Under the pieces are notes generated by a model. The model searched no databases. It was not told the DNA's origin and saw only the letters and a list, made by a program, of their open reading frames with translations. From Phallus indusiatus (lineage: Eukaryota; Basidiomycota; Agaricomycetes; Phallales; Phallaceae), in contig JAQFWX010000037.1 in assembly GCA_027605045.1 (NCBI GenBank), positions 1 to 64,000 on the forward strand: 64,000 nt of DNA. Reading direction: 5' to 3'. The translations under genes and the position numbers were made by a program. Shown piece by piece: positions 1 through 64,000 of the stretch (position 1 is the stretch's first letter; every line of letters begins with the position of its first letter).

Positions 1-2259
1 TTCATGTGAAGCTATAGAAATACTGAATTCTGGAAGACTCAATCAAAGATGTTTAACATACAGAGAAATGGTGGGGGTGTACCAAGGAGAAACACGAGAG
101 TCACCGAACTTTGAGGTGTGACAATGAGATAGGCGAGAGTTGAAATTTGAAATATTGAACTTAAGTGCCACGATGGCGCTACAGGACATATGAATGCAAA
201 ATGAGCTTGAGATTATATGTACAGAAGAAGGTTCAGAAATCCAGACGTGTCACGGTTGCTTTATAACTTGAACATACCATGAATGATGGTTTGTGACGAA
301 CGGTCATTCATGCAATTACGGACAATTTGGGGCACAACGGGCGACAAAAGCCGGGGATACGCCTTTTTCCTCTTCAGACTTCGTCATGGTAATTGGTACA
401 AGCTCTGGATGGGGGATGGCAGCTGCAACGGTGGGTTATATCCCTCCGTAATAGTATCATGCGGCCCGAGCCTGTAATGAAACACAGTAAGGCTCGACTC
501 ATGATCACAGGACAGATAGTTTGCGTCTCTGAGGATAGCGATTAAGGTGCTGGGGAAACACTTCTGGCAAGTGGGGATGTAAAGACTGAAGACTGGTCCA
601 CTACTGTCGATTCTTGGGGGGAGGCTGGGGGATCTTATTGGCTTCTGAAAGGGGACGTCGCACAATCTAAGGCGAAGGAATTTTGCAAAGTCCATTCTCT
701 GCAAGAATTCGCCCTTTGATTGCAGATAAATGGACGTTATATTTTTTGGATCCCATCTGCAAGAATGGTTGATATACGGAGAAACTCTTGTGTCATTCGA
801 ATTGGTATGCATGGAAAATCAATCGCAAATACGGATCACGATCTTAGAACCATTTTTATTTATTTCATACTAGGAATAGGGGACAGGGACATTAAACAAA
901 TACAGCCAGAAAGGAATCGCTAGTCGACTAGACAATATACGTATTAGCTCTCGACTCGAACTGGTAGAAAAGACCACTCAACAACGTATTAACTCCCACA
1001 TTTGATTGCTGCTGTTACTTGGAAGCTCGGCTTTAATCTGGATTCCTTCATATGAGAGGGAGGGCCCAAGAAGCTTGAAGAAATAAGCATCCAGGGGAAT
1101 GTGTCCACTCCTTCATTCCACATTTTGAGGAACACATTAGAGAGGTGTTGATTTTGAAACAACATTTGAGAAGTTGAGTTGCTTCCTCTTGAGCGGTCAA
1201 CCCACCTATGTAAATAATCTATTGTGAGTAGGCTCTATGGTCCAGTCAACAAGACTTACCCCATCGGGGTGAGCGGCAAGATTGGTAGGCTGGGCATGTG
1301 GATAGATAAAACCACTATTATATGGTTAGCTATCGATGTGAAAGATGACAAAGGGCACTGTTGGTCTTCACCCAGCCATACTTATCTGGAGGACCAGGAA
1401 GTCCAATAATTGGAGCACCTTGTCTGAGCAAAGGATTGACCCACGGTGAGGAAAGTATTGGTGGGGTTGTTCTTGATTGCGTAGACTCCAGATACAAGGG
1501 ACATGATGGGAAGGACGTTTGGGACTAAGAGAGGGAGCCGATCCAAAAGAAATTCCTTGGGACCTCTTTCTACATTTCTGACATATTCCCGACTTGGGAG
1601 GAGCGAAATAGCCTAAGATGCTGTACGGAAGGAGGAACGTTGGAACACTCAAGTACTCAAGTTTGCACCATGCAAACTTGACGGTTGTGGTACTACCGGC
1701 ACGCGACAGGCTGGCTCCCTCTAGCAACAACTTCGCTGTCCCTGAAAGCTACTGCCAAGTGCCATCGTGTCATTTGGTTACCTCCAGTGGCAGTCTTCTG
1801 AAGATATAGTTACCTCCAGTGGCAATCTTCTGAATACATAGTTACCTCCAGTGGCAGTCTTCTGGGGACATGACCTACGTATGTTCTGAATTCCTTAAGG
1901 AAAGAATTCGCCAATGAACGACGTAGGCTCAATCGGTGGGACTCCAGCAAGTCATGGACTTCCGTTTTTCCTACAGTTTCTTTGACCTTCGTAGCTTCTA
2001 TCTCTGCTAATTTCTTCTGACAGGAGCTCGTGATGATGACATTTTTGCCAGTCTGTGTTTGAGAAGAGACGTCTCTAAGAAGGATAGAAGAAGAACAACA
2101 AAGGTGTTATTTGGAAGTAGTTTGCCAAAGCTGTGAAGTTCGTATTCGGGACTAGCAACTACCGATGGTCAAACCTATTCCCAAATCGAAGAAATTACCG
2201 CCACAAAGTGAGTATAAATGCATCCCTAATTTATCCTTTATACGGCACCCTCAGGCGAA
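1..2259. other. Left-edge gene-poor region
   Basis: No convincing gene is visible here. Open frames of up to about 140 codons occur on the minus strand at 384-812 and 1368-1730. Neither shows a recognisable domain, a plausible intron-exon chain or a compositional bias that would set it apart from chance. The only structured element is the short tandem repeat at 1777-1872. The last 150 bases or so should hold the promoter and 5' UTR of the small secreted protein gene starting at 2260. Confidence 0.5.
1777..1872. repeat. Three-copy 32-bp tandem repeat
   Basis: Three head-to-tail units start at 1777, 1809 and 1841. Each opens with GTTACCTCCAGTGGCA and continues with a near-identical TCTTCTG stretch. 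The units differ at one internal base and over their last eight or so bases. No gene overlaps the repeat. It looks like a small minisatellite. Confidence 0.85.
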
Positions 2260-2745
2260 ATGAAGCTACTCATCTCATTCCTTTGCCTACTAGCTGCCGT
2301 CAATGCGACCTCTCTTAATATTAAACGAGAGGAAGAACCAGACTGTGAACTAGCTGGTAAAAGTCTTCCATGTTCAATCTATCAATTGACTCACTGATGC
2401 TTTTGTAGAATGCGTTTTTGCTCTCGCAGCTGCTGTACCAGCGATATCTGCGTGTGCTGACGCTGTAGCTGATCAGAAAGGAAAGGATTCTTGTACGTCT
2501 CCACTAATAAGTTCGGACGTAAAGGTTATTGAGAGACATGCTAGCAACCAACAGCGCAAAGAGTATAGGAGAAGACATCGATTGTCTCGTTGAAGCCGTT
2601 GAATCAGCTGTTGATATCGTGAGTTATCTTATCTAGAATTATTTTTCAACATGAATATATGACTAAAATATATATGCATTCTTTTTAGCCAAAAGACTGC
2701 GCTCCTTGTGTGCAGGCTTTATTCTCGATGGGAACCGAAGCATAA
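2260..2745 (+). CDS. Small secreted cysteine-rich protein
   Basis: Four exons (2260-2356, 2409-2492, 2545-2618, 2689-2745) join in frame to 103 residues. The N-terminus is a clear signal peptide: MK, a Leu/Ile/Phe-rich core and a small-residue cleavage region ending near VNA. A KREEE stretch follows and may be a Kex2-type processing site. The mature part is about 80 residues, alanine/valine-rich, with about six cysteines in spaced pairs (DCELAEC, SAC, DC, DCAPC). This is the layout of small secreted proteins common in Agaricomycetes, some of which are called calcium-binding-protein-like; that assignment is not certain. Introns are 52, 52 and 70 nt with GT-AG ends. A role outside the cell is inferred only from the signal peptide. 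Stop TAA at 2743. Confidence 0.75.
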
Positions 2746-4008
2746 GTAGTACTGTCTGTAAACGTGTCCAACGAACATTTTTGTCTCATTGAATGTTAAC
2801 TGAAACGAAATCCGAATTTTGTGTAGTTCTTTGACAATAATCTGTGTGATTTCGAGAGGGCTGTATTTTTACGCGACCTTCAATGAACCAGTTTGAGAGG
2901 ATATCAAGCAACAAACTTGCTCTTATCCAGTCTTATCACCTCACGGGGCTCGTATAAGGTGAACAAGGAATTCCTGGCAAGAACCTATATGTTAGGAGTG
3001 TTCCCCTCCAAGAAGAGTTTGATATTGGTCCTGGGAATGCTTCGATCTAGCTGCAAGCAGAACTTCTAGGAGATCTTCCCGGGAAGCATAAAACTTCCGA
3101 TAACAAATTCCCCGCAGAATCCTTTTCACCTATATTAATATGGTATGCAGCTCTGTTTATAGCAGAAAAATACATTCCATTGCAACCCTATGAACAGCCC
3201 TTGAGTTGAAATATTTTATCAATTGTACCTTATGTCAACCTGTGTATCGTGGCGAAAGGATCATCTTCCTATTGAAGCGTTACGTTGAGGAAGCTGGATG
3301 ATAGCACAGATAACCGTGACCTCAGTGATACCGGAATCGACGAAATACAAGGAATAAAACGGTAGCGCGAGGAGATAAACATGATGTATTTGGTCAGCTC
3401 ATCGCTGAAGTGATACCAAATTTAGTCCAAGTATTTCCATCAACGATCCAACGAGCCTTAGGAACCTACGAGTATTCTTTTCGTGATGCATGCTCTCGTA
3501 GAATCATCTATCAGCCCCTATATGCACAGCAACGGGTTTGTAAAACGATTTGTTGATAGTAGCACGTTTACCCTTGAGAAGCCTGGCCTTCGCAAGAATG
3601 GCAGAGCCTATACAAACCGACTCGGGCATGCATAATCCATTCAGCCATAGGGGCCCCAGACATCCGGTAGTTCTTTCGACCGATTCAGTGCGGCTGTACT
3701 AACTTGACGACGGGGCATAGGGAACCAAAGACAAGCTTTGGTACTTAAATATAGAATCATCATGATACAGTTGGCACCGAGTCGGCACTCAATTAACTGA
3801 AAGTAATTCTTCGCATTTCACTGTTTACATGAAGCGATACCATTATAGATTACAATACGTATTACACGCTAATAACGGACAAGTAGTCTAATAGAACAAG
3901 TTGAAAAAAAAAACCGATAGCAAAAAAACGACAAAATTAAGGATAAGTAAAGACACCTCCTGAAAAAGATAGGAAAAGGAAAAGAAGAAAATGGGTATAT
4001 GCCAGTAC
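2746..4008. other. Intergenic region, no gene seen
   Basis: About 1.26 kb lies between the secreted protein gene and the 3' end of the cohesin gene. Stops are frequent in all frames and I found no splice-consistent exon chain or RNA gene. The final 100 bases or so before 4009 are A-rich on the plus strand and probably hold the SCC3 3' UTR. Confidence 0.5.
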
Positions 4009-7000
4009 TTATCGACGAACGCGTTTTCGTCGACTCTTCGTACCGGAAGCACTGACATGGCTTCTGGCTGGTGAGATAGCTTGCTCGTTTTCCGGTTCTG
4101 GATCCGAGCCTCTCTCAGAGTCACCGGGAACGGACCTCCGTCTTTTTCTCGCAGGTGAAGTTGAAGATCCATGTCCATTCGTAACAGGGTTTGAAGAGCT
4201 GTTTCCGTTGATATTCACATCACCCTCACCCGGCTCAGCATTTTGTACTACTTCCTTTGCTTTTTTAGCACCAAGACGTTTTGAAGGCGAACGCGTTCGC
4301 GAAGGATGGGGTACTGGCCCGAATACGTCCTCGTCGTCGCCCTCATTCCCAGTAGAGGCAACAGATCCACGACGCCGTCGTGCTCGAGGTTTTGGTCGCG
4401 GTTTTGGACGTGAAGGATTTTCTGGAGCATCACCTTCGGTTGCACTACCAGCTGATTCACCTGCCTCTCCACCTGCTTCATCATCAGTCCCCGATTTTTC
4501 GCCTTTCTTCCGTCTTCTTGGCTTTGAAACGGGGATACCTTGAATTTTTGTAAGTAATAGTTATAAAAAAACATGAAGAAGCCCATACTTTTGTCTTTTT
4601 GCATTATGCTTGTAAGACGCTTCTCATAGGTCCTGTATGGATCCCAAAGCTTCGTCGAATTTACTTGAAGATTCACTTGAGCAACGTATTGATCCAGTTG
4701 CGCTTTACTGAAGACAAAGAAATTATTTTCAACAGATAGAATTCGAAACAAGCTGGCTTACATTGCCAATGCGTCTCGGCTCTCAATTGTAGACAACAGA
4801 TGATACAAAGAGCGGAAAAAGAGAACCGCATGTTTCATCAATTTCTTGTTTTTGACAGCTTCATAGCCGGCACATCGCTTGACAATCCATGAGATGCAAC
4901 TTTTGTGAATGTCAACTATGTGTTCGGTTCCAAGACGTTTGACGATAGAGAGCTGAGCTCCTCGGATAACGAAGCAAGCGGTCAACGCTCGGGCCAAGGC
5001 AACGGTGTTATCGTCTGTACGGACCACGTCGTCCATGAAAAGATTGAACGACTACAGTGGTGATTAGTATGCTATTCGGAACTTGTGCTTTCTTGGATTA
5101 CCTCTTGCAATGATCGAACAATTATCTCAGATACAAGATGCCCTTCTTCCTTAAACATGCCCAAGTCACGTAAAAAATCGATGACTATCTTGATAGTCGA
5201 GTCAAAAGCCATTCCAAATCGGCCGTACTGCGCCAAGACAACAACACAGTGAGTCGGATTTAGTACACCGACACGTAGAGCACGAATGAAAGTTGCCAAA
5301 AGAGAATTTAGGATGTATTCACGCTCGAGCCTTGGTCGTGGTAATACTCGAGGATCTAGGTATTCCGTTTGAGTGACGAGTCCAAATATTTTGAACTGAA
5401 TATATACATACCGACAGAATCCTCACGGTCTCCCTTCGCCATTTTATGAGCTTCATCCTGATCCTTTCTTGTATTTCCATCCTCTTCCCCTGTAGTGCTA
5501 CCGGCTCTACTGGCATCTTCGTCTGTGGTGTACCCGAGGTCCTTTTTGGGATCTTCGAGGTCGTCGGCAAATTGTTCTAATTCAGCTTGAACAAAGCCTG
5601 CGCATCTGTACTGGGTCTGATCATCCATCGTAAGCGGTAAAGCCGAGGGTGACGTATCCGGAGATCCATTAAACAAAATGTGCAGATCCAACAAGTTGTG
5701 GAAGGCCTAGACCGACAATAAGCATGCGTCATGAAATCGTTGGAATTGAAATTCGTACAGCTCGCTTGACGCCTTCGCATGGTTTGGAATCTTTACCAAC
5801 AGCTAACTCTACCACTTTTTCAAGAACAGAATTTCGCTGTTCTTCGAGGACCTCCTTGAACTTTGTGGCATCTTCCGTTAGTTCAGGCTCAAAACTAAGG
5901 AGTCGGGATTTCCATGCCAAATGCAGAGTTAGCAAACGGAGACATTCCTCAATCATCTACGAAGGGTATTTCAAGGAAAAAGTCACCAAAATTAGTCTAT
6001 TTTGTGAAGCCAGAGATGCGTACCACTTCTTCTTCCTTGAAGCCCAGACGGCCTCTTCCAGCCAAAGCATTCATAATATCCCATGCGCTGCTTTGCTTTC
6101 CACCTTCATCCTCTTCCATCCATTGAGTTATATCCCTGAAGGAAGCCAGAGCAACAAGTCGAGCACTAATCGCCCCAAGTTTATGAACTTCGTCTTCGGT
6201 GAAATCGGCCATTTCCAGTTCTTCTCGTCCAGCGACGGCATCACGAAGTGACGTAGATAACTCTTCTTCCAGCTCCAGCTGTTTCGCTGTATTCGTATTA
6301 GTGAGAAGCCGTGCAGACATCAAGTGCTGAATCGCTGTTGTAGCATGATTAAGAGTGATAGGAGACGAATGAGAGTTAAACTGTTTGATAACATCGTCCC
6401 ATAAACTTTCGTAAGCCTAGAGATGTTTTCAGTTGAATAATAGCTTGAGGGTTGTCAATAAAATAACACACCGGAACCATGCGCATTTCCAGATACAAAT
6501 CCAAGTTCAAAAGAGGAGGGATGAAAAGTACATCGGCTATTCTGTTTGAGTCTGTCTGGTGCTTAGCAAACAATCGAGGTAACGCCTTAATTAAGGCTCT
6601 TGTCATGTCCGAAAGAGTTGTCTCTCCTTCCGCCTAGAAAGTACAGATGAGTTACTGGATTACAACCTTGCGATATATTTTTTCGTTACCTTTTTAAGCA
6701 AAGCCTCTTCCCTAGCTTTTCTTAGGCTTGCTATGAAAAGCTGTAAAAGAGCCGATTCTTCGGTTTCTGTGAGTCTCCAAGCGTCGTCAACGTGTTCATC
6801 TTCAACCGCCTTCTTCGCGACTCTTCGAGAGCTTGGACCAACGACGTCGTTTGTTTCTGAAGCAGAGTGGTCAAGGAGCAAGTAATCCAATAAAGTCTCC
6901 CAGTCAGCTATTGGAGGCATGTCTTCCCAGAGCGCGTCGACAGCGAGAGCAATGCGCCCTTTCTGTTGAGCATCAACAAGACGCATGACATCCCTATTCT

Positions 7001-8951
7001 TTGACTCTTCTATGTTCTCATCCATCTCTTCCTCATCTTCTAGGCCTTGTTGAAGTAAACCTTGGCGGGTCCGCTTTCCCCACTTGACAAACAAGGACGC
7101 CAGACATTTAAGACCAACTCGGGTTTTGTCCTTTTTATTCTTTGCTTGCAAAGAATGATCTGACATTCGTTCATCGACGGCTTCAGCCCATACATTCTCC
7201 ACGAATCCGGCAACGGCTTTTCGCACACGAGTTTCCTCATCGTAAATCAGAAGACATAGCTCATCGCGCTGTTCCTCTTCTAGTAAAGAAGCTTTTTCGA
7301 TGAGAATCAAAGTCTGGAGAGTAGCCACCCGAATAGACAGCTCGAGGTCTGATGTCGCCATTTGCATCAACCTTCCTTTAAAGCGATCTGTAAACGATTG
7401 TATAGACGCAGCCGAAGGAGAAGAAAGGTAAAGCGTGTGAAGCGACCTAACAGCCGCCAGGCGAACATGAGAATCCTTGAAAGTCAAATAAGCAAAAAAA
7501 GAGAGAGGCACCGATAAAATTAGCTCACCGTATCTGAAAGAACCCATCCCACATAACGGAAATATTTACCATCCATGAATTGACTGGGATAACTTTTGAA
7601 CCAGGAACCCAGTGCTTGGACGCACTCCGTGCGAATACTGGGATCGTGATCGCGATACCGATGGACGAATACACTATAAAACAATCACAACTGGGTGCTC
7701 TCCGTAACGCACAATAACATACCCATTGAAGAAGTCTTCGATATATTCCGCTACTTTGGCCTTTCTCTTACCGACTTCTTCCGCCTTGGCTTCAAATTCT
7801 TTATCTCGGCCTTTCCCTTTGTTCTTCCCGGCTCGTTTCCGCTCTCCTTCGCGTTGTCGGGTGACAATAGTGTGCTCCTTTTCTATCTCAGCTGCTACTT
7901 GACATAGCGCATTCAATAATTCCATTGCAATCACAGTAGCCGTGTGACGGAAACTCCGAAGTTGAGAGGATGACATTGTTGATACCCACGGAATTAAGGT
8001 AGGAAGTAAATCGGATGTATATAGACTGTCAGTCTCTGTCGCAGCTGAGATGAGGCGATGAAAGAAATCTGATAGCTGTTTCCGTAGCTTTTTGAAAACG
8101 AGCAACTTAGATATTAATGGATATGGAGGAACATTCCGCTATAAGAAGTAATTGATTAGCGGATTTTCAAAAAGATAAAATGTTCTGAAAGGCTGTGGCA
8201 CCTGTTTAAGATTGTCCGTGTAGGTGTCTAAAGTGTCAATTACGCCATCGAGGTCCGCTACTTCAGCAGAAGTTGCAAGTTCATTGCAACCGCACACGCG
8301 CAATATGCAGTTAATTAGATCTTGTAAGGCAAGTTCGGGAGAGCTCGAAAGGGAGTCCAAAAAGTCCTCGACAACAGTTTGAAAATTGGAGGACGGATTC
8401 AGGATTAAGACTGAGAAGAAAAGGTCAAGGGTTTTACGACACAACGATAGACTAAAATGCTTACGGAAAAGCGCGTTATCGTCTGAAACATGGCTTTCTT
8501 TGATGTGAGCTGCAATGTCGATGGACGCGTCGGGCTTTGTTTTTCGGACAGAACCATCCCCTTTGGGTTTTGCAATCCTGGTTTTCTTAGGTGGTGTCGT
8601 TTTGGTTTTAGTCTTGGGTTCATTATTGGCTGCGGCTGGCACTTTGTTTGGTTTATAAGGTTTAGACCTGCGCATGGTGTAGTCGTCCACATCCTCTTCA
8701 TTCTCTTCTTCCTGCGCATCTTCTTGATCTTCTTCGACATCCAATCCTTCCGTAACAGTCTTGTCCGTCGTGTTCCCACCTTCATCGTCTGTGCCGCGTT
8801 TCCTTTTTCGACCACTAGCCCTGGATTCTAGGGCACTAGTCAGCATGAGTAAATGAGGCGATGGGAGCTAATTGCCTTGAGAAAACACTTTCGTGGCCTT
8901 CCTCTCCCTCATCGACCGTCTCAGTTTGGGTGTAGCCTCTGAATCAGACAT
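4009..8951 (-). CDS. SCC3: Cohesin subunit SCC3/STAG (stromalin)
   Basis: Multi-exon gene for the HEAT-repeat cohesin subunit that binds the kleisin and supports cohesin loading in the nucleus. From the N-terminus: an acidic and basic low-complexity tail (RRSMRERK, then KRKRG), a helical STAG domain, the stromalin conserved domain (the segment containing YVGWVLSDTDSHVRLAAVRSL near 7500), further HEAT-like helices through 5.0-7.0 kb, and a basic C-terminal tail (KPRRRKKGEK, ARKRRRS) ending in KSRRKRVRR. Length and order fit fungal Scc3/Psc3. The first exon is 8876-8951. The next intron (8828-8875) needs a GC donor, CAAG|GCAATT, to keep frame. The last intron is removed between the MQKDK and IPVSKPRRR segments near 4.6 kb. 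The ATG at 8951 was chosen because an RRS.RERK start is typical. Other internal exon edges were not all fixed. Confidence 0.92.
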
Positions 8952-9170
8952 TCTGGCTGCCTAGAAGAAAGATAGGGATAGGCAATCTGGTAAGGATCGT
9001 GACAAGACGCGCCTCATACACGCGCGACTAGGCGCCCGTGCACGGCTCCTTTCAAGCTCCCGATTGGTTATAATTGCCCTCAAAAAGTTCAAATTTTCTG
9101 GTGACTTTCATTAATTTATATTTTACACCATTCGATAGCCAATACAATATGAAACCATATTATTCTATTA

Positions 9171-10384
9171 TTACAGTGCAGTTCCTCGTTCGAAGCTCGC
9201 TCTAATCTCGGCTGTGTATTTATCATAATAACGTGCAATCTTGGATGAAAAAGTCTGCATCAACCCAATAAAAAAGAAATAACTGAAAACAAACCTTCTT
9301 ATTGAAGACTCTGTTACGTTCGTTGATGTATGTGATATCTCCATCCTCTTGATTGGGCCTCTTCCTCGAGCGTTTACTTCGTTTATCAAGGCTGTAAACA
9401 AAATAATCAACAAAAAAGTATCACTTTCAGAAGGAAAACAATCATACTCCAAATTCAGCTTAGAAACGACACGATCAATTGCATCTTCCGTAGGCTTGTG
9501 GTCGGCGTATAGCAAAGTATTGGCGTCCCGGTACAAACTTTCCACAGCTAGCTGTTGTTGAACAGACACAGTCTGAACACTATCGCCCTCCGAGGAAGTG
9601 CCGATAGCAGCTTTTTGCGCATTATAAGCTTCTAGATCAGGCTTGATAAGATCTAAATCCTTCTTATATTTTCTCCGAGCAGCATGAGCATCATCTGTTA
9701 AAAAGCCACAGTCAGGACCAGTCATCATCAAACAATAGAACCCATATTACCATGAAACTCGAAATCCGCTCTTGTTTTCTTTCTCTTTAAGCGTTTCTCC
9801 CAAGCATCATTCTCTTCAATCGTATATTGCCAATTCTTCGCTCGTTCCACATCCTCTCCTCGATCTTCCGCGTCGGCTTTCAGTCGCAAGAGCTCATGCA
9901 GCTTGCGCTCCTTCTCCTGTCGCGCAAGTTCTCGTGCTACCGACTTGGTCCTCTGTGACTCAAGGATTAAATCAGCACGATTTTCTTGGGCAGATTGACG
10001 CTATAATAATTGTTTATTAGAGCCAGGTATTAAACAACTGATAGTGATGCGTACCATCCGCTGGCGTAACAATTTCAACTTCTCCGTACGTTCTTCAAGA
10101 GTCGCTTGGGAGGGTGCATCATTACTATCTTGTGCTTCCTCCTCTTCAACCCGCTCTTGTTCTTCGACAGTCTCTTGCTCTTCCATCACCTCGTCTTGTT
10201 TCTCCTCAGCTACTGCAGGAACATCTGTGGCGGGTGCCTCAACCGCCGCGCTCGTGCTAGCTTCAACTTCCATTTCATTTTGCTCGGGAACAGCCTCCTC
10301 AACGACTTCGGTATCAGGTGGAGGTTGTTTGCGAGAACGAGTTGCAGGTGCAGATGTTTTAGCGTTTCTTTTTCGTGGAGGCAT
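9171..10384 (-). CDS. SYF2: Pre-mRNA splicing factor SYF2
   Basis: SYF2 is a component of the Prp19/NineTeen spliceosomal complex. The N-terminal third is a low-complexity Glu/Ala/Val-rich region after MPPRKRNAK. It leads into a charged coiled coil (ERTEKLKLLRQRM, spliced to RQSAQENRADLILESQ), then the SYF2 domain with RAKNWQYTIEENDAWEKR, DDAHAARRKYKKDLD and the family's C-terminal signature NKKIARYYDKYTAEIRASFERGTAL (written here only as its characteristic end). At least four short introns are visible; the one after LRQRM has donor gtacgc. Start ATG at 10384 and stop TAA at 9171-9173. It lies tandem on the same strand as SCC3, about 220 bp upstream of that gene's start. Confidence 0.93.
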
Positions 10385-10883
10385 GATTGTAAGCCTGTTT
10401 GATCAATTCAGTCGCCGAAATGCCGCGTCTGAGTTTCAAAAAATAATATTTAAGCTCAGCCAGAAGTTCATCCGTTCCAATTTTTTCTTCATTCGTACCA
10501 ACATATGTATTCAAACAACCTGTAAGTGTTCTCATTTCATTCCCACTTTCTTGTGATGAAACCTATATCACATTAAAAGTTCAAGCTCAACAGTCTTATG
10601 GATTTATCCAAATGCTGCTTTTTCTGCAATCCTGATTCTACATTCCTGCCCTTTTTTCAAACCTTCATCGCATCGACTAATCAATATTTTTCTCATAGAT
10701 AATTCATTCAACAAGCACTTGTCCATGGTATTATTTTAGAAACGAGATATGTCCCGGCCAAATATCCCTAGAGAAGAATTGATGTCAACGATAGTTGTTT
10801 GGTACTAAAATCAATAAAAAGCTTGCAATTCGTGAACCTATTGTCCCATTAGTCCATCTTTCCAAATTCATACTACCAAGCAC
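10385..10883. other. Intergenic: SYF2 promoter and NADH dehydrogenase 3' region
   Basis: About 500 bp with no gene. The side near 10385 should contain the SYF2 5' UTR and promoter, and the side near 10884 the 3' UTR of the oxidoreductase gene. No RNA gene or repeat was recognised. Confidence 0.5.
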
Positions 10884-13371
10884 TCACCAGTATACAGGCA
10901 CTAATATTCTGTTGGGAACAAGTTCGATCATCAGTGCCCATACCCAGACCTTACTATTTGAACTCAACTTGTTACGCCAACTCAATGTCATGGAAAAGTA
11001 CGCCGACCGCCACAACAACCAAGCGACTCGACTATAAGTTTATTTAAGCAAACGTCCTCAAATTCATTAACCATTGCAAGGTAACACATACCCAAATTCT
11101 TTGGTTTTGAAGCCGCCTTTCGCTTTGGAACGATCATATACGGCTCGCCTGTAACGAAGCTTTAATTCTCTCTTCTCTGAGAAGAACGCAAACCTACCAA
11201 TCTCCAAGATACGCCATCACACCTAAATTTCTAAACGCAAAAGGTTTTTCCGAGGGACGGCCATGCTTTCCAATTGTGTTAAGCTGTTTAGCTACATACT
11301 TCGCTTCCTGATATGCAACTACAAAATACACATTATTATTATTTCGCAAAGAAAAAAACAATCATAAGGCGACTAGCTCACCTTGCGCTGTAGCAGGTAG
11401 CCGCTCTTTTGTACAGACAGCCGCGTCACCTATGGCCCAGATGTCGCTCAACGTCTGACCATCGTCCGCACGAATCACGTTCAATTGCTCGTTTACAAGC
11501 AAACTAATGTGTCATAACATTATTTCAGCAACCGTGAAATCAATGGCGGTAGAACTGACCCTCCTGTCTTTTCGTCCTTGGCTAATTCCTTTATAGATTT
11601 GATCAAGGGATTAGAAGCTAAACCGGTGCTCCAGACGAGTAAACCGAATGGAACTACAGTGCGAATTTGATCATGATATATTTGAAAGAAGAACAATCTT
11701 CTCACCTTCCCCTTCCTCTTTCACGATCATACTCCCCTTTGAAAAAAGTTATCCCCCAAAATGAAAACAACAGTCCGAATTAGCTCACCTTATTCACTTG
11801 TTGAACATGATGTTGAGCTTTGATCGTAATCCCATTCCGTTTGAAGCGATCCGTAGCATACCTATTGGAACACTTTCAAAAAAAGAATTCATTCTCTCAT
11901 CCCAGACGACCCACTTTATGAGTTCCTCATCGAAATTTCCCAAAATTTGAGGAGCAACATCGTAGAGCGTGATTCTTGCCATAGGAGTTAGATGAGGAAA
12001 CGCTCTTTGCAAATCGGTTGCTAGTAGATCATGCAATTCTGCAGCGAATTCCACCCCCTAATAAATTTATCGTTACAGCGAATGAAGATCTGATAAATGC
12101 TTGGGTACCGTTGGTCCCCCGCCGACAATGCAAAAGTGTAACAGTTTTTTCTTTCCATGTCAGACATGATAGGGAGATTCGCTTCTCCGAATACTAACAC
12201 ACAAACCCCAGTGAGTTCAATAATTCTGAAGTTGTTTAATACTCACATTCCAAAATTCGTGTCCGGATAGCCCGAGCATCCCGTATATCTTTCAAAAATT
12301 GCGCATTCTCTTTTACACCAGGAATCCCAAAGGCTTTTTCAAAGCATACAGAAAAGAACCATGAGCCTTTTACATCGCAAGAAGGACGTTTATACCGCTT
12401 ACTTTGAGCGTACGCTCCAACCGCAATAACAAGTCGGTCATAATTTAAAGTGAATTTGGGCCCTACGATTTCATGCCCTCTATCATCTTTCATACCAGCC
12501 GGTTCCCTTCCTCCTTTTTTGTTCTCATGCAGACTGAGCGATGTAGATGGTGTCTAACCGAAAAGAGCTCAATTCAGATATGCTTATTTTGTGCTGTTCC
12601 GCACGACGCACGTACACATATGAGCTCCTTTTTTTGAAAGTCTACGACGGAAACCTTGTCAGCCTTTTCCACTCAAACAATAGCAAAAGAACGCAATGTA
12701 CTGATTTCATCACACCAAGCCAAATAGCTATGCTGTAATATTCATTTAGCTCACAGCTTTTAGCAAATAGTCACATTACATACAGCTTCCGGTGCGAATG
12801 CCCGAACCTTAAATGAAATGTTTGTGTCAAACGAAAGTACTTAAGGCACAGGGTGACTTTCACGAAACTCACCGGCTCCAGGGCTGTTCGATATTCTAAT
12901 GTTCCGACTGCACAACTTGCCAACAACGGTGTAAAAGCAAAATAAGTATTCGCGGACACCATCGTGACTATAGATCGGAAATTCCATTAGAAATAGAAAA
13001 GCACAGAACTAGAACGGAACGAACCGTCTACCCAAAAGGACCATAAAAAATGTTTCAAAATATAGAGTCAGTTCCCGATCCTTGATTGATACTTCTTTAT
13101 GGAAATTACCCCATCTCTTTTTGTCAACTTTCCTTAACACTTCATAACCACCTGAACATTGAACTCGTTTCACGCGACATGATTCAAAACCATGATGCAT
13201 CATAACTCACTTACCCCATCCACTACCCAAAATCACCAAACGAGGTTTTGCTCGGGAAGCCGACGCACTGAACAATCGAACACTGGCACCGCCAGCGGTA
13301 GAACGACCGGGTCCGGAGGCACTGCTGAAGTTCAGAAACGACGTTAGTCTTTGTGAGTTGAGAAGAGGCAT
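10884..13371 (-). CDS. Type II (alternative) NADH:ubiquinone oxidoreductase
   Basis: Single-polypeptide mitochondrial NADH dehydrogenase that passes electrons from NADH to ubiquinone without pumping protons. The N-terminus ([15 protein letters not shown], then Ser/Arg/Ala-rich) looks like a mitochondrial presequence. It is followed by the FAD-binding strand [10 protein letters not shown], split by an intron. Further markers are [27 protein letters not shown], the second (NADH) dinucleotide motif [35 protein letters not shown] and the amphipathic C-terminal region [18 protein letters not shown] that anchors these enzymes to the inner membrane. No EF-hand insert was seen. Around ten introns. 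Start at 13371 gives the presequence; stop TGA at 10884-10886. Internal (NDI-type) versus external (NDE-type) cannot be decided from sequence alone. Confidence 0.93.
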
Positions 13372-16300
13372 ATTTTATTATGGCAACAAATCCGGATAAT
13401 CACTTTATAGCCCTTGGTATATGAGGTCATCACCCGTTGTGGGACGGACGATAACGGAAGAAAAACAGTTCTCACTTGCTCGGAAGCATTCCGGTCGGTG
13501 TCGAAGTGCAATTGCCTGGCACTGGCATGAGCGTCATGAAAATTTCAACGTGGGCATGATCACAAAAGGTCATGATGATCATTATATGTATGTATGTATG
13601 AAAAGACTTTTTCGTGTCAAATTCCAGTAATACTTTCCCAATACAATGTGCTTTATATATCCGTCATTTTGCTTCGAGTGTCAAATCTAGGAAGTAGTAT
13701 ACCAAAGCCAGCTGCCATATAGTTTCGTTTCGAATTAAACTGGCTGCTGCTTTGCCAATTCTGTTTTGCTATTAGATAATGCTCTTGATGCCCATTCGAC
13801 GAAAAAGCCCGGGCTAGAATTGATAAACTTCTCAGTATCAGCAGCTTCTAATTTCCTTGGCCCATAATGAACGCGTTTGATCTCATCCCCAAGAAGTTCC
13901 ATGTCGAGAATTTGAAATCTGCGGAACCCCTGGGCGTTACCACTTGATTGAACACGTCCCTCAAAGGCGTATGTCAAAAAGAGTTATGATCTGAAGTATT
14001 TTTATATCTTTGGGACGCTTCGTTTGGCTTTAGGGATTTCCGCCATGTGATGTTGACGGTGCTATGATGGTACTAGATGTATACATAGGCCAGTTCGTGC
14101 AGAATGATGGACGGTCCAAGCACCGAAATCATCTTGTCAATCGCTAGAACCATTGATATTAAAGGAATGGGATAACGGTGTGTATCACCTGTTTGACGAA
14201 ACCTCGATAATTTACGTGGCCTATGAAGTCCTCGCGTCCATCTCTTTCGGGTGCACCTAAATACGCCAGCGCGAGCAGAATACGATATAGGCATAGATGA
14301 AAGACGTCCATCCACAGCCCACCCCAAGGGTATAGAGCTCTCTACTCCCTGAACAAGAAACGGTATTTCGTTCCTCGACTTAGGAGGCCCTTACGAACAC
14401 CCCCCGCGGTGTTAGCATAGTATGACCCTATATCTGCGGAAGTGTTGGAATGGGGTCCAATGAGTCCATTGTTGAACAGTTGATTGTACTGAAATATCGA
14501 AAACGAATTGGTAGGAACTATGACTCGGATGGGTAAACCAGTCCAGTGGGGAAACGCGTCAATGGGTTGATGGAGTGCCTGATAGTTCCGTAAAATCGTG
14601 GGACAAGTATCATGTCATAAATGCATATTTCTGGTTTTTAGTAGGCTTTAAGTCCAACATGGCATAGTGGCAAGGCTGTTAGAGTTAACATGGAGTGATC
14701 TGGCGGAGTTGATGATGCTGTGTACATGATTTTGACCCGAATAAAACTCCGTCATACATATGATATCCATCATATTATGGTCTATGCCGGGATTGACTGT
14801 AGTCTCAAAGAGAATCTGGATCCAAGTCTGCATCTATCAGAAACACCATTTATCCTATGCAGCCTTGCGCCGTTTATCCTGGCCAAATGAGACGCGTTCG
14901 TTCGTCGCGGTAGTGCCGCTGGGCTGAAGTGCGATCGATAGGTACCATGATGCCTCGGCTTTGGAACTTATTTTATCCAAAGAAAAAAAAATGAGAAACG
15001 TGTTCATAATACTGCTTTGACAAAATCATACTTACTGTCTTACCGCTTTACGCGTTATCGCAAGCCAGGCAAGCGAGTTATTTTTTTCTCCCTTTCGCCA
15101 GCCATATGTCACCCTAACGTCCATCTATATCAACAGCCCAACTCTCCCACTTGCCAATCAAATCCATTGTTTTATCAACTGCAGCAGACCAGCAAATTAC
15201 TTCGGTGAAAGCTTTAGGCACAGATGCAGTGCCCATGTCACCCCTTAGGAACCTTTTTGTATGTAGCCAACGGGTTTGTCCGGCACCGGATCGTGCCACT
15301 ACTGGGAGTCTTTCCTGAGGCCTGAAGAATGGCTAACCATCAGAGGATGTGCTGGACGAACGAGTCAAGGAGAGACCCTGGTGATATGACTCTTGTTTTC
15401 TTAATGTTTCAATGGCATACGGTTTCTCATCCAACTTCGGAAGATCAGTCCGCCATCAGCATCCGAATTGATCGATAATATACCGTTTACGTAGTACATA
15501 GGGCAATCGAATTGTTGGACACTAAACACTTTGATTTAGTTTTTGTTCTATACCTAACTAGAGGAGCAAGACCTGTGAAAACTGGGAGCAGGCGGTCTCA
15601 CAGTCCCAAATTATTTCGAAGCTTTTGGGCGTTCTCTAGACGACCGCGACGTTATTCGGATGGGTACCTTTCTGAAAGAAGCAAGATTTACAACAACCGA
15701 GTTCAGGCGTTGCCGACTGCGATCGATCAATGGAGTCGTTTTTCATGACATATAAGAGTGGAATCGTCAGCCAAAGCGAGCCATGGCAGAACTGACCATG
15801 TGGTCTGAGGTTTTAACGAAACGGCGTAGTATAGCACTGTTCGCGACAATGATGGTAATATATGTTGTAACAATCAGATCAAAACTTCTGGGTGGGTGGA
15901 TAAACGTGAGTCGTTATGGACACAATCACCAGCGAATGCAAGTCCGTGCCGACGAACTGAGATTTAGTCTGCCATTTTGGGAATAGCCGGGGGGGAATCT
16001 GTGACTCACGTGACGCAAGCGTGACGAATGAATTAAAATGACGGGATGATGGGAATGACGGGTATTGACGGGAAATCGTGCAGTGTAAGTCGTTTAACCC
16101 TGCATTACTATGACTCCAAAACGCGGCATCGCCCCATTGTAATTCCTGAAAGTATCATAGAAATAAATATATAAGATCATTTTTAAGCGGTGTGCCACTT
16201 CTCTTTTAACATAGCTTTTGCTTAATTAATACAATTTACGTAATCTAGAGTTAATTAGTAACCGAAGGATGCCACTTGATTTCTGTCCGTACAGCCGTGA

Positions 16301-16372
16301 CTGGAGCCTGTTGATGGAATTGATCAACTACGTTACCCTCGTAGTTCTTGCATTCCACCTCTATGTCCTTCC
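13372..16372. other. Gene-poor stretch with decayed coding fragments
   Basis: Three kilobases without an intact gene. Protein-like segments occur on the minus strand between about 13.7 and 15.3 kb and are listed separately. The 300 bp before 16373 contain an AT-rich segment with TATATAAG near 16168-16175, probably part of the promoter of the large Ser-rich gene. Confidence 0.45.
13735..15299 (-). pseudogene. Unidentified decayed minus-strand coding fragments
   Basis: Several minus-strand pieces read like coding sequence but do not join into one frame. They are 15114-15299 (ending GKWESWAVDIDGR), about 14400-14600 (NYQALHQPIDAFPHW and GLPIRVIVPTNSFSIF), 14073-14327 (ending LGPSIILHELAYVYI) and 13735-13977 (GFRRFQILDMELLGDEIK to a stop). 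The HELAY segment resembles a zinc-peptidase HExxH helix with the second histidine missing, but one short motif is weak evidence. Splicing between the 14.1 and 13.9 kb pieces runs into stops in the frames I tried. Either one decayed gene or fragments of more than one; family not recognised. Confidence 0.3.
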
Positions 16373-19300
16373 ATGTCCTCCTTCCTCAAGAATTTTATAC
16401 GAAAGACTCCTCAATCTCAAAACTCGACATCTCAGCCTCAGCCATCGAAAGGGGGTACTAGACCAGACTCGTCTCCGTCAATCAATGCTCGAGACCCAAC
16501 CGGGATATCTTCATCTTCTCAGAGACCAAAAGTCACTCTCCCAACAGACCCGTTTCCATACATCACTCACGTTCCATGGCCCCCTGCTAATAAACAAACG
16601 CCTCCAAAGCCCGTTCCCACCAATCCAAAAACACAATCTCATACTAGTTTGGTCTCGGTGACAATACCTACCTCACCATGCATTTTGCCAACCCAAGAGC
16701 AAAACACACATCTAAATGAATACAAGACACATGCCATTGAATCACAACCTTCTGTTGTACGAAATCATCCGGAGATTCTCCTCCCTGCACGCCCATCCGT
16801 CGTCGCGTCTCCGGCACTAGTTCCTCATTTAATCGACATTCCGATCGACTCCGGTCCCGCTTTCGATGATGACATATTTCGTCGCAAAAGTGACCCAGAC
16901 AGCAGTAAAAACACTTCTAACCCTCGAACGTCCAACCAGCGTGGTACGTCTCAGCAACAGTCTTCAATTGTTCCCGAGGACAAGGCATGTTCACCCCTTC
17001 GACTTTTCGAGTAGTATTATATTTATAGAAATTTTTCATTACTAGTTGTCAAATCAACAGGTGATTACGATCCCGATTGGCCCATTATACAGGGGTCAAC
17101 GTACGTCCTCTCCTTCTATGTATAGCGAATCATCCTCTACGTACAGTTACGTCTCGGCCCCCGAGTTGGAGTACGGATATGACGACCCATACCGCCTGTC
17201 TAGCCCAAAAAGCCACCGACTGACAAGAAAGGACTCTACGACGTTACCTCAGGATTTGATCTGGCACCTTTTCCATGGCGGCAACCCTCGCAACCGAGAT
17301 GACGATGATGACAGAAGAAGTCGGCATAGCTCAGTTGGAAAGCGCAGCGTGAAATCACGGAGGAACTCAGATGGAGGAGCGAGTATACATACAGCCCGTC
17401 GATCTACCAAATCCAACTCCAGAACAGATACATATGACAGCATCCGTGCTCCCTCGAAAAGTCGATCTATTAAATCGAAATATCCAAGGATGTCCAGTAC
17501 CTCGGTGTCTAGTTCACATATATCATCCGCGGTCTCTCCTACTCCAACTACGCTTGTTTATGGTCCTCGAGCGAGCGTTTTCCCATCGCCCAACGAGCCA
17601 ATGCCTACTCACGCCCTCCAGAATATTCAAGCATACAAAGAGAATGCAATTCTCACTCCAAATTTCAAACTTCAGTTCTGGGACAACAAATCTACTTCAC
17701 AAGGGACAGACAAGAAACATCCGAGTTCTTCTCGTGATTCGGGTGTTGATAATCCTCGTAACTCGAGTACACAGCCGCTTGCTTCTGCTTTGGAGAAAAA
17801 TCAAAATCGTGCCAGTTTTATGGATTATTTAGATTCACCGTCGGACATGGTTACGTTGCCTGAAGTCTTAGTAGGATACAACCCAGCTCGAAACCAGAGA
17901 GGAAGTTTGACTCATGCTTATGCTAACGCGAGCCAGCCTTCGAATCTTCCAACTCCAGTGAGAAAAGAAGCCCCTTTACCCCCTATGCCCGAACCTCCTC
18001 CACTTCCTACCAAAACGAGGTCCCGTAACGACCTTAGTGAGTCTAACGCGGCTACGGCGACGACAAATCAGATCGGCCAACAGAATCAGAGTTCTTTTCC
18101 ACCTGTTCTTCCTTTTCCAATAACGCACGACAAGTCGCAATCGGATTTTTTGTATCCGGAGATACCGACATCAGACAAATCTAGGATCAAAAGAACAAAA
18201 TCGAGTCCTAGTCAGCCGTCTTCGATAACGACTTCGGCATCGACACTGGTTCGTCCGCCTCCGAGTCCTTCAAGACCTTTACCTTCCCGTCCTCCTCCTG
18301 CTGTTCCGACGGATGATGTTCCAGTAGCCGGACCTTCTAAACCTAAACCTATCGAAACGGCGAGTATCCTAAGCTCTCACTCTCACTCTCGGTCTTCGAG
18401 ACTTTCAACTGTCGATCAGGAGTCGTGGAAGACTATTCAGTCTGACAAAACTATCAAACCAATTTCTATTCCTGTATTATCATCGTCATCCAATGATGGA
18501 GTAATGAAATCAGGTAAAGAGACATTCAATCATTTCAAAGATGCGGTTTCAATACCGTCATCATCTTCTTCGCCGCCATTACCACCACTACCACCACCGC
18601 CATTAACGAGCCAAGATAATTTGGACTCATCGCCGCGCTCCGAATATTCAACCGAACAGAATCCGATTGAAGAAAAAGTCATACACGGTGAATTTTATAT
18701 CCAAAACTTCTTCTCATATTCAAATGTATCTTACATTTTCCAATTCATGAATAGGGGAACCAGAAAATGGATTTCCGTTAAAAAGCAGTAGTGACGCAAC
18801 TCTTCAAGTTTCGACAACGACGAACTCCCCGTCAACTGTTCAACCACCACAACAGCTTACGCCGGATATGGCCTCTGCACCGTGTTCAAGTACCTCTCCG
18901 TCTTCTTATTCGTCTATGCCAGTCTCGTCTAGCAATGTAACGAGCGTATGCTCGGGTGATGTACAAGCGACGAGGCAGGATGAAGCTACAGTGGAACAGC
19001 GCGAAGATTCGCGTCGGAGTGCGGCTGTTATATCGCAACCGGAAGATACTCAGGTTACTGTTCGAAATGTGTCGTTGTCGTCTTCTGATGAGACTGAGAA
19101 GCAAACTCGCGGGTACGGGTTAAGCGGAAGGTTAGAGGGTGATGTCGATGAAGAGGAAAAGGTGGAAGTGTTGTCTAGTAAAGACCGTGGTGATGATGAT
19201 GTTCGGGGAAAGGTGGAGGAGGTGGAAGTTAAGCGTAGTTCTGAGGAGGAACGGTCACCTGAAGTTACGGTCGAGACTTGGATCAGTGTTAAATCTAAAG

Positions 19301-21805
19301 TGGACGTCCCCGGGAGTGGTATGTCCTTTTATTTTGCGTATTATGATTTTTTTTCGTTGCTGATATGTTTTTTTGGTTTAGGCGATGATAGGAAGGCGGA
19401 TACTCGAAGAGCTGATTCATTGGATGAATTACCTGAAAAGATCGAGGAAGACAAGCAAGATCAGGATTTGAACTGTGGTACCTCTCCTAATGAACCTAGG
19501 AAGAGCATCCACGGTTCGATTCCGTGGAATTCGAGTACGGGGTCTATTGGAAGTCAGCGTCTCAAGAATGGTCATTATATGAACCCATCTCATAGTTCGT
19601 CCTCGTTTGCGCTTGAAGATGGTAGATCAGCTGGTCGAAAACAGGCTGTATCGAATGCTCATGTTGATGGGCAGATTACTGGCATGGTAAGACTGTTATT
19701 ACATGATATTTAATGCAAAAGTTACTTATGTTTGCGAACTTTAATAGAACCTTCGCCCCGAAATGTATCCTTTACCGCGGTCCATGAGCTCAGTGGAGCT
19801 ACCTCTACCGTCTGAAGATCAAAAGGGTGTCAGCGAGTCAAATCGCCTCGTTGATCCACGTACTTCAAGTCCGAATGCATACCGGACACGGCCTTTCTCA
19901 CCCCACGAATCAATACGTTCTTTCTCTTCGCACAATGTTGAGCACAAGACAAACCGCAGTATGGGAGAATTAAGTCAGGCGGCTTCGGGGCTCTCACTTT
20001 CGAATCAACAACAACGTCCGCTTTCACGGAATAGCTCTACGTTTATAGCTGTTTCTCCGCGCATTAATCGTTCTTCTGCGCTTCCGACCGTGGAAGGAGT
20101 TTCTCCTACACCTGTTTCATCGCAGAGTAACAAGCTTAACAAAGCTACGTTGCCGATTGGAAATAAAACAGGGCCGCTTTTGAATGATGCTACGCAAGTT
20201 ACTCGGACGCGTTCGGGGAGTGAACCGCACCCGAGTAAATTTCAACATCGTTCGCAAGGACGGCTTAGTACTATTCAACAATCTCCTATTCATCATGCTC
20301 GTCCCTCTGCGCTACCTCTACGTCACGAGAAACCTATTGGGTCGATGTCGTTCCCTGAGACGCCATACGAGTATACCCCTATGACGACTCCGGGAGTCAA
20401 TACCATTTCTCCGCCGCATGCTAGAGGTCCGAGTTCTACTTCCAACAGACAACGGAAGACTTCTCGTTTAGGGAGTGATGTTTCGCTACGTCGTCCGGCT
20501 GGACCACGTCCTCCGCGTAATAACGCCTCAAATACCAACAATAACAGCAACAGCAACAATTATAACTATATCAATAATAATAGTAACAACAATGCAAGAA
20601 ATGCGTCGTCCAAGTTCGCGTCTCCCCCGAATACGGCACGATCGTTTGATGTCGATTCTGCGTTTGATGGAGGCGTGTTGCCCGATTTCAGACCAAGACC
20701 CGTGGAATGGCGTGCCTATACTATGGAAGCTGCGTTATGGACATTTACGTCTGAGCAGTTACAAGACATAGTCGGACGGGCTATACGACAATCGGCGGTA
20801 CCGTCTACAGTCCGTTTATTAACGCATAATGCGTTGGAAGAAATCAAGCCTGAAATTGAGAGGCTTGAGATTTTGCAGCAAGACGTGAGTATACGGTATT
20901 GTGCCAATATTACGAGACGGAGGGTTATTCTCAAGTCGTTGAAACATCATCTTATGGATCCGGATTGGACTAAACGATCGCAGCTGGTTCAAGAGCTGAA
21001 TGATACTTCGTATCTCGCCGATCAGTTGACTCGGGATCTTTTCCATACGATGTATCGGTTGCAACAGCTGTACCGACTCACGGACGTGCATAATGGAAGT
21101 GCGTTGGCTATGGCACTTCGGAAGTTGAATTCGAGCTTTGTGAAGCAGCTGGACGATACAACACAGTTGACTGAATGTCTTGCGCAATCTGAGGCGGAAA
21201 AGGAGGAAGCTTGGGCTACGGCTGAACGATTCGAGAGGGAAGCTATGGAGCTTCGAGATAAATTGGAGACTATGTCGATAGCATTGGCGAACCAAGAAGG
21301 AAACAGCAGCGAAAGCTCCAGTCGTCGTGCTTCTGATAGAAAACCCAGCGTGCGGGCTTCGAAAGCTAGTTTCCGTCTATCGAGAGCTCGGTTTTCGCAT
21401 GCGTCGTCGAGTAGTAGCAACGCTCACTATCCGTTCTCCTCTCCACCGCCTGTACCCCCGATTCCACGATATTCTCATACAGCGAATTCGAGAATACTGT
21501 CTCTCAACACCGATATATCATCTTCTGGTATTCTTTCTGTGCATAGTGGGCAATCGTTTGGATTCTCGCCTACCCCGGAAGCACTTGCACTGGAGAAAGC
21601 TCAGAGAGAGCTGTACGATATTCTTGGATTACCTCCTCGACCACGTAAATCGTTACCTCCTAGGACACGTCCGGTTTCCGAGATTCTTTCTCCTGTAACT
21701 GCTGAAGGTGCTCTTAGTCCACTTAAACAAGTTGATCATCCGCTACGTCGGAATAATTCTATACCAATATCACCCTATATCATTAGCGAGAATTTCCGCA
21801 ATTAA
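16373..21805 (+). CDS. Large Ser/Pro-rich protein with C-terminal helical domain
   Basis: Five exons (16373-16984, 17061-18687, 18755-19318, 19382-19686, 19748-21805) total 5,166 nt and give 1,721 residues. Most of the chain is disordered: Ser/Thr/Pro-rich, with acidic and Arg-Ser patches, polyproline runs (PPLPPLPPPPL) that could bind SH3 or profilin-type partners, and an Asn-rich run near 20530-20600. The only folded-looking part is near residues 1340-1570, starting at WRAYTMEAALWTF. It has charged helices (LEEIKPEIERLEILQQD, the segment around LYRLTDVHNGSALAMALRKLN) and a coiled coil (AEKEEAWATAERFEREAMELRDKLE). The composition fits fungal cell-cortex or septation scaffolds, but I do not recognise a named family. 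Intron 1 uses a GC donor (AAG|GCATGT). ATG at 16373 opens MSSFLKNFIRKTP. Confidence 0.85.
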
Positions 21806-22169
21806 GGACGGACTATTTTTGTTTTTTTTTTATCAACATTTTTCTTTTCATTTTTCCCCCTTTTGTTTTCATACATATGCCACTCGTTTTCGTTGTTGTG
21901 ATATATACATTACCATTACCATTTTTTTCTTGTTCTTGTTTAACGCTTGCATGCAAAAGCCTTGCTTTCTTTTTCTTTCTTTCTTATACTAACTTATTCA
22001 AAATGACACATTTAAATGTTCATATATTTGTCATGTAATATCCTTCATCCGAACATACCAATTTTTTATCTCTTTTTATCCTTTCTTATTTCATAAAATC
22101 TCAGGTATAAATACAATAAAATACAACTGTTGTGTGTGTATAGCGATCTTACAAAAGAAATTAGAAATC
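21806..22169. other. Convergent 3' region
   Basis: This 364-bp gap lies between the converging Ser-rich gene and UPF3. It is very T-rich on the plus strand, with long T runs just after the stop at 21805. It most likely holds the two facing 3' UTRs and polyadenylation signals. Confidence 0.5.
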
Positions 22170-24039
22170 CTAAGCAGTCGGCAGAGGTGGTCGTTCTCTC
22201 CTGCCACCTCGCCCACGAGAACCACCACCACCACGTCCACCACCAGACGAACCCATATCTTGACCTCTCCCAGATGATGCTGACGGTTCGCTCCCACCGG
22301 AAGCGGAAAGAGCATTAGCAGAATGGACGTCCTGACGGGTTAGAATTCGAGGTGGAGGTGCATCAGTTGTAGATCCCGATCCACCAGATCCAGCAGCAAG
22401 TCCACTTAGAGGTGGTGGTCGAGGTTTCTTTTCTCTCCCTCCACCTCCACCTCTTCCACTTCCACCGCCGCCACCACCGTGAACTTGACTCCCTCCGTCT
22501 TTGGATGATCCATCTCTAGATTCTCTAGATTCCTGACCGCGTTTTCCGCGACCCGCGCCTCGACCTCGTGACGATGGTGGTGGTGGTCCACCAATCTGAG
22601 AAGAATGAGAGTGTTCTTGTCCTTCCGCCGTAGATTTAGCAACCGAATGAGAAGGTGGTGGTGGTGCAACAGCGAGTTGGGAGTGAGAGTTGACTGCGGT
22701 TGTAGTGGATAGACTGGGAGCAGACGCTGTCGAGTTTGAATTTGAATTTGGATTTGCAGGAGCTGGGAGTTGTACGCCTGCGCCGCTGAGAGCTGCTTTC
22801 AGGTGGCGCGAGCCTAGACCTACAACGGGACGTGTTCTTTCTCTGTCTCTGTCCCTGTCTCTGTCCCTCTCCTTGTCTTTCTCTTTCTCTTTCTTGGGAG
22901 GAGCTTCGGTAGTGTGATTTGGTTCCTTTTCTTTAGCGGACGGTGCTTGGTTCCCTCTATTACGACCTTTTCCAGTAGGAGCCTTAACATAACAAATTGA
23001 ATGAAAAAAAGAACTAAAAACAAATGAAAGACTGTGAATGTGGTCTTACAGGTGGAGGCGGTGCACCGGAATCTTTTCCTTTCCCTTTTCTGCCCTTTCT
23101 GCCACTCGAAGGCGGTTCAGCATTGAAGGTAGCTGCCACTGCAGCTGCACCTTTACGAGCAGCTTTAGCTTCGTTAATAAGAATCTTTTTCTCTTGAATA
23201 ACGGCTTTTTGTTCTTTTTGCTCTAGGAGTGCGGCTAATAGTGGGGTTATCTTTGTGTCTTCTGATGGTGCTGTTGATGCCACTGGATGAAAAGGTTCAA
23301 TGTTAAGAATTGAATAGAAGTTTTTTGGAACTTTAGGAGAGAATCGACGTACTGAGAGCGTCCATGTCGATTTCCTGTTTCTCGGGAGGATTTTGAAGGG
23401 ATGCTACGAAAGAAAGGTAGTCCTCATCTAAATTCACCAAAAATCAGAGGTGTATCACAGTACGAAAGAATATATATATTTACCTTGTTGAATGGTAGCG
23501 TGTCTGGGATCAGCTTTCTTCTTTTCTGAAGGAACCTTGGGGTTTGGAGCGAATTCCACGACTGCGAATGAATCATTCCCTAAAGGAAAGGAACCAAGTT
23601 AATAATGTATAGTGCTAAAGTTTGAATACGCCATACACACCTTGTTTGTCTCGAAATTGATGTCCGTCATACTCTTTACTAAAAGCTGCCAGATATTCTT
23701 CATTCTTGAACGAAAGATAAGCAACGGAGGGTATGTTCTCCTTCCCTACACTGTCTCGGAGCGAATTAAGAAAAATTAAGCATCTAGATATAATTAGATC
23801 ACCCGTTTATTATCGACTCACGCTTTGCGATATTTTCCTGGACGAAACACTTTCCATGAAACAGTTTCATCAGTCACCCATGGTTGAACACTCTGCCAAA
23901 ATATGTTTTCAGGGAGATTGGGAGGAAGTCTTCGGACGATGATTTTTAAACGTGCATGGACATTTGATTTTTTGGGTTCTTTGGGTGGTTTAGTGCTATT
24001 TCGGGTTGGAGCAGTTGTGTTGGGTTTGCTGGTAGACAT
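22170..24039 (-). CDS. UPF3: Nonsense-mediated mRNA decay factor UPF3
   Basis: UPF3 bridges UPF2 and the exon-junction/termination machinery in nonsense-mediated decay. The Smg4/UPF3 RNP-type domain is at the N-terminus: KIIVRRLPPNLPENIFWQSV, VSWKVFRPGKYRKA, ENIPSVAYLSFKNEEYLAAF, KEYDGHQFRDKQ and FAVVEFAPNPKVP. These match the family's conserved blocks in order. The C-terminal half is low complexity: a basic helix (QKAVIQEKKILINEAKAARK), an Arg-Asp/Arg-Glu repeat around 22844-22880, and Gly-Arg (RGG-like) stretches ending RRERPPLPTA. Short introns split the domain. Start ATG at 24039, stop at 22170-22172. It converges with the Ser-rich gene. Confidence 0.94.
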
Positions 24040-24575
24040 GCACGGAGAGGGGAAGTTAAAAGCTTAATGATGAGATTACATAAACTGACGTTCGAAAATG
24101 TTCTTTGAACGGTGTCGACTGTCCATTGTTGGTTTAAATTATGTCCTAAAGGAATAGATACGATCCAGTGGTTCCGATTGTTCATTAGATTGTCCAGAAC
24201 AATGAGTCCGAGTTGCCAATCCATTCATTTTGACAACACCGAAGAATCAGCTTCTCGCGATCTCAATATTCATTCTGAATGTCCCTAGATATTCTGTGTT
24301 TGGGTATACGCAATTGTTTATTGAAAAGAAAAATAGATCCGAAACAAAAATCAAGGAGAAATATAATCAGGAAAAAAGACGTGAAAGATATGCCCGTCCG
24401 TGGTTCTACCCGCCTCCATTACACCAAATGTATGTATGTATATTCGAGAAGCTGCATTCAGTCGTAGGTATGATTGAAAATGAGCAGAAAGTAAAATTCA
24501 AAGGCAAAGAAACAAAAACGTCCTAAAAGCTCATAAAAACGAAGACCTGACTAGAGATCAACCTGATGCTGACGA
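24040..24575. other. Intergenic: UPF3 promoter
   Basis: About 535 bp between the UPF3 start and the 3' end of the Kre9-like gene. Open frames here are short and lack domain or splice support. No RNA gene was recognised. Confidence 0.5.
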
Positions 24576-25533
24576 TCATAGCAGTAATCCGGCACTACCG
24601 AAGACGAAAGCACCGAAGAGGACCATGTTAATGCTAGTTGAAAGGGCGCTGCTAGCGGGTGTTTGTGAGGGCTTTGAGGTTGTTGATGTAGTGGATGCAG
24701 ATTTGGTGCCGGTGGACGATGAAGACGGTGAAGAACTGGGGTTTGAAGCCGAGTTGGTGGCTGCGACAAAGGACGGGGGGGATGATGAAGAACTGGGTGT
24801 AGATGACGATGAAGTAGTGTTGGCAGCGTGGATTGCGGCAAGTGCGGCCGGGCTGAATGTACCGGTCATGCCGTTGATTCTATAGAAAAAGGCAAGTTAG
24901 TCCAAGTCTTGCCTCTTTTTCTTGTATGAAAGCGTACGTGAACATGGCGGAGAATGCCTCACCGAAGAATTGGCTGTCAGTCGGCGATGGTACTGAAGTC
25001 GACGTGAATCGGATGAAACTAGAATATTGTCAAATTAATGGAGAAACTCTCGTGTTGATACTCACTAGCCGTTGTAGTCGGCTCCTACATTGGGCGGAAT
25101 AGTAACGTTCTTGATAAATTGAATTAGAAGAGATTAATGTTACGCCATCATGCAGAACTTACCAGTGAAGTGACATTAGCAGTCGCGACTGACGCCGCGA
25201 GTGAAATAACTTGCTCCTGAGAATATTGTTATAAAACCTTAGATATGATACCAGAACGTAATGTCCTACCTGAACATTCGTAGTACCAACGTAAAGACCA
25301 ACTTGGGCGTTTTCCAAGTTTGCGGGTTGGTCTGAGTTCAGTTGCCATTGAATAGTAAAAGGCTGTCCAGCCTGAATTACAGTGCTAGCGACCGGGAACG
25401 TCGTCTTTAGTTTAAAAAACCAACGTTAGTTAGCCTCGTCCCGACCACACATAATACAACGTACGAAAACGTTGGCCAAAGATTGGCTGGCAAGACCGAC
25501 CAAGACGAAAGCTGGGGCAATCGAGAAACGCAT
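24576..25533 (-). CDS. GPI-anchored Kre9/Knh1-like cell-surface protein
   Basis: A signal peptide (MRFSIAPAFVLVGLASQSLA) precedes a beta-sandwich domain of the Ser-Thr-rich Kre9/Knh1 type, marked by FPVASTVIQAGQPFTIQW, ENAQVGLYVGTTNVQ and NVTIPPNVGADYNG. A segment reading RFTSTSVPSPTDSQFFGEAFSAMF follows, then a Ser/Thr linker (TSSSSTPSSSSSP and similar) and a hydrophobic tail ending FGAFVFGSAGLLL, the layout of a GPI anchor signal. In yeasts the domain is tied to beta-1,6-glucan synthesis; in mushrooms it occurs in many wall or surface proteins, so the exact role is open. Five or so short introns. ATG at 25533, stop TGA at 24576-24578. Confidence 0.87.
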
Positions 25534-26544
25534 GATTTTTATTTTATACTTTGACAAAAAGTAACGAGTGTGAGGGCAAAGGAGCGGCTTGTCCGAAGAC
25601 GAAAAGTTTTACAGAAAGTGCTGCGTTGATGGGTGGAAAAGAGGGAAAAGTTTGGCATCGGAAAAATGGGCCTTTATTTTTATACACAAGCGGGTGTGGG
25701 AGGGTCACCCAAAGTCGGTCACATCAAACCGTGACACAATTCACCCATTAGCCTCGCATTTAAATATAGTACGCGAAAGCGCGTGATGGAAGATGCCATT
25801 GAAAAACTTTGTATAGAAAGGATTTTTGATGGATCCTGTCACTTGTATCAAGGATATTAAACACAATTTTGAACACGCAGGCTAACACGTATCGTATGTT
25901 TCGAGCTAGAAACGAAACAAAAAAATGATCGTGGTCTTTTTTTTTATTTTTCTAATTTAATTATGTATGTACATTGTGGAGTCACACAACCATGGCGACC
26001 CTGTTCTGTGCCAGTTTCCCACCGTGGATCAAAATATCCACAGCGTATCCAAGCCACGTAAGCTACCCTGTCCTATTCCAGATTTTACCAACAAAGAGGT
26101 TCTGCGTACCTGACTGCATGGAGTTCAAGGGCCAACTGAGCCATGATAAACAGACATGATTGGAGGCATGTATCTTGGTAAGGCGGAGGTGCCTAACAAA
26201 TGAACGTTAATGAACGCTCAGTTTGACGGATCTTCATTGAAACCTTCGATAAGGGTATAGCTTGTCGAGGTTGAGCAGGGATTGAGAATTTTATTCCCTC
26301 CGAAACCAACTGATCCAATTTATTATGTGATGATTGTACAGCCAAGAACACAACAGCCCGGAAATAAACGTTGTATAAATCTTTCGCTCCTTTGGGAGCG
26401 TATGCTATACACTGCGCGCACGTCACATCGATATCGATATTGGCAACGTAATGATAAGCGGTCCTCGAATCCTCAAGCGACGATCATTTAAATATTGAAG
26501 CATGAGCAGCGAGTCCTCAACTTGACTCGTGCAATTGTAACATT
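25534..26544. other. Intergenic, start of accessory island
   Basis: About 1 kb without a supported gene. Short open frames on both strands (for example 25974-26159 and 26193-26426) have no domain or exon chain. The first 200 bp should include the promoter of the GPI-anchored protein gene; an ATTTAAATATAG element is at 25759-25770. Confidence 0.45.
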
Positions 26545-27508
26545 ATGGCAGCAGCCCACAGACGTATCTTTCATCCTCCCGTTGAGCGAAGCCCTCAAAG
26601 GATAGGTGTGAACGACGGAAAAGACTGGTCCGGGAAAGAACTGAATCACTTTGGTGTTTTCTTCAAATATATTGACTCTTTCCGCACGTTTTTCACTCAA
26701 GAACCGAAGGTGTTGGGGTCCGAGTGGGACGTTTGGCTTACAGCGACAGGTGACCATGACCAAGCCGTACTCGAAAACGAGCAAGTATGGTTAGTCCTAG
26801 AGAAACTGGTCTCCCTCCACGACCCTGTTCTCCGAGACGGTAATGGTGATCTCGAATTCATACTGGCCCATGAAATCCTTCGTTTATTTGGCTATATCAT
26901 CCCGGGACGAACGACAGCCAAAGGTCGTCAAACGCTGCTATTCACGATGTGGGGTAACGAGTCGTGCGTCGCCGAGTTCGACATCGTTGTCATGAACTCT
27001 GCAAAAACGAAAATATTAATGGGCCTCCAATTAGACAACAAGCCCGACAGACACCCAAGGTTGAACGAGATTATCCCTATGGCTGCTAGTATATTCATTT
27101 ATAACCGCAAGAGTAACCTAGGGGGACCAGATTACAGGGAAAGGGTACGTGCACGAGTTAAAATATTCACCGAATCTTTTCTAACACGATCTTTAGTTGG
27201 TTCCTATTATAATCATATATGGTAGCACACCGACCTTCTATCTTGTACCGATGACTCAACAACTTGTTGATGACATTGCACAAGGAAAATCCCCCAGCTT
27301 CGAGACGGTAGTTGTCGTCTATGAACCTATTCCCAAGACCAATGGCCTAAAATTCAATCTCGGAATGGCTCAAACGGATAATAGATTACCCATCTCTCAA
27401 GCCTACCTTGCCTTCAAAACTTTCCTGGATATCGATGGATCCAGCAACGCGCTTCGAATTGACCATATACTACACTCATTAGAAGACGGAGATACCATCC
27501 AGTGCTGA
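26545..27508 (+). CDS. Uncharacterised protein, possible PD-(D/E)XK nuclease fold
   Basis: Two exons (26545-27144 and 27197-27508, intron 52 nt) give 303 residues. No family is recognised by name. The middle reads as two adjacent beta strands, VAEFDIVVMN and KILMGLQLDNKPD. The first carries an Asp; the second carries D-N-K, which fits the D...(D/E)-x-K pattern of PD-(D/E)XK enzymes. A helix (LNEIIPMAASIFIYN) and a third strand (LVPIIIIYG) follow, in the order of that fold's core. This is inference from pattern only. The C-terminus ends LEDGDTIQC. The gene faces the FunK1 kinase tail-to-tail, and a decayed copy of its 3' end lies at 30.9 kb beside a decayed FunK1 copy. A nuclear, RNA- or DNA-linked role is possible but not shown. 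Confidence 0.7.
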
Positions 27509-28075
27509 TTTTTTTTGAACCAAATTCTCTCTCTCACCTTTAACTTACGCAATTACCGTGGCATAAAAGTTTTCGCTGCTTTGTACACAATTGATCGTTC
27601 TTTCTCGCGAAGTATGGTGTAGCAGTGTTTACGTCTTCTGATTGTCGGATCATGATCAGGACTTTGCCGCTTAGGCCAATCATTTGAGATCGCATATCAA
27701 GTTGTGATTTTCCGGATTCCATCGGAATGTACTGTAAACATCCTAGGCTTTCGGTAATTAGTTTTGATTGTTTTTCTGTTTTTGCACAGGCAGCATGTCT
27801 CTTACTGTTGTTTATGTTAGCCAATTGTTAACAACTTAAATGAGTGTGATCGTAAATTGTTGCAGCGTTGTCGCGCTGTACTAGTAGCTCATTGATCGAC
27901 TTGAACAAGTCCAGGGAAATTTCCCCTATACCCACTCAAAGTTGTTCTTTGTTACTAGCTCAGGCATTTCCAACTGTAGCAACTGGCATTCAGCGAGAAG
28001 TTCACCCATTGAATTCGTTGGTTTTCCAGCTTTAGACTTAGAGACTACTAACTAGTAGTATACATGGGGTACAGA
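27509..28075. other. Intergenic between convergent genes
   Basis: 567 bp between the stops of the 303-aa gene and the FunK1 kinase. The minus-strand open frame at 27540-27824 shows no domain. It most likely contains the two 3' UTRs. Confidence 0.45.
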
Positions 28076-30232
28076 TCAAAGTAACTTGATCTTTTTGTTA
28101 CAACTTTCTTCTGAATTCCAATAACTTTCACTTGGCCTTTTTAAACTTGCACTGCCACTGTTAATCACTTCGAAGAACATGATGGAGTCGAACGTGGGCT
28201 TTTCAATAAGATCACGCTCCACTGCAGCATCATTCGCGGGCCAACCCTCCATCTCTAAATATCTGGAGATGGTTGTGATCATCCACTCCGATTTTTTGAT
28301 ATTCTCCAGCCTGTTTCCGTGAATCTGAATGATATGCTCCTTGAAAGATTCATCTTCAAGATCGTCTTCCGAAAAAAGCACCTCCGTTGGATTGTCGACG
28401 TAACGAGCACCGAATTGTCTTGTCAATTCTAGGAGTAGCTGATAAAAGGGTGGATTCGCGAATCCAGCCTTTTGGAGTTTTGCACCATGAATTAGATGAG
28501 TCCGCTTGCGATCCCCCCCGTAATATTCGCCGTTAGCGTGACGGTGAGAATAGTTATAAGTATACTTCATAAAATAACGCAGGTCATCTAAAGGCATTTT
28601 ATGAGGGGCGTGCATGAAGGCCACCCAAGTCATGAGATGAAGAAATGACTCCAATTCGTCTGTTAGATTATGAGGGCCATTCATGTCTTCGGAGAGTAAT
28701 CGAGCTGCCATGAACTGCCAAGTGCCCTGAAATACTGATCATGATCCAAGCATTAAATGTTGAAATCTTTTCATACCGTTCTTTCATTTTTTTTGGGATC
28801 CTGATCCTGAACCTTATCAATACTTTTAGACATATCCCAGTCAAGGAGAAGTGCATGATTATTATAAACCATGACATTGTTCACGCTGATGTCCCTATGC
28901 AATATCTGTGCTTCGCTGAAAGCCTTTTGGTGAGCTATATGGCATACGCTGCGTTAATATCTATGTCATGATTAAATGAAACAGACGCACCGACTATAGC
29001 TTCTTGAATCGTCTTGACGAGAAATTTAGTCGAAGGAAACACCGTGAGAGGCGACGCGACTTCTCTCAGCACCAAACGGTAATGAATGTATTTGTGCAGA
29101 CGGTCAGGTGGATCAACAGCCCATGAAGATGTCCCCTCCGTTTTGAGAAGATCCTGGGTGCGCGTTGCTTGACCCGAGATATCTGCAGCATCCACGACTG
29201 TTGCTATGTATGGTACATTGTGCATATGAAGCTTAGCGTAAACCTCATGCTCGGGCGTGCGAGAAGCTACTCGCCAAACATCCTTTATGAACACAACAGC
29301 CTGCAAGTCAATCGAGTAGGCTATAAACGACCTAGTCGAGCGACCCAGTGGTGATTTGGTGGTGTTCATATAGGTCTTTCGATGGAAAACATACCCTCCT
29401 TTGTTAGGGGACACAAAAGCTTGCAGAGTCTCACCGTCGTTGTCGTCGTCGTCGTCGTCGCAAATTGAGTCAAGAGCGTCCCACGCGGCGTAGGCGACGT
29501 CTTTTGATAAAATATCATTAACCGAAGTGTCCTCTCCGCGATCCCCCGGTCCTGCATGCTCATACCGGTGCAGGAATTCGGGGAGTAAGGAATCACTGAG
29601 GTTGATTTTTCGGGTAACTACCATACCAGATCGATCCCAGCGGAGAATCCTGCAATACGTAGGAAATACCAGCACATTGAAGATGTGCGTTCGAAATTGA
29701 GCCGATAGGTGGGCAGCGGCGTAGGAGGTAATTTGACTCAAAGTCTCCTTTGCCTTTTTCGTGTTGTGTAATAATTTTCCCCTGAGTTCGTCGCTCGGGT
29801 CAGTAAAGGGATCGTAATTTTTGGAAGGTTTCATTTTGAACATAATAGACAGCCCTGGCTGGGTGATATCCCAGATGTTCCACCCGCGTACCTTGGTGTA
29901 AGCGCAGACATCTGGTTTTATTCGTATATCGTTGAAACCCGTCATAATTGATGAATCCATATCACAGAAACGCAAATGACGACATAGCGGTTGTACGCTT
30001 TTTACCTACGAAAGAATGAGCGATACAATCTAATGCGCACTGAAAAATCAAAACATACAAACATGGAGCTCATCAACTTTTTCTTCTCGCAGACATCCAA
30101 ATCTTGTATATTGGCACTATACCTCATGATAGTCATATCACTCATTTCCACTTTTGGCTTTGCCAAATACGCGTCTAGAAATAATTTTGGAGGCATGGGT
30201 CCAACAATCTTGCCAATCACTTTTTCTGCCAT
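28076..30232 (-). CDS. FunK1 fungal-type protein kinase
   Basis: A kinase of the basidiomycete-expanded FunK1 family. N-terminal exon (ATG at 30232) carries the family-type block VGPMPPKLFLDAYL. A 53-nt intron (30006-30058) joins it to KSVQPLCRHLRFCD. Then come IKPDVCAY, the partner block QFRTHIFNVLVFPTYCRILR, and a kinase lobe with FIKDVWR (candidate ATP-lysine). The catalytic loop is HRDISVNNVM, and LLDWDMSK replaces DFG. GTWQFMAARLL follows, and then a C-terminal lobe ending SCNKKIKLL. An acidic run (CDDDDDDND) sits near 29450. The frame upstream of the ATG stays open, so the protein could start further out. FunK1 genes are numerous in mushrooms; substrates are largely unknown. Confidence 0.9.
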
Positions 30233-30917
30233 CCTTGCAGGATTCTTGTCTGTTGGTCCTCCAGCGGTTGCTCGAGTTGGTGGCTTGAGTATGACAGCCC
30301 TTGAGATATAAGGATACTGTAGGTTGAACGTTGAACCCCCATCGATTGTTCTTGCCTCCGGAAATCTTCATGAAGCTTACCTTTGATTATACAGCAATGG
30401 CGCTGTGGTTGGGCAAAAGAGTTTCAGCTTGAAGTCTCACAAGCGTAAAATCAACATAATCCGCCAAACGCATGCCAATTGACGTTGATATAGCTGGTTA
30501 TTACAAGCTTCCCTTCGGTTCTTCAAAGCTTCAAGTTTTTAAACGTGAGTGATGTCATCTTTTGTGTTTCGCCACGTCATTTAGTCACGGCGTCACGCTC
30601 ACGCCGCCGCGCCTTGTACACATTAACTTCAACATTCCTTCGTTGATTTTTACTCTACAAGAAATTTTAAAATGGTATAACCTCACTGAAAACCACCATT
30701 GTCTTAATATTTGTCAAAGTTCCGCTCCACTGGCATTTGTGCTCACCTCCTCAGTCGGAAGTCCTGTAGGCTGTAGATGTCGCTATACGGCGCGCCGACC
30801 GAATATCATCATACGAACTGAACTCTGAAATGAAAAAGATGATTTAATCCGAGCAAATGTGAGGATTAAGTTAGATACATAAATCTCTGAGGATAATAAT
30901 GTAAGCTAGGGGCGACA
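30233..30917. other. FunK1 upstream region
   Basis: About 685 bp. The minus-strand frame of the kinase stays open for about 30 codons above the ATG at 30232, so extra N-terminal coding sequence may lie here. Otherwise no gene is seen. Confidence 0.4.
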
Positions 30918-30979
30918 CGAATTGACCATATGCTGCATCATTACTACTAGTAGCAGACGGAGATATCATTCAGTGTTGA
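30918..30979 (+). pseudogene. Decayed 3' end of a second copy of the 303-aa gene
   Basis: The segment starts with CGAATTGACCATAT, identical to 27457-27470 in the intact gene, and ends GGAGATATCATTCAGTGTTGA against GGAGATACCATCCAGTGCTGA. The encoded end (RIDHI..., DGD.IQC, stop) is recognisable. Upstream sequence has diverged beyond easy alignment and carries stops. It lies 5' of a decayed FunK1 copy in the same orientation as the intact pair. Confidence 0.8.
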
Positions 30980-31297
30980 ATTTTATATTGATAGTTCTCG
31001 TGAAGCTGACACTTGGCAATGGTGATTGTAAACTATTACCGGAAATTCAACTAAATAGCTTCTTATTTCCTAATCTCAAACTCGGACTGTTGATATACGT
31101 TGATATCTCGCGTCTATTCGGTTTTATATATAGCATATATCGCGGGTACGTTACAAGATGACCTAATCTTTGTTCCGACTTTTTTCCTTCCGGGCTACTC
31201 TCTCTTCGATCTTTACAAGCCATGGCAATATACTAACCTGTTAACCGGCGGAGAATTTTAACTCTTTTGTCCCGATTCCCTTCTTTCGGACTACTTT

Positions 31298-32790
31298 CTC
31301 TTGACCTTTTTAAACTCCTCACGGGTGGGGGGTCCAGGGTTACGGATGTGGGCCTTCGAATGAGATTGCGCTCCACTGAAGCATCGTTCACGAGTCTTCC
31401 ATATCAAGATATTTGGAGATGGTTTTGATTATCAACTCCGACCTCTTGATGTTTTCCGTCTTCCGGAAAAACACTCCTGTGGGGTCATCGACGTAACGAG
31501 CACTTGTCAATTCCACAAGTAACTGGTACAGGCGTTTATTAGCGAATCCGGTCTTACGCAGTTTTGGCGGCGGGTTAAGGATCCGACCATGCGTCTCTTT
31601 GTGGTCGCCTCCGTAGTATTTCCCTTAAATGACGACGCGAGTGAGTCGTATTTTTCTGTCAAGAAAAGGCGCAGATCGTCCATCGGCGACTTGTGGGGGG
31701 GCACAGGTGAAAGTCGTCAAGGTGAAGAGATGAAGGATTGGAAGGAAACCTTCCACATTCTCGGAAAGTAGTCGAGCTGCTACAAATTGCCAAGCGCTCT
31801 GAAACACTTATCGTCATTTAGGTAATTAATAATTGAAGTTTCTCATACCATTCTCTGGGCTCGTGGTCCCTGTCTATCGTGTCCTTGTCGTGTTTGTGAT
31901 TCCGGCGTCCGAGTTGTGGAGTATCCTGGTGTCAAACATGAACCAGTGAGAGTTCCGGTATGCTATTTATTATGTAAAGTACATTGAGAAAATTTGTGCA
32001 AATGCGTCATAAGCAAAATAGACATACCGATTATAGCTTGATGCGACTTCTCTTAACATCAAATGATAGTGAGTGAATATGTCCGGATTAACAACTCATG
32101 AAGGTGTTCTCTCTATCTTGATAATGTTCTACGTCTATTGCACGACCCAGATATCTGCAGCGTTCACGATCGTTGCTATGTATGGCACATGGTGCATATA
32201 TTGAAACTTAGTGTAAAGTTTAAACCTCATGCTCGGGCGTGTGATGAAGCTACGCGCCAAGCATGCTTCGTGAAGATAACACCCTCTGAGTGGAGTAGAC
32301 CAGTTGAGCGACCCAGTGGCGATTTGCTGGTGTTCATGTAGGTGTCTCGATGGAAAACGTAAGTGTCCTCTCCGCGATCCTCTGGTGTTGCATGCCACTC
32401 GTACCGATGCAGGAATTCGGGGGTAGGGGGTCGGTGGAATCGATGCGGGGTTTGTCCTGACGGAGAATCCTGCAATACAAAGGAAACACCGACACATTGA
32501 AAACATGGGTTCGAAATTGTGCCGACTCGCCGCGGTGCAAGCGTAGATGTCCGGTTTTATCTGCGCATCGTCAAAACTACCATGCGCGTTGAACGCAGTG
32601 GCAGCAACTTGCGCTTTGTATCTGTGATAAAATGAGTAATTGAACCGAATAATCAGGTACACAACATACAAAGGCGGGTACATAATACTTGGACAACTGT
32701 TCCAAAGCTCGCGGCGTACGTTGGCATTTCCGTCGAGCCTCTTATTTCCGATTATGCTAGATAGTGGCTTTGACGGATACAAAAAAGAGA
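31298..32790 (-). pseudogene. Decayed second FunK1 kinase copy
   Basis: Blocks of the intact kinase recur in order on the minus strand but in different frames. They are IKPDIYAC near 32560, RTHVFNVSVFPLYCRILRQD near 32500, PEFLHRYEWHA near 32410, the HHVPYIATIVNAADI segment near 32170, SAWQFVAARLLSE near 31790, PHKSPMDDLRLFL near 31690, and the C-terminal lobe near 31380-31480. The HRDISxxN catalytic loop region and large parts of both lobes are missing, and frame changes separate the blocks. This is a non-functional tandem relic of the gene at 28076-30232. Confidence 0.85.
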
Positions 32791-33241
32791 AAAAAGGATC
32801 GAGTAGAGCAAGTATTATAATATTGTCGTAATACCCCCTTTCAGTGCCAGTTAAAATATGCGTCTAAAAATAACGTCTGAAAAATAATTCTGGTAGCATG
32901 AATAATGTAACTGACGACTTAGATTTATCCGGCTTTCATTTGGCCATCTTCGCCTCGCTTTTCTTCACGTGAGGACTGGGAATATTTGTGGGAGAGAGGG
33001 GTCCTTGGATAAAGGCCTCATTGCCTCGTTATTTATGGACCATTTCGATAAGATCACGTGAATCACAAGGTGTATGCATTCGTCGAAGTTGCCTAGCAGC
33101 CAATTTATCGCTGAAAGTCGATTTATCGTTTTTTTTCTCCGATACAAACGCTATTACAAGAACTAGCAATTTCTCAGAATTCAATATTATTATTTATTAT
33201 CCACACATTTTTCATCAAAGCAAAACTAAATACCAATTAAC
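32791..33241. other. Intergenic region before ORC3 3' end
   Basis: 450 bp without a supported gene between the FunK1 relic and the stop of ORC3. It contains the ORC3 3' UTR side and shows no recognised RNA or repeat. Confidence 0.45.
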
Positions 33242-35979
33242 CTAGTCCATAACATCGAAAACGGTCTTCACAACATGCTCCGTTCTTCTACCCGTCCGCT
33301 TCAGAAATCCAACAAATTCCAGCTCATGAACGGTCCGCATAAACCGCGCTTGCAACTCTTTTTTATCCACACGAGGTTTATCCTTATTTATCTTACTCCC
33401 CTTCGTCAAACGAGATGGTCGTTTGTTACGAGGCTTAGTAGGGGTATCTTCGATGTCCATCAAATCCTCTTCATCTTCGCCTTCGCTTTCGTCGTGTCCC
33501 TCGAAAGCTGTGACGAATGTTTGATACCAATCGTATAAATTGATCATTCTTCCGCTGTCGACGTAGCGTTGAAAAGCCAGCGTTATATCCGGTAAGGGAC
33601 TTGTGTCTTTTTGTTTATGCGACGTTCCCCAGTCTAGATAACCCTGTGGTTCGAGAAGAGCTGTCACGATCGATACATGAACGTTGGGATTGAATGGCTA
33701 AATGATAGTTTGACAGGGGATTGAATTAAGGAGTTTCATCTACGCACGGAATTAGGGAGGGTATCTTCGTTGGTCACCCAGATATCAAGTAAAGGAATAT
33801 CATCAAAGGATATCAGTGTACTTCTGAGAACCAGTAAACAAGAAAAAAAATTATGTACCGGAACAAAAAAATCAAAAAAGCCATTTACCTGAAATATCTT
33901 ACGAGGAAATCACAGAACGCTCCGGATTTATTTGGTTGATTCATCGAGGCTACAATTTGGCTTCTGATGCCAGTTGTAAGATTTCGAAGGGCAGCCGGGA
34001 GATTGTTGATGAAATAGAATAACTCCTCCAATAGGGCTTCAGTTTGTACTCTGTCCAAAGCTCTGAAAATAAGTTTGAAGTAAAAAAATTGTTGAAAAAA
34101 ATTAATTTCGTTCCGAGTGAAATTAGCCAACTTACTTGAATGATGAAACAACCGCATCAGCGATCGTATCGCCCATCCCGGTTTGCAAAGCTTTCATTTG
34201 AATTTCCAATAACGACAACGAAGCGGTCTTTGCTTTTACCCCTCGAGCCCGACAGAATTTCTGAATGATACCCCATATGCGGAGAGCGACTTTCATATCG
34301 CGAATCCGGGTATGAAATGAATTTCTCCCTTTGATAGCATTTTCCATCACTTTTACAGGTGAGAAATCCAACCAATCTGAGTTGGACATGTTCTGTGACA
34401 GCAATTTTAGTCTAACGTGTTTCATGAACGGCATCCACTTGGAGCTTTCTTCCGGTTCTTGTAGTGTTGTTGATAAGAAACTGTCGAAACTGGAAACACA
34501 TAGAAGTGAGAGGGGGTTGTAGAAATGTTGCAGGTGGAGGATCTATAGCAAATTTTTGGTCGGTTCACATTAAGATAGTCGCAATTTATTAAATGTCACC
34601 TGAAGATTAGACAACAAGTTGTCCAGAGTGGTGTTATTTTGCGAGTACTCTGATATGATCATTTCTAAACTCGACGGTCCGATCATTAGACGGGGTACAA
34701 ACTCGGGACTGAAAAACGTCTAATCAAGCAAATCAGCTTCCTAAGAAGGGAAAGATTCTTTTCAAGGTTCTTGCGCTCTTACTTCTTCAATAATATGTTC
34801 AATCACTTGCCGATCACATGGAAGATTGAAATGTTCAAGACGAAGTTTGACAAGTGTTGATCGGGGAAGAGTGCGATTCAGGTAGCCGGTATCGGAAGCC
34901 GTCGTGAGGATTGTGAACGGTAAATCGGATATATGACAACTACAGTGCTCAGTTCATTTAATAGAAGCAGAACGATAAGATGTGAAAGCTTACTGGCAAA
35001 GATCCAGAAAATCGGCAAGAAGGGATGGCGCAATCAAGCTCATATCTGGGAGGATTATTATCATTAGTATATCTGTGTCTTTCGACGAAAAAATTATCAT
35101 TTATTTCACTGAATCATTGTAAGCAGCGTACCAAGCTCAGTCTTGACTTCTTCTATCCAAGACTGTAGAACTTGTATATCGGAAGAGGATTTCAAATTTA
35201 CTGCGCAATATCTCAGAAAAAAGCATGCAGTGATAAATTTTTCGTCTTCTTACATTTTTCATGAAATGGATCAGATCTAAACCCGGCTATCATCGCCTTG
35301 ACCATCGAAGCTAAATTAGTACAATCCGTATCGTGGATTTGGGAAACCATTGCGCGAGGCAATTTATCTTCAGGCTCGCCGGTCATCATCAAGATTGTGC
35401 GGACGTAGTGAAGAGAGGTATGGGCAAAAGCTCGATCCAAGCCTAATTATCTAATGGTAAGCACGACAAAGTAAGGAAAAGGGGAGGAGAACAAACATGA
35501 AATGACAACAGTCATGATTTCCTGGACGGGAAACAAGAATTCGTCGTCGGGTTTTAACGCAGATTCGTAGATACATTGAATTGCCTCTTCCACAATAGGC
35601 TTTTGAAGTTTCAACAATAATACCTAGATAGAGCGAGATGAACACGGGTCTTTCAAATTGATGTTAGATTATTTTACCTTTATTCTCTCCAAACAATCAT
35701 CCCAGGCTTTCCTATACGCTTGAAAACGAAACAGCGGTCCTTCAGGTAAATCAATTTCTGACCGAGCCATAGGACCGTCTACGCCATTTTCTTCGGCGAT
35801 ATTGCCATTGCCTTCACTTCTTAATCAACCACTCCTTGTTCTACCCGTAAAGTAAAAAATACACGAACTTTCGTTATCTTCTTCATCAAATGGTATCAGA
35901 ATAACACCCTGAAAAGGACTTGAGCATAATAAACCAGAACTTGTTGTATCACCCTCACCTCATCCAGCAGATCAGCCAT
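33242..35979 (-). CDS. ORC3: Origin recognition complex subunit 3
   Basis: Subunit of the nuclear origin recognition complex, which marks replication origins and loads MCM helicases. The start MADLLDE at 35979 is spliced to VILIPFDEEDNES. The block PEGPLFRFQAYRKAWDDCLERI is typical of the Orc3 N-terminus. AAA+-like helices follow, with DRAFAHTSLHYVRTILMM, ISQIHDTDCTNL-like residues (QIHDTDCTNLASMVKAMI) and helical mid-regions. The C-terminal winged-helix block holds QRYVDSGRMINLYDWYQTF and TVHELEFVGFLKRTGRRTEHV. A basic/acidic linker (EDEEDLMDIED, RNKRPSRLTKGSK) interrupts the winged helix. About ten introns. Stop at 33242-33244. It is divergent from the gene starting near 36101-36173. Confidence 0.88.
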
Positions 35980-36172
35980 GAGATGAGTTTGAAATCGTGG
36001 ACGTGTTATTGACGCGTTCAACTTTCAGGCTCAACGTCATCCGGGTGGGAATGTCGGCGTTTGCCGGTGAGGCCCAAGTGTAAAGCTCCTGGCAGAGTAT
36101 ATGTCAGCAAGGTGTTATCACCTTTCCCGACGACATTTGTCTCTTTTTTCGTTCTTTTTGACGGGACGAAGA

Positions 36173-37309
36173 ATGTCGAATACGACGGCTCAGGACGCAC
36201 CACCACTCACGTTTCCAAAGTCTCCAGTGAAACCGCTTGATAAGAGTAAGCAAATCAAGACTGCGGGAGCTCTTATCATTGGGTCAGTAGTTCCGCTCGT
36301 GTCATCGCCAAATATTAGCTCAATTGGACCTTCAGAGACGAAATATTAAACGGAAAGACTCAAGATACCAATAGTAATTTCTTTGCAAAGTATTGTTTCG
36401 AGTATGGGATAGAGCTGTGAGGGCCAATCGACTGCTGTTTTGCGTGCCACACCTAATTCTTCCTGGCTCAGTAAACGTATAGAAGTTATCGCAGATGACG
36501 AAGATGAAATGTGAGTCCACATACCAACCAATCCAGCCATACATTAACCCAAGTCTATTTTCAGTATAGAAGCCTCACGTCGGATGGTCAAGAACTACGA
36601 TTTCGTCATAACCTCAGGCGGCATCGGCCCCACTCACGACGACATAACATACCAGTCCATCGCCAAAGCATTTAACCAACCCCTCAAATACCATGAAGAA
36701 ACTCTAAGTCGACTAAATGCCCATGCCAACCGTCGCACAGACTTACAAAACCAATCTGTAGAACAGAAGACGGCGCGCGAACGCATGGCTCTTTTTCCAG
36801 CTGAAGCTGAGGTCTTATTCGTAGGAGAAGATCTTTGGGTACCAGTGTGTAGAGTTGAGGAGAAATTGTGTATTTTCCCTGGGATACCGAGTCTATTTCA
36901 GCGGATGTTGACTGGGTTAACGCCTTATCTTTCTCTTCCGGATTCGAAACCTTTCCGGCTTCTTATACATACCAGGTATGCCTACGAACCCTTTCGGTAG
37001 TCCTACGTATCTCATCCCTTCAATTGATCAGTCTGCCTGAATCCTCTATCGCACCATATCTCACATCTTTGCATCAACGGTTAAAGACAGATCAAATTCG
37101 TGTAGGATCCTACCCTTTATTACAAAAGGGAGTTACTGTATCCTTAATCGGTCAAGACGAGACCAAGATAAGACAGATTGGTGACGAGGTCTGAACATCT
37201 ATCTTCATCATGCTTTTTTTTCCACTCTTGGCTTAATGGAACTTAGGTGGCAAATGAAATCCAAGGCAAGGTTTTACCTGATGGTGCCGAAGACCCAACG
37301 AGGAAGTAA
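36173..37309 (+). CDS. MoaB/CinA-type molybdopterin-binding domain protein
   Basis: The segments [51 protein letters not shown] and [15 protein letters not shown] are the conserved blocks of the MoCF_biosynth fold shared by MoaB, CinA N-terminal domains and the front half of eukaryotic FAD synthetases. The FAD-synthetase half is absent, so the protein is a stand-alone domain as in several fungi. The C-terminal part ([36 protein letters not shown]) matches the region after the fold. Exons join across introns after ALIIG, GIEL, DEDEI, LLIHT and IGDEV. ATG 36173 (MSNTTAQ) is preferred; an in-frame ATG at 36101 would add 24 residues. Stop TAA 37307-37309. Substrate unproven. Confidence 0.87.
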
Positions 37310-38376
37310 TTGGAAATCTCTTTTTTTTATCTATTCGTAAATTTATTGGACAATGATCTCTTGTAAACATGACTGGGTCATTTGTCGTATATAAAGTCAC
37401 TTCCTGCTCTGCTAACCAACCGCGCTTCGGAGGAAGGATTAAATTTTTCTCTCGACGTTTGCTCCGCTCTCTCGTGTATATGGCGCATATGAAGTCATAC
37501 CCATTCACCCAACCCATCTATTCATTACCATATCCTCAACTATACCTGTGAGTTTCTGGAACCCATCATCCACATTGTTCACAATTGCTCACATTTCATA
37601 AAGCACTACGCGCACATATAACTCTCCCCAACTTATGGTTACTGAAGGCGAGATATGTACACTCTTCCAAAAAGCGAACGCATATTCTTGGTTTTGTCAT
37701 TTCTGATGCCCTCACACTCCTAAACATTTCTGAATACCTGATAGTCTCTCAGGATGAAGACGTCGTACGCATGTGATATTCAAAGGACTCCATAAATCAT
37801 GGCACGCAGACGGTCAACTCAGTTACGGCGATCAATCTGGCACATGTATTTTGTTTCGTGTCCGCCCTTTTCCTTTCAGAGCATGGTCAGGTCCTATTGT
37901 GGACATATATATATGTGTGCAACCGGAGACTACGCTGTCAATTTGAACCGCGTCGTACGACCATGTCCAAGTCTGCTGGACGTACTGGACGTTGGGATTG
38001 AGGACTTCTACTCTATCTGGCCCACTAGAAGCTTGTGCCAAAGCGACGGATTATACAACTAACAAAATAGATCATGATACTTAAGAATAACACAAGGGAT
38101 ACACCGACATATATCTGTTAATTATGTTATACAAATTGTACCAATATCCCACAAAACGCTACTAATCTCTTTTACATAACTGGCACGACGATAGAGGAAG
38201 AAATCATCAGGTATTATTGCCACAATGGTATAGAAAACAAAAGCGCTCGTCCCAGAGAAAGAAAGTGGTAATGATGCTGAGCTTGTCCGAAGGTAATCCA
38301 TTGCCAGAACGAACGCAGGAGCAGAAATAATAGAGCATTTGGAAACCTCAAATCACCTTTTGCGATTGCTCGACTT
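37310..38376. other. Intergenic between converging genes
   Basis: About 1.07 kb. Short open frames on both strands (for example 37799-38062) show no domains or paired splice sites. No RNA gene was recognised. It holds the two facing 3' UTRs. Confidence 0.45.
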
Positions 38377-41300
38377 TTATGAATCCTGCTGCATCAGCTT
38401 AATAACCCTCCTATCTCTCTCTCCAACAACTTTAACAACACCTTCCGTCTCCAACCCTCGAACCGCATCGGTGAATTCCGCATTATCGATCGGAATACTG
38501 CTCTGACTAGACAGCATCTTAACAACCTCCGTCCATCGAATACCACGACTCCCAGCACCGCTAGTCTCCAGCAACTTGACCAACTCTCTCTTCAAGTCAG
38601 CACGAAGTCTTCTCTGATGCTGTCCAGCTCCGGTATTCAACATTTCCATGTCAATAGCACCTGTACGCGGGTCAGTTGCCGAGGTTCGTATTGCTTCTCG
38701 CATGAGACGGCAGGCTTCTTGAACGTCTTGCAACTCGACGAATTGTGATAATCGCATACGCGCATGTGCTTCTGAGAGACGAATCATGCTCTCCAGTTGT
38801 CTGGTTGTAGCTGTGATTCGCCGTTCAGACGAATTGGGATCCTCTCCTTGCTTTCGCATGTCCACATAGGCAGAGACGAGTTCTTCAGAGGCTGCTTCTG
38901 TAATGATCGGATGCACCTTTGACCTTGCATACGAGATGTAGGAAGAAAGAGTCTCTATTGGCTTTTTTGTGTAAATCCGTCAGCTCATAAGAATAGAAAT
39001 ATTTGAACAAGACAATGATGGCTTACCAGGATCTCTTCCTCAGCAGGCCTCGAGGGTGTATCTTCAATATAAAGTCCAACTAAATGCTGCGCAAGTTTTC
39101 TATCGGCGATCTCATCAATCTTATCCAACACGAGATACAGCAAATCAAAACGCGAAATAAGTGTCGGTGGCAAGTCGATATTCTTCGTGACAGGCCAATC
39201 GGGGTTGTATCGTGATCCTACAGGATTAGCAGCCGCAAGAAGGGACGTGCGAGCGTTGAGTGTAGTGATAATCCCGGCTTTGGCGATGGATACTGTTTGT
39301 TGTTCCATCACTTCATGGAGCACACTTCTTGTTGCGTCAGACATTTTGTCGAACTCGTCGATGCAACAGATACCGCCGTCGCTCAAGACAAGTGCACCAC
39401 TATATTTATACATTAGTATATAATTAATTGTCGTATCGTACTGTTGTACGCTCACCTCTCTAAAACCAGTTGTTTCGAATCGGGATCACGAGTTACATAG
39501 GCAGTCAATCCGACAGCAGAGGAACCCTTTCCAGACGTATAAACACCACGAGGCGCAAGTTTATGTACATACTACCAAAATCATTAGATTTAATTCAACG
39601 TCACGGAAAGAACTTAAACTTACCTGCAGCATCTGGGATTTACTCGTTCCTGGATCTCCAACGAGCAGTACGTTAATATCCCCTCTGTACCTCGGCCCTC
39701 CACCTCCACCGCCTTTAGCAATATTCTTATTCGTACCTCCAAATAACTGCAACAGAATTCCTTTTTTGACATCATCCATCCCCCAAATCGAAGGAGCCAA
39801 AGACTGAGACAAAACGTCGTATATATCAGGCCGAAGACTCAACATTCGTATTTCAGCTTCCAGGCGTGCTCGTTTACTAAGAGCTCCGCCCTCTCCTTGA
39901 CCTTGACCTTGACCTTCTCCTTCTGGCGTATCGTCCAGCTGCAATTCCGTCTCATCTTCGTCTTCTCCTCCTTTAATCCCAATCCCACCGACACCAGGGA
40001 TTCGCGCTTCACCGGAACGCGTGGATTTATCAAACCCAAGCCGATCTCTACTCCCTCGTTTGATATGGACAACATCCACATACGTTTTGAAAAGACTTTT
40101 AATCGTTCTCTGGCGATTATTAACTCTAACTGGCTCGCTCCTGAAAATACCGGTGACAGTCAATCTGTCACCGGGTCTCGTAACGTCGACCAGTTCGTCA
40201 TAAACGCATAAAGAGACTGTGTGGGGTGTTTGTCCATCCGGCACGGAGTCTGGTGTTTCTTGGAGTCGTATGATTTGGCGATCTGCGAATTCGCAGCGGT
40301 TGTGAATGAGATTCATTGTTCCTTCTGAACGACAGAGATCGCGTGGGCAGCGTTCTGGTTCGGTTATACGTCCTCGGTCAATGTCTACTTGTACGGTATG
40401 GGAGCAGGATGAGCATCGAAAGAAAGCTAAGAGGTGAAGTCAGGTTATTAAGATTAAGTTCAAAAGATTTGTTATGTTGGCGTACCTGTTTTCATATCTG
40501 GAATAATAGGAGTAGCACGTATGACGAGACCTTTTATCGTCACAAGTTTGTCGGTATCTTGAAATATATACATTAGCTTTCAAAATATTTGGATGAAACA
40601 CGTTTTGGGTCTCACCACTAGGATTTAAATCTCTCATATTCCCAGCTTTCTCACCAAACGGCCGCACTTTATAAACACGCCCAACAATCTCCTCCATCTC
40701 ATCTTCGCCTTGTTGACCAGCCATACCATCGACACCGGCTTCGTGATCCTCCTCCGCAATAGACAACATCAAATCTTTCAGAACTTGATCCATAGCTGGA
40801 ATAACTTCCTGCGGGTATTTAAGCAGCTGCGAATGAAGTTTCTTGGAAGGCGGATATGCTAACAAATTCGTCGCGTCCAGATTCAAATTCGTCTGACCTG
40901 TTTTACGCATTCGGCGTAAGAAGGTTATGTATAACAATTCTTCGCCTTCTTCGGGAGAGGTGAGCATTTGTGTGGCGCGTCCGTTCTCGCGATCGTACGC
41001 GACTCGGTATTTTATTTTAAAGCCGCGAAGGAAATCCGTGAATAATGCCATTGACTCAAGGAGAGATACGTTTGTTCCCCATATTGCGCGGTAGGTGTCT
41101 CCGTGCTCTGATGGTTGCTCTGGTGCGGATAAAGGAGGGGCAGATGATTGTGGAAGGACAAGACCGTCAGAGTTTGAGTTGGGGGTATCGGCGGTAGCGT
41201 TGTTGTTGAGTGGTCGCCGTTGCGCGAGTGGGCTTGAAGGTATTGCACCTGAAGAATGGATATCACCCCTCCTGTTGCGCTTTGGAGTGGGCGATTGAGG

Positions 41301-41666
41301 AAAATCAAGTGGATCTGACAAGTTTGAGGAGAAAAGACCTTGTTATAGGAAGAAGGGGAAAAAACGCGTGAATTACGTGAATTTGGTAGTATTTTCGCTC
41401 TCACCCTGACTAGGTAAATCCTGCCTCATAGGAAGACCTAACGCTCTACGCGCGACGGAGCCTCGAAAAGGTGAGCTCGACGCGACATTATTATCGTGCC
41501 GCCGTGGCATTTTGAACGGTGTTCCTGCTATGGAGGGCGTGTCTGATGGCTGGAATAAAGGCATCCTGCTGGGTGCATTGGGAATCGTTCCACCCCCAGA
41601 TTGGGTGTTATCTTGCATGTTAACATCTTCTGCTTCGGACGACGGGAAAGGCAGTGGTGAAGACAT
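38377..41666 (-). CDS. MCM4: DNA replication licensing factor MCM4
   Basis: Subunit of the MCM2-7 replicative helicase. A long Ser/Pro-rich N-terminal tail (exon from 41666, then [11 protein letters not shown]) holds candidate kinase sites. The N-terminal oligonucleotide-binding region has a zinc-binding set [11 protein letters not shown] ... [10 protein letters not shown]. The AAA+ core carries Walker [12 protein letters not shown], Walker [11 protein letters not shown] and the arginine-finger [11 protein letters not shown], followed by the lid helices ([20 protein letters not shown]) and the C-terminal winged helix ([12 protein letters not shown]). The tail before the zinc region and Mcm4-like spacing point to MCM4 rather than other subunits. 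An acidic insert ([17 protein letters not shown]) sits in the middle. About eight introns. It starts 131 bp from PPX1, which runs the other way. Confidence 0.94.
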
Positions 41667-41797
41667 GTTGTTGCTTTTTGGTGAGAAAATTAGACGCGAG
41701 ACAGTGACGTCGCGTCACGGTGTGTGTGGTGCTTATGCCATTGCGTTCCCGATTATTTTCTTTCTTTCCACAACGTCGATTAATATCAATATCTACG
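41667..41797. promoter_or_regulatory. Shared divergent promoter MCM4/PPX1
   Basis: Only 131 bp separate the MCM4 and PPX1 start codons, so both core promoters and 5' UTRs must share this interval. It contains GACGCGAGAC and GACGTCGCGTCACGG, both centred on a CGCG/CGTC core. MluI-box (ACGCGT) elements control G1/S genes in yeasts, but no exact ACGCGT is present here. The functional role is inferred. Confidence 0.5.
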
Positions 41798-43161
41798 ATG
41801 GCATCGCAGTCTTTCTCGGAATTTCTGTTTGCGAATCGTCAGCGCTACCTTGATGCTTTGAAAGCTGGAAAAGCCCAAGATTGGACAGTTGTAGTAGGCA
41901 ATGAAGCCGGAGGTGAAGCACCACCATACTCCCAAATTCTCTTTATAGCTCTGGAAAATAAGAAACAGCAAGAATGACATGATGAATCTCTAATATAGAT
42001 CTTGACACATCAGCCTGTTCACTCGCATATTCTTACCTATCTACAACAATCTTCAATAACCCAACCATCGCACTGTTGCGTACAGCACGGTCGGATTTCC
42101 ATTTACGAGCTGAAAATGATTATGCATTCGGACTCGCGAAACTGAGAGAGGATCATTCGGATTTACTGTGCATAGACGATATATCGCACGAGATGTTTTC
42201 TCAACATGTGCTGCGATCATCGTTTGCGCTGGTAGATCATAATCGTCTGGACCGCATGTTCGCCGGCGCTCCAGGATCGGATGTTTCTCCACGAGTTGTA
42301 TCGATAATTGATCATCATGCCGACGAAGGCTTTCATATGGATGCGCAGAATAGGACAATAGTCGTTCCTGTCGGGAGCTGTGCTTCTCTAGTCGCAAAGC
42401 ACTTTTCTTCCCATTGGCAGCCAGTCTCAGACGGTACACCGGCCATTTCACCGGACGTGGCGACGCTCCTCTTAACGGCGATTTTAATTGACACAAACGG
42501 ACTTAAAAAGAACGGAAAAGCCGTTCAAATAGACTACGACGCAGTCGGATTTTTATTACCGAGGTCGAACTTGAAGTTGACCGAATCAGTCTCGAATGAG
42601 GCAGACCAGGTCAAGATCGCCGATATCGCGCGGACGCTCAATACCCTTAAGAGCTCAATTTCTCATTTATCTAGCAGAGATCTTTTGAGACGAGACTACA
42701 AAGAGTATAGCTTCACTCGGAACGAGTCACCCAAGACCATTTCAGTCGGAATCGCGTCAGTGCCTCTGAACCTCAAGACTTGGCTTAAACTTCACCCGTC
42801 CCCTGAATTTTGGAATGCCCTTGATCAGTGGCTGGGAGAACGTCATTTGGACGTTCTCGGCGTTTTATTCAGCTTTCGCTCCGAGAAGAAAAACAAACAT
42901 AAGCGTCAGACGCTGTGGCTTGTGAGACAGGGCCTAGACGAGTTGCGATCCGGGCTTTTCAAGGGTTTGGAGGCACGAGGAGAGTTGGAGCTTGAAGTGA
43001 AAGCGCTGAAGAAAGCGCATGTGGAAGGTGTGGAGAGAATCAAGTCCGGGGATGTCGTGACGAAGGCGGGTGGGCACGCGAAAGTATGGAAACAGCTGAA
43101 AGTGGATGCAACTCGGAAAATTGTCGCACCGTTGGTCAAAAGTATTATAGAACAATTGTAG
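41798..43161 (+). CDS. PPX1: Exopolyphosphatase PPX1 (DHH family)
   Basis: Two exons (41798-41912 and 41999-43161) sum to 1,278 nt and give 425 residues. The enzyme cleaves terminal phosphate from linear polyphosphate in the cytosol or mitochondria. DHH-family motifs are visible: VVVGNEAGDLDTSACSLA (metal-binding DxD split by the intron), SFALVDHNRLD, VVSIIDHHADEG (the DHH signature), VPVGSCASLVA and TAILIDTNGL (metal-binding Asp). The DHHA2-type C-terminal half includes LLRRDYKEY and SVGIASVPLNLKTWL. Length agrees with yeast PPX1, somewhat longer. Start ATG follows the MCM4-side promoter; stop TAG at 43159. Confidence 0.92.
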
Positions 43162-43294
43162 TTTTGAATTTGGGTGATAGTTATAACGAGTGCACGCAAG
43201 GAACCGGTGTTTTGAGAAAAATTTGCGTTGAGATAGTGGTCCGCGGTATTTTCGGCGCACTATGACGTAATTTGGAAACAAAAAGACAATCTTT

Positions 43295-43386
43295 CGACAA
43301 CAGCAGGATTTGAACCTGCGCCCTCAAAGAGGATCAGATACGACGGTAATTCGAGTCTGACGCCTTAACCACTCGGCCATGTTGCC
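43295..43386 (-). tRNA. tRNA-Ser(CGA) with 10-nt intron
   Basis: On the minus strand, acceptor GGCAACA (43386-43380) pairs with TGTTGTC near 43296-43302. The D arm is GCC...GGC and the anticodon stem is TCAGA/TCTGA. The long variable arm (CCTC...GAGG) is expected of serine tRNAs, and the T arm is GCAGG-TTCAAAT-CCTGC. The anticodon is CGA at 43351-43353. The stem encloses 17 nt rather than 7, implying a 10-nt intron placed just 3' of the anticodon at about 43340-43349. It is 92 nt with the intron and 82 nt mature, before CCA addition. Confidence 0.93.
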
Positions 43387-43845
43387 CTGTTGGGGATCGG
43401 CTCCTGAGTCTATAACAGGCAAATAAACATTATGGCATTTCTGAGGCATTTGGATGAAAACACAACTACCGAAAAACAATGCAAAAGTCCCAATTACATA
43501 AAAGTAATTACATTGGCATGAAGATAAATCAGAAAACTGGTTAGATCTCTCATTAAAAATAGAAAAGACGCAAAGAGGAAGAAAAAATAAACAAGAAAAA
43601 TAAATCAACAATCAGTAAGGCTGCGCCAGGTGAGAGTTGTGTGGTATATATATCGTCAGAAATAATGAGTGGCAGACAGATATGTCACAGATTACGAAAA
43701 AATACCAGAGAAAAAAACAACAGGAGAAGAGAGTCTATTGCTTAAACAAACAAAGGCAGTATCACCTCAATGAAATAAAGAGTTTACACATTGGGGTCAA
43801 AGAAAAGAGCCTATAGTGGTTCGTTCGGTGGCTGAGTTTTTTAGA
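43387..43845. other. Intergenic region
   Basis: 460 bp between the tRNA and the secreted protein's stop. The segment is A-rich on the plus strand, with no supported gene. Confidence 0.5.
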
Positions 43846-45226
43846 CTACCCGGTTCCAAAAAGATGACGTACCACGGGAATCAGAGTTCCATTGCTCGAA
43901 GGGGAGGGTTGTTCCCCTGTAAGATACAACGTGTTGTTGTTTTGATTATATGCGATAAAAGTCGCTGGCGATTGGCCATTGCTATTGATCCAGTGAGCTA
44001 AAGATAAAACATTGAATAAATCAAATAATTTTCGAAATTAGTGAATGAAATAGACCTGTTAGTTCTCCTGTACCCTGGTTCAGTGTCCATATGGCGGACT
44101 CAACTGCCCCCTGAGAAGAGGAGACGGGACGTGAGCCGGGGGCCGCTACAAGAGTAAAGGGAGGTCAGGAAATCAGAATGCCGAGTTTGGGGTGGGAGAG
44201 AAGAAGATCACACGAACTTTGAGGAACATTACTTAGTAAGACGGCACTGTTTTCTCATGGTCGTTAGTGTCGGCTTGACGGGAACACCACGCGGGAAATG
44301 CGGGAAGAAGATGTAAGACCGTTTACGTACTTGTTGGAGCCAACGGCCAAGTTTGAGCTGGAGGCGTTGCTGGCGAGAGCAATGCCCCCGAGTTTGTTAG
44401 GTCCTGGGAATTTGGGATTCTGCAAGTTCGGGTAAAGAAAAGAAAATTACATAAGTTAGTTTTATTTTTTGTTGTTGTGGATTGATTTTTTTTGTCGTAT
44501 CAGAATTCGAGAATCGTTATCATCGATCAAAGAATTCCGTATACACTCACTTGAGCTGTGATATCAACAGGTGCTAGAGAAGATTTTGATATATCCAGTG
44601 TAACCGATAGCTTGTCTGTTTGGTTGGTTGTTACGCCATTCCTAAAATGCGAAAAAAAAGCGGGTCATGTGCTATGTTCAGTCTGGCGGCTAGCACGGAT
44701 GGACGGCGAACGTACAATCCCTGAGGGGTGTTCATCAAGTAGCCTAGCTCAGTGCTGTTGAGTGCTCGGACTTGAATAGAGCCTTGTACACTGAGCGAGA
44801 TGGAGAGAGGGGAGGTTGGGGAAAAAAATCTCAATTGACGTTGTCCGAATCTAAAACAAATAAACAGACCTCGTGCTGGTCGCAGTTGCAGTCGGGGAAG
44901 GTGCAGGCGACGCGCTAGCACTAGCACTAGGACCGGATCCTATAGTAGGACACACGACGAGGAAGGCATGGTCAGAAGAAACATGACAAGTCTGTCAAAA
45001 AAAAAACCTCACGAGCGTAAAGTCTGGATGACTCCCTCTCATGAGAATCCATTCCTGGCAGAAAACGACCGAAACGATAAAGAGCCGACGACACGCCTCT
45101 TCGAGTGTTGCTCTGCGTTACCGCACGCGAACCGTAGGCGGACACTGATGACGACGACCATGCGAGCAGGAGGTACACTGCAGCAATCACGAACTTTGAC
45201 CACGAGGAGCGACCGAATAGTATCAT
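43846..45226 (-). CDS. Secreted basidiomycete surface protein
   Basis: A signal peptide (MILFGRSSWSKFVIAAVYLL plus a Ser-rich end, cleavage near VSA) leads to a Ser/Ala/Pro linker (GPSASASASPAPSPTATAT). A repeating beta-type domain follows: VQGSIQVRALNSTELGYLMN, TDKLSVTLDISKSS, NKLGGIALASNASSSNLAVG, ESAIWTLNQGTGELT, HWINSNGQSPATFIAYNQ, ending VVRHLFGTG. I recall this chain, with the phrases IQVR..LGY and ESAIW...HWIN, in secreted proteins of mushrooms of unknown function. Exons from the linker to the stop (43846-43848) join cleanly. The exon 1/2 join does not: the obvious GT donor after ARE gives the wrong phase for the GSGPSAS reading, so either an earlier donor is used or the A/T run near 45000 hides an indel. 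Confidence 0.72.
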
Positions 45227-46278
45227 GACGAGCGAGGGGATAGAGAAAAGTAAAAAGGAAGAAGGGGGAAAAGGAGATGATAAAAAGAACGGCGAGAGGA
45301 AAAGAGAGTCGGACTACTTCTGTGTCTATAAAGCACTTTGACAGAGAAGAATTTGCAATTTTTATTATATATAAAGGAAAGAATGTTCTATGTACAATTT
45401 GTATTAGACGACGACCCTGCACAGCGGCATCCCTAAAGTTGACGCCTAAAATAACTCTGGGCCGAGATGATTCAAAGATGCAATCATCCTCGGATATTCT
45501 CGTGTAACGCGTGTATACTACAAAAAGAATTTGAAGGCAGGAAAGCAAAGATGGGAAGTCGTGGCTGAATAATCAATATATTAATTGAATGGTGGATCAC
45601 TAATTCTATTCCTTGGTTGAACATACATACCCAGTTGTCAGTGTCATAGAGAATTCATTAGCCAGCCAAAATGAATGGCGGTATATATGTGGAAGGGTCA
45701 TGCACAAAGATTATCATCAGAGAGTATCCTGCGGTGCTAGTAGTGATCACTGATTACATGGCCCAAGAGAAGGACTGTTTCGGAAGAATCAAGGACATAC
45801 TTTGACATTTCTGTTACTATAATGGCATTCAAACGCATAGTGATATTTAACTGTGCGCGCGTGAAATGGGATTTGCCGCAGTGACACAGTTAATAATAAT
45901 GATGGTCTCAGTGAGCAAGTTCAACTTGGCAGCGAACACTCTATTTTCTGTCGTCTCCTGCGCACAATTTTCTCCTCCAATCAAAAATATTTAGTTGGCT
46001 TTAAATCGACTATTTCAGGTCGTGGGACCATCTTGGCTTGATTATTTGGTCGTTTTTTTCGGATTCACCACTGCGCTCGCGCATGTTTGTACCTGTTTGG
46101 CGCCCGTGTGTGTCGGTTAAAACCCGTGCCACTTACATACTCAAGAGTCATCACAGGTGTAAACACATCTCGTGTCCTCCACGAACGCTGCCACCAACGG
46201 CCTCAGTTTAAACCTCGACTCCGCGGAAACCTGCGTGCTCATCCTCACTTCAAGATACTTAACAACTCTCTTTTAACT
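45227..46278. other. Intergenic, divergent promoters
   Basis: About 1.05 kb between the starts of the secreted protein gene and the zinc-finger gene. The frame at 46087-46278 is open into the downstream gene but has no independent support as coding. No RNA gene was recognised. Confidence 0.45.
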
Positions 46279-47876
46279 ATGGCATACGCTTCTTTCGCAT
46301 TATTGCCAACTCTTCCGGTTATCTACAACCTGATGCCATCTCAGAAACATAAACGGCGCACAGCGACCAGTATCATGGCCGGTCACTTCGATCCTCTTCC
46401 GATCATCTCTAACGACGTATCCAAGCCTTTGCAAGACCCAGTGCGCGCTCCGTCGCCCTCTAATCTCAAAGTTTCGGACATGGCGTCTGAGCAACAGCGC
46501 CCTTCGGAAGAAACACGTTCTGCACTCAAGAAATCGGCTCAACAAGCCTCAAAAAGGAATAGGACGAGTATTTCAACATCTATTATGTCAGGGACTCTAT
46601 CAAAATCTAAAGGAAAACGCGTGAAAGGCGTGCATCCCGACGACAAGGAGAACGCGGGTTCCAACAGGGATGCCCCCAGATCTTCTTCCCCTCGTCTCAC
46701 ATCCTCCCCACCGGCGTCCCCTCTGCCTTCTGTAGTTGTACCAAAGGAAAAACCCAAAGCATCTGGGTTTTGGAGAGCCCGTTCAGCAAATACATCAGCC
46801 TCTCCCGCCCCTTCCTCGCTCAAGCGAAAGTTTTCTATGACATCTCATGGCGCTGATGACGTTTCATCTTCCCAAGTCGCACCATCTAACAGAAAAAAAT
46901 CCCGTCTGTCCACATCATTGGACCCCGAAGCGCCGTCGTCGCGCCTATTTGCGTCTTCCGATTCTTTGTCTTCTCGTTCCCCTTCCCCTTCACTGGATTT
47001 TGAGCCTCAAACTCTTGTTTCATCCCAGCCTAAAAAGAGATTGAAAAGGCAAGCGGACTTGTTCTTCTTCTCAAAATTGACATTTTGGGACAGCCCTAAC
47101 GAATAATCTTTGGCCCTTTCAGACGTCACACTAGCCATATCATTCTGTCCAACAAAGGTATATTTTCATCAATTTTGTGTGCGCATGTGTAATGTCCAAT
47201 CTTCGGCCTAATTTTCTTGCCCCACTGTTCCGTTTCTCTAGCATCTTCCGAAGGCAACCCCATTACAAAATCTGTGAGATTGATTTCCCTGAAGTCCTAA
47301 TATACGCTACTGAAAACTGGTGTTCCTTCACCCTTGGATGACCTTTCCCAGATGTCTCACTCCGGTATTACATACGCTGAGAACGAGCAATCACTATCTG
47401 CGGAGCCCTCTGACCCCGCTGAACCGTAAGTATCCATCATCAAATAAATCATTCGACGCGGAACTCACGGCCCTAATATCACGGCCCTGAAAACCAGACT
47501 ATTGACAAGAGTCGATGCTCCACAGCTTTACGAGGTAATCAAAAAGACAGGCATTCGATGCAAATTGTGCGAGAGAATATCTATCAATGTGGCTTATATG
47601 GAAAACCATTTGCGTACTGCGCACAATGACAAGATAGACATGGACGTGAGTAGCCAGAGAAACAAGCTCAATTGGAGTCCAAACCTTATGACGCGTCGTT
47701 GCTAGGCCATGCCACAGCCACCTCCTCGAAAACCTCGCGGACCACGGAAAAACGTTGCCGTCAAGAAAGGATGGAAAGGATGGGTTGAAGACGATCTCGA
47801 GCCTCAGAAACTCATTCTGTTGGACAAACCTGAAGTTCTTCCGGAGCGTACGACGCGTAGTGGAAGAAAGATTTGA
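46279..47876 (+). CDS. Nuclear Ser-rich protein with single C2H2-type zinc finger
   Basis: The long first exon (to 47048) encodes a Ser/Pro/Lys-rich disordered region with basic patches (KHKRRT, KRNRTS, SKGKRVKG, PKKRLKR) that look like nuclear signals, and a DDKEN motif reminiscent of a KEN-box degron. Intron 1 needs a GC donor (AAAAG|GCAAGC, 47049-47122). Later exons carry VDAPQLYEVIKKTGIRCKLC and AYMENHLRTAHND, forming C-x2-C-x13-H-x4-H, one C2H2-like finger. A basic proline tail (PPPRKPRGPRKN) and PERTTRSGRKI at the stop (47874-47876) finish it. The frame is open upstream to 46087; ATG 46279 or 46333 are both possible. No named family recognised. Confidence 0.65.
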
Positions 47877-48708
47877 AAATGTGAAACGGTTTTTTTTGCT
47901 TTGCATTACACTGCCTTTCCCTACTCTTCCGTCGTGATTTGTGAGTCGGTTTCCATTCATTTTGATGTTTTAATTTATTCTGTTTTCTGACTCCGCTACT
48001 GTCTCCACACACTAGGATACTTGACTACCCATTCTACCGATCACCTCCTCTTTTTGTCTCTTTTCTCTCTTAGAAGGAAACAAGGTTTCTGCCGGAAGTT
48101 ATTATTGAAATTGTTGTTGTTTGTTAACTCGAAATCGCTGTCTCCCTCTTTTTTTTTCTGTATCGATATATCACACGCTGTGTTTTTATTTGCCCAGAAT
48201 TTTTTTCTTTTTCATTCTGTTGCCATTTCAATTGGCAATTACTTCACGCCAGACAAATGGACTCGGAACCTGACTGGGTTTGAATTACTTAAGAATTGTG
48301 GTGACCATCGACATCGGCGGCGTTTAGTGATCTCTTTTATAATATGAGATCCAAGTTCTCACACGATGACTGGTGGTTGCAGTTGCAATTGGAATTGGGA
48401 TTAGAATCACGTTTTTTCCCTTTTGACTAGTGTCTATTATGGCTACGACATGCGAGAACGGTGTGTTTCTTCTGATATTTTTTTTTGATTTCGGAAACAT
48501 TAATACCTGGCTTTTTCTCGGTAGAACACTATCTCTCTCTGTGAATGTAAGCACACGACACACATGCGCAATAGACTTTGCGCGTCTTCAAGCTCTACAT
48601 TAGTATTGGCAGGGTCCGTATGGACCTGTTGACTGTGAGCTTCCCAATGGTGCTTGACAGATGCAACACTGTGTGAAGTCCTTCGAGGCTCTGAATCAGT
48701 TGACTCGG

Positions 48709-48740
48709 ATCTATATACATACATGTGTATGTATGTATAA
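48709..48740. repeat. TATG/CATA near-palindrome
   Basis: ATATACATACATGTGTATGTATGTAT reads almost the same on both strands (CATACATG / TGTATGTATG arms). A related TGTATGTATGTATA run occurs at 24427-24440 and another at 13587-13600. Simple-sequence DNA; no function is implied. Confidence 0.7.
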
Positions 48741-49746
48741 TAATATCAAAACGGCACGTGGTCTCGGAGAGCAAAATTAACTAAGGTACGTTTGTGGCTG
48801 TTTTGTGCGTGTTGACCATTTTGTCTTACTGACGCTGCATTTAGTTTAGCCGTTGGCTCACTATTATTAAAAGTATTGGTACCGAAGGTGTTAGTTTAGT
48901 CAAAATGCGGCTCCTGGCTTGACCTGTTGAGACGATGGAATTAAGGTTTGTATATGCGCATTGTACTGATTGCCAGCCTGAGCCAGGTGAGCGCCGAACT
49001 CCGAGTTCCTTATATAGGTGCGTTTCGAATTACTCATTTGTTTTATTTACTGACGGGCTTGCATTGTTTTCCATGCAGAGAGAGCGCGTGTGTATTCATA
49101 TGGCTGAGCGTGGAGTGAAGTTAAGATAGCTTAACAACTACATTGCCAGGGTGGGACAATGAACCCGGACCGTCCTTTGGGTTACTGTGCGTGAATTTTC
49201 ATTTTGTACTGGGCCCTTTATCACGATTTGAATACCAGTCTCGGATATTTATATTGAATCTGTAATGTTCAATACCCCCGCATCTCAAACGTACCGATAT
49301 ATATCAAGGCGCATTTATATTATCTTGTATGCGACAGAGTCAGGGTTTACACATCAGGCAAATTGGGCTACCTGCCACTAGGCTCGGAATCATACATGTG
49401 ATCTCTCTTCTTCAGGTTTTCCGAACTCGATTGGTTCCAACTTCGAACGTCATACGCGGTTTTGACAATCATTGGCAGGTGCCATTTGTTCCGTGAATCT
49501 ACTGCTCCGTCTGATTGTCCGGTGATTGCCAGCTTGAGATACTCGTACCGTCTTTAACAGAACCCTCAATCTGGACTGCGACACGCTACAACTTTCGGGG
49601 TTCCGTGAGTTGCGTTTTCAAGTCTTGTTTGGCTTCATCTCACATAATGTGTGGCTCATAGTCACTTGATTAATTTAACGTTGTCGACGAATGATTGCTT
49701 CCACGCGTGAAGATCCGGGATGCGCGACTCAGTCCGAATGTATCGG

Positions 49747-50268
49747 TTAGAACTCTATCAATGAAAGAAGTTCATCATGTTGAGACGTCTCACGGCAGTG
49801 ACGTCGATTCGAAGTCATCATTCCCGACTCACTGGAAGGCCCGTGGGAAGCTCTGCCAAAAATTTTAATGGGCTTCGAGAATAAAGTGTACCAATGGTAT
49901 AGTGTTATGACCGTTTCTCTTTTCTCTTCTGGCGCATCAGCCTGTGGTTGTGCCATGGTTTGTGGTCGAAGATGAACGATGGCACTGGGGTGCCAGAAAT
50001 GAGCGTCGCTAAATGACGCAGATATCTTCTTTTCTTTCTTCCATTTACATACTTCCGAGTGCGCTGATTGTGTTGCGCATTCAGTCTCACCAAGACATTC
50101 ATCGTAATTCATTGTCCAGGCTATTAGTGTCAGAGTCTTGTCAACAAAGTCCTCGCCATTGGGCGTTTCTCTACCATCTCGGACAATTAACCAAGCAGTG
50201 GACGAATCACGGCTTTTCCCTATCAATGCCCAACGTACATATTCGGAGATGAGCCTCGAAGGTCTCAT
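49747..50268 (-). other. Long open frame, coding status uncertain
   Basis: A 173-codon single open frame starting MRPSRLISEYVRWALIGKSR. The first two thirds (STAWLIVRDGRETPNGEDF, LIAWTMNYDECLGETEC) look protein-like, the rest less so. No signal peptide, transmembrane segment or known domain is visible, and no partner exons were found. It could be an orphan gene or a relic. Confidence 0.3.
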
Positions 50269-51130
50269 TCAGTCCATGATCACAGCATTGGAGCTTGGCA
50301 TATTCGTAGTTGATCAACAATCATCTTCGCGGGCCCCGCTGTCATGAGCTATTTAAGTCTCAATTGCCAGTCTCTTTGACCAAGAAATGGGTGATGATGC
50401 ACCAACCAATGTCGGTAAGACGTACGGCGGTAACATTACCTCGTGATGCATTGATGATAGATTGTTCCTTTGGCGCATGTAGGTAAACACTCAGTGCTCG
50501 CAGTCTCTCGCAGCGCTTAACTTTGAATTGATTTCAGAATTAGTTATCCCATAATTGACAATTACGCGTAGTAACAATATTCATTGTTAACAGGGACAGT
50601 ACTCGCTTACGCCACTGGCTTTACGCCCTTGTATGTTCTGCACGAGAGAGCGCCAATGAGTAACTTCATCTCACCTGTCAATGTCACGGGCACCTCAGAT
50701 CTCAAACCGTGGCGACGGAGTAAATTGAAACCATCCAACTTGGTGACAGGAAGACTGATCTTATGATGCTGCATAGCTTAACCTGATGCCAGCGTAAGTC
50801 TTCCCTTCTTTTTGACAGGTATTTGTTATTTAATATTGGGTAAGACCATTAGGTTGCCACCATTCGCAAGCGTTCAAGTTCAATCAATTAACCGTCACTA
50901 TTCATTGCCCGTTGTTTTTAGGCATGTCAATGGTTCAAAACGCATGAGTGATTTGTATTAATAGCACTGAGCAAGATCCTTCTTACCAGACTACATGCCG
51001 TTCTCACAAGAGTTGGCACCATGATAGAACATGATCAATCTATACGTGATTGTTCGAGCACTCGAGGCGGTCACCTTTAAATACGTCGGTGTACTGGATC
51101 TACTAATCTTCAAGCTCTCGTTTCCATAAT

Positions 51131-53047
51131 ATGGACGCTGGTGAACTCTTTCCGCAAATTGCTTCGGAGATACTGCAGTTTCAAGAATTCACCCGACAGT
51201 TTAGGACTGCTCGTTCAATATCTTGTACGTTCTCCGTGGTTTATCGATGCCCTATTGATGTGTCGTAGGCTCGATCATTACCCTCATTTTTCTCGAGATA
51301 ATATTCACATTCGATAAAGAGGCGAGTTTCCTTAAGATTCTCTCGTTCTCGATGATTTTGAACACACTATCAGATAAATTATATTTGGAGGTATGGGTTT
51401 TCGTACATTTTTGCTCTTTTATGAGGTTTAGCGGCTCACTTTATGGTTTATTCTTCTAAGGCGTCCGTGGTCGTTCTTCAAAGTCTGTTTCCTAGCATGC
51501 AGATATTTCTCTGTAATACCAGCTCTGTAAGGCTTTTCACTATTTTGAGAAGAGATGGATTAATACATAATCGATTCGCGATAGCATAGCCATAGGTATG
51601 GACTCATGTCTCATTCCTGCATAAATTCTCAGAGAGTTGTTAGTCTCCTCTCCCCCGAGTAATATCGTGAGTATATGCTTTCAAGTTTTATATTGGAGCT
51701 GACTGATCCATCACAATGTTCAGTAGTAAGATCTTAGAAATAATCATTACCATATTCGTAACCTTGTTTTCACCCAGTTGTCGATTTGAAGCATGGTACC
51801 TAGGACTGTGCGTCAGACTTCACAATGAAAAACCCCGCTTACTAATAACCTAAATCGATCGTTTCAGCGGCATCATAGTCGTCTCCCTTTTACCTAGCAG
51901 TACTCTCTTAGCTATTAGACTGGATAAGTTATATGCCTCCCAGACGAGTACGCCTTGGTTGATCTGTTTGCATACACCGTTTTTCTGACTGTCGGGTTTG
52001 TTCTCCAGTGCGCAGGGCGTTAATCTGTCTGGTATTGGGTCAGTTATTTGATTTTTCTTCTATTCTTTCTTAGTTTATCATTATTAAACTATCTAACAGC
52101 TGAAGTTATTGTACGTTGGTTCACTATGTATCAGCTCGAATTCTACCTAACACTTGGCGCAAGTCACAAATCGGGGTTGCGATGTCAATTTTGCCCAAAA
52201 CTCAATGGGTGTACAACACAGTTGTTCATGAATGTGCTGCAACTTTCTCTCAATCTGAATGGCTCACCAAAAGCTTATCTATGTCAGTGCTTCGGATGAT
52301 GCTCAATGTCGACTAACAATGTTTGTATAGGCTTCCATATCTGATAATAGTCTGTACGTGATAATATCGCCTCCCCTCATTCCAATCGGCAGGTTGACCT
52401 TTGGATATTAGGCATATATATATTTATTGCCTGGTACGCGTTCATTCGACATCGCCGTGAAAAAGCATCGTTGTCTAGCATACGGGCGGTGCGGAATAAT
52501 TTTGCACCATTTTATATTCTTTTCGTCCGGGATGGCGTACTCTGTTACATTATGTGAGCTTTTATCGTCCTGCATCCAGGCTGCAACTCTAGCTTTGATA
52601 GTAATTTTCGTATGATTGTTTCATTACTTTACTTACTTGGCGTATACTAATAGTCTTCTAGTAGGAATATTTGTCGGGTTTGTCATGTTGGTAGCGATTT
52701 CGAGTGAAAATGCATTGGCTGTGGCTCCTCCTGCGTACGTTCAAGAAATTTCATACGTTCAACACACAGAGGACATGTGTTCATAAATAATAATACTCTT
52801 TATACAGTATTGTCGTCGGGATAACGTCCATATCTGTTCGTCTCGCTCACATGTTCAGTCTCCTGTTTCTAATACTTTTTTTTTTCAGTGCTGTCGGTTA
52901 GCATTGCTTCTACAAGGCGATCCGGGACGTGCGATTGGGGTTTATCAAGCCGGATTGAATACTATTGAACTCCGCGTTGAGACGTTGAAGGATAGGAATT
53001 CAACTACGCCATCAGTTAGCACTTTTTGTCAGACCTATCAGAGTTAA
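51131..53047 (+). CDS. Seven-helix membrane protein, array copy A (DUF6533-like)
   Basis: Eighteen exons: 51131-51224, 51269-51321, 51374-51390, 51461-51526, 51585-51595, 51644-51666, 51724-51725, 51778-51807, 51868-51947, 52009-52038, 52101-52111, 52164-52282, 52331-52353, 52412-52553, 52593-52600, 52662-52734, 52808-52835, 52889-53047. They total 969 nt, 322 residues. TM1 is in exon 2 (IITLIFLEIIFTFDKE), then INYIWRRPWSFFKV (the DUF6533-type block), a CRYFSVIPAL helix, YC.F..WYLG, LLAIRLDKLYASQ, an extracellular loop with HEC, LPYLIIVCIYIFIAW, the basic loop RHRREKASLSSIRAVR, and two more helices ending CCRLALLLQGDPG. Intron 2 has a GC donor (GAG|GCGAGT) where the other copies have GT. The ligand or role of this family is unknown. 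Confidence 0.85.
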
Positions 53048-53831
53048 AGGGGGTGTTTCTGTTCTGTCTGTTGCGCGTACTAGTAGCCATCTGGAGGACT
53101 GAGTCCGATGAGTCATTGTCCATTGGTCGACGGCGTGTAACAGTGTTTGGAATCTGAATAAACTAGATATGGATAATGTAGACCAAGTTTCTCTTCCAGT
53201 TAGAAACAGGCAGCACACCGAAAATCTCATTTGCTGTGAAATTTTTTGAAGCTTGCAGATTCGTCGCACTTTAAGCTAATAAAAGTTCGCAAAATCCCGA
53301 GTCCCGCGAATCTTGGCTTCGGTGGCGCCGCTCGCTTACTCACGGCGTCTTTCTTTTACTCTATCACCACTACAGGAGAATAATTATGATATTCATTGAC
53401 CATTGATGTGTGTTGTCGTTTTCTCATATACATTCTTATCATGGTATTACAGTCAATGTCATACAATGACAGGTGGGAGACCGAATATGAAAGTATGTTG
53501 ACTTGTTTTTAACGAATTTGAGGATTGAACTCAGCGGCGCCCCCTAGAAGTCTGATAGTTGGTCGAGAGTCGGATGCACTTAATGGCATCCCCAGCGCTC
53601 ATAATACGGGTTTATGTGCTCACACGAAGCGCAGCTCCAGAATCGAGGTGTCTGACGAAGAAACGTTTGGGATCAAGCAACTGAGTTGTTCCTCGTTTTG
53701 ATCAAACAACTGAGCTATTCCTCGTTTTGGGCTAGCCTCGGTTCATCGCAATACCTGTGAATGATGCTCCACCCCAAAGTACTTAAAAACACAGCTCAAT
53801 CTCATGCTTATTTTCTGCATTACCTCGAGCG
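53048..53831. other. Spacer between array copies A and B
   Basis: 784 bp containing the 3' UTR of copy A, a 29-bp tandem duplication (53671-53728) and the promoter of copy B. A minus-strand open frame at 53012-53269 overlaps the end of copy A and lacks support. Confidence 0.5.
53671..53728. repeat. 29-bp tandem duplication
   Basis: Two adjacent units, 53671-53699 and 53700-53728, both begin GATCAA.CAACTGAG and end TTCCTCGTTTT, with three mismatches. They lie about 100 bp upstream of the copy B start, in its promoter region. No match in front of the other array copies was seen. Confidence 0.8.
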
Positions 53832-55709
53832 ATGGCTGGCTTCGACATGAACATAACTGGTGAACTCAATGCGTCAGAAATTCTAGAAGAAATGCAGCTG
53901 GTGACAGCCGCACAACAACTTCCCCACGTCCGTTCAATAGCTTGTGTGTCTCAGCTCTCCGAGTGATCCTTCAAAGAGGAAAATAATAATTTTTCGCGTA
54001 GATTGTATTCTTACTTTCATCTCTCTTGAAATAATATCTACCTTCGACAAGGAGGTGAGTTCTTACGCATCATTCCGTGGTAAAGCCTCATGTAGTTCGT
54101 TTTCATAAGGTATTATTTATTTGGAGGTAGTTCATTTGTTCGTTGCTTCTACAAAGAACTTAACGCAAAGCTTCTTTACATACAGGCGTCCTTGGTCCCT
54201 CTTCAAACTCCTTTATGTACCTTGTAGATATCTTTCCGCTATACCGGCTCTGTAAGACTTCCATTTGATATAGCAGTCAAACTGATACGTATTCAATTCG
54301 CAATAGTCTCGTAATAAGTGAGGCCTCTTCCTTGTTGTAAATACAGCATCTCTAATGATTATTAGTACCCCCCGCACCAAGTGATGCTGTGAGTAAATCC
54401 TCCTTAATTCCTCACTTGACTGATTTGTTGATTTTAGTAGTAAGTGACCAACTACCTTGGCCAAATCGAAAATTCATGTATTACAGCTGCGAATTTTATG
54501 CCTGGTACTTGGGTGTGTACGTACCCGTGATAACCATTGTTTCTATATCTCCGGTTTGATAACATGCATATTGTCATAATTAGAATTGGCATGGCTGTCA
54601 CTACTTTACCTGGTAGCTGTCTCTTGGCCATCAGGCTAGATAAATTGTTTAAATCCAAAATAGGTGAGATTCTATGGTATTTTGTGCTCGTTTTATGCTC
54701 AATTATGTATCCAGTGCGCGCAACATTGGCGGTATTAGTGTTTGGTAAGCTATTATACATACCTCTCACATTTGTTCATTGCTTTACTGATACTTGAATG
54801 TTGACAGTTGAAAGTGCTGTAGGTTTCGTCGTTATTATCATCAGCAGCGTCAAAATTAACGTATATTATTGCATCAGTCACAATTAGTAGTTGTGCCGTT
54901 CATTTTAGCCAAGGATACCGTTATTTTTGCTTCGACCCCTATCGGTGGTACTTGTACCGGACATATCTCAAGTTCTACGTGGCTTCACAAAACTTTGCTC
55001 CTGTTAGTGTTTTAGTTATCCCTTGAGACATTTGAACAATTGATGTATATTGATTTAGGATTCCATATCCAGCTATTTTTTGTGCGTGTTCGTTCGGTCA
55101 TCGTGATGTCTCAACGCGCTGATACCTCAAGTCAATAGGTGTATACATTGCTATTGCCTTGTATGCGTTTATTCGACATTGCCGCGAGAAAACATTGTTA
55201 TCTACCATGCGGGTTGTGCGAAAAAATTTCGCGCCGCTTTATCTTCTTTTCATTCGGGACGGTGTGATTTATTATATCATGTGAGTCGGCGCATTCCTCT
55301 CACCACGACGATATTAAGATTTCATAGAAATTTTTGTATAAATCAATTCACTTTTTTTAAATGCCGACACTAATAATCTCTCAGTCGGAATACTGTGTGG
55401 TTTTCTTTTGTTGGCAAATTCTACCGGCACCAGCGTGTTGGTTCTTGCCGGTCCCACGTACGTCTTTATGTAGAGCTATATATTTCATCAATTCATGAAC
55501 GATGGCTTGATAGCATTATTGCTGGAGTAACATCCATCTCCGTAAGTAGTCCCTTTTCAAATGTCTCAGGGGGTTGAGAATATTAACCTGTTTCTGAATC
55601 GTTTGGGTAGTGTTGTCGGTTGGTGCTGCTTCTGCATGGTAATCCGGAACATGCGACCGGGGTGTATGAACTGGACACAAATGAATTCTATGTTGAAACG
55701 AGATATTAG
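53832..55709 (+). CDS. Seven-helix membrane protein, array copy B (DUF6533-like)
   Basis: Eighteen exons: 53832-53943, 54002-54054, 54110-54126, 54186-54251, 54307-54317, 54366-54388, 54438-54439, 54487-54516, 54584-54663, 54715-54744, 54808-54818, 54878-55002, 55059-55081, 55139-55280, 55328-55335, 55385-55457, 55514-55541, 55611-55709. They total 933 nt, 310 residues, the shortest copy owing to a short tail after CCRLVLLLHGNPEHATGVY. Landmarks: ILTFISLEIISTFDKE (TM1), FIWRRPWSLFKLL, CRYLSAIPALLVI, IPPAPSDA then YCEFYAWYLGV, LLAIRLDKLFKSK, GTCTGHISSSTWLHK, RHCREKTLLSTMRVVR and GILCGFLLLANS. Exon 3 starts after AAG rather than the usual CAG. Same exon lengths and phases as the other copies, apart from exons 1, 12 and 18 (and exon 4 in copy C). 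Confidence 0.85.
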
Positions 55710-57278
55710 TGGAGATATACAAGTTCGCTGATTTGTATCTTTTCAGTGGGTCTATTCTAGACATCCGATCGTTTCTGGTTCAGTGTCGATTTAAATTAAA
55801 CATGTTGTTATTTATTGTCTAAAGATTCGTGCTTGTTCGAATGTACTTTAAGGTATTATGTTGCTCAAAAATCACGATGATGTTGAGCGCTGAAGCGCTG
55901 AAGGACGGCGGCCGGACTCCGGAGATCATGGGAGATGTGACCGACGCCTTTTCGTCTGAATCGTCCCCGTTCTTGTATTATGATCGCAATCTTGAAGCCT
56001 CTTGTTTTTGGCCCTGTGATTTCGCGAAATGCATGTCGTTGGAGTGCCGAGTGTTGCGCGACGTTGAACCCCCGTTTGCAATTGAAGTGCGCCTCCCCCC
56101 AATTCGCAGAGGAAATAGGCCGGATAGCACTCGAGTGTGCACGACAACAGTTTCATGGACGTATTTTCTTATCAATTAACTGAAAAAAGTTCGTATTTCG
56201 GAGTCGCTGTCTAAATTGCACATTGTGCAGTTCAAGCTCAAGAAAATCAGGCGCGGTTTGATCGGGGTTAACCAGAAGACCTTGTCAACATTTTTTCTGG
56301 TGAGCTGGTGTCGCAACAAGCCATATAATAACGTCATCTAATGCAGTCTTCTACACATTCTTTGCTATGTTCTATGTCCTCGCCCAACGCTACTAGTAGG
56401 AGTAACGTTGTCTGAATACTACGTCTCCACTCGTTTCAAGTTCGCCTCGTAACATTTCTATAAAAGGTCGCGCGAATTCAATGGTTTCGGTTATCACAAC
56501 AGCCTATCAGCAGTGTTTCACAAGAGCTACACACGCAACTCGCCGTATGGCTGTTATGCGATTCCTGATGACCACGAGCGTCAAAGCGTCATCTTCAATC
56601 TACCCCGTGCCAGGCAGTTTGCTTGCTCCATGCTCTTGCTCAATTATCATCCCTTTCAAGTTGTGGCTTAAGTTTGTCAACCACTTTGAGTTGCATTACA
56701 TAGAAGAAACGGTCTGCCGTAGCAATCGAAGCCAGGCTGTGGCTGCCACGGTGTTGAGGCTATAACTCATGTGTTGGCTTGTGCTGATTGCTATAAATGA
56801 CTATATACGTGGTATGATCATTGTATTTCTATCTTCATAGGTGACTGATTAAAATGTTTTATACGGTTTGTATTTTACTGCTCCATCTCATATGGTACCA
56901 ATTGGAATATCAATGGATTCTGCCAGTGCCCAAGTTCTTTGATCTGAAAGAAATCAGTAATACAACTCCTTCTGAGATGAGAAGGTATATATCTGCGCCA
57001 AATTGTATTCACAACAGTGATCCGACTTCGCGATCCGAAGGACCTTGCCGTGTCTGAAGAGACTCTTCTTAGAACCTCTCAGAGCATCAGGAGCTGCGCA
57101 GACCTGGAGTTGCTGGAACACCTCAGGATAATTGAACCCAGTTTTGATCGCTCAATAATCAATATCCTTTTATTTCTTGTGAGCTCAAGCCGCAACAGGT
57201 CATATAAAATGGCGTTCGTTGCGTGCCGTAGGCTGGGATACCTTAAACACAGTCCAATCTTTTGCTCATTTTTCCGCT
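55710..57278 (+). pseudogene. Decayed array copy between B and C
   Basis: The interval is about twice the usual spacing and holds relics of another copy. At 56378 an ATGTCCTCGCCCAACGC start resembles copy C's ATGTCCTCACAGAGCAA start. The sequence before it (TGTGAGC.. then CGCAACA.G.CATATAA near 56300-56330) parallels the copy C upstream region near 57180-57210. Around 56595-56640, IYPVPGSLLAP recalls the exon 9 block TTLPGSCLLAIR. Other exons are not recognisable and stops interrupt the frame. Boundaries are approximate. Confidence 0.5.
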
Positions 57279-59217
57279 ATGTCCTCACAGAGCAATACGA
57301 CTGCCACGTCTTCACCTTCGTTGGAGCAGGAAGAACAATTCCGACAACAGCTTTTCTCTACTCGTTCAATAGCTTGTAGGTTTAATTTTCCATGCCGACC
57401 ATTGATTCGCAAAAAAAGATCTGAAGACTCGTTGTACAGACTGTCTTCTTACTCTCATTATTCTTGAGATACTATTTACGTTCAACAAAGAGGTAAGCTT
57501 TACTCAAGGCACGTTGCGGTGTTGTCTCCGTACAGGATTCTTATTAACCCACCAGATAATATACGTTTGGAGGTATTCCATTCATCCAAGCTTGTTTTAT
57601 TTTGATCGGAGAACTCAAAGAAACGGTACTACAAAGGCGTCCAGGCTGGTCCTTCTTCAAGGTCTTTTACATATTGTGTAGATATCTTCCCATTGTCCCG
57701 ACCCTGTAAATCTTCTGTTTTATCTGTTGTGTTTTTGTAACCACTCATGCCCTATAGTATTGTAATAGGTAAACCTATTTTTTGTCTTCGCACCGCGGTG
57801 GTTTTGACAGTTATTAGTTCCTTTCGCGCCAAGCGATGCTGTGAGTATACTCATCACTGACTTTCTCACTTCACTGATCCATTTGTTATATTCAGTAGTA
57901 AGTAATCAGATGGTACCGTTCTTAGTTGATGTTATGAAGCTATGCCCTATAGCTGTACGTTTGTGGCGTGGTACCTCGGTCTGTGCGTAATATGCCTTGC
58001 GTGTTTTTAAAAGATTGGGACTCACCACTGCGTCGGGAATTTAATACTTAATGATCACAGTGTTAATACAATTTTTACTGTCTGGCCTAGTAGTTGCCTT
58101 TTGGCTATTAGATTGGACAGGCTGTACGCGTCCAAAAGCAGTAAGATGGAACGAAGTTTACATCACTATCTGTCAAATTGATCGTTGATTGCTTTGTTTT
58201 TAGTTCGCAAGATACTGATAACTTTAGTCCTTGGTTAGTTTTTTTCTTGTCTTTGTCCCTTTGAACGCTTACCTTTTTTAGCTGAGGGTATTGTACGAAT
58301 CCTTTGTTATTAGGTATGCTTTGATTGACGGATGATCTTGTACCAGTCGATCCTAGTAGTTGGATCGTCCACCGTAACCAAAGAGAAACTGAGCTACGTT
58401 GGAGAGCCAGTGAACAATTGCGTTGGACATGTCTCAGGATCCTTCTGGCTCGCCAAAAGTTTGATTTTGTCAGTGAAATTTCAATAGCCTTTTCTCCCAT
58501 GAAATCTGAAAAAAATCCAATTTGTTTAGCCTCCCATACCTTAGTCTGGCCTGTAAGTATCCAGCATTATATCCTGACGTGTATACGCAACTCAAACATA
58601 ATAGGTGCATACATTGCTATTGCCTGGTATGCATTTATTCGACACTGTCGGGAGAAAGCATCACTATCTAGTATCTGGGCTGTGCGGAAAATTTTCGCGC
58701 CTCTCTATGTCCTTCTTATCCGAGACGGCTTAGTCTGCTACATTATGTAGGGTTTGCAGTGTTCATCTTATTGGTATCCAGCCTCACACCCAGATTTTAT
58801 AGTAACACCTGTATATTTGCTTTGCTTGAACCTCTCGCTAATACTAACAAATCTTAGTTGGTATACTGTGCGGCTTTCTTCTTTTGACGGTTCCTTCCAA
58901 GTCAAGCGAGCTGGTTTTGGTTGGTCCTGTGTACGTTATCGCATTCATCTTCGGTTTGATAAATATGTTTATAACCTTTCATAGCGTAATTTCCGTAGTA
59001 ACATCTATGTCCGTAAGTCCTCACTTTAAAAACTTCATAATCAAAGGTGCTCTAATCTGTTTCATCTCGGTAGTGCTGTCGATTAGTCTTGCTTCTTCAT
59101 GGTGATCCAGGATATGCAACCGGGGTTTATGTAGATTCCACCGAAGTTCACGTCGAGATGATGAAGCTGGAAGAATCATCGACCTGTGCGTCTTTTGAAG
59201 CTCCAAGGGATGTATAA
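57279..59217 (+). CDS. Seven-helix membrane protein, array copy C (DUF6533-like)
   Basis: Eighteen exons: 57279-57375, 57440-57492, 57556-57572, 57637-57705, 57758-57768, 57818-57840, 57896-57897, 57953-57982, 58061-58140, 58204-58233, 58282-58292, 58347-58468, 58530-58552, 58605-58746, 58794-58801, 58858-58930, 58985-59012, 59074-59217. They total 963 nt, 320 residues. Exon 4 is 69 nt, one codon longer than in the others (RRPGWSFFKV). Landmarks: LLTLIILEILFTFNKE, CRYLPIVPTLIVI, VPFAPSDA then YCTFVAWYLGL, LLAIRLDRLYASK, NNCVGHVSGSFWLAK, RHCREKASLSSIWAVRK, GILCGFLLLTVPSKSSE and CCRLVLLLHGDPGYATGVY. All introns are GT-AG. The C-terminal tail is acidic. It follows the same plan as copies A, B and E. 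Confidence 0.85.
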
Positions 59218-60979
59218 TCCGTCTCGGTGTGATCACCTGTACCGGTAATTCAATTGTTGACTCGAAAATTTATGACCAGCCTAACGCTGCTGCTTAATTT
59301 TTATGTCAAAGCTTCTTTAATCTTGCAAATAGAAATAAAAGTTATGGTATCTTTTGGAGGTTGAGCATAGGAACGTATCTATTTTTTTTTTACACTGTCG
59401 TCACGGTCAAGCGGTCGTTAGCGCGAAAGCATGTTACGGGCGCCTTTTCGGTTTCCGTCTGTTCGTCGTCATCGCGTCACTTTCACAAAAACAGACATAC
59501 TGCGTAAGCATGCCTTGTAACTCATGGTTTATTGTTGATAGCACGAGCTGAAAGCACGTTACATTCTCACTTATTCGACCGGTGTATCTATTTTGCCAAT
59601 GGAGTTGAGCACTGAACGCACAGAAGTTTGATGCAAACCTATCGGTCTTTCGTCTTTGGTTTGGTCGTTGCAGGTCATTCAAGCGTTACATCCGAGCGCT
59701 ACAGCAATAGCCTCCTTACTTCACACAAATGTGCACAAAAGGGCTCCTGCCTGCGGCTCAAAAGCTTGAGATATAGCAAGAATGGGGGTTAAATATGGAC
59801 AGCTTAAGACGATTGGTATGGAGATACCTTCTTGACAACAAAATCGGGTGCCGCTTTTTGCCTTACATGAGCTGATTTGGCAACCCGAAGAACGTTTGCA
59901 CCATCAGGATAAGACAGCTGAGGTTCTTGCTCAGTTCGTCCCACACAACTCGTATAAACGGAGGCCGATCTATTTCGTGCGCTGAGGAGTCTAACAGCAA
60001 GACGCAGTACCTTCACAGCCCGATAGGTTACTTCGTCATATTTGATAAAATCTCAGTGCAAACCTTTTCCTTGTCAATGGTCGTTTTTCAGGTTCTTTTA
60101 TTTAATACGTTGTGGGTATCTTTCAATTATAGCGGCTCTGTAAGACTTCCGTTTCATTTTCCAGTTTGTATTGATATGGCTTACGGAGCTAACCCACGTA
60201 AACCTATTTTACACAGCTGCTCCACAGGACCTAAGGCCTAAACACGCACCATATCATGTATGGTTGGCTCGTCCATGGGCGTCAAAGCGATTTGATATAC
60301 TCGCTCCATGGCATATGCTCTTGTCAGCGCCTGCTGTTGTGCCGACAAACTCTATATACGTAGCATCAGCTAACACTGCTTCCAGATCTTCGTTTACGTT
60401 TGTTGATTGATTTGATTTGCGATGAAGAAATCGGTCCATGTGGAGGTCAAAACGTTGGATGGGCCTCGCGGCATCGGGCTGAGGCTATGATAGGTCTGTG
60501 TTGGCTCTGTGCAGATGGCTCCCAATGACACATTGTACGGATACTGTGTTTATTTCTATTCTCAATATTTTCTGTGCTGCTCGTTCTTTGTCCTTTGTTC
60601 CGCGATGGTACCTACGGCGAGGATTCCACGACGGTTTATTTTCACTATGTTCCAATTCTAGTTACCAAATTAACTACACCATGTGAAGGTATCGAACTGC
60701 GATGTTTCTTTGACGTGCCGTGTGGTGGAAACCCCAATCATGACCAATCAATCAAATGATGCTTCCCAACCCCTATCATACGTTTACCATTTCAATCTTT
60801 TCTTCATCAAACATCCATCCTAGCGCTTCTCCTTGAGCTAAGGCCACAATTGCTGTTGGGAGAATTCATATATTGCAATGTTCGATGAAGTAATTGAGCT
60901 CCTTTGCCTTCTTTTGTTCGTATATATTGTATCACCTTCCACCTAATTTATCGCCTGGTTGCCACCACTTATTACTACT
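59218..60979 (+). pseudogene. Decayed array copy between C and E
   Basis: A relic of exon 4 with its donor is clear at 60084-60139: translated it gives FFRFFYLIRCGYLSIIAAL followed by gtaagacttcc, against FFKV..I.CRYL.I.PAL in intact copies. A relic of exon 14 is at about 60577-60620 (VLCPLFRDG against LYILFFRDG). Exons 1-3 and most of the rest are lost or scrambled. The remainder of the interval (59218-60080 and 60770-60979) shows no gene and includes the promoter of copy E. Confidence 0.6.
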
Positions 60980-62996
60980 ATGCACATGAGCAGCACTAAT
61001 GAAACCGAAGTTATTTTGCAGGCGTTGCCAGAAATCGAAGCGTTGACGCAACGACTTCGCTACGTCATTTCAATATCTTGTAGGTTATCACTTTTGCCAC
61101 GACAACATGCATGGAAAAAAATTGACAAGCTCTTGCTTAGGTTGTATTGTTACGTTTATCCTACTTGAAATATTATCTACATTGAACGAGGAAGTGAGTC
61201 TTTAACGGATGTTTACGATGGGAATTATTGCTGACCTTTATCAGATAGCCTACATTTGGAGGTAATTCAATTCTCTTTCTACTTGCGAGATCATTCAGAG
61301 CTCCCCCGAAGGCGACCTTGGTCACTCTTTAAGATACTTTTCATACAATGCCGGTATCTTTCCATCATACCCGCCATGTAAGGCTAGTTTATCAACGACT
61401 GTACTAACGCATATCTGACTTACAATACACAGCGTGTTAATAGGTAGATATCATTCTGTCCCCTTGTGGCTTTAATCTGACAGATCAATAGTTCCTCCTG
61501 CACCAAGGAACGCCGTGAGTACATTTATACTAAGTTAGTGGAGATTTTCTCGCTTTATTGATCCATTATTCTCATCCTCAGTAGTGAGTTATCGAGTGTT
61601 GTTTTTTCCAAGAAGACCTAATGAATACAACTATATAGCTGTTCATTTCAAGATTGGTATATGGGCCTGTATGTGTATATGCATGATTAATATTAATTTG
61701 CGAAACGACGCCTTTACTCACTCAATTAACAGAGTTAATACATTTCTCACTCTTTCGGCCGGTAGTGCACTCCTAGCTATCAGGTTAGATAGATTGTATG
61801 CTTCCAAACGGAGTAAGGTTTTGTCTTGTTTTCAATGTTTTTCTCTCTAAATAGTTGGGTGTCTAGTGCGCAGAATATTGATAGCCTTAGTTTTCGGTCA
61901 GTCCCTCTACTTCCATATTCATGAATTTTTCAACAAGTCACAACTATCAACAGTTGAAAATGCAGTATGAACTATTCTTTGCGATAAAAGCATTCCAGTT
62001 GACGCTTTGTTTTGATAAGTTGCAGCTAGCAGCCTCAGTGTCAGTGTTACCCAAGTTTACTTTAATGTATACTCCGAACCCCTTGGGGATTCCCGCTGGT
62101 GTTTCTGGTTATTGTAATGTATTGAATGTCTCGAGATCACTGTGGCTTTCAAAGAGTTTTATTATGTTAGTGTTTCAAATATTTTCCTGAATTTTTTTTT
62201 CGATGCTTAACAGTCCGCTAGGCTTCCCTATCTGATTTTGGTTTGTAAGTATCCGGTGCTAGTATCACACAATATGATCTTGCTTAGTATGCAATTTGAC
62301 CCGCGTGATAGGCATATATATTGCCATCGCCTGGCATGCATTTACTCGACACCGTCGCGAGAAAGCATCCTTGTCTAATATCTGGGCCGTACGGAAGAAT
62401 TTCGCTCCGCTTTATATTCTTTTCTTTCGTGACGGAGTAATTTGCTACATCATGTGGGTCTCACTGATACTTATATATGTCCAAGCTTACAAGATTATAG
62501 CAATTTTTGTAATCAATTCTCCTCATGGATTTGTGTTAATATTAACCAGTTTCTAGTCGGGATATTGTGTGGTTTTCTCCTATTGACAGTTCCCTCCGGT
62601 ATAAATTACCTGGCTTTGGTTGGCCCCGTGTACGTTCTCATGTAAGAATCTGCACTCAGAAAACTAATTATTTCTTGCAGTGTTATCACTGGAATAACGT
62701 CCATATCCGTTCGTATTGTTGTGTACTCGCGAAAGAAGATATTCAGCTGACTTGCTTTATCCTGATAGTGCTGTCGACTGGCGTTGCTTCTGCACGGTGA
62801 TCCGGGGCATGCGACGGGGGTTTATCAGATGGACATAAACGAAGTTTGCGTCGAGGTAGTGGTGACGGAAGATCCCGAACCCACAGATCTGCAATTCTTG
62901 GAAGAAGCAGAAGGATGTTTTGGTTTGTCTGCTACGGCAAAGCACAACAGATTCAATGATGAGGATGTCGGACTCGGACCCGTCGTCGTCTTATAA
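60980..62996 (+). CDS. Seven-helix membrane protein, array copy E (DUF6533-like)
   Basis: Eighteen exons: 60980-61079, 61141-61193, 61245-61261, 61312-61377, 61433-61443, 61492-61514, 61582-61583, 61639-61668, 61733-61812, 61867-61896, 61954-61964, 62026-62165, 62222-62244, 62312-62453, 62501-62508, 62557-62629, 62681-62708, 62769-62996. They total 1,065 nt, 354 residues, the longest copy, with a longer loop exon 12 and an acidic tail. Landmarks: IVTFILLEILSTLNEE, IAYIWRRPWSLFKILF, CRYLSIIPAIVLI, VPPAPRNA then YCSFQDWYMGL, LLAIRLDRLYASK, loop Cys in VSGYCNVLN, LPYLILVCIYIAIAW, RHRREKASLSNIWAVRK, GILCGFLLLTVPSG, CCRLALLLHGDPGHATGVY. A second ATG at 60986 could be the start. Confidence 0.85.
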
Positions 62997-63732
62997 TACT
63001 TTTTTGTAATACCATGGTTCAAATCGTTAGTGTTTTCGCTAAATAAAAACGAGCTGTGGTTGTCGCTGGCGCTTCTTAGCTGAGTTTGTCGGATGCAATT
63101 CAGACATGGACGTCGCTTCTCAGGCGTGTCAGGGCGCGTCTCTTCCTTCCATAGCGTCCTCTACAAAAGAAGGCCTTCGACGGTGGCGAAATAGGTTGAT
63201 GCTTGAACATAAGCATATTTTCTGTCCATCCATTCTACGACGAATAGGTCACGACTGTTTATGCGTCTCCCCGCTATGCATGGTGGTATGCCATTCAAGG
63301 GTGATGTCTGGTAAGATTGCGCCAACTCGCAAGATAAATCAAATGTGATGATATATCTCATCAAGACCCTACATTTTCCTCTAGATGAAACTTCTTGTTG
63401 TCGCCATTCATTCTATGAGAAAGCCCCTGCAGATCCATCTCAGCTCAAGTTCATGGGACGCACCCGTCGCCGTTATTTCGACTGCGGTGGCTTCGTTGTC
63501 AAGCAATTATACAATACTTGAATATGAATCAAATTATCCACAGATCAAGATGACACCGGTGAAACAACTACCCGACAGTTCAAAGGCGCAAAGGCGGTCT
63601 CTCTGACCAGGCTTTCATCATTCAGAGCTAGCAATACGTGATCTCATGAAGCTAAGAGGCGGGCATACTTTGAGTTTGATATTTTTATCTTTATCTTCTC
63701 ATTTTGCACCTATCCTCAATGATTACTAGTCG
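62997..63732. other. Spacer after the array
   Basis: About 735 bp. Short plus-strand frames at 63106-63348 and 63385-63606 show no domain, and their ends are not flanked by convincing splice sites. It contains the 3' UTR of copy E. Confidence 0.4.
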
Positions 63733-64000
63733 ATGCGCGCTTTCCTTCTCGTTACAGTATCAGCGGTTTTTGGTGAGAATGTTCTGACGTGCCTGGCCTT
63801 GAGATAATCATGCGTCCTTAGTTGAGTTGAGTTGTTTGGTTGAGTTAAGCTGAGTTGAAAAATATAACTAGTAAGAGTTGTGCCTGCGTACAACAGTTTG
63901 GGCACCCGGATCTCAACCAAAGACAGAATGCTGAAATATCGAAAATGGAAGATCTGAGTACCCTATCTAGGCAAGAGTCGGAATTTGATCTTTCCGATCA
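63733..64000 (+). CDS. Possible secreted protein, truncated by window end
   Basis: ATG at 63733 opens a short signal-peptide-like exon (MRAFLLVTVSAVFG) ending at a good donor, gtgaga (63773). After about 110 nt of GAGTT-rich sequence, a frame stays open to the end of the window (CACVQQFGHPDLN, then KMEDLSTLSRQES). The phase of the donor and of this frame do not match with the acceptors I tried (ending 63871 to 63876), so the join is unresolved. A small secreted protein is plausible; the remainder lies beyond the window. Confidence 0.35.

Follow-up and report, generated by a model that had tools for sequence, protein, structure and literature searches.

Four genes near the end of a 64,000-nt stretch of Phallus indusiatus DNA (contig JAQFWX010000037.1, positions 1 to 64,000; hereafter the window) raise the question of whether two nucleotides lying between two introns can be a coding exon. 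We consider it very probable that these two bases form a genuine coding exon, included as a rule in transcripts of a fungal DUF6533 subfamily; its two flanking introns are probably removed singly, by intron definition. The dinucleotide is present in 42 of 42 subfamily copies, is necessary for the reading frame of the four window genes, and is included in the products of several genes.

Gene models and the dinucleotide exon

The four genes, all on the (+) strand, were modelled as DUF6533 membrane-protein genes of 18 exons each, ten of which are no longer than 30 nt. The 3' ends of gene A (51131..53005), for which no product confirms that end, and of gene B (53832..55697) are modelled. Gene C (57279..59217) has a full-length product, P0004, with the stop position read from the sequence, and gene E (60980..62996) rests on sequence, splice-aware alignment and a profile match. 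A scan of genes C and E with the PF20151 (DUF6533) profile scored 41.4 bits for exons 1–9 of gene C and 43.2 bits for gene E against a Pfam cut-off of 24.1, and PF20151 is listed for P0001, the product of gene A. Sequence and alignment also placed an 11-nt exon 5 (51585..51595 in A, 54307..54317 in B, 57758..57768 in C and 61433..61443 in E) and an 8-nt exon 15 (52602..52609, 55328..55335, 58803..58810 and 62501..62508, respectively), the latter falling within product P0004 in gene C.

Exon 7 consists of TA in all four genes, and with the first base of exon 8 it spells a tyrosine codon just before a conserved cysteine. In gene A, the 23-nt exon 6 (51644..51666) is followed by a 57-nt intron 6 (51667..51723, GTGAGT...CAG), TA at 51724..51725, a 52-nt intron 7 (51726..51777, GTAAGA...CAG) and the 30-nt exon 8 (51778..51807), giving TAT and a residue that is found in P0001. 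Exons 6 and 8 have the same lengths in the other three genes, where the codon is TAC. Gene B has exon 6 at 54366..54388, intron 6 at 54389..54437 (49 nt), TA at 54438..54439, intron 7 at 54440..54486 (47 nt) and exon 8 at 54487..54516. The corresponding features of gene C are at 57818..57840, 57841..57895 (55 nt), 57896..57897, 57898..57952 (55 nt) and 57953..57982, with the tyrosine found in P0004, and those of gene E are at 61492..61514, 61515..61581 (67 nt), 61582..61583, 61584..61638 (55 nt) and 61639..61668. Exon 7 was placed from sequence, frame and alignment in genes B and E, exons 6 and 8 were placed from sequence and alignment throughout, and the flanking introns of 47–67 nt, read from the sequence, are all of the short U2-type GT-AG class. 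Coordinates, flanking letters and intron lengths agree with those given in the earlier note. Splice-aware alignment with exon lengths left free recovered the 2-nt exon in four of the four genes; the first profile used in that alignment misplaced exons 5 and 6 in both A and C, and in A exon 11 as well.

Reading frame and alternative joins

With TA included, exons 1–9 of all four genes are open with no stop, and with TA left out stops are met in every one, as the earlier note had proposed for gene A. The earlier note had also held that using TAG as the acceptor makes the next codon TAA in A, B and C; this is borne out, and E gives TGA. We enumerated the in-frame joins from exon 6 to exon 8 with zero or one internal exon. 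Each gene offers alternatives, one of which, in gene A, employs exon 6's usual strong donor, and the 2-nt exon is the sole solution common to all four. The dinucleotide could in principle be a chance AG-TA-GT match, with exon 6 spliced to exon 8 either straight or by way of a shifted site and the products truncated or altered. In-frame joins with no exon in between can indeed be written (nine in A, five in B, six in C and three in E), and A and E share one offset pair. However, no such join is common to all four genes, each of them alters how far apart the motifs of exons 6 and 8 lie, and the products of genes A and C hold exactly the residue that depends on TA. The number of matches expected by chance is also far under the number observed: AG-NN-GT, 40 nt or more away from either end, was found in 41/41 exon 6–exon 8 gaps versus about 5.0 in dinucleotide shuffles, and the same motif with G at donor +5 in 39/41 versus about 0.7, with the gaps, drawn from related copies, being non-independent trials. 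A search for the truncated product of skipping, of about 50–159 aa, was made for gene A and found no candidate. We regard a chance match as very improbable, and direct joining and shifted sites were rejected for want of a solution common to the four genes.

Copies across the genome and their products

The earlier note described four paralogues, and the exon is indeed in all four, but that number was an undercount: modelling of this genome gave 42 subfamily copies, counting alleles, and all 42 have the 2-nt exon. Among 41 tabulated copies (with one more outside the table), the dinucleotide is TA in 32 (Tyr), TT in seven (Phe) and CA in two (His), and the tree requires at least two changes for TT. 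All 41 have GT-AG on both sides, with intron 6 spanning 48–73 nt and intron 7 spanning 47–68 nt. Across the 685 modelled introns, these two included, the median length is 56 nt, the 95th percentile is 69 nt and only two reach 98 nt or more. Since intron 6, the dinucleotide and intron 7 taken as a single intron would span 98–127 nt, a length rare in this set, the lengths fit two separate introns. Masking the exon 7 acceptor lowered the alignment score by 6.9 to 54.2 across the 41 copies; some drop is expected by construction, and it is its size that is informative. The drops in L027 (6.9), L051 (6.9), L052 (9.1) and L020_2 (10.0) represent weak score support. L027 was at first modelled without the 2-nt exon, as 20 + 11 nt rather than 20 + 2 nt, and the exon was later recovered. 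Beyond the subfamily lie 14 distant DUF6533 loci (L021–L023 and L061–L071). The 13 that could be modelled (all but L064) aligned too poorly for exon 7 to be judged and stand outside the 42/42 count; the idea of using them as an outgroup in which a single exon covers the region was dropped for the same reason, and in L021, L062 and L066 the aligner also put spurious 2-nt exons.

Divergence between copies was measured on 11 non-allelic pairs, for which exon 7 of L027 was placed by hand, as was exon 6 of allele C' both here and in the 41-copy tabulation. Identity in intron 7 was 0.46–0.54 in 11/11 pairs. In intron 6 it was 0.50–0.72 against a shuffled value of 0.46–0.54, and was clearly over that value in four pairs (B–C, C–E, L024–L018 and C–L016). 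Exons 6 and 8 together were 0.52–0.72 identical.

Seven proteins from public assembled contigs carry the exon 7 residue, and in this evidence the exon 6-7-8 junction is deduced from the residue rather than read in nucleotides. Exons 3–11 translate exactly into P0001 (gene A), P0004 (gene C), P0002 (H'), P0005 (L020_2) and P0008 (L020_1). P0007 matches two models, L049 and L050, exactly over the same exons, and its histidine is the residue encoded with CA. P0006 matches L024 across the exon 7 junction, and over exons 3–11 neither L024 nor L028 reproduces it exactly: agreement with L024 covers the first 72 of 90 residues. P0006 is therefore either a mixed assembly or the product of a different allele. 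A read-on test did not account for how P0006 and P0008 end at the C-terminus. Three of the eight contig proteins hold retained-intron sequence (P0001 runs into intron 14, P0002 runs into intron 15 and P0003 begins in intron 8), and these are therefore RNA-derived. The proposal that TA is a genuine 2-nt coding exon completing a tyrosine codon is thus supported, with a dinucleotide that varies with the residue. The check suggested for it, a message joining exon 6, TA and exon 8, is answered through contig proteins for A, C and five other members and not for B or E: searches of contig proteins found no product of gene B, gene E or any TT member. That the exon is an assembly or sequencing artefact is scarcely credible, as the allelic copies on C137 and C151, two separate contigs, both have it, it recurs at numerous further loci, and its residue is also in products from other sequence assemblies.

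Order of intron removal and comparison with known systems

An exon this small is too short for the splice sites on its two sides to be occupied simultaneously. Because the acceptor and donor, 2 nt apart, cannot both be bound, introns 6 and 7 would be recognised one at a time through intron definition; the first cut would fuse the dinucleotide to a neighbouring exon, and the second intron would then be removed. That intron 6 has the better donor of the two weakly suggests that it is the first to go, leaving the two bases at the end of exon 6. A stricter version is recursive splicing, which the earlier note had raised as a possible mechanism; in it, intron 6 is always removed first, the resulting ..TA|GT junction then serves as the donor, and intron 7 is not removable earlier. 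The donors fit such an order, with GTRNGT at intron 6 in 39/41 copies versus 12/41 at intron 7. Against it, weak donors occur at other introns too (at intron 12 a purine is at +3 in only 2/41), and around the 9-nt exon of potato invertase the second intron is reported to be removed first. We judge an obligate order of this kind plausible, at somewhat less than even chances. Recursive splicing in its strict, zero-nucleotide form does not fit, the two bases being retained in the product. Their retention as part of a codon also speaks against a twin intron (stwintron), in which one intron interrupts a splice signal of the other and the two bases are absent from the mRNA. The two introns do adjoin with 2 nt between them, and PMC12403724 documents stwintrons in ascomycete fungi. 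Yet the frame requires two extra bases, and a [D1,2] stwintron requires G right before the internal donor: exon 6 ends in G in 3/41 copies and in C, T or A in 38/41. On exon 6 ends and products we rejected this arrangement, whose probability we put as negligible.

The closest published parallel is the 1-nt exon of Fusarium CYP621A, which according to PMC12940212 (published in 2026) is the same in 24/24 genes compared, is needed for frame and has SRA read support from two species. Like the DUF6533 exon it is fungal, coding and ultra-short, with a short intron on either side; unlike it, it lies in P450 genes and is a single, constant base (AG-G-GT), whereas here two bases vary with the residue. 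The same paper cites 2–5 bp exons in Arabidopsis, Drosophila and human. PMC4674806 and PMC8831610 report 1-nt exons in plant APC11 and VPS55, which are likewise conserved and ultra-short and are verified by RNA; they differ in being in plants and 1 nt long. The earlier description of two nucleotides as near the lower limit for an exon was right, then, with the amendment that 1-nt exons are published (PMC4674806, PMC8831610, PMC12940212). The ascomycete stwintrons of PMC12403724 resemble the present arrangement in having two short packed introns, there removed consecutively under intron definition, but nothing between them enters the mRNA, whereas in the DUF6533 genes two bases do. The P450 genes of the basidiomycete Phanerochaete chrysosporium share many small exons, frequent 45–55 bp introns and clustered families; the shortest exon stated in PMC1184071 is 6 bp. 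Within the open-licence literature searched, this may be the first 2-nt exon supported by an expressed product, and also the most widely duplicated ultra-short exon known and one with an obligate order, intron 6 first and the bases carried as the tail of exon 6; we hold this combined claim tentatively, and think it rather more likely to fail than to stand.

If that combined claim is true, the family would be a natural series (TA, TT and CA, with strong and weak donors) by which the smallest exon that the spliceosome tolerates can be gauged. Because both sites cannot be bound at once, 2-nt exons directly test exon versus intron definition models, and the material for such tests comprises more than 40 natural copies in one genome, with three exon versions and two deep clades. 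As ten of 18 exons are no longer than 30 nt, gene-finding programs may overlook or fragment such genes, and in related fungi the annotation of the subfamily may frequently be at fault. The only named relative is a protein from Gautieria morchelliformis (Gomphales), at 31% identity; in a protein-level comparison, the aligned Gautieria protein P0009 has serine at the exon 7 residue.

Inclusion of a 2-nt exon in genes and products

The earlier note had placed a 2-nt exon (exon 7, TA) between exons 6 and 8 of the four paralogues A, B, C and E, and we found it, with the flanking introns 6 and 7 at the lengths claimed, at window positions 51724-51725 in gene A (57 and 52 nt), 54438-54439 in gene B (49 and 47 nt), 57896-57897 in gene C (55 and 55 nt) and 61582-61583 in gene E (67 and 55 nt). 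Its claim that the reading frame needs these bases also held in all four genes, exons 1-9 being open with TA and interrupted by stops without it. A splice-aware protein-to-DNA aligner written for this analysis, with exon length unrestricted and gene E as the sole query, recovered the 2-nt exon at this position in 4/4 window genes, though in that run it put some of the small exons nearby in the wrong place. Exon 2 of gene A has a GC donor (GCGAGT, window 51322-51323), where B, C and E have GT. An isolated, exon-4-like fragment, D, lies at 60075-60140, and the frame of exon 4 is open through it; the region 60106-60165 is 80% alike to gene B at 54218-54277.

Both bases are retained in products and required by the frame. 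With gene A as query, public proteins yielded three matches, P0001 among them, and a second search with an alignment query, scoring only the 7999 candidates that shared most words, returned six more; one of these, P0004, is gene C's product at full length. Eight of the nine carry the source tag 'lgn', which we take to denote assemblies of public sequencing runs; P0009 comes from the annotation of a different fungus (Gautieria). P0003 does not extend to the 2-nt site and seven proteins span it. With the 2-nt exon, exons 3-11 translate exactly to P0001 (gene A), P0004 (gene C) and P0002 (H', another copy in this genome), and equally to P0005 (locus L020_2), P0008 (L020_1) and P0007 (L049 and L050), the last with His where its genes carry CA. 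P0006 matches L024 over the first 72 of 90 residues, junction included. P0001 is identical to gene A at 231/234 residues, differing in the last residue and in one two-residue gap that falls where our first gene A model had exon 11 wrong. The sequence expected if exon 6 were joined straight to exon 8 was absent from 7/7 site-covering proteins, and one search for this skip product of gene A gave no candidate, in protein searches whose length limits disfavour truncated skip products.

We take the contigs of three products as RNA, since intron sequence would not be left in this way by a computed splice model: P0001 reads at its end into intron 14 of gene A, P0002 into intron 15 of H', and P0003 begins within intron 8 of L055. 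Among the six ends tested, that of P0004 was normal, and those of P0006 and P0008 were not accounted for by the same read-on test. The retained introns possibly point to inefficient splicing near small exons.

Conservation and comparison with chance

We modelled 55 loci, comprising 42 copies of the microexon subfamily, with both haplotypes counted, and 13 distant DUF6533 genes, for which alignment quality was too low to decide on the 2-nt exon. The exon was present in 42/42 subfamily copies (alleles included), which were gathered by protein searches and may not be a complete list; among the 41 tabulated, the dinucleotide was TA in 32, TT in 7 and CA in 2. Since many copies are allelic pairs, we estimate from the tree only roughly two dozen independent loci. 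The tree divides deeply into two clades, separated by about two changes per column and each with the 2-nt exon, and TT needs at least two changes on it, long branches being a caution for both statements. Identity of intron 7 was 0.46-0.54 in 11/11 non-allelic pairs and that of intron 6 clearly exceeded the shuffled value in 4/11; intron 6 is therefore better conserved than intron 7 between paralogues.

The motif AG-NN-GT, with 40 nt or more on either side of it, occurs in 41/41 gaps between exons 6 and 8 versus about 5.0 expected from shuffles, and with G at donor +5 in 39/41 versus 0.7. Read as a single intron, the whole gap would measure 98-127 nt, and only 2/685 modelled introns reach 98 nt. 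Masking the acceptor of the 2-nt exon lowered the alignment score by 6.9 to 54.2 units, the smallest falls being those of L027, L051, L052 and L020_2, the last of which has a product (P0005) covering the site.

Intron removal and published ultra-short exons

An acceptor and a donor 2 nt apart could not both be occupied simultaneously, so introns 6 and 7 would be removed one after the other, each recognised as a short intron. Because the donor is near-consensus far more often in intron 6 (39/41 copies) than in intron 7 (12/41), the sequences make removal of intron 6 first somewhat more likely; this would be only a hint, as other introns in these genes are weak too. The intron 7 donor has a pyrimidine at +3 in 14/17 copies of the second clade (GTCCGT in 6, GTTCGT in 6, GTCTGT in 2) versus 0/24 of the other, and the intron 12 donor has one in 39/41 copies.

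Exons of 1 nt are described for APC11 of Arabidopsis (PMC4674806), for VPS55 of plants (PMC8831610) and for CYP621A of Fusarium, the last claimed in its abstract as the first in a fungal gene (PMC12940212); the same paper refers to 2-5 bp exons from Arabidopsis, Drosophila and human, and annotated 1-bp exons without experimental support are mentioned in PMC3064661. Since 1-nt exons are published, exons of 2-5 bp are cited, and our search of the open-licence literature, in part at the level of titles and abstract starts, found no paper describing a 2-nt exon, we class this one with the published ultra-short exons, as a further member with unusually broad conservation.

Gene family and architecture

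The spliced proteins match Pfam DUF6533 (PF20151) at 43.2 bits for gene E and 41.4 bits for gene C (cut-off 24.1), and a simple scan of P0004 gave nine hydrophobic peaks, some overlapping, which is consistent with a multi-span membrane protein. A typical gene is divided into 18 exons, and the internal lengths are nearly constant across modelled copies: in order, 53, 17, 66, 11, 23 or 20, 2, 30, 80, 30, 11, variable, 23, 142 or 148, 8, 73 or 70, and 28 nt, a few copies being modelled slightly differently or extending past the fetched stretch. Ten of these internal exons are at most 30 nt. The genome (67.2 Mb, 206 contigs), which we judge to be fungal by its densely spaced short introns and by the Gautieria protein as sole named relative, holds at least 150 single-frame DUF6533 matches, all above the family cut-off (150 of 973 candidates scored), which is a very large expansion.

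The tandem cluster continues past the window, running from 51 kb to about 90 kb on this contig (C137), and its allelic cluster from 57 kb to about 106 kb on C151. The latter contains an additional A-like gene, A2', with an exon 6 of 29 nt and no counterpart seen on C137. C' (L011), the C151 allele of gene C, has an intact exon 7, and in our model its exon 4 appears frameshifted (88 + 30 nt versus 69 + 11 + 23 nt).
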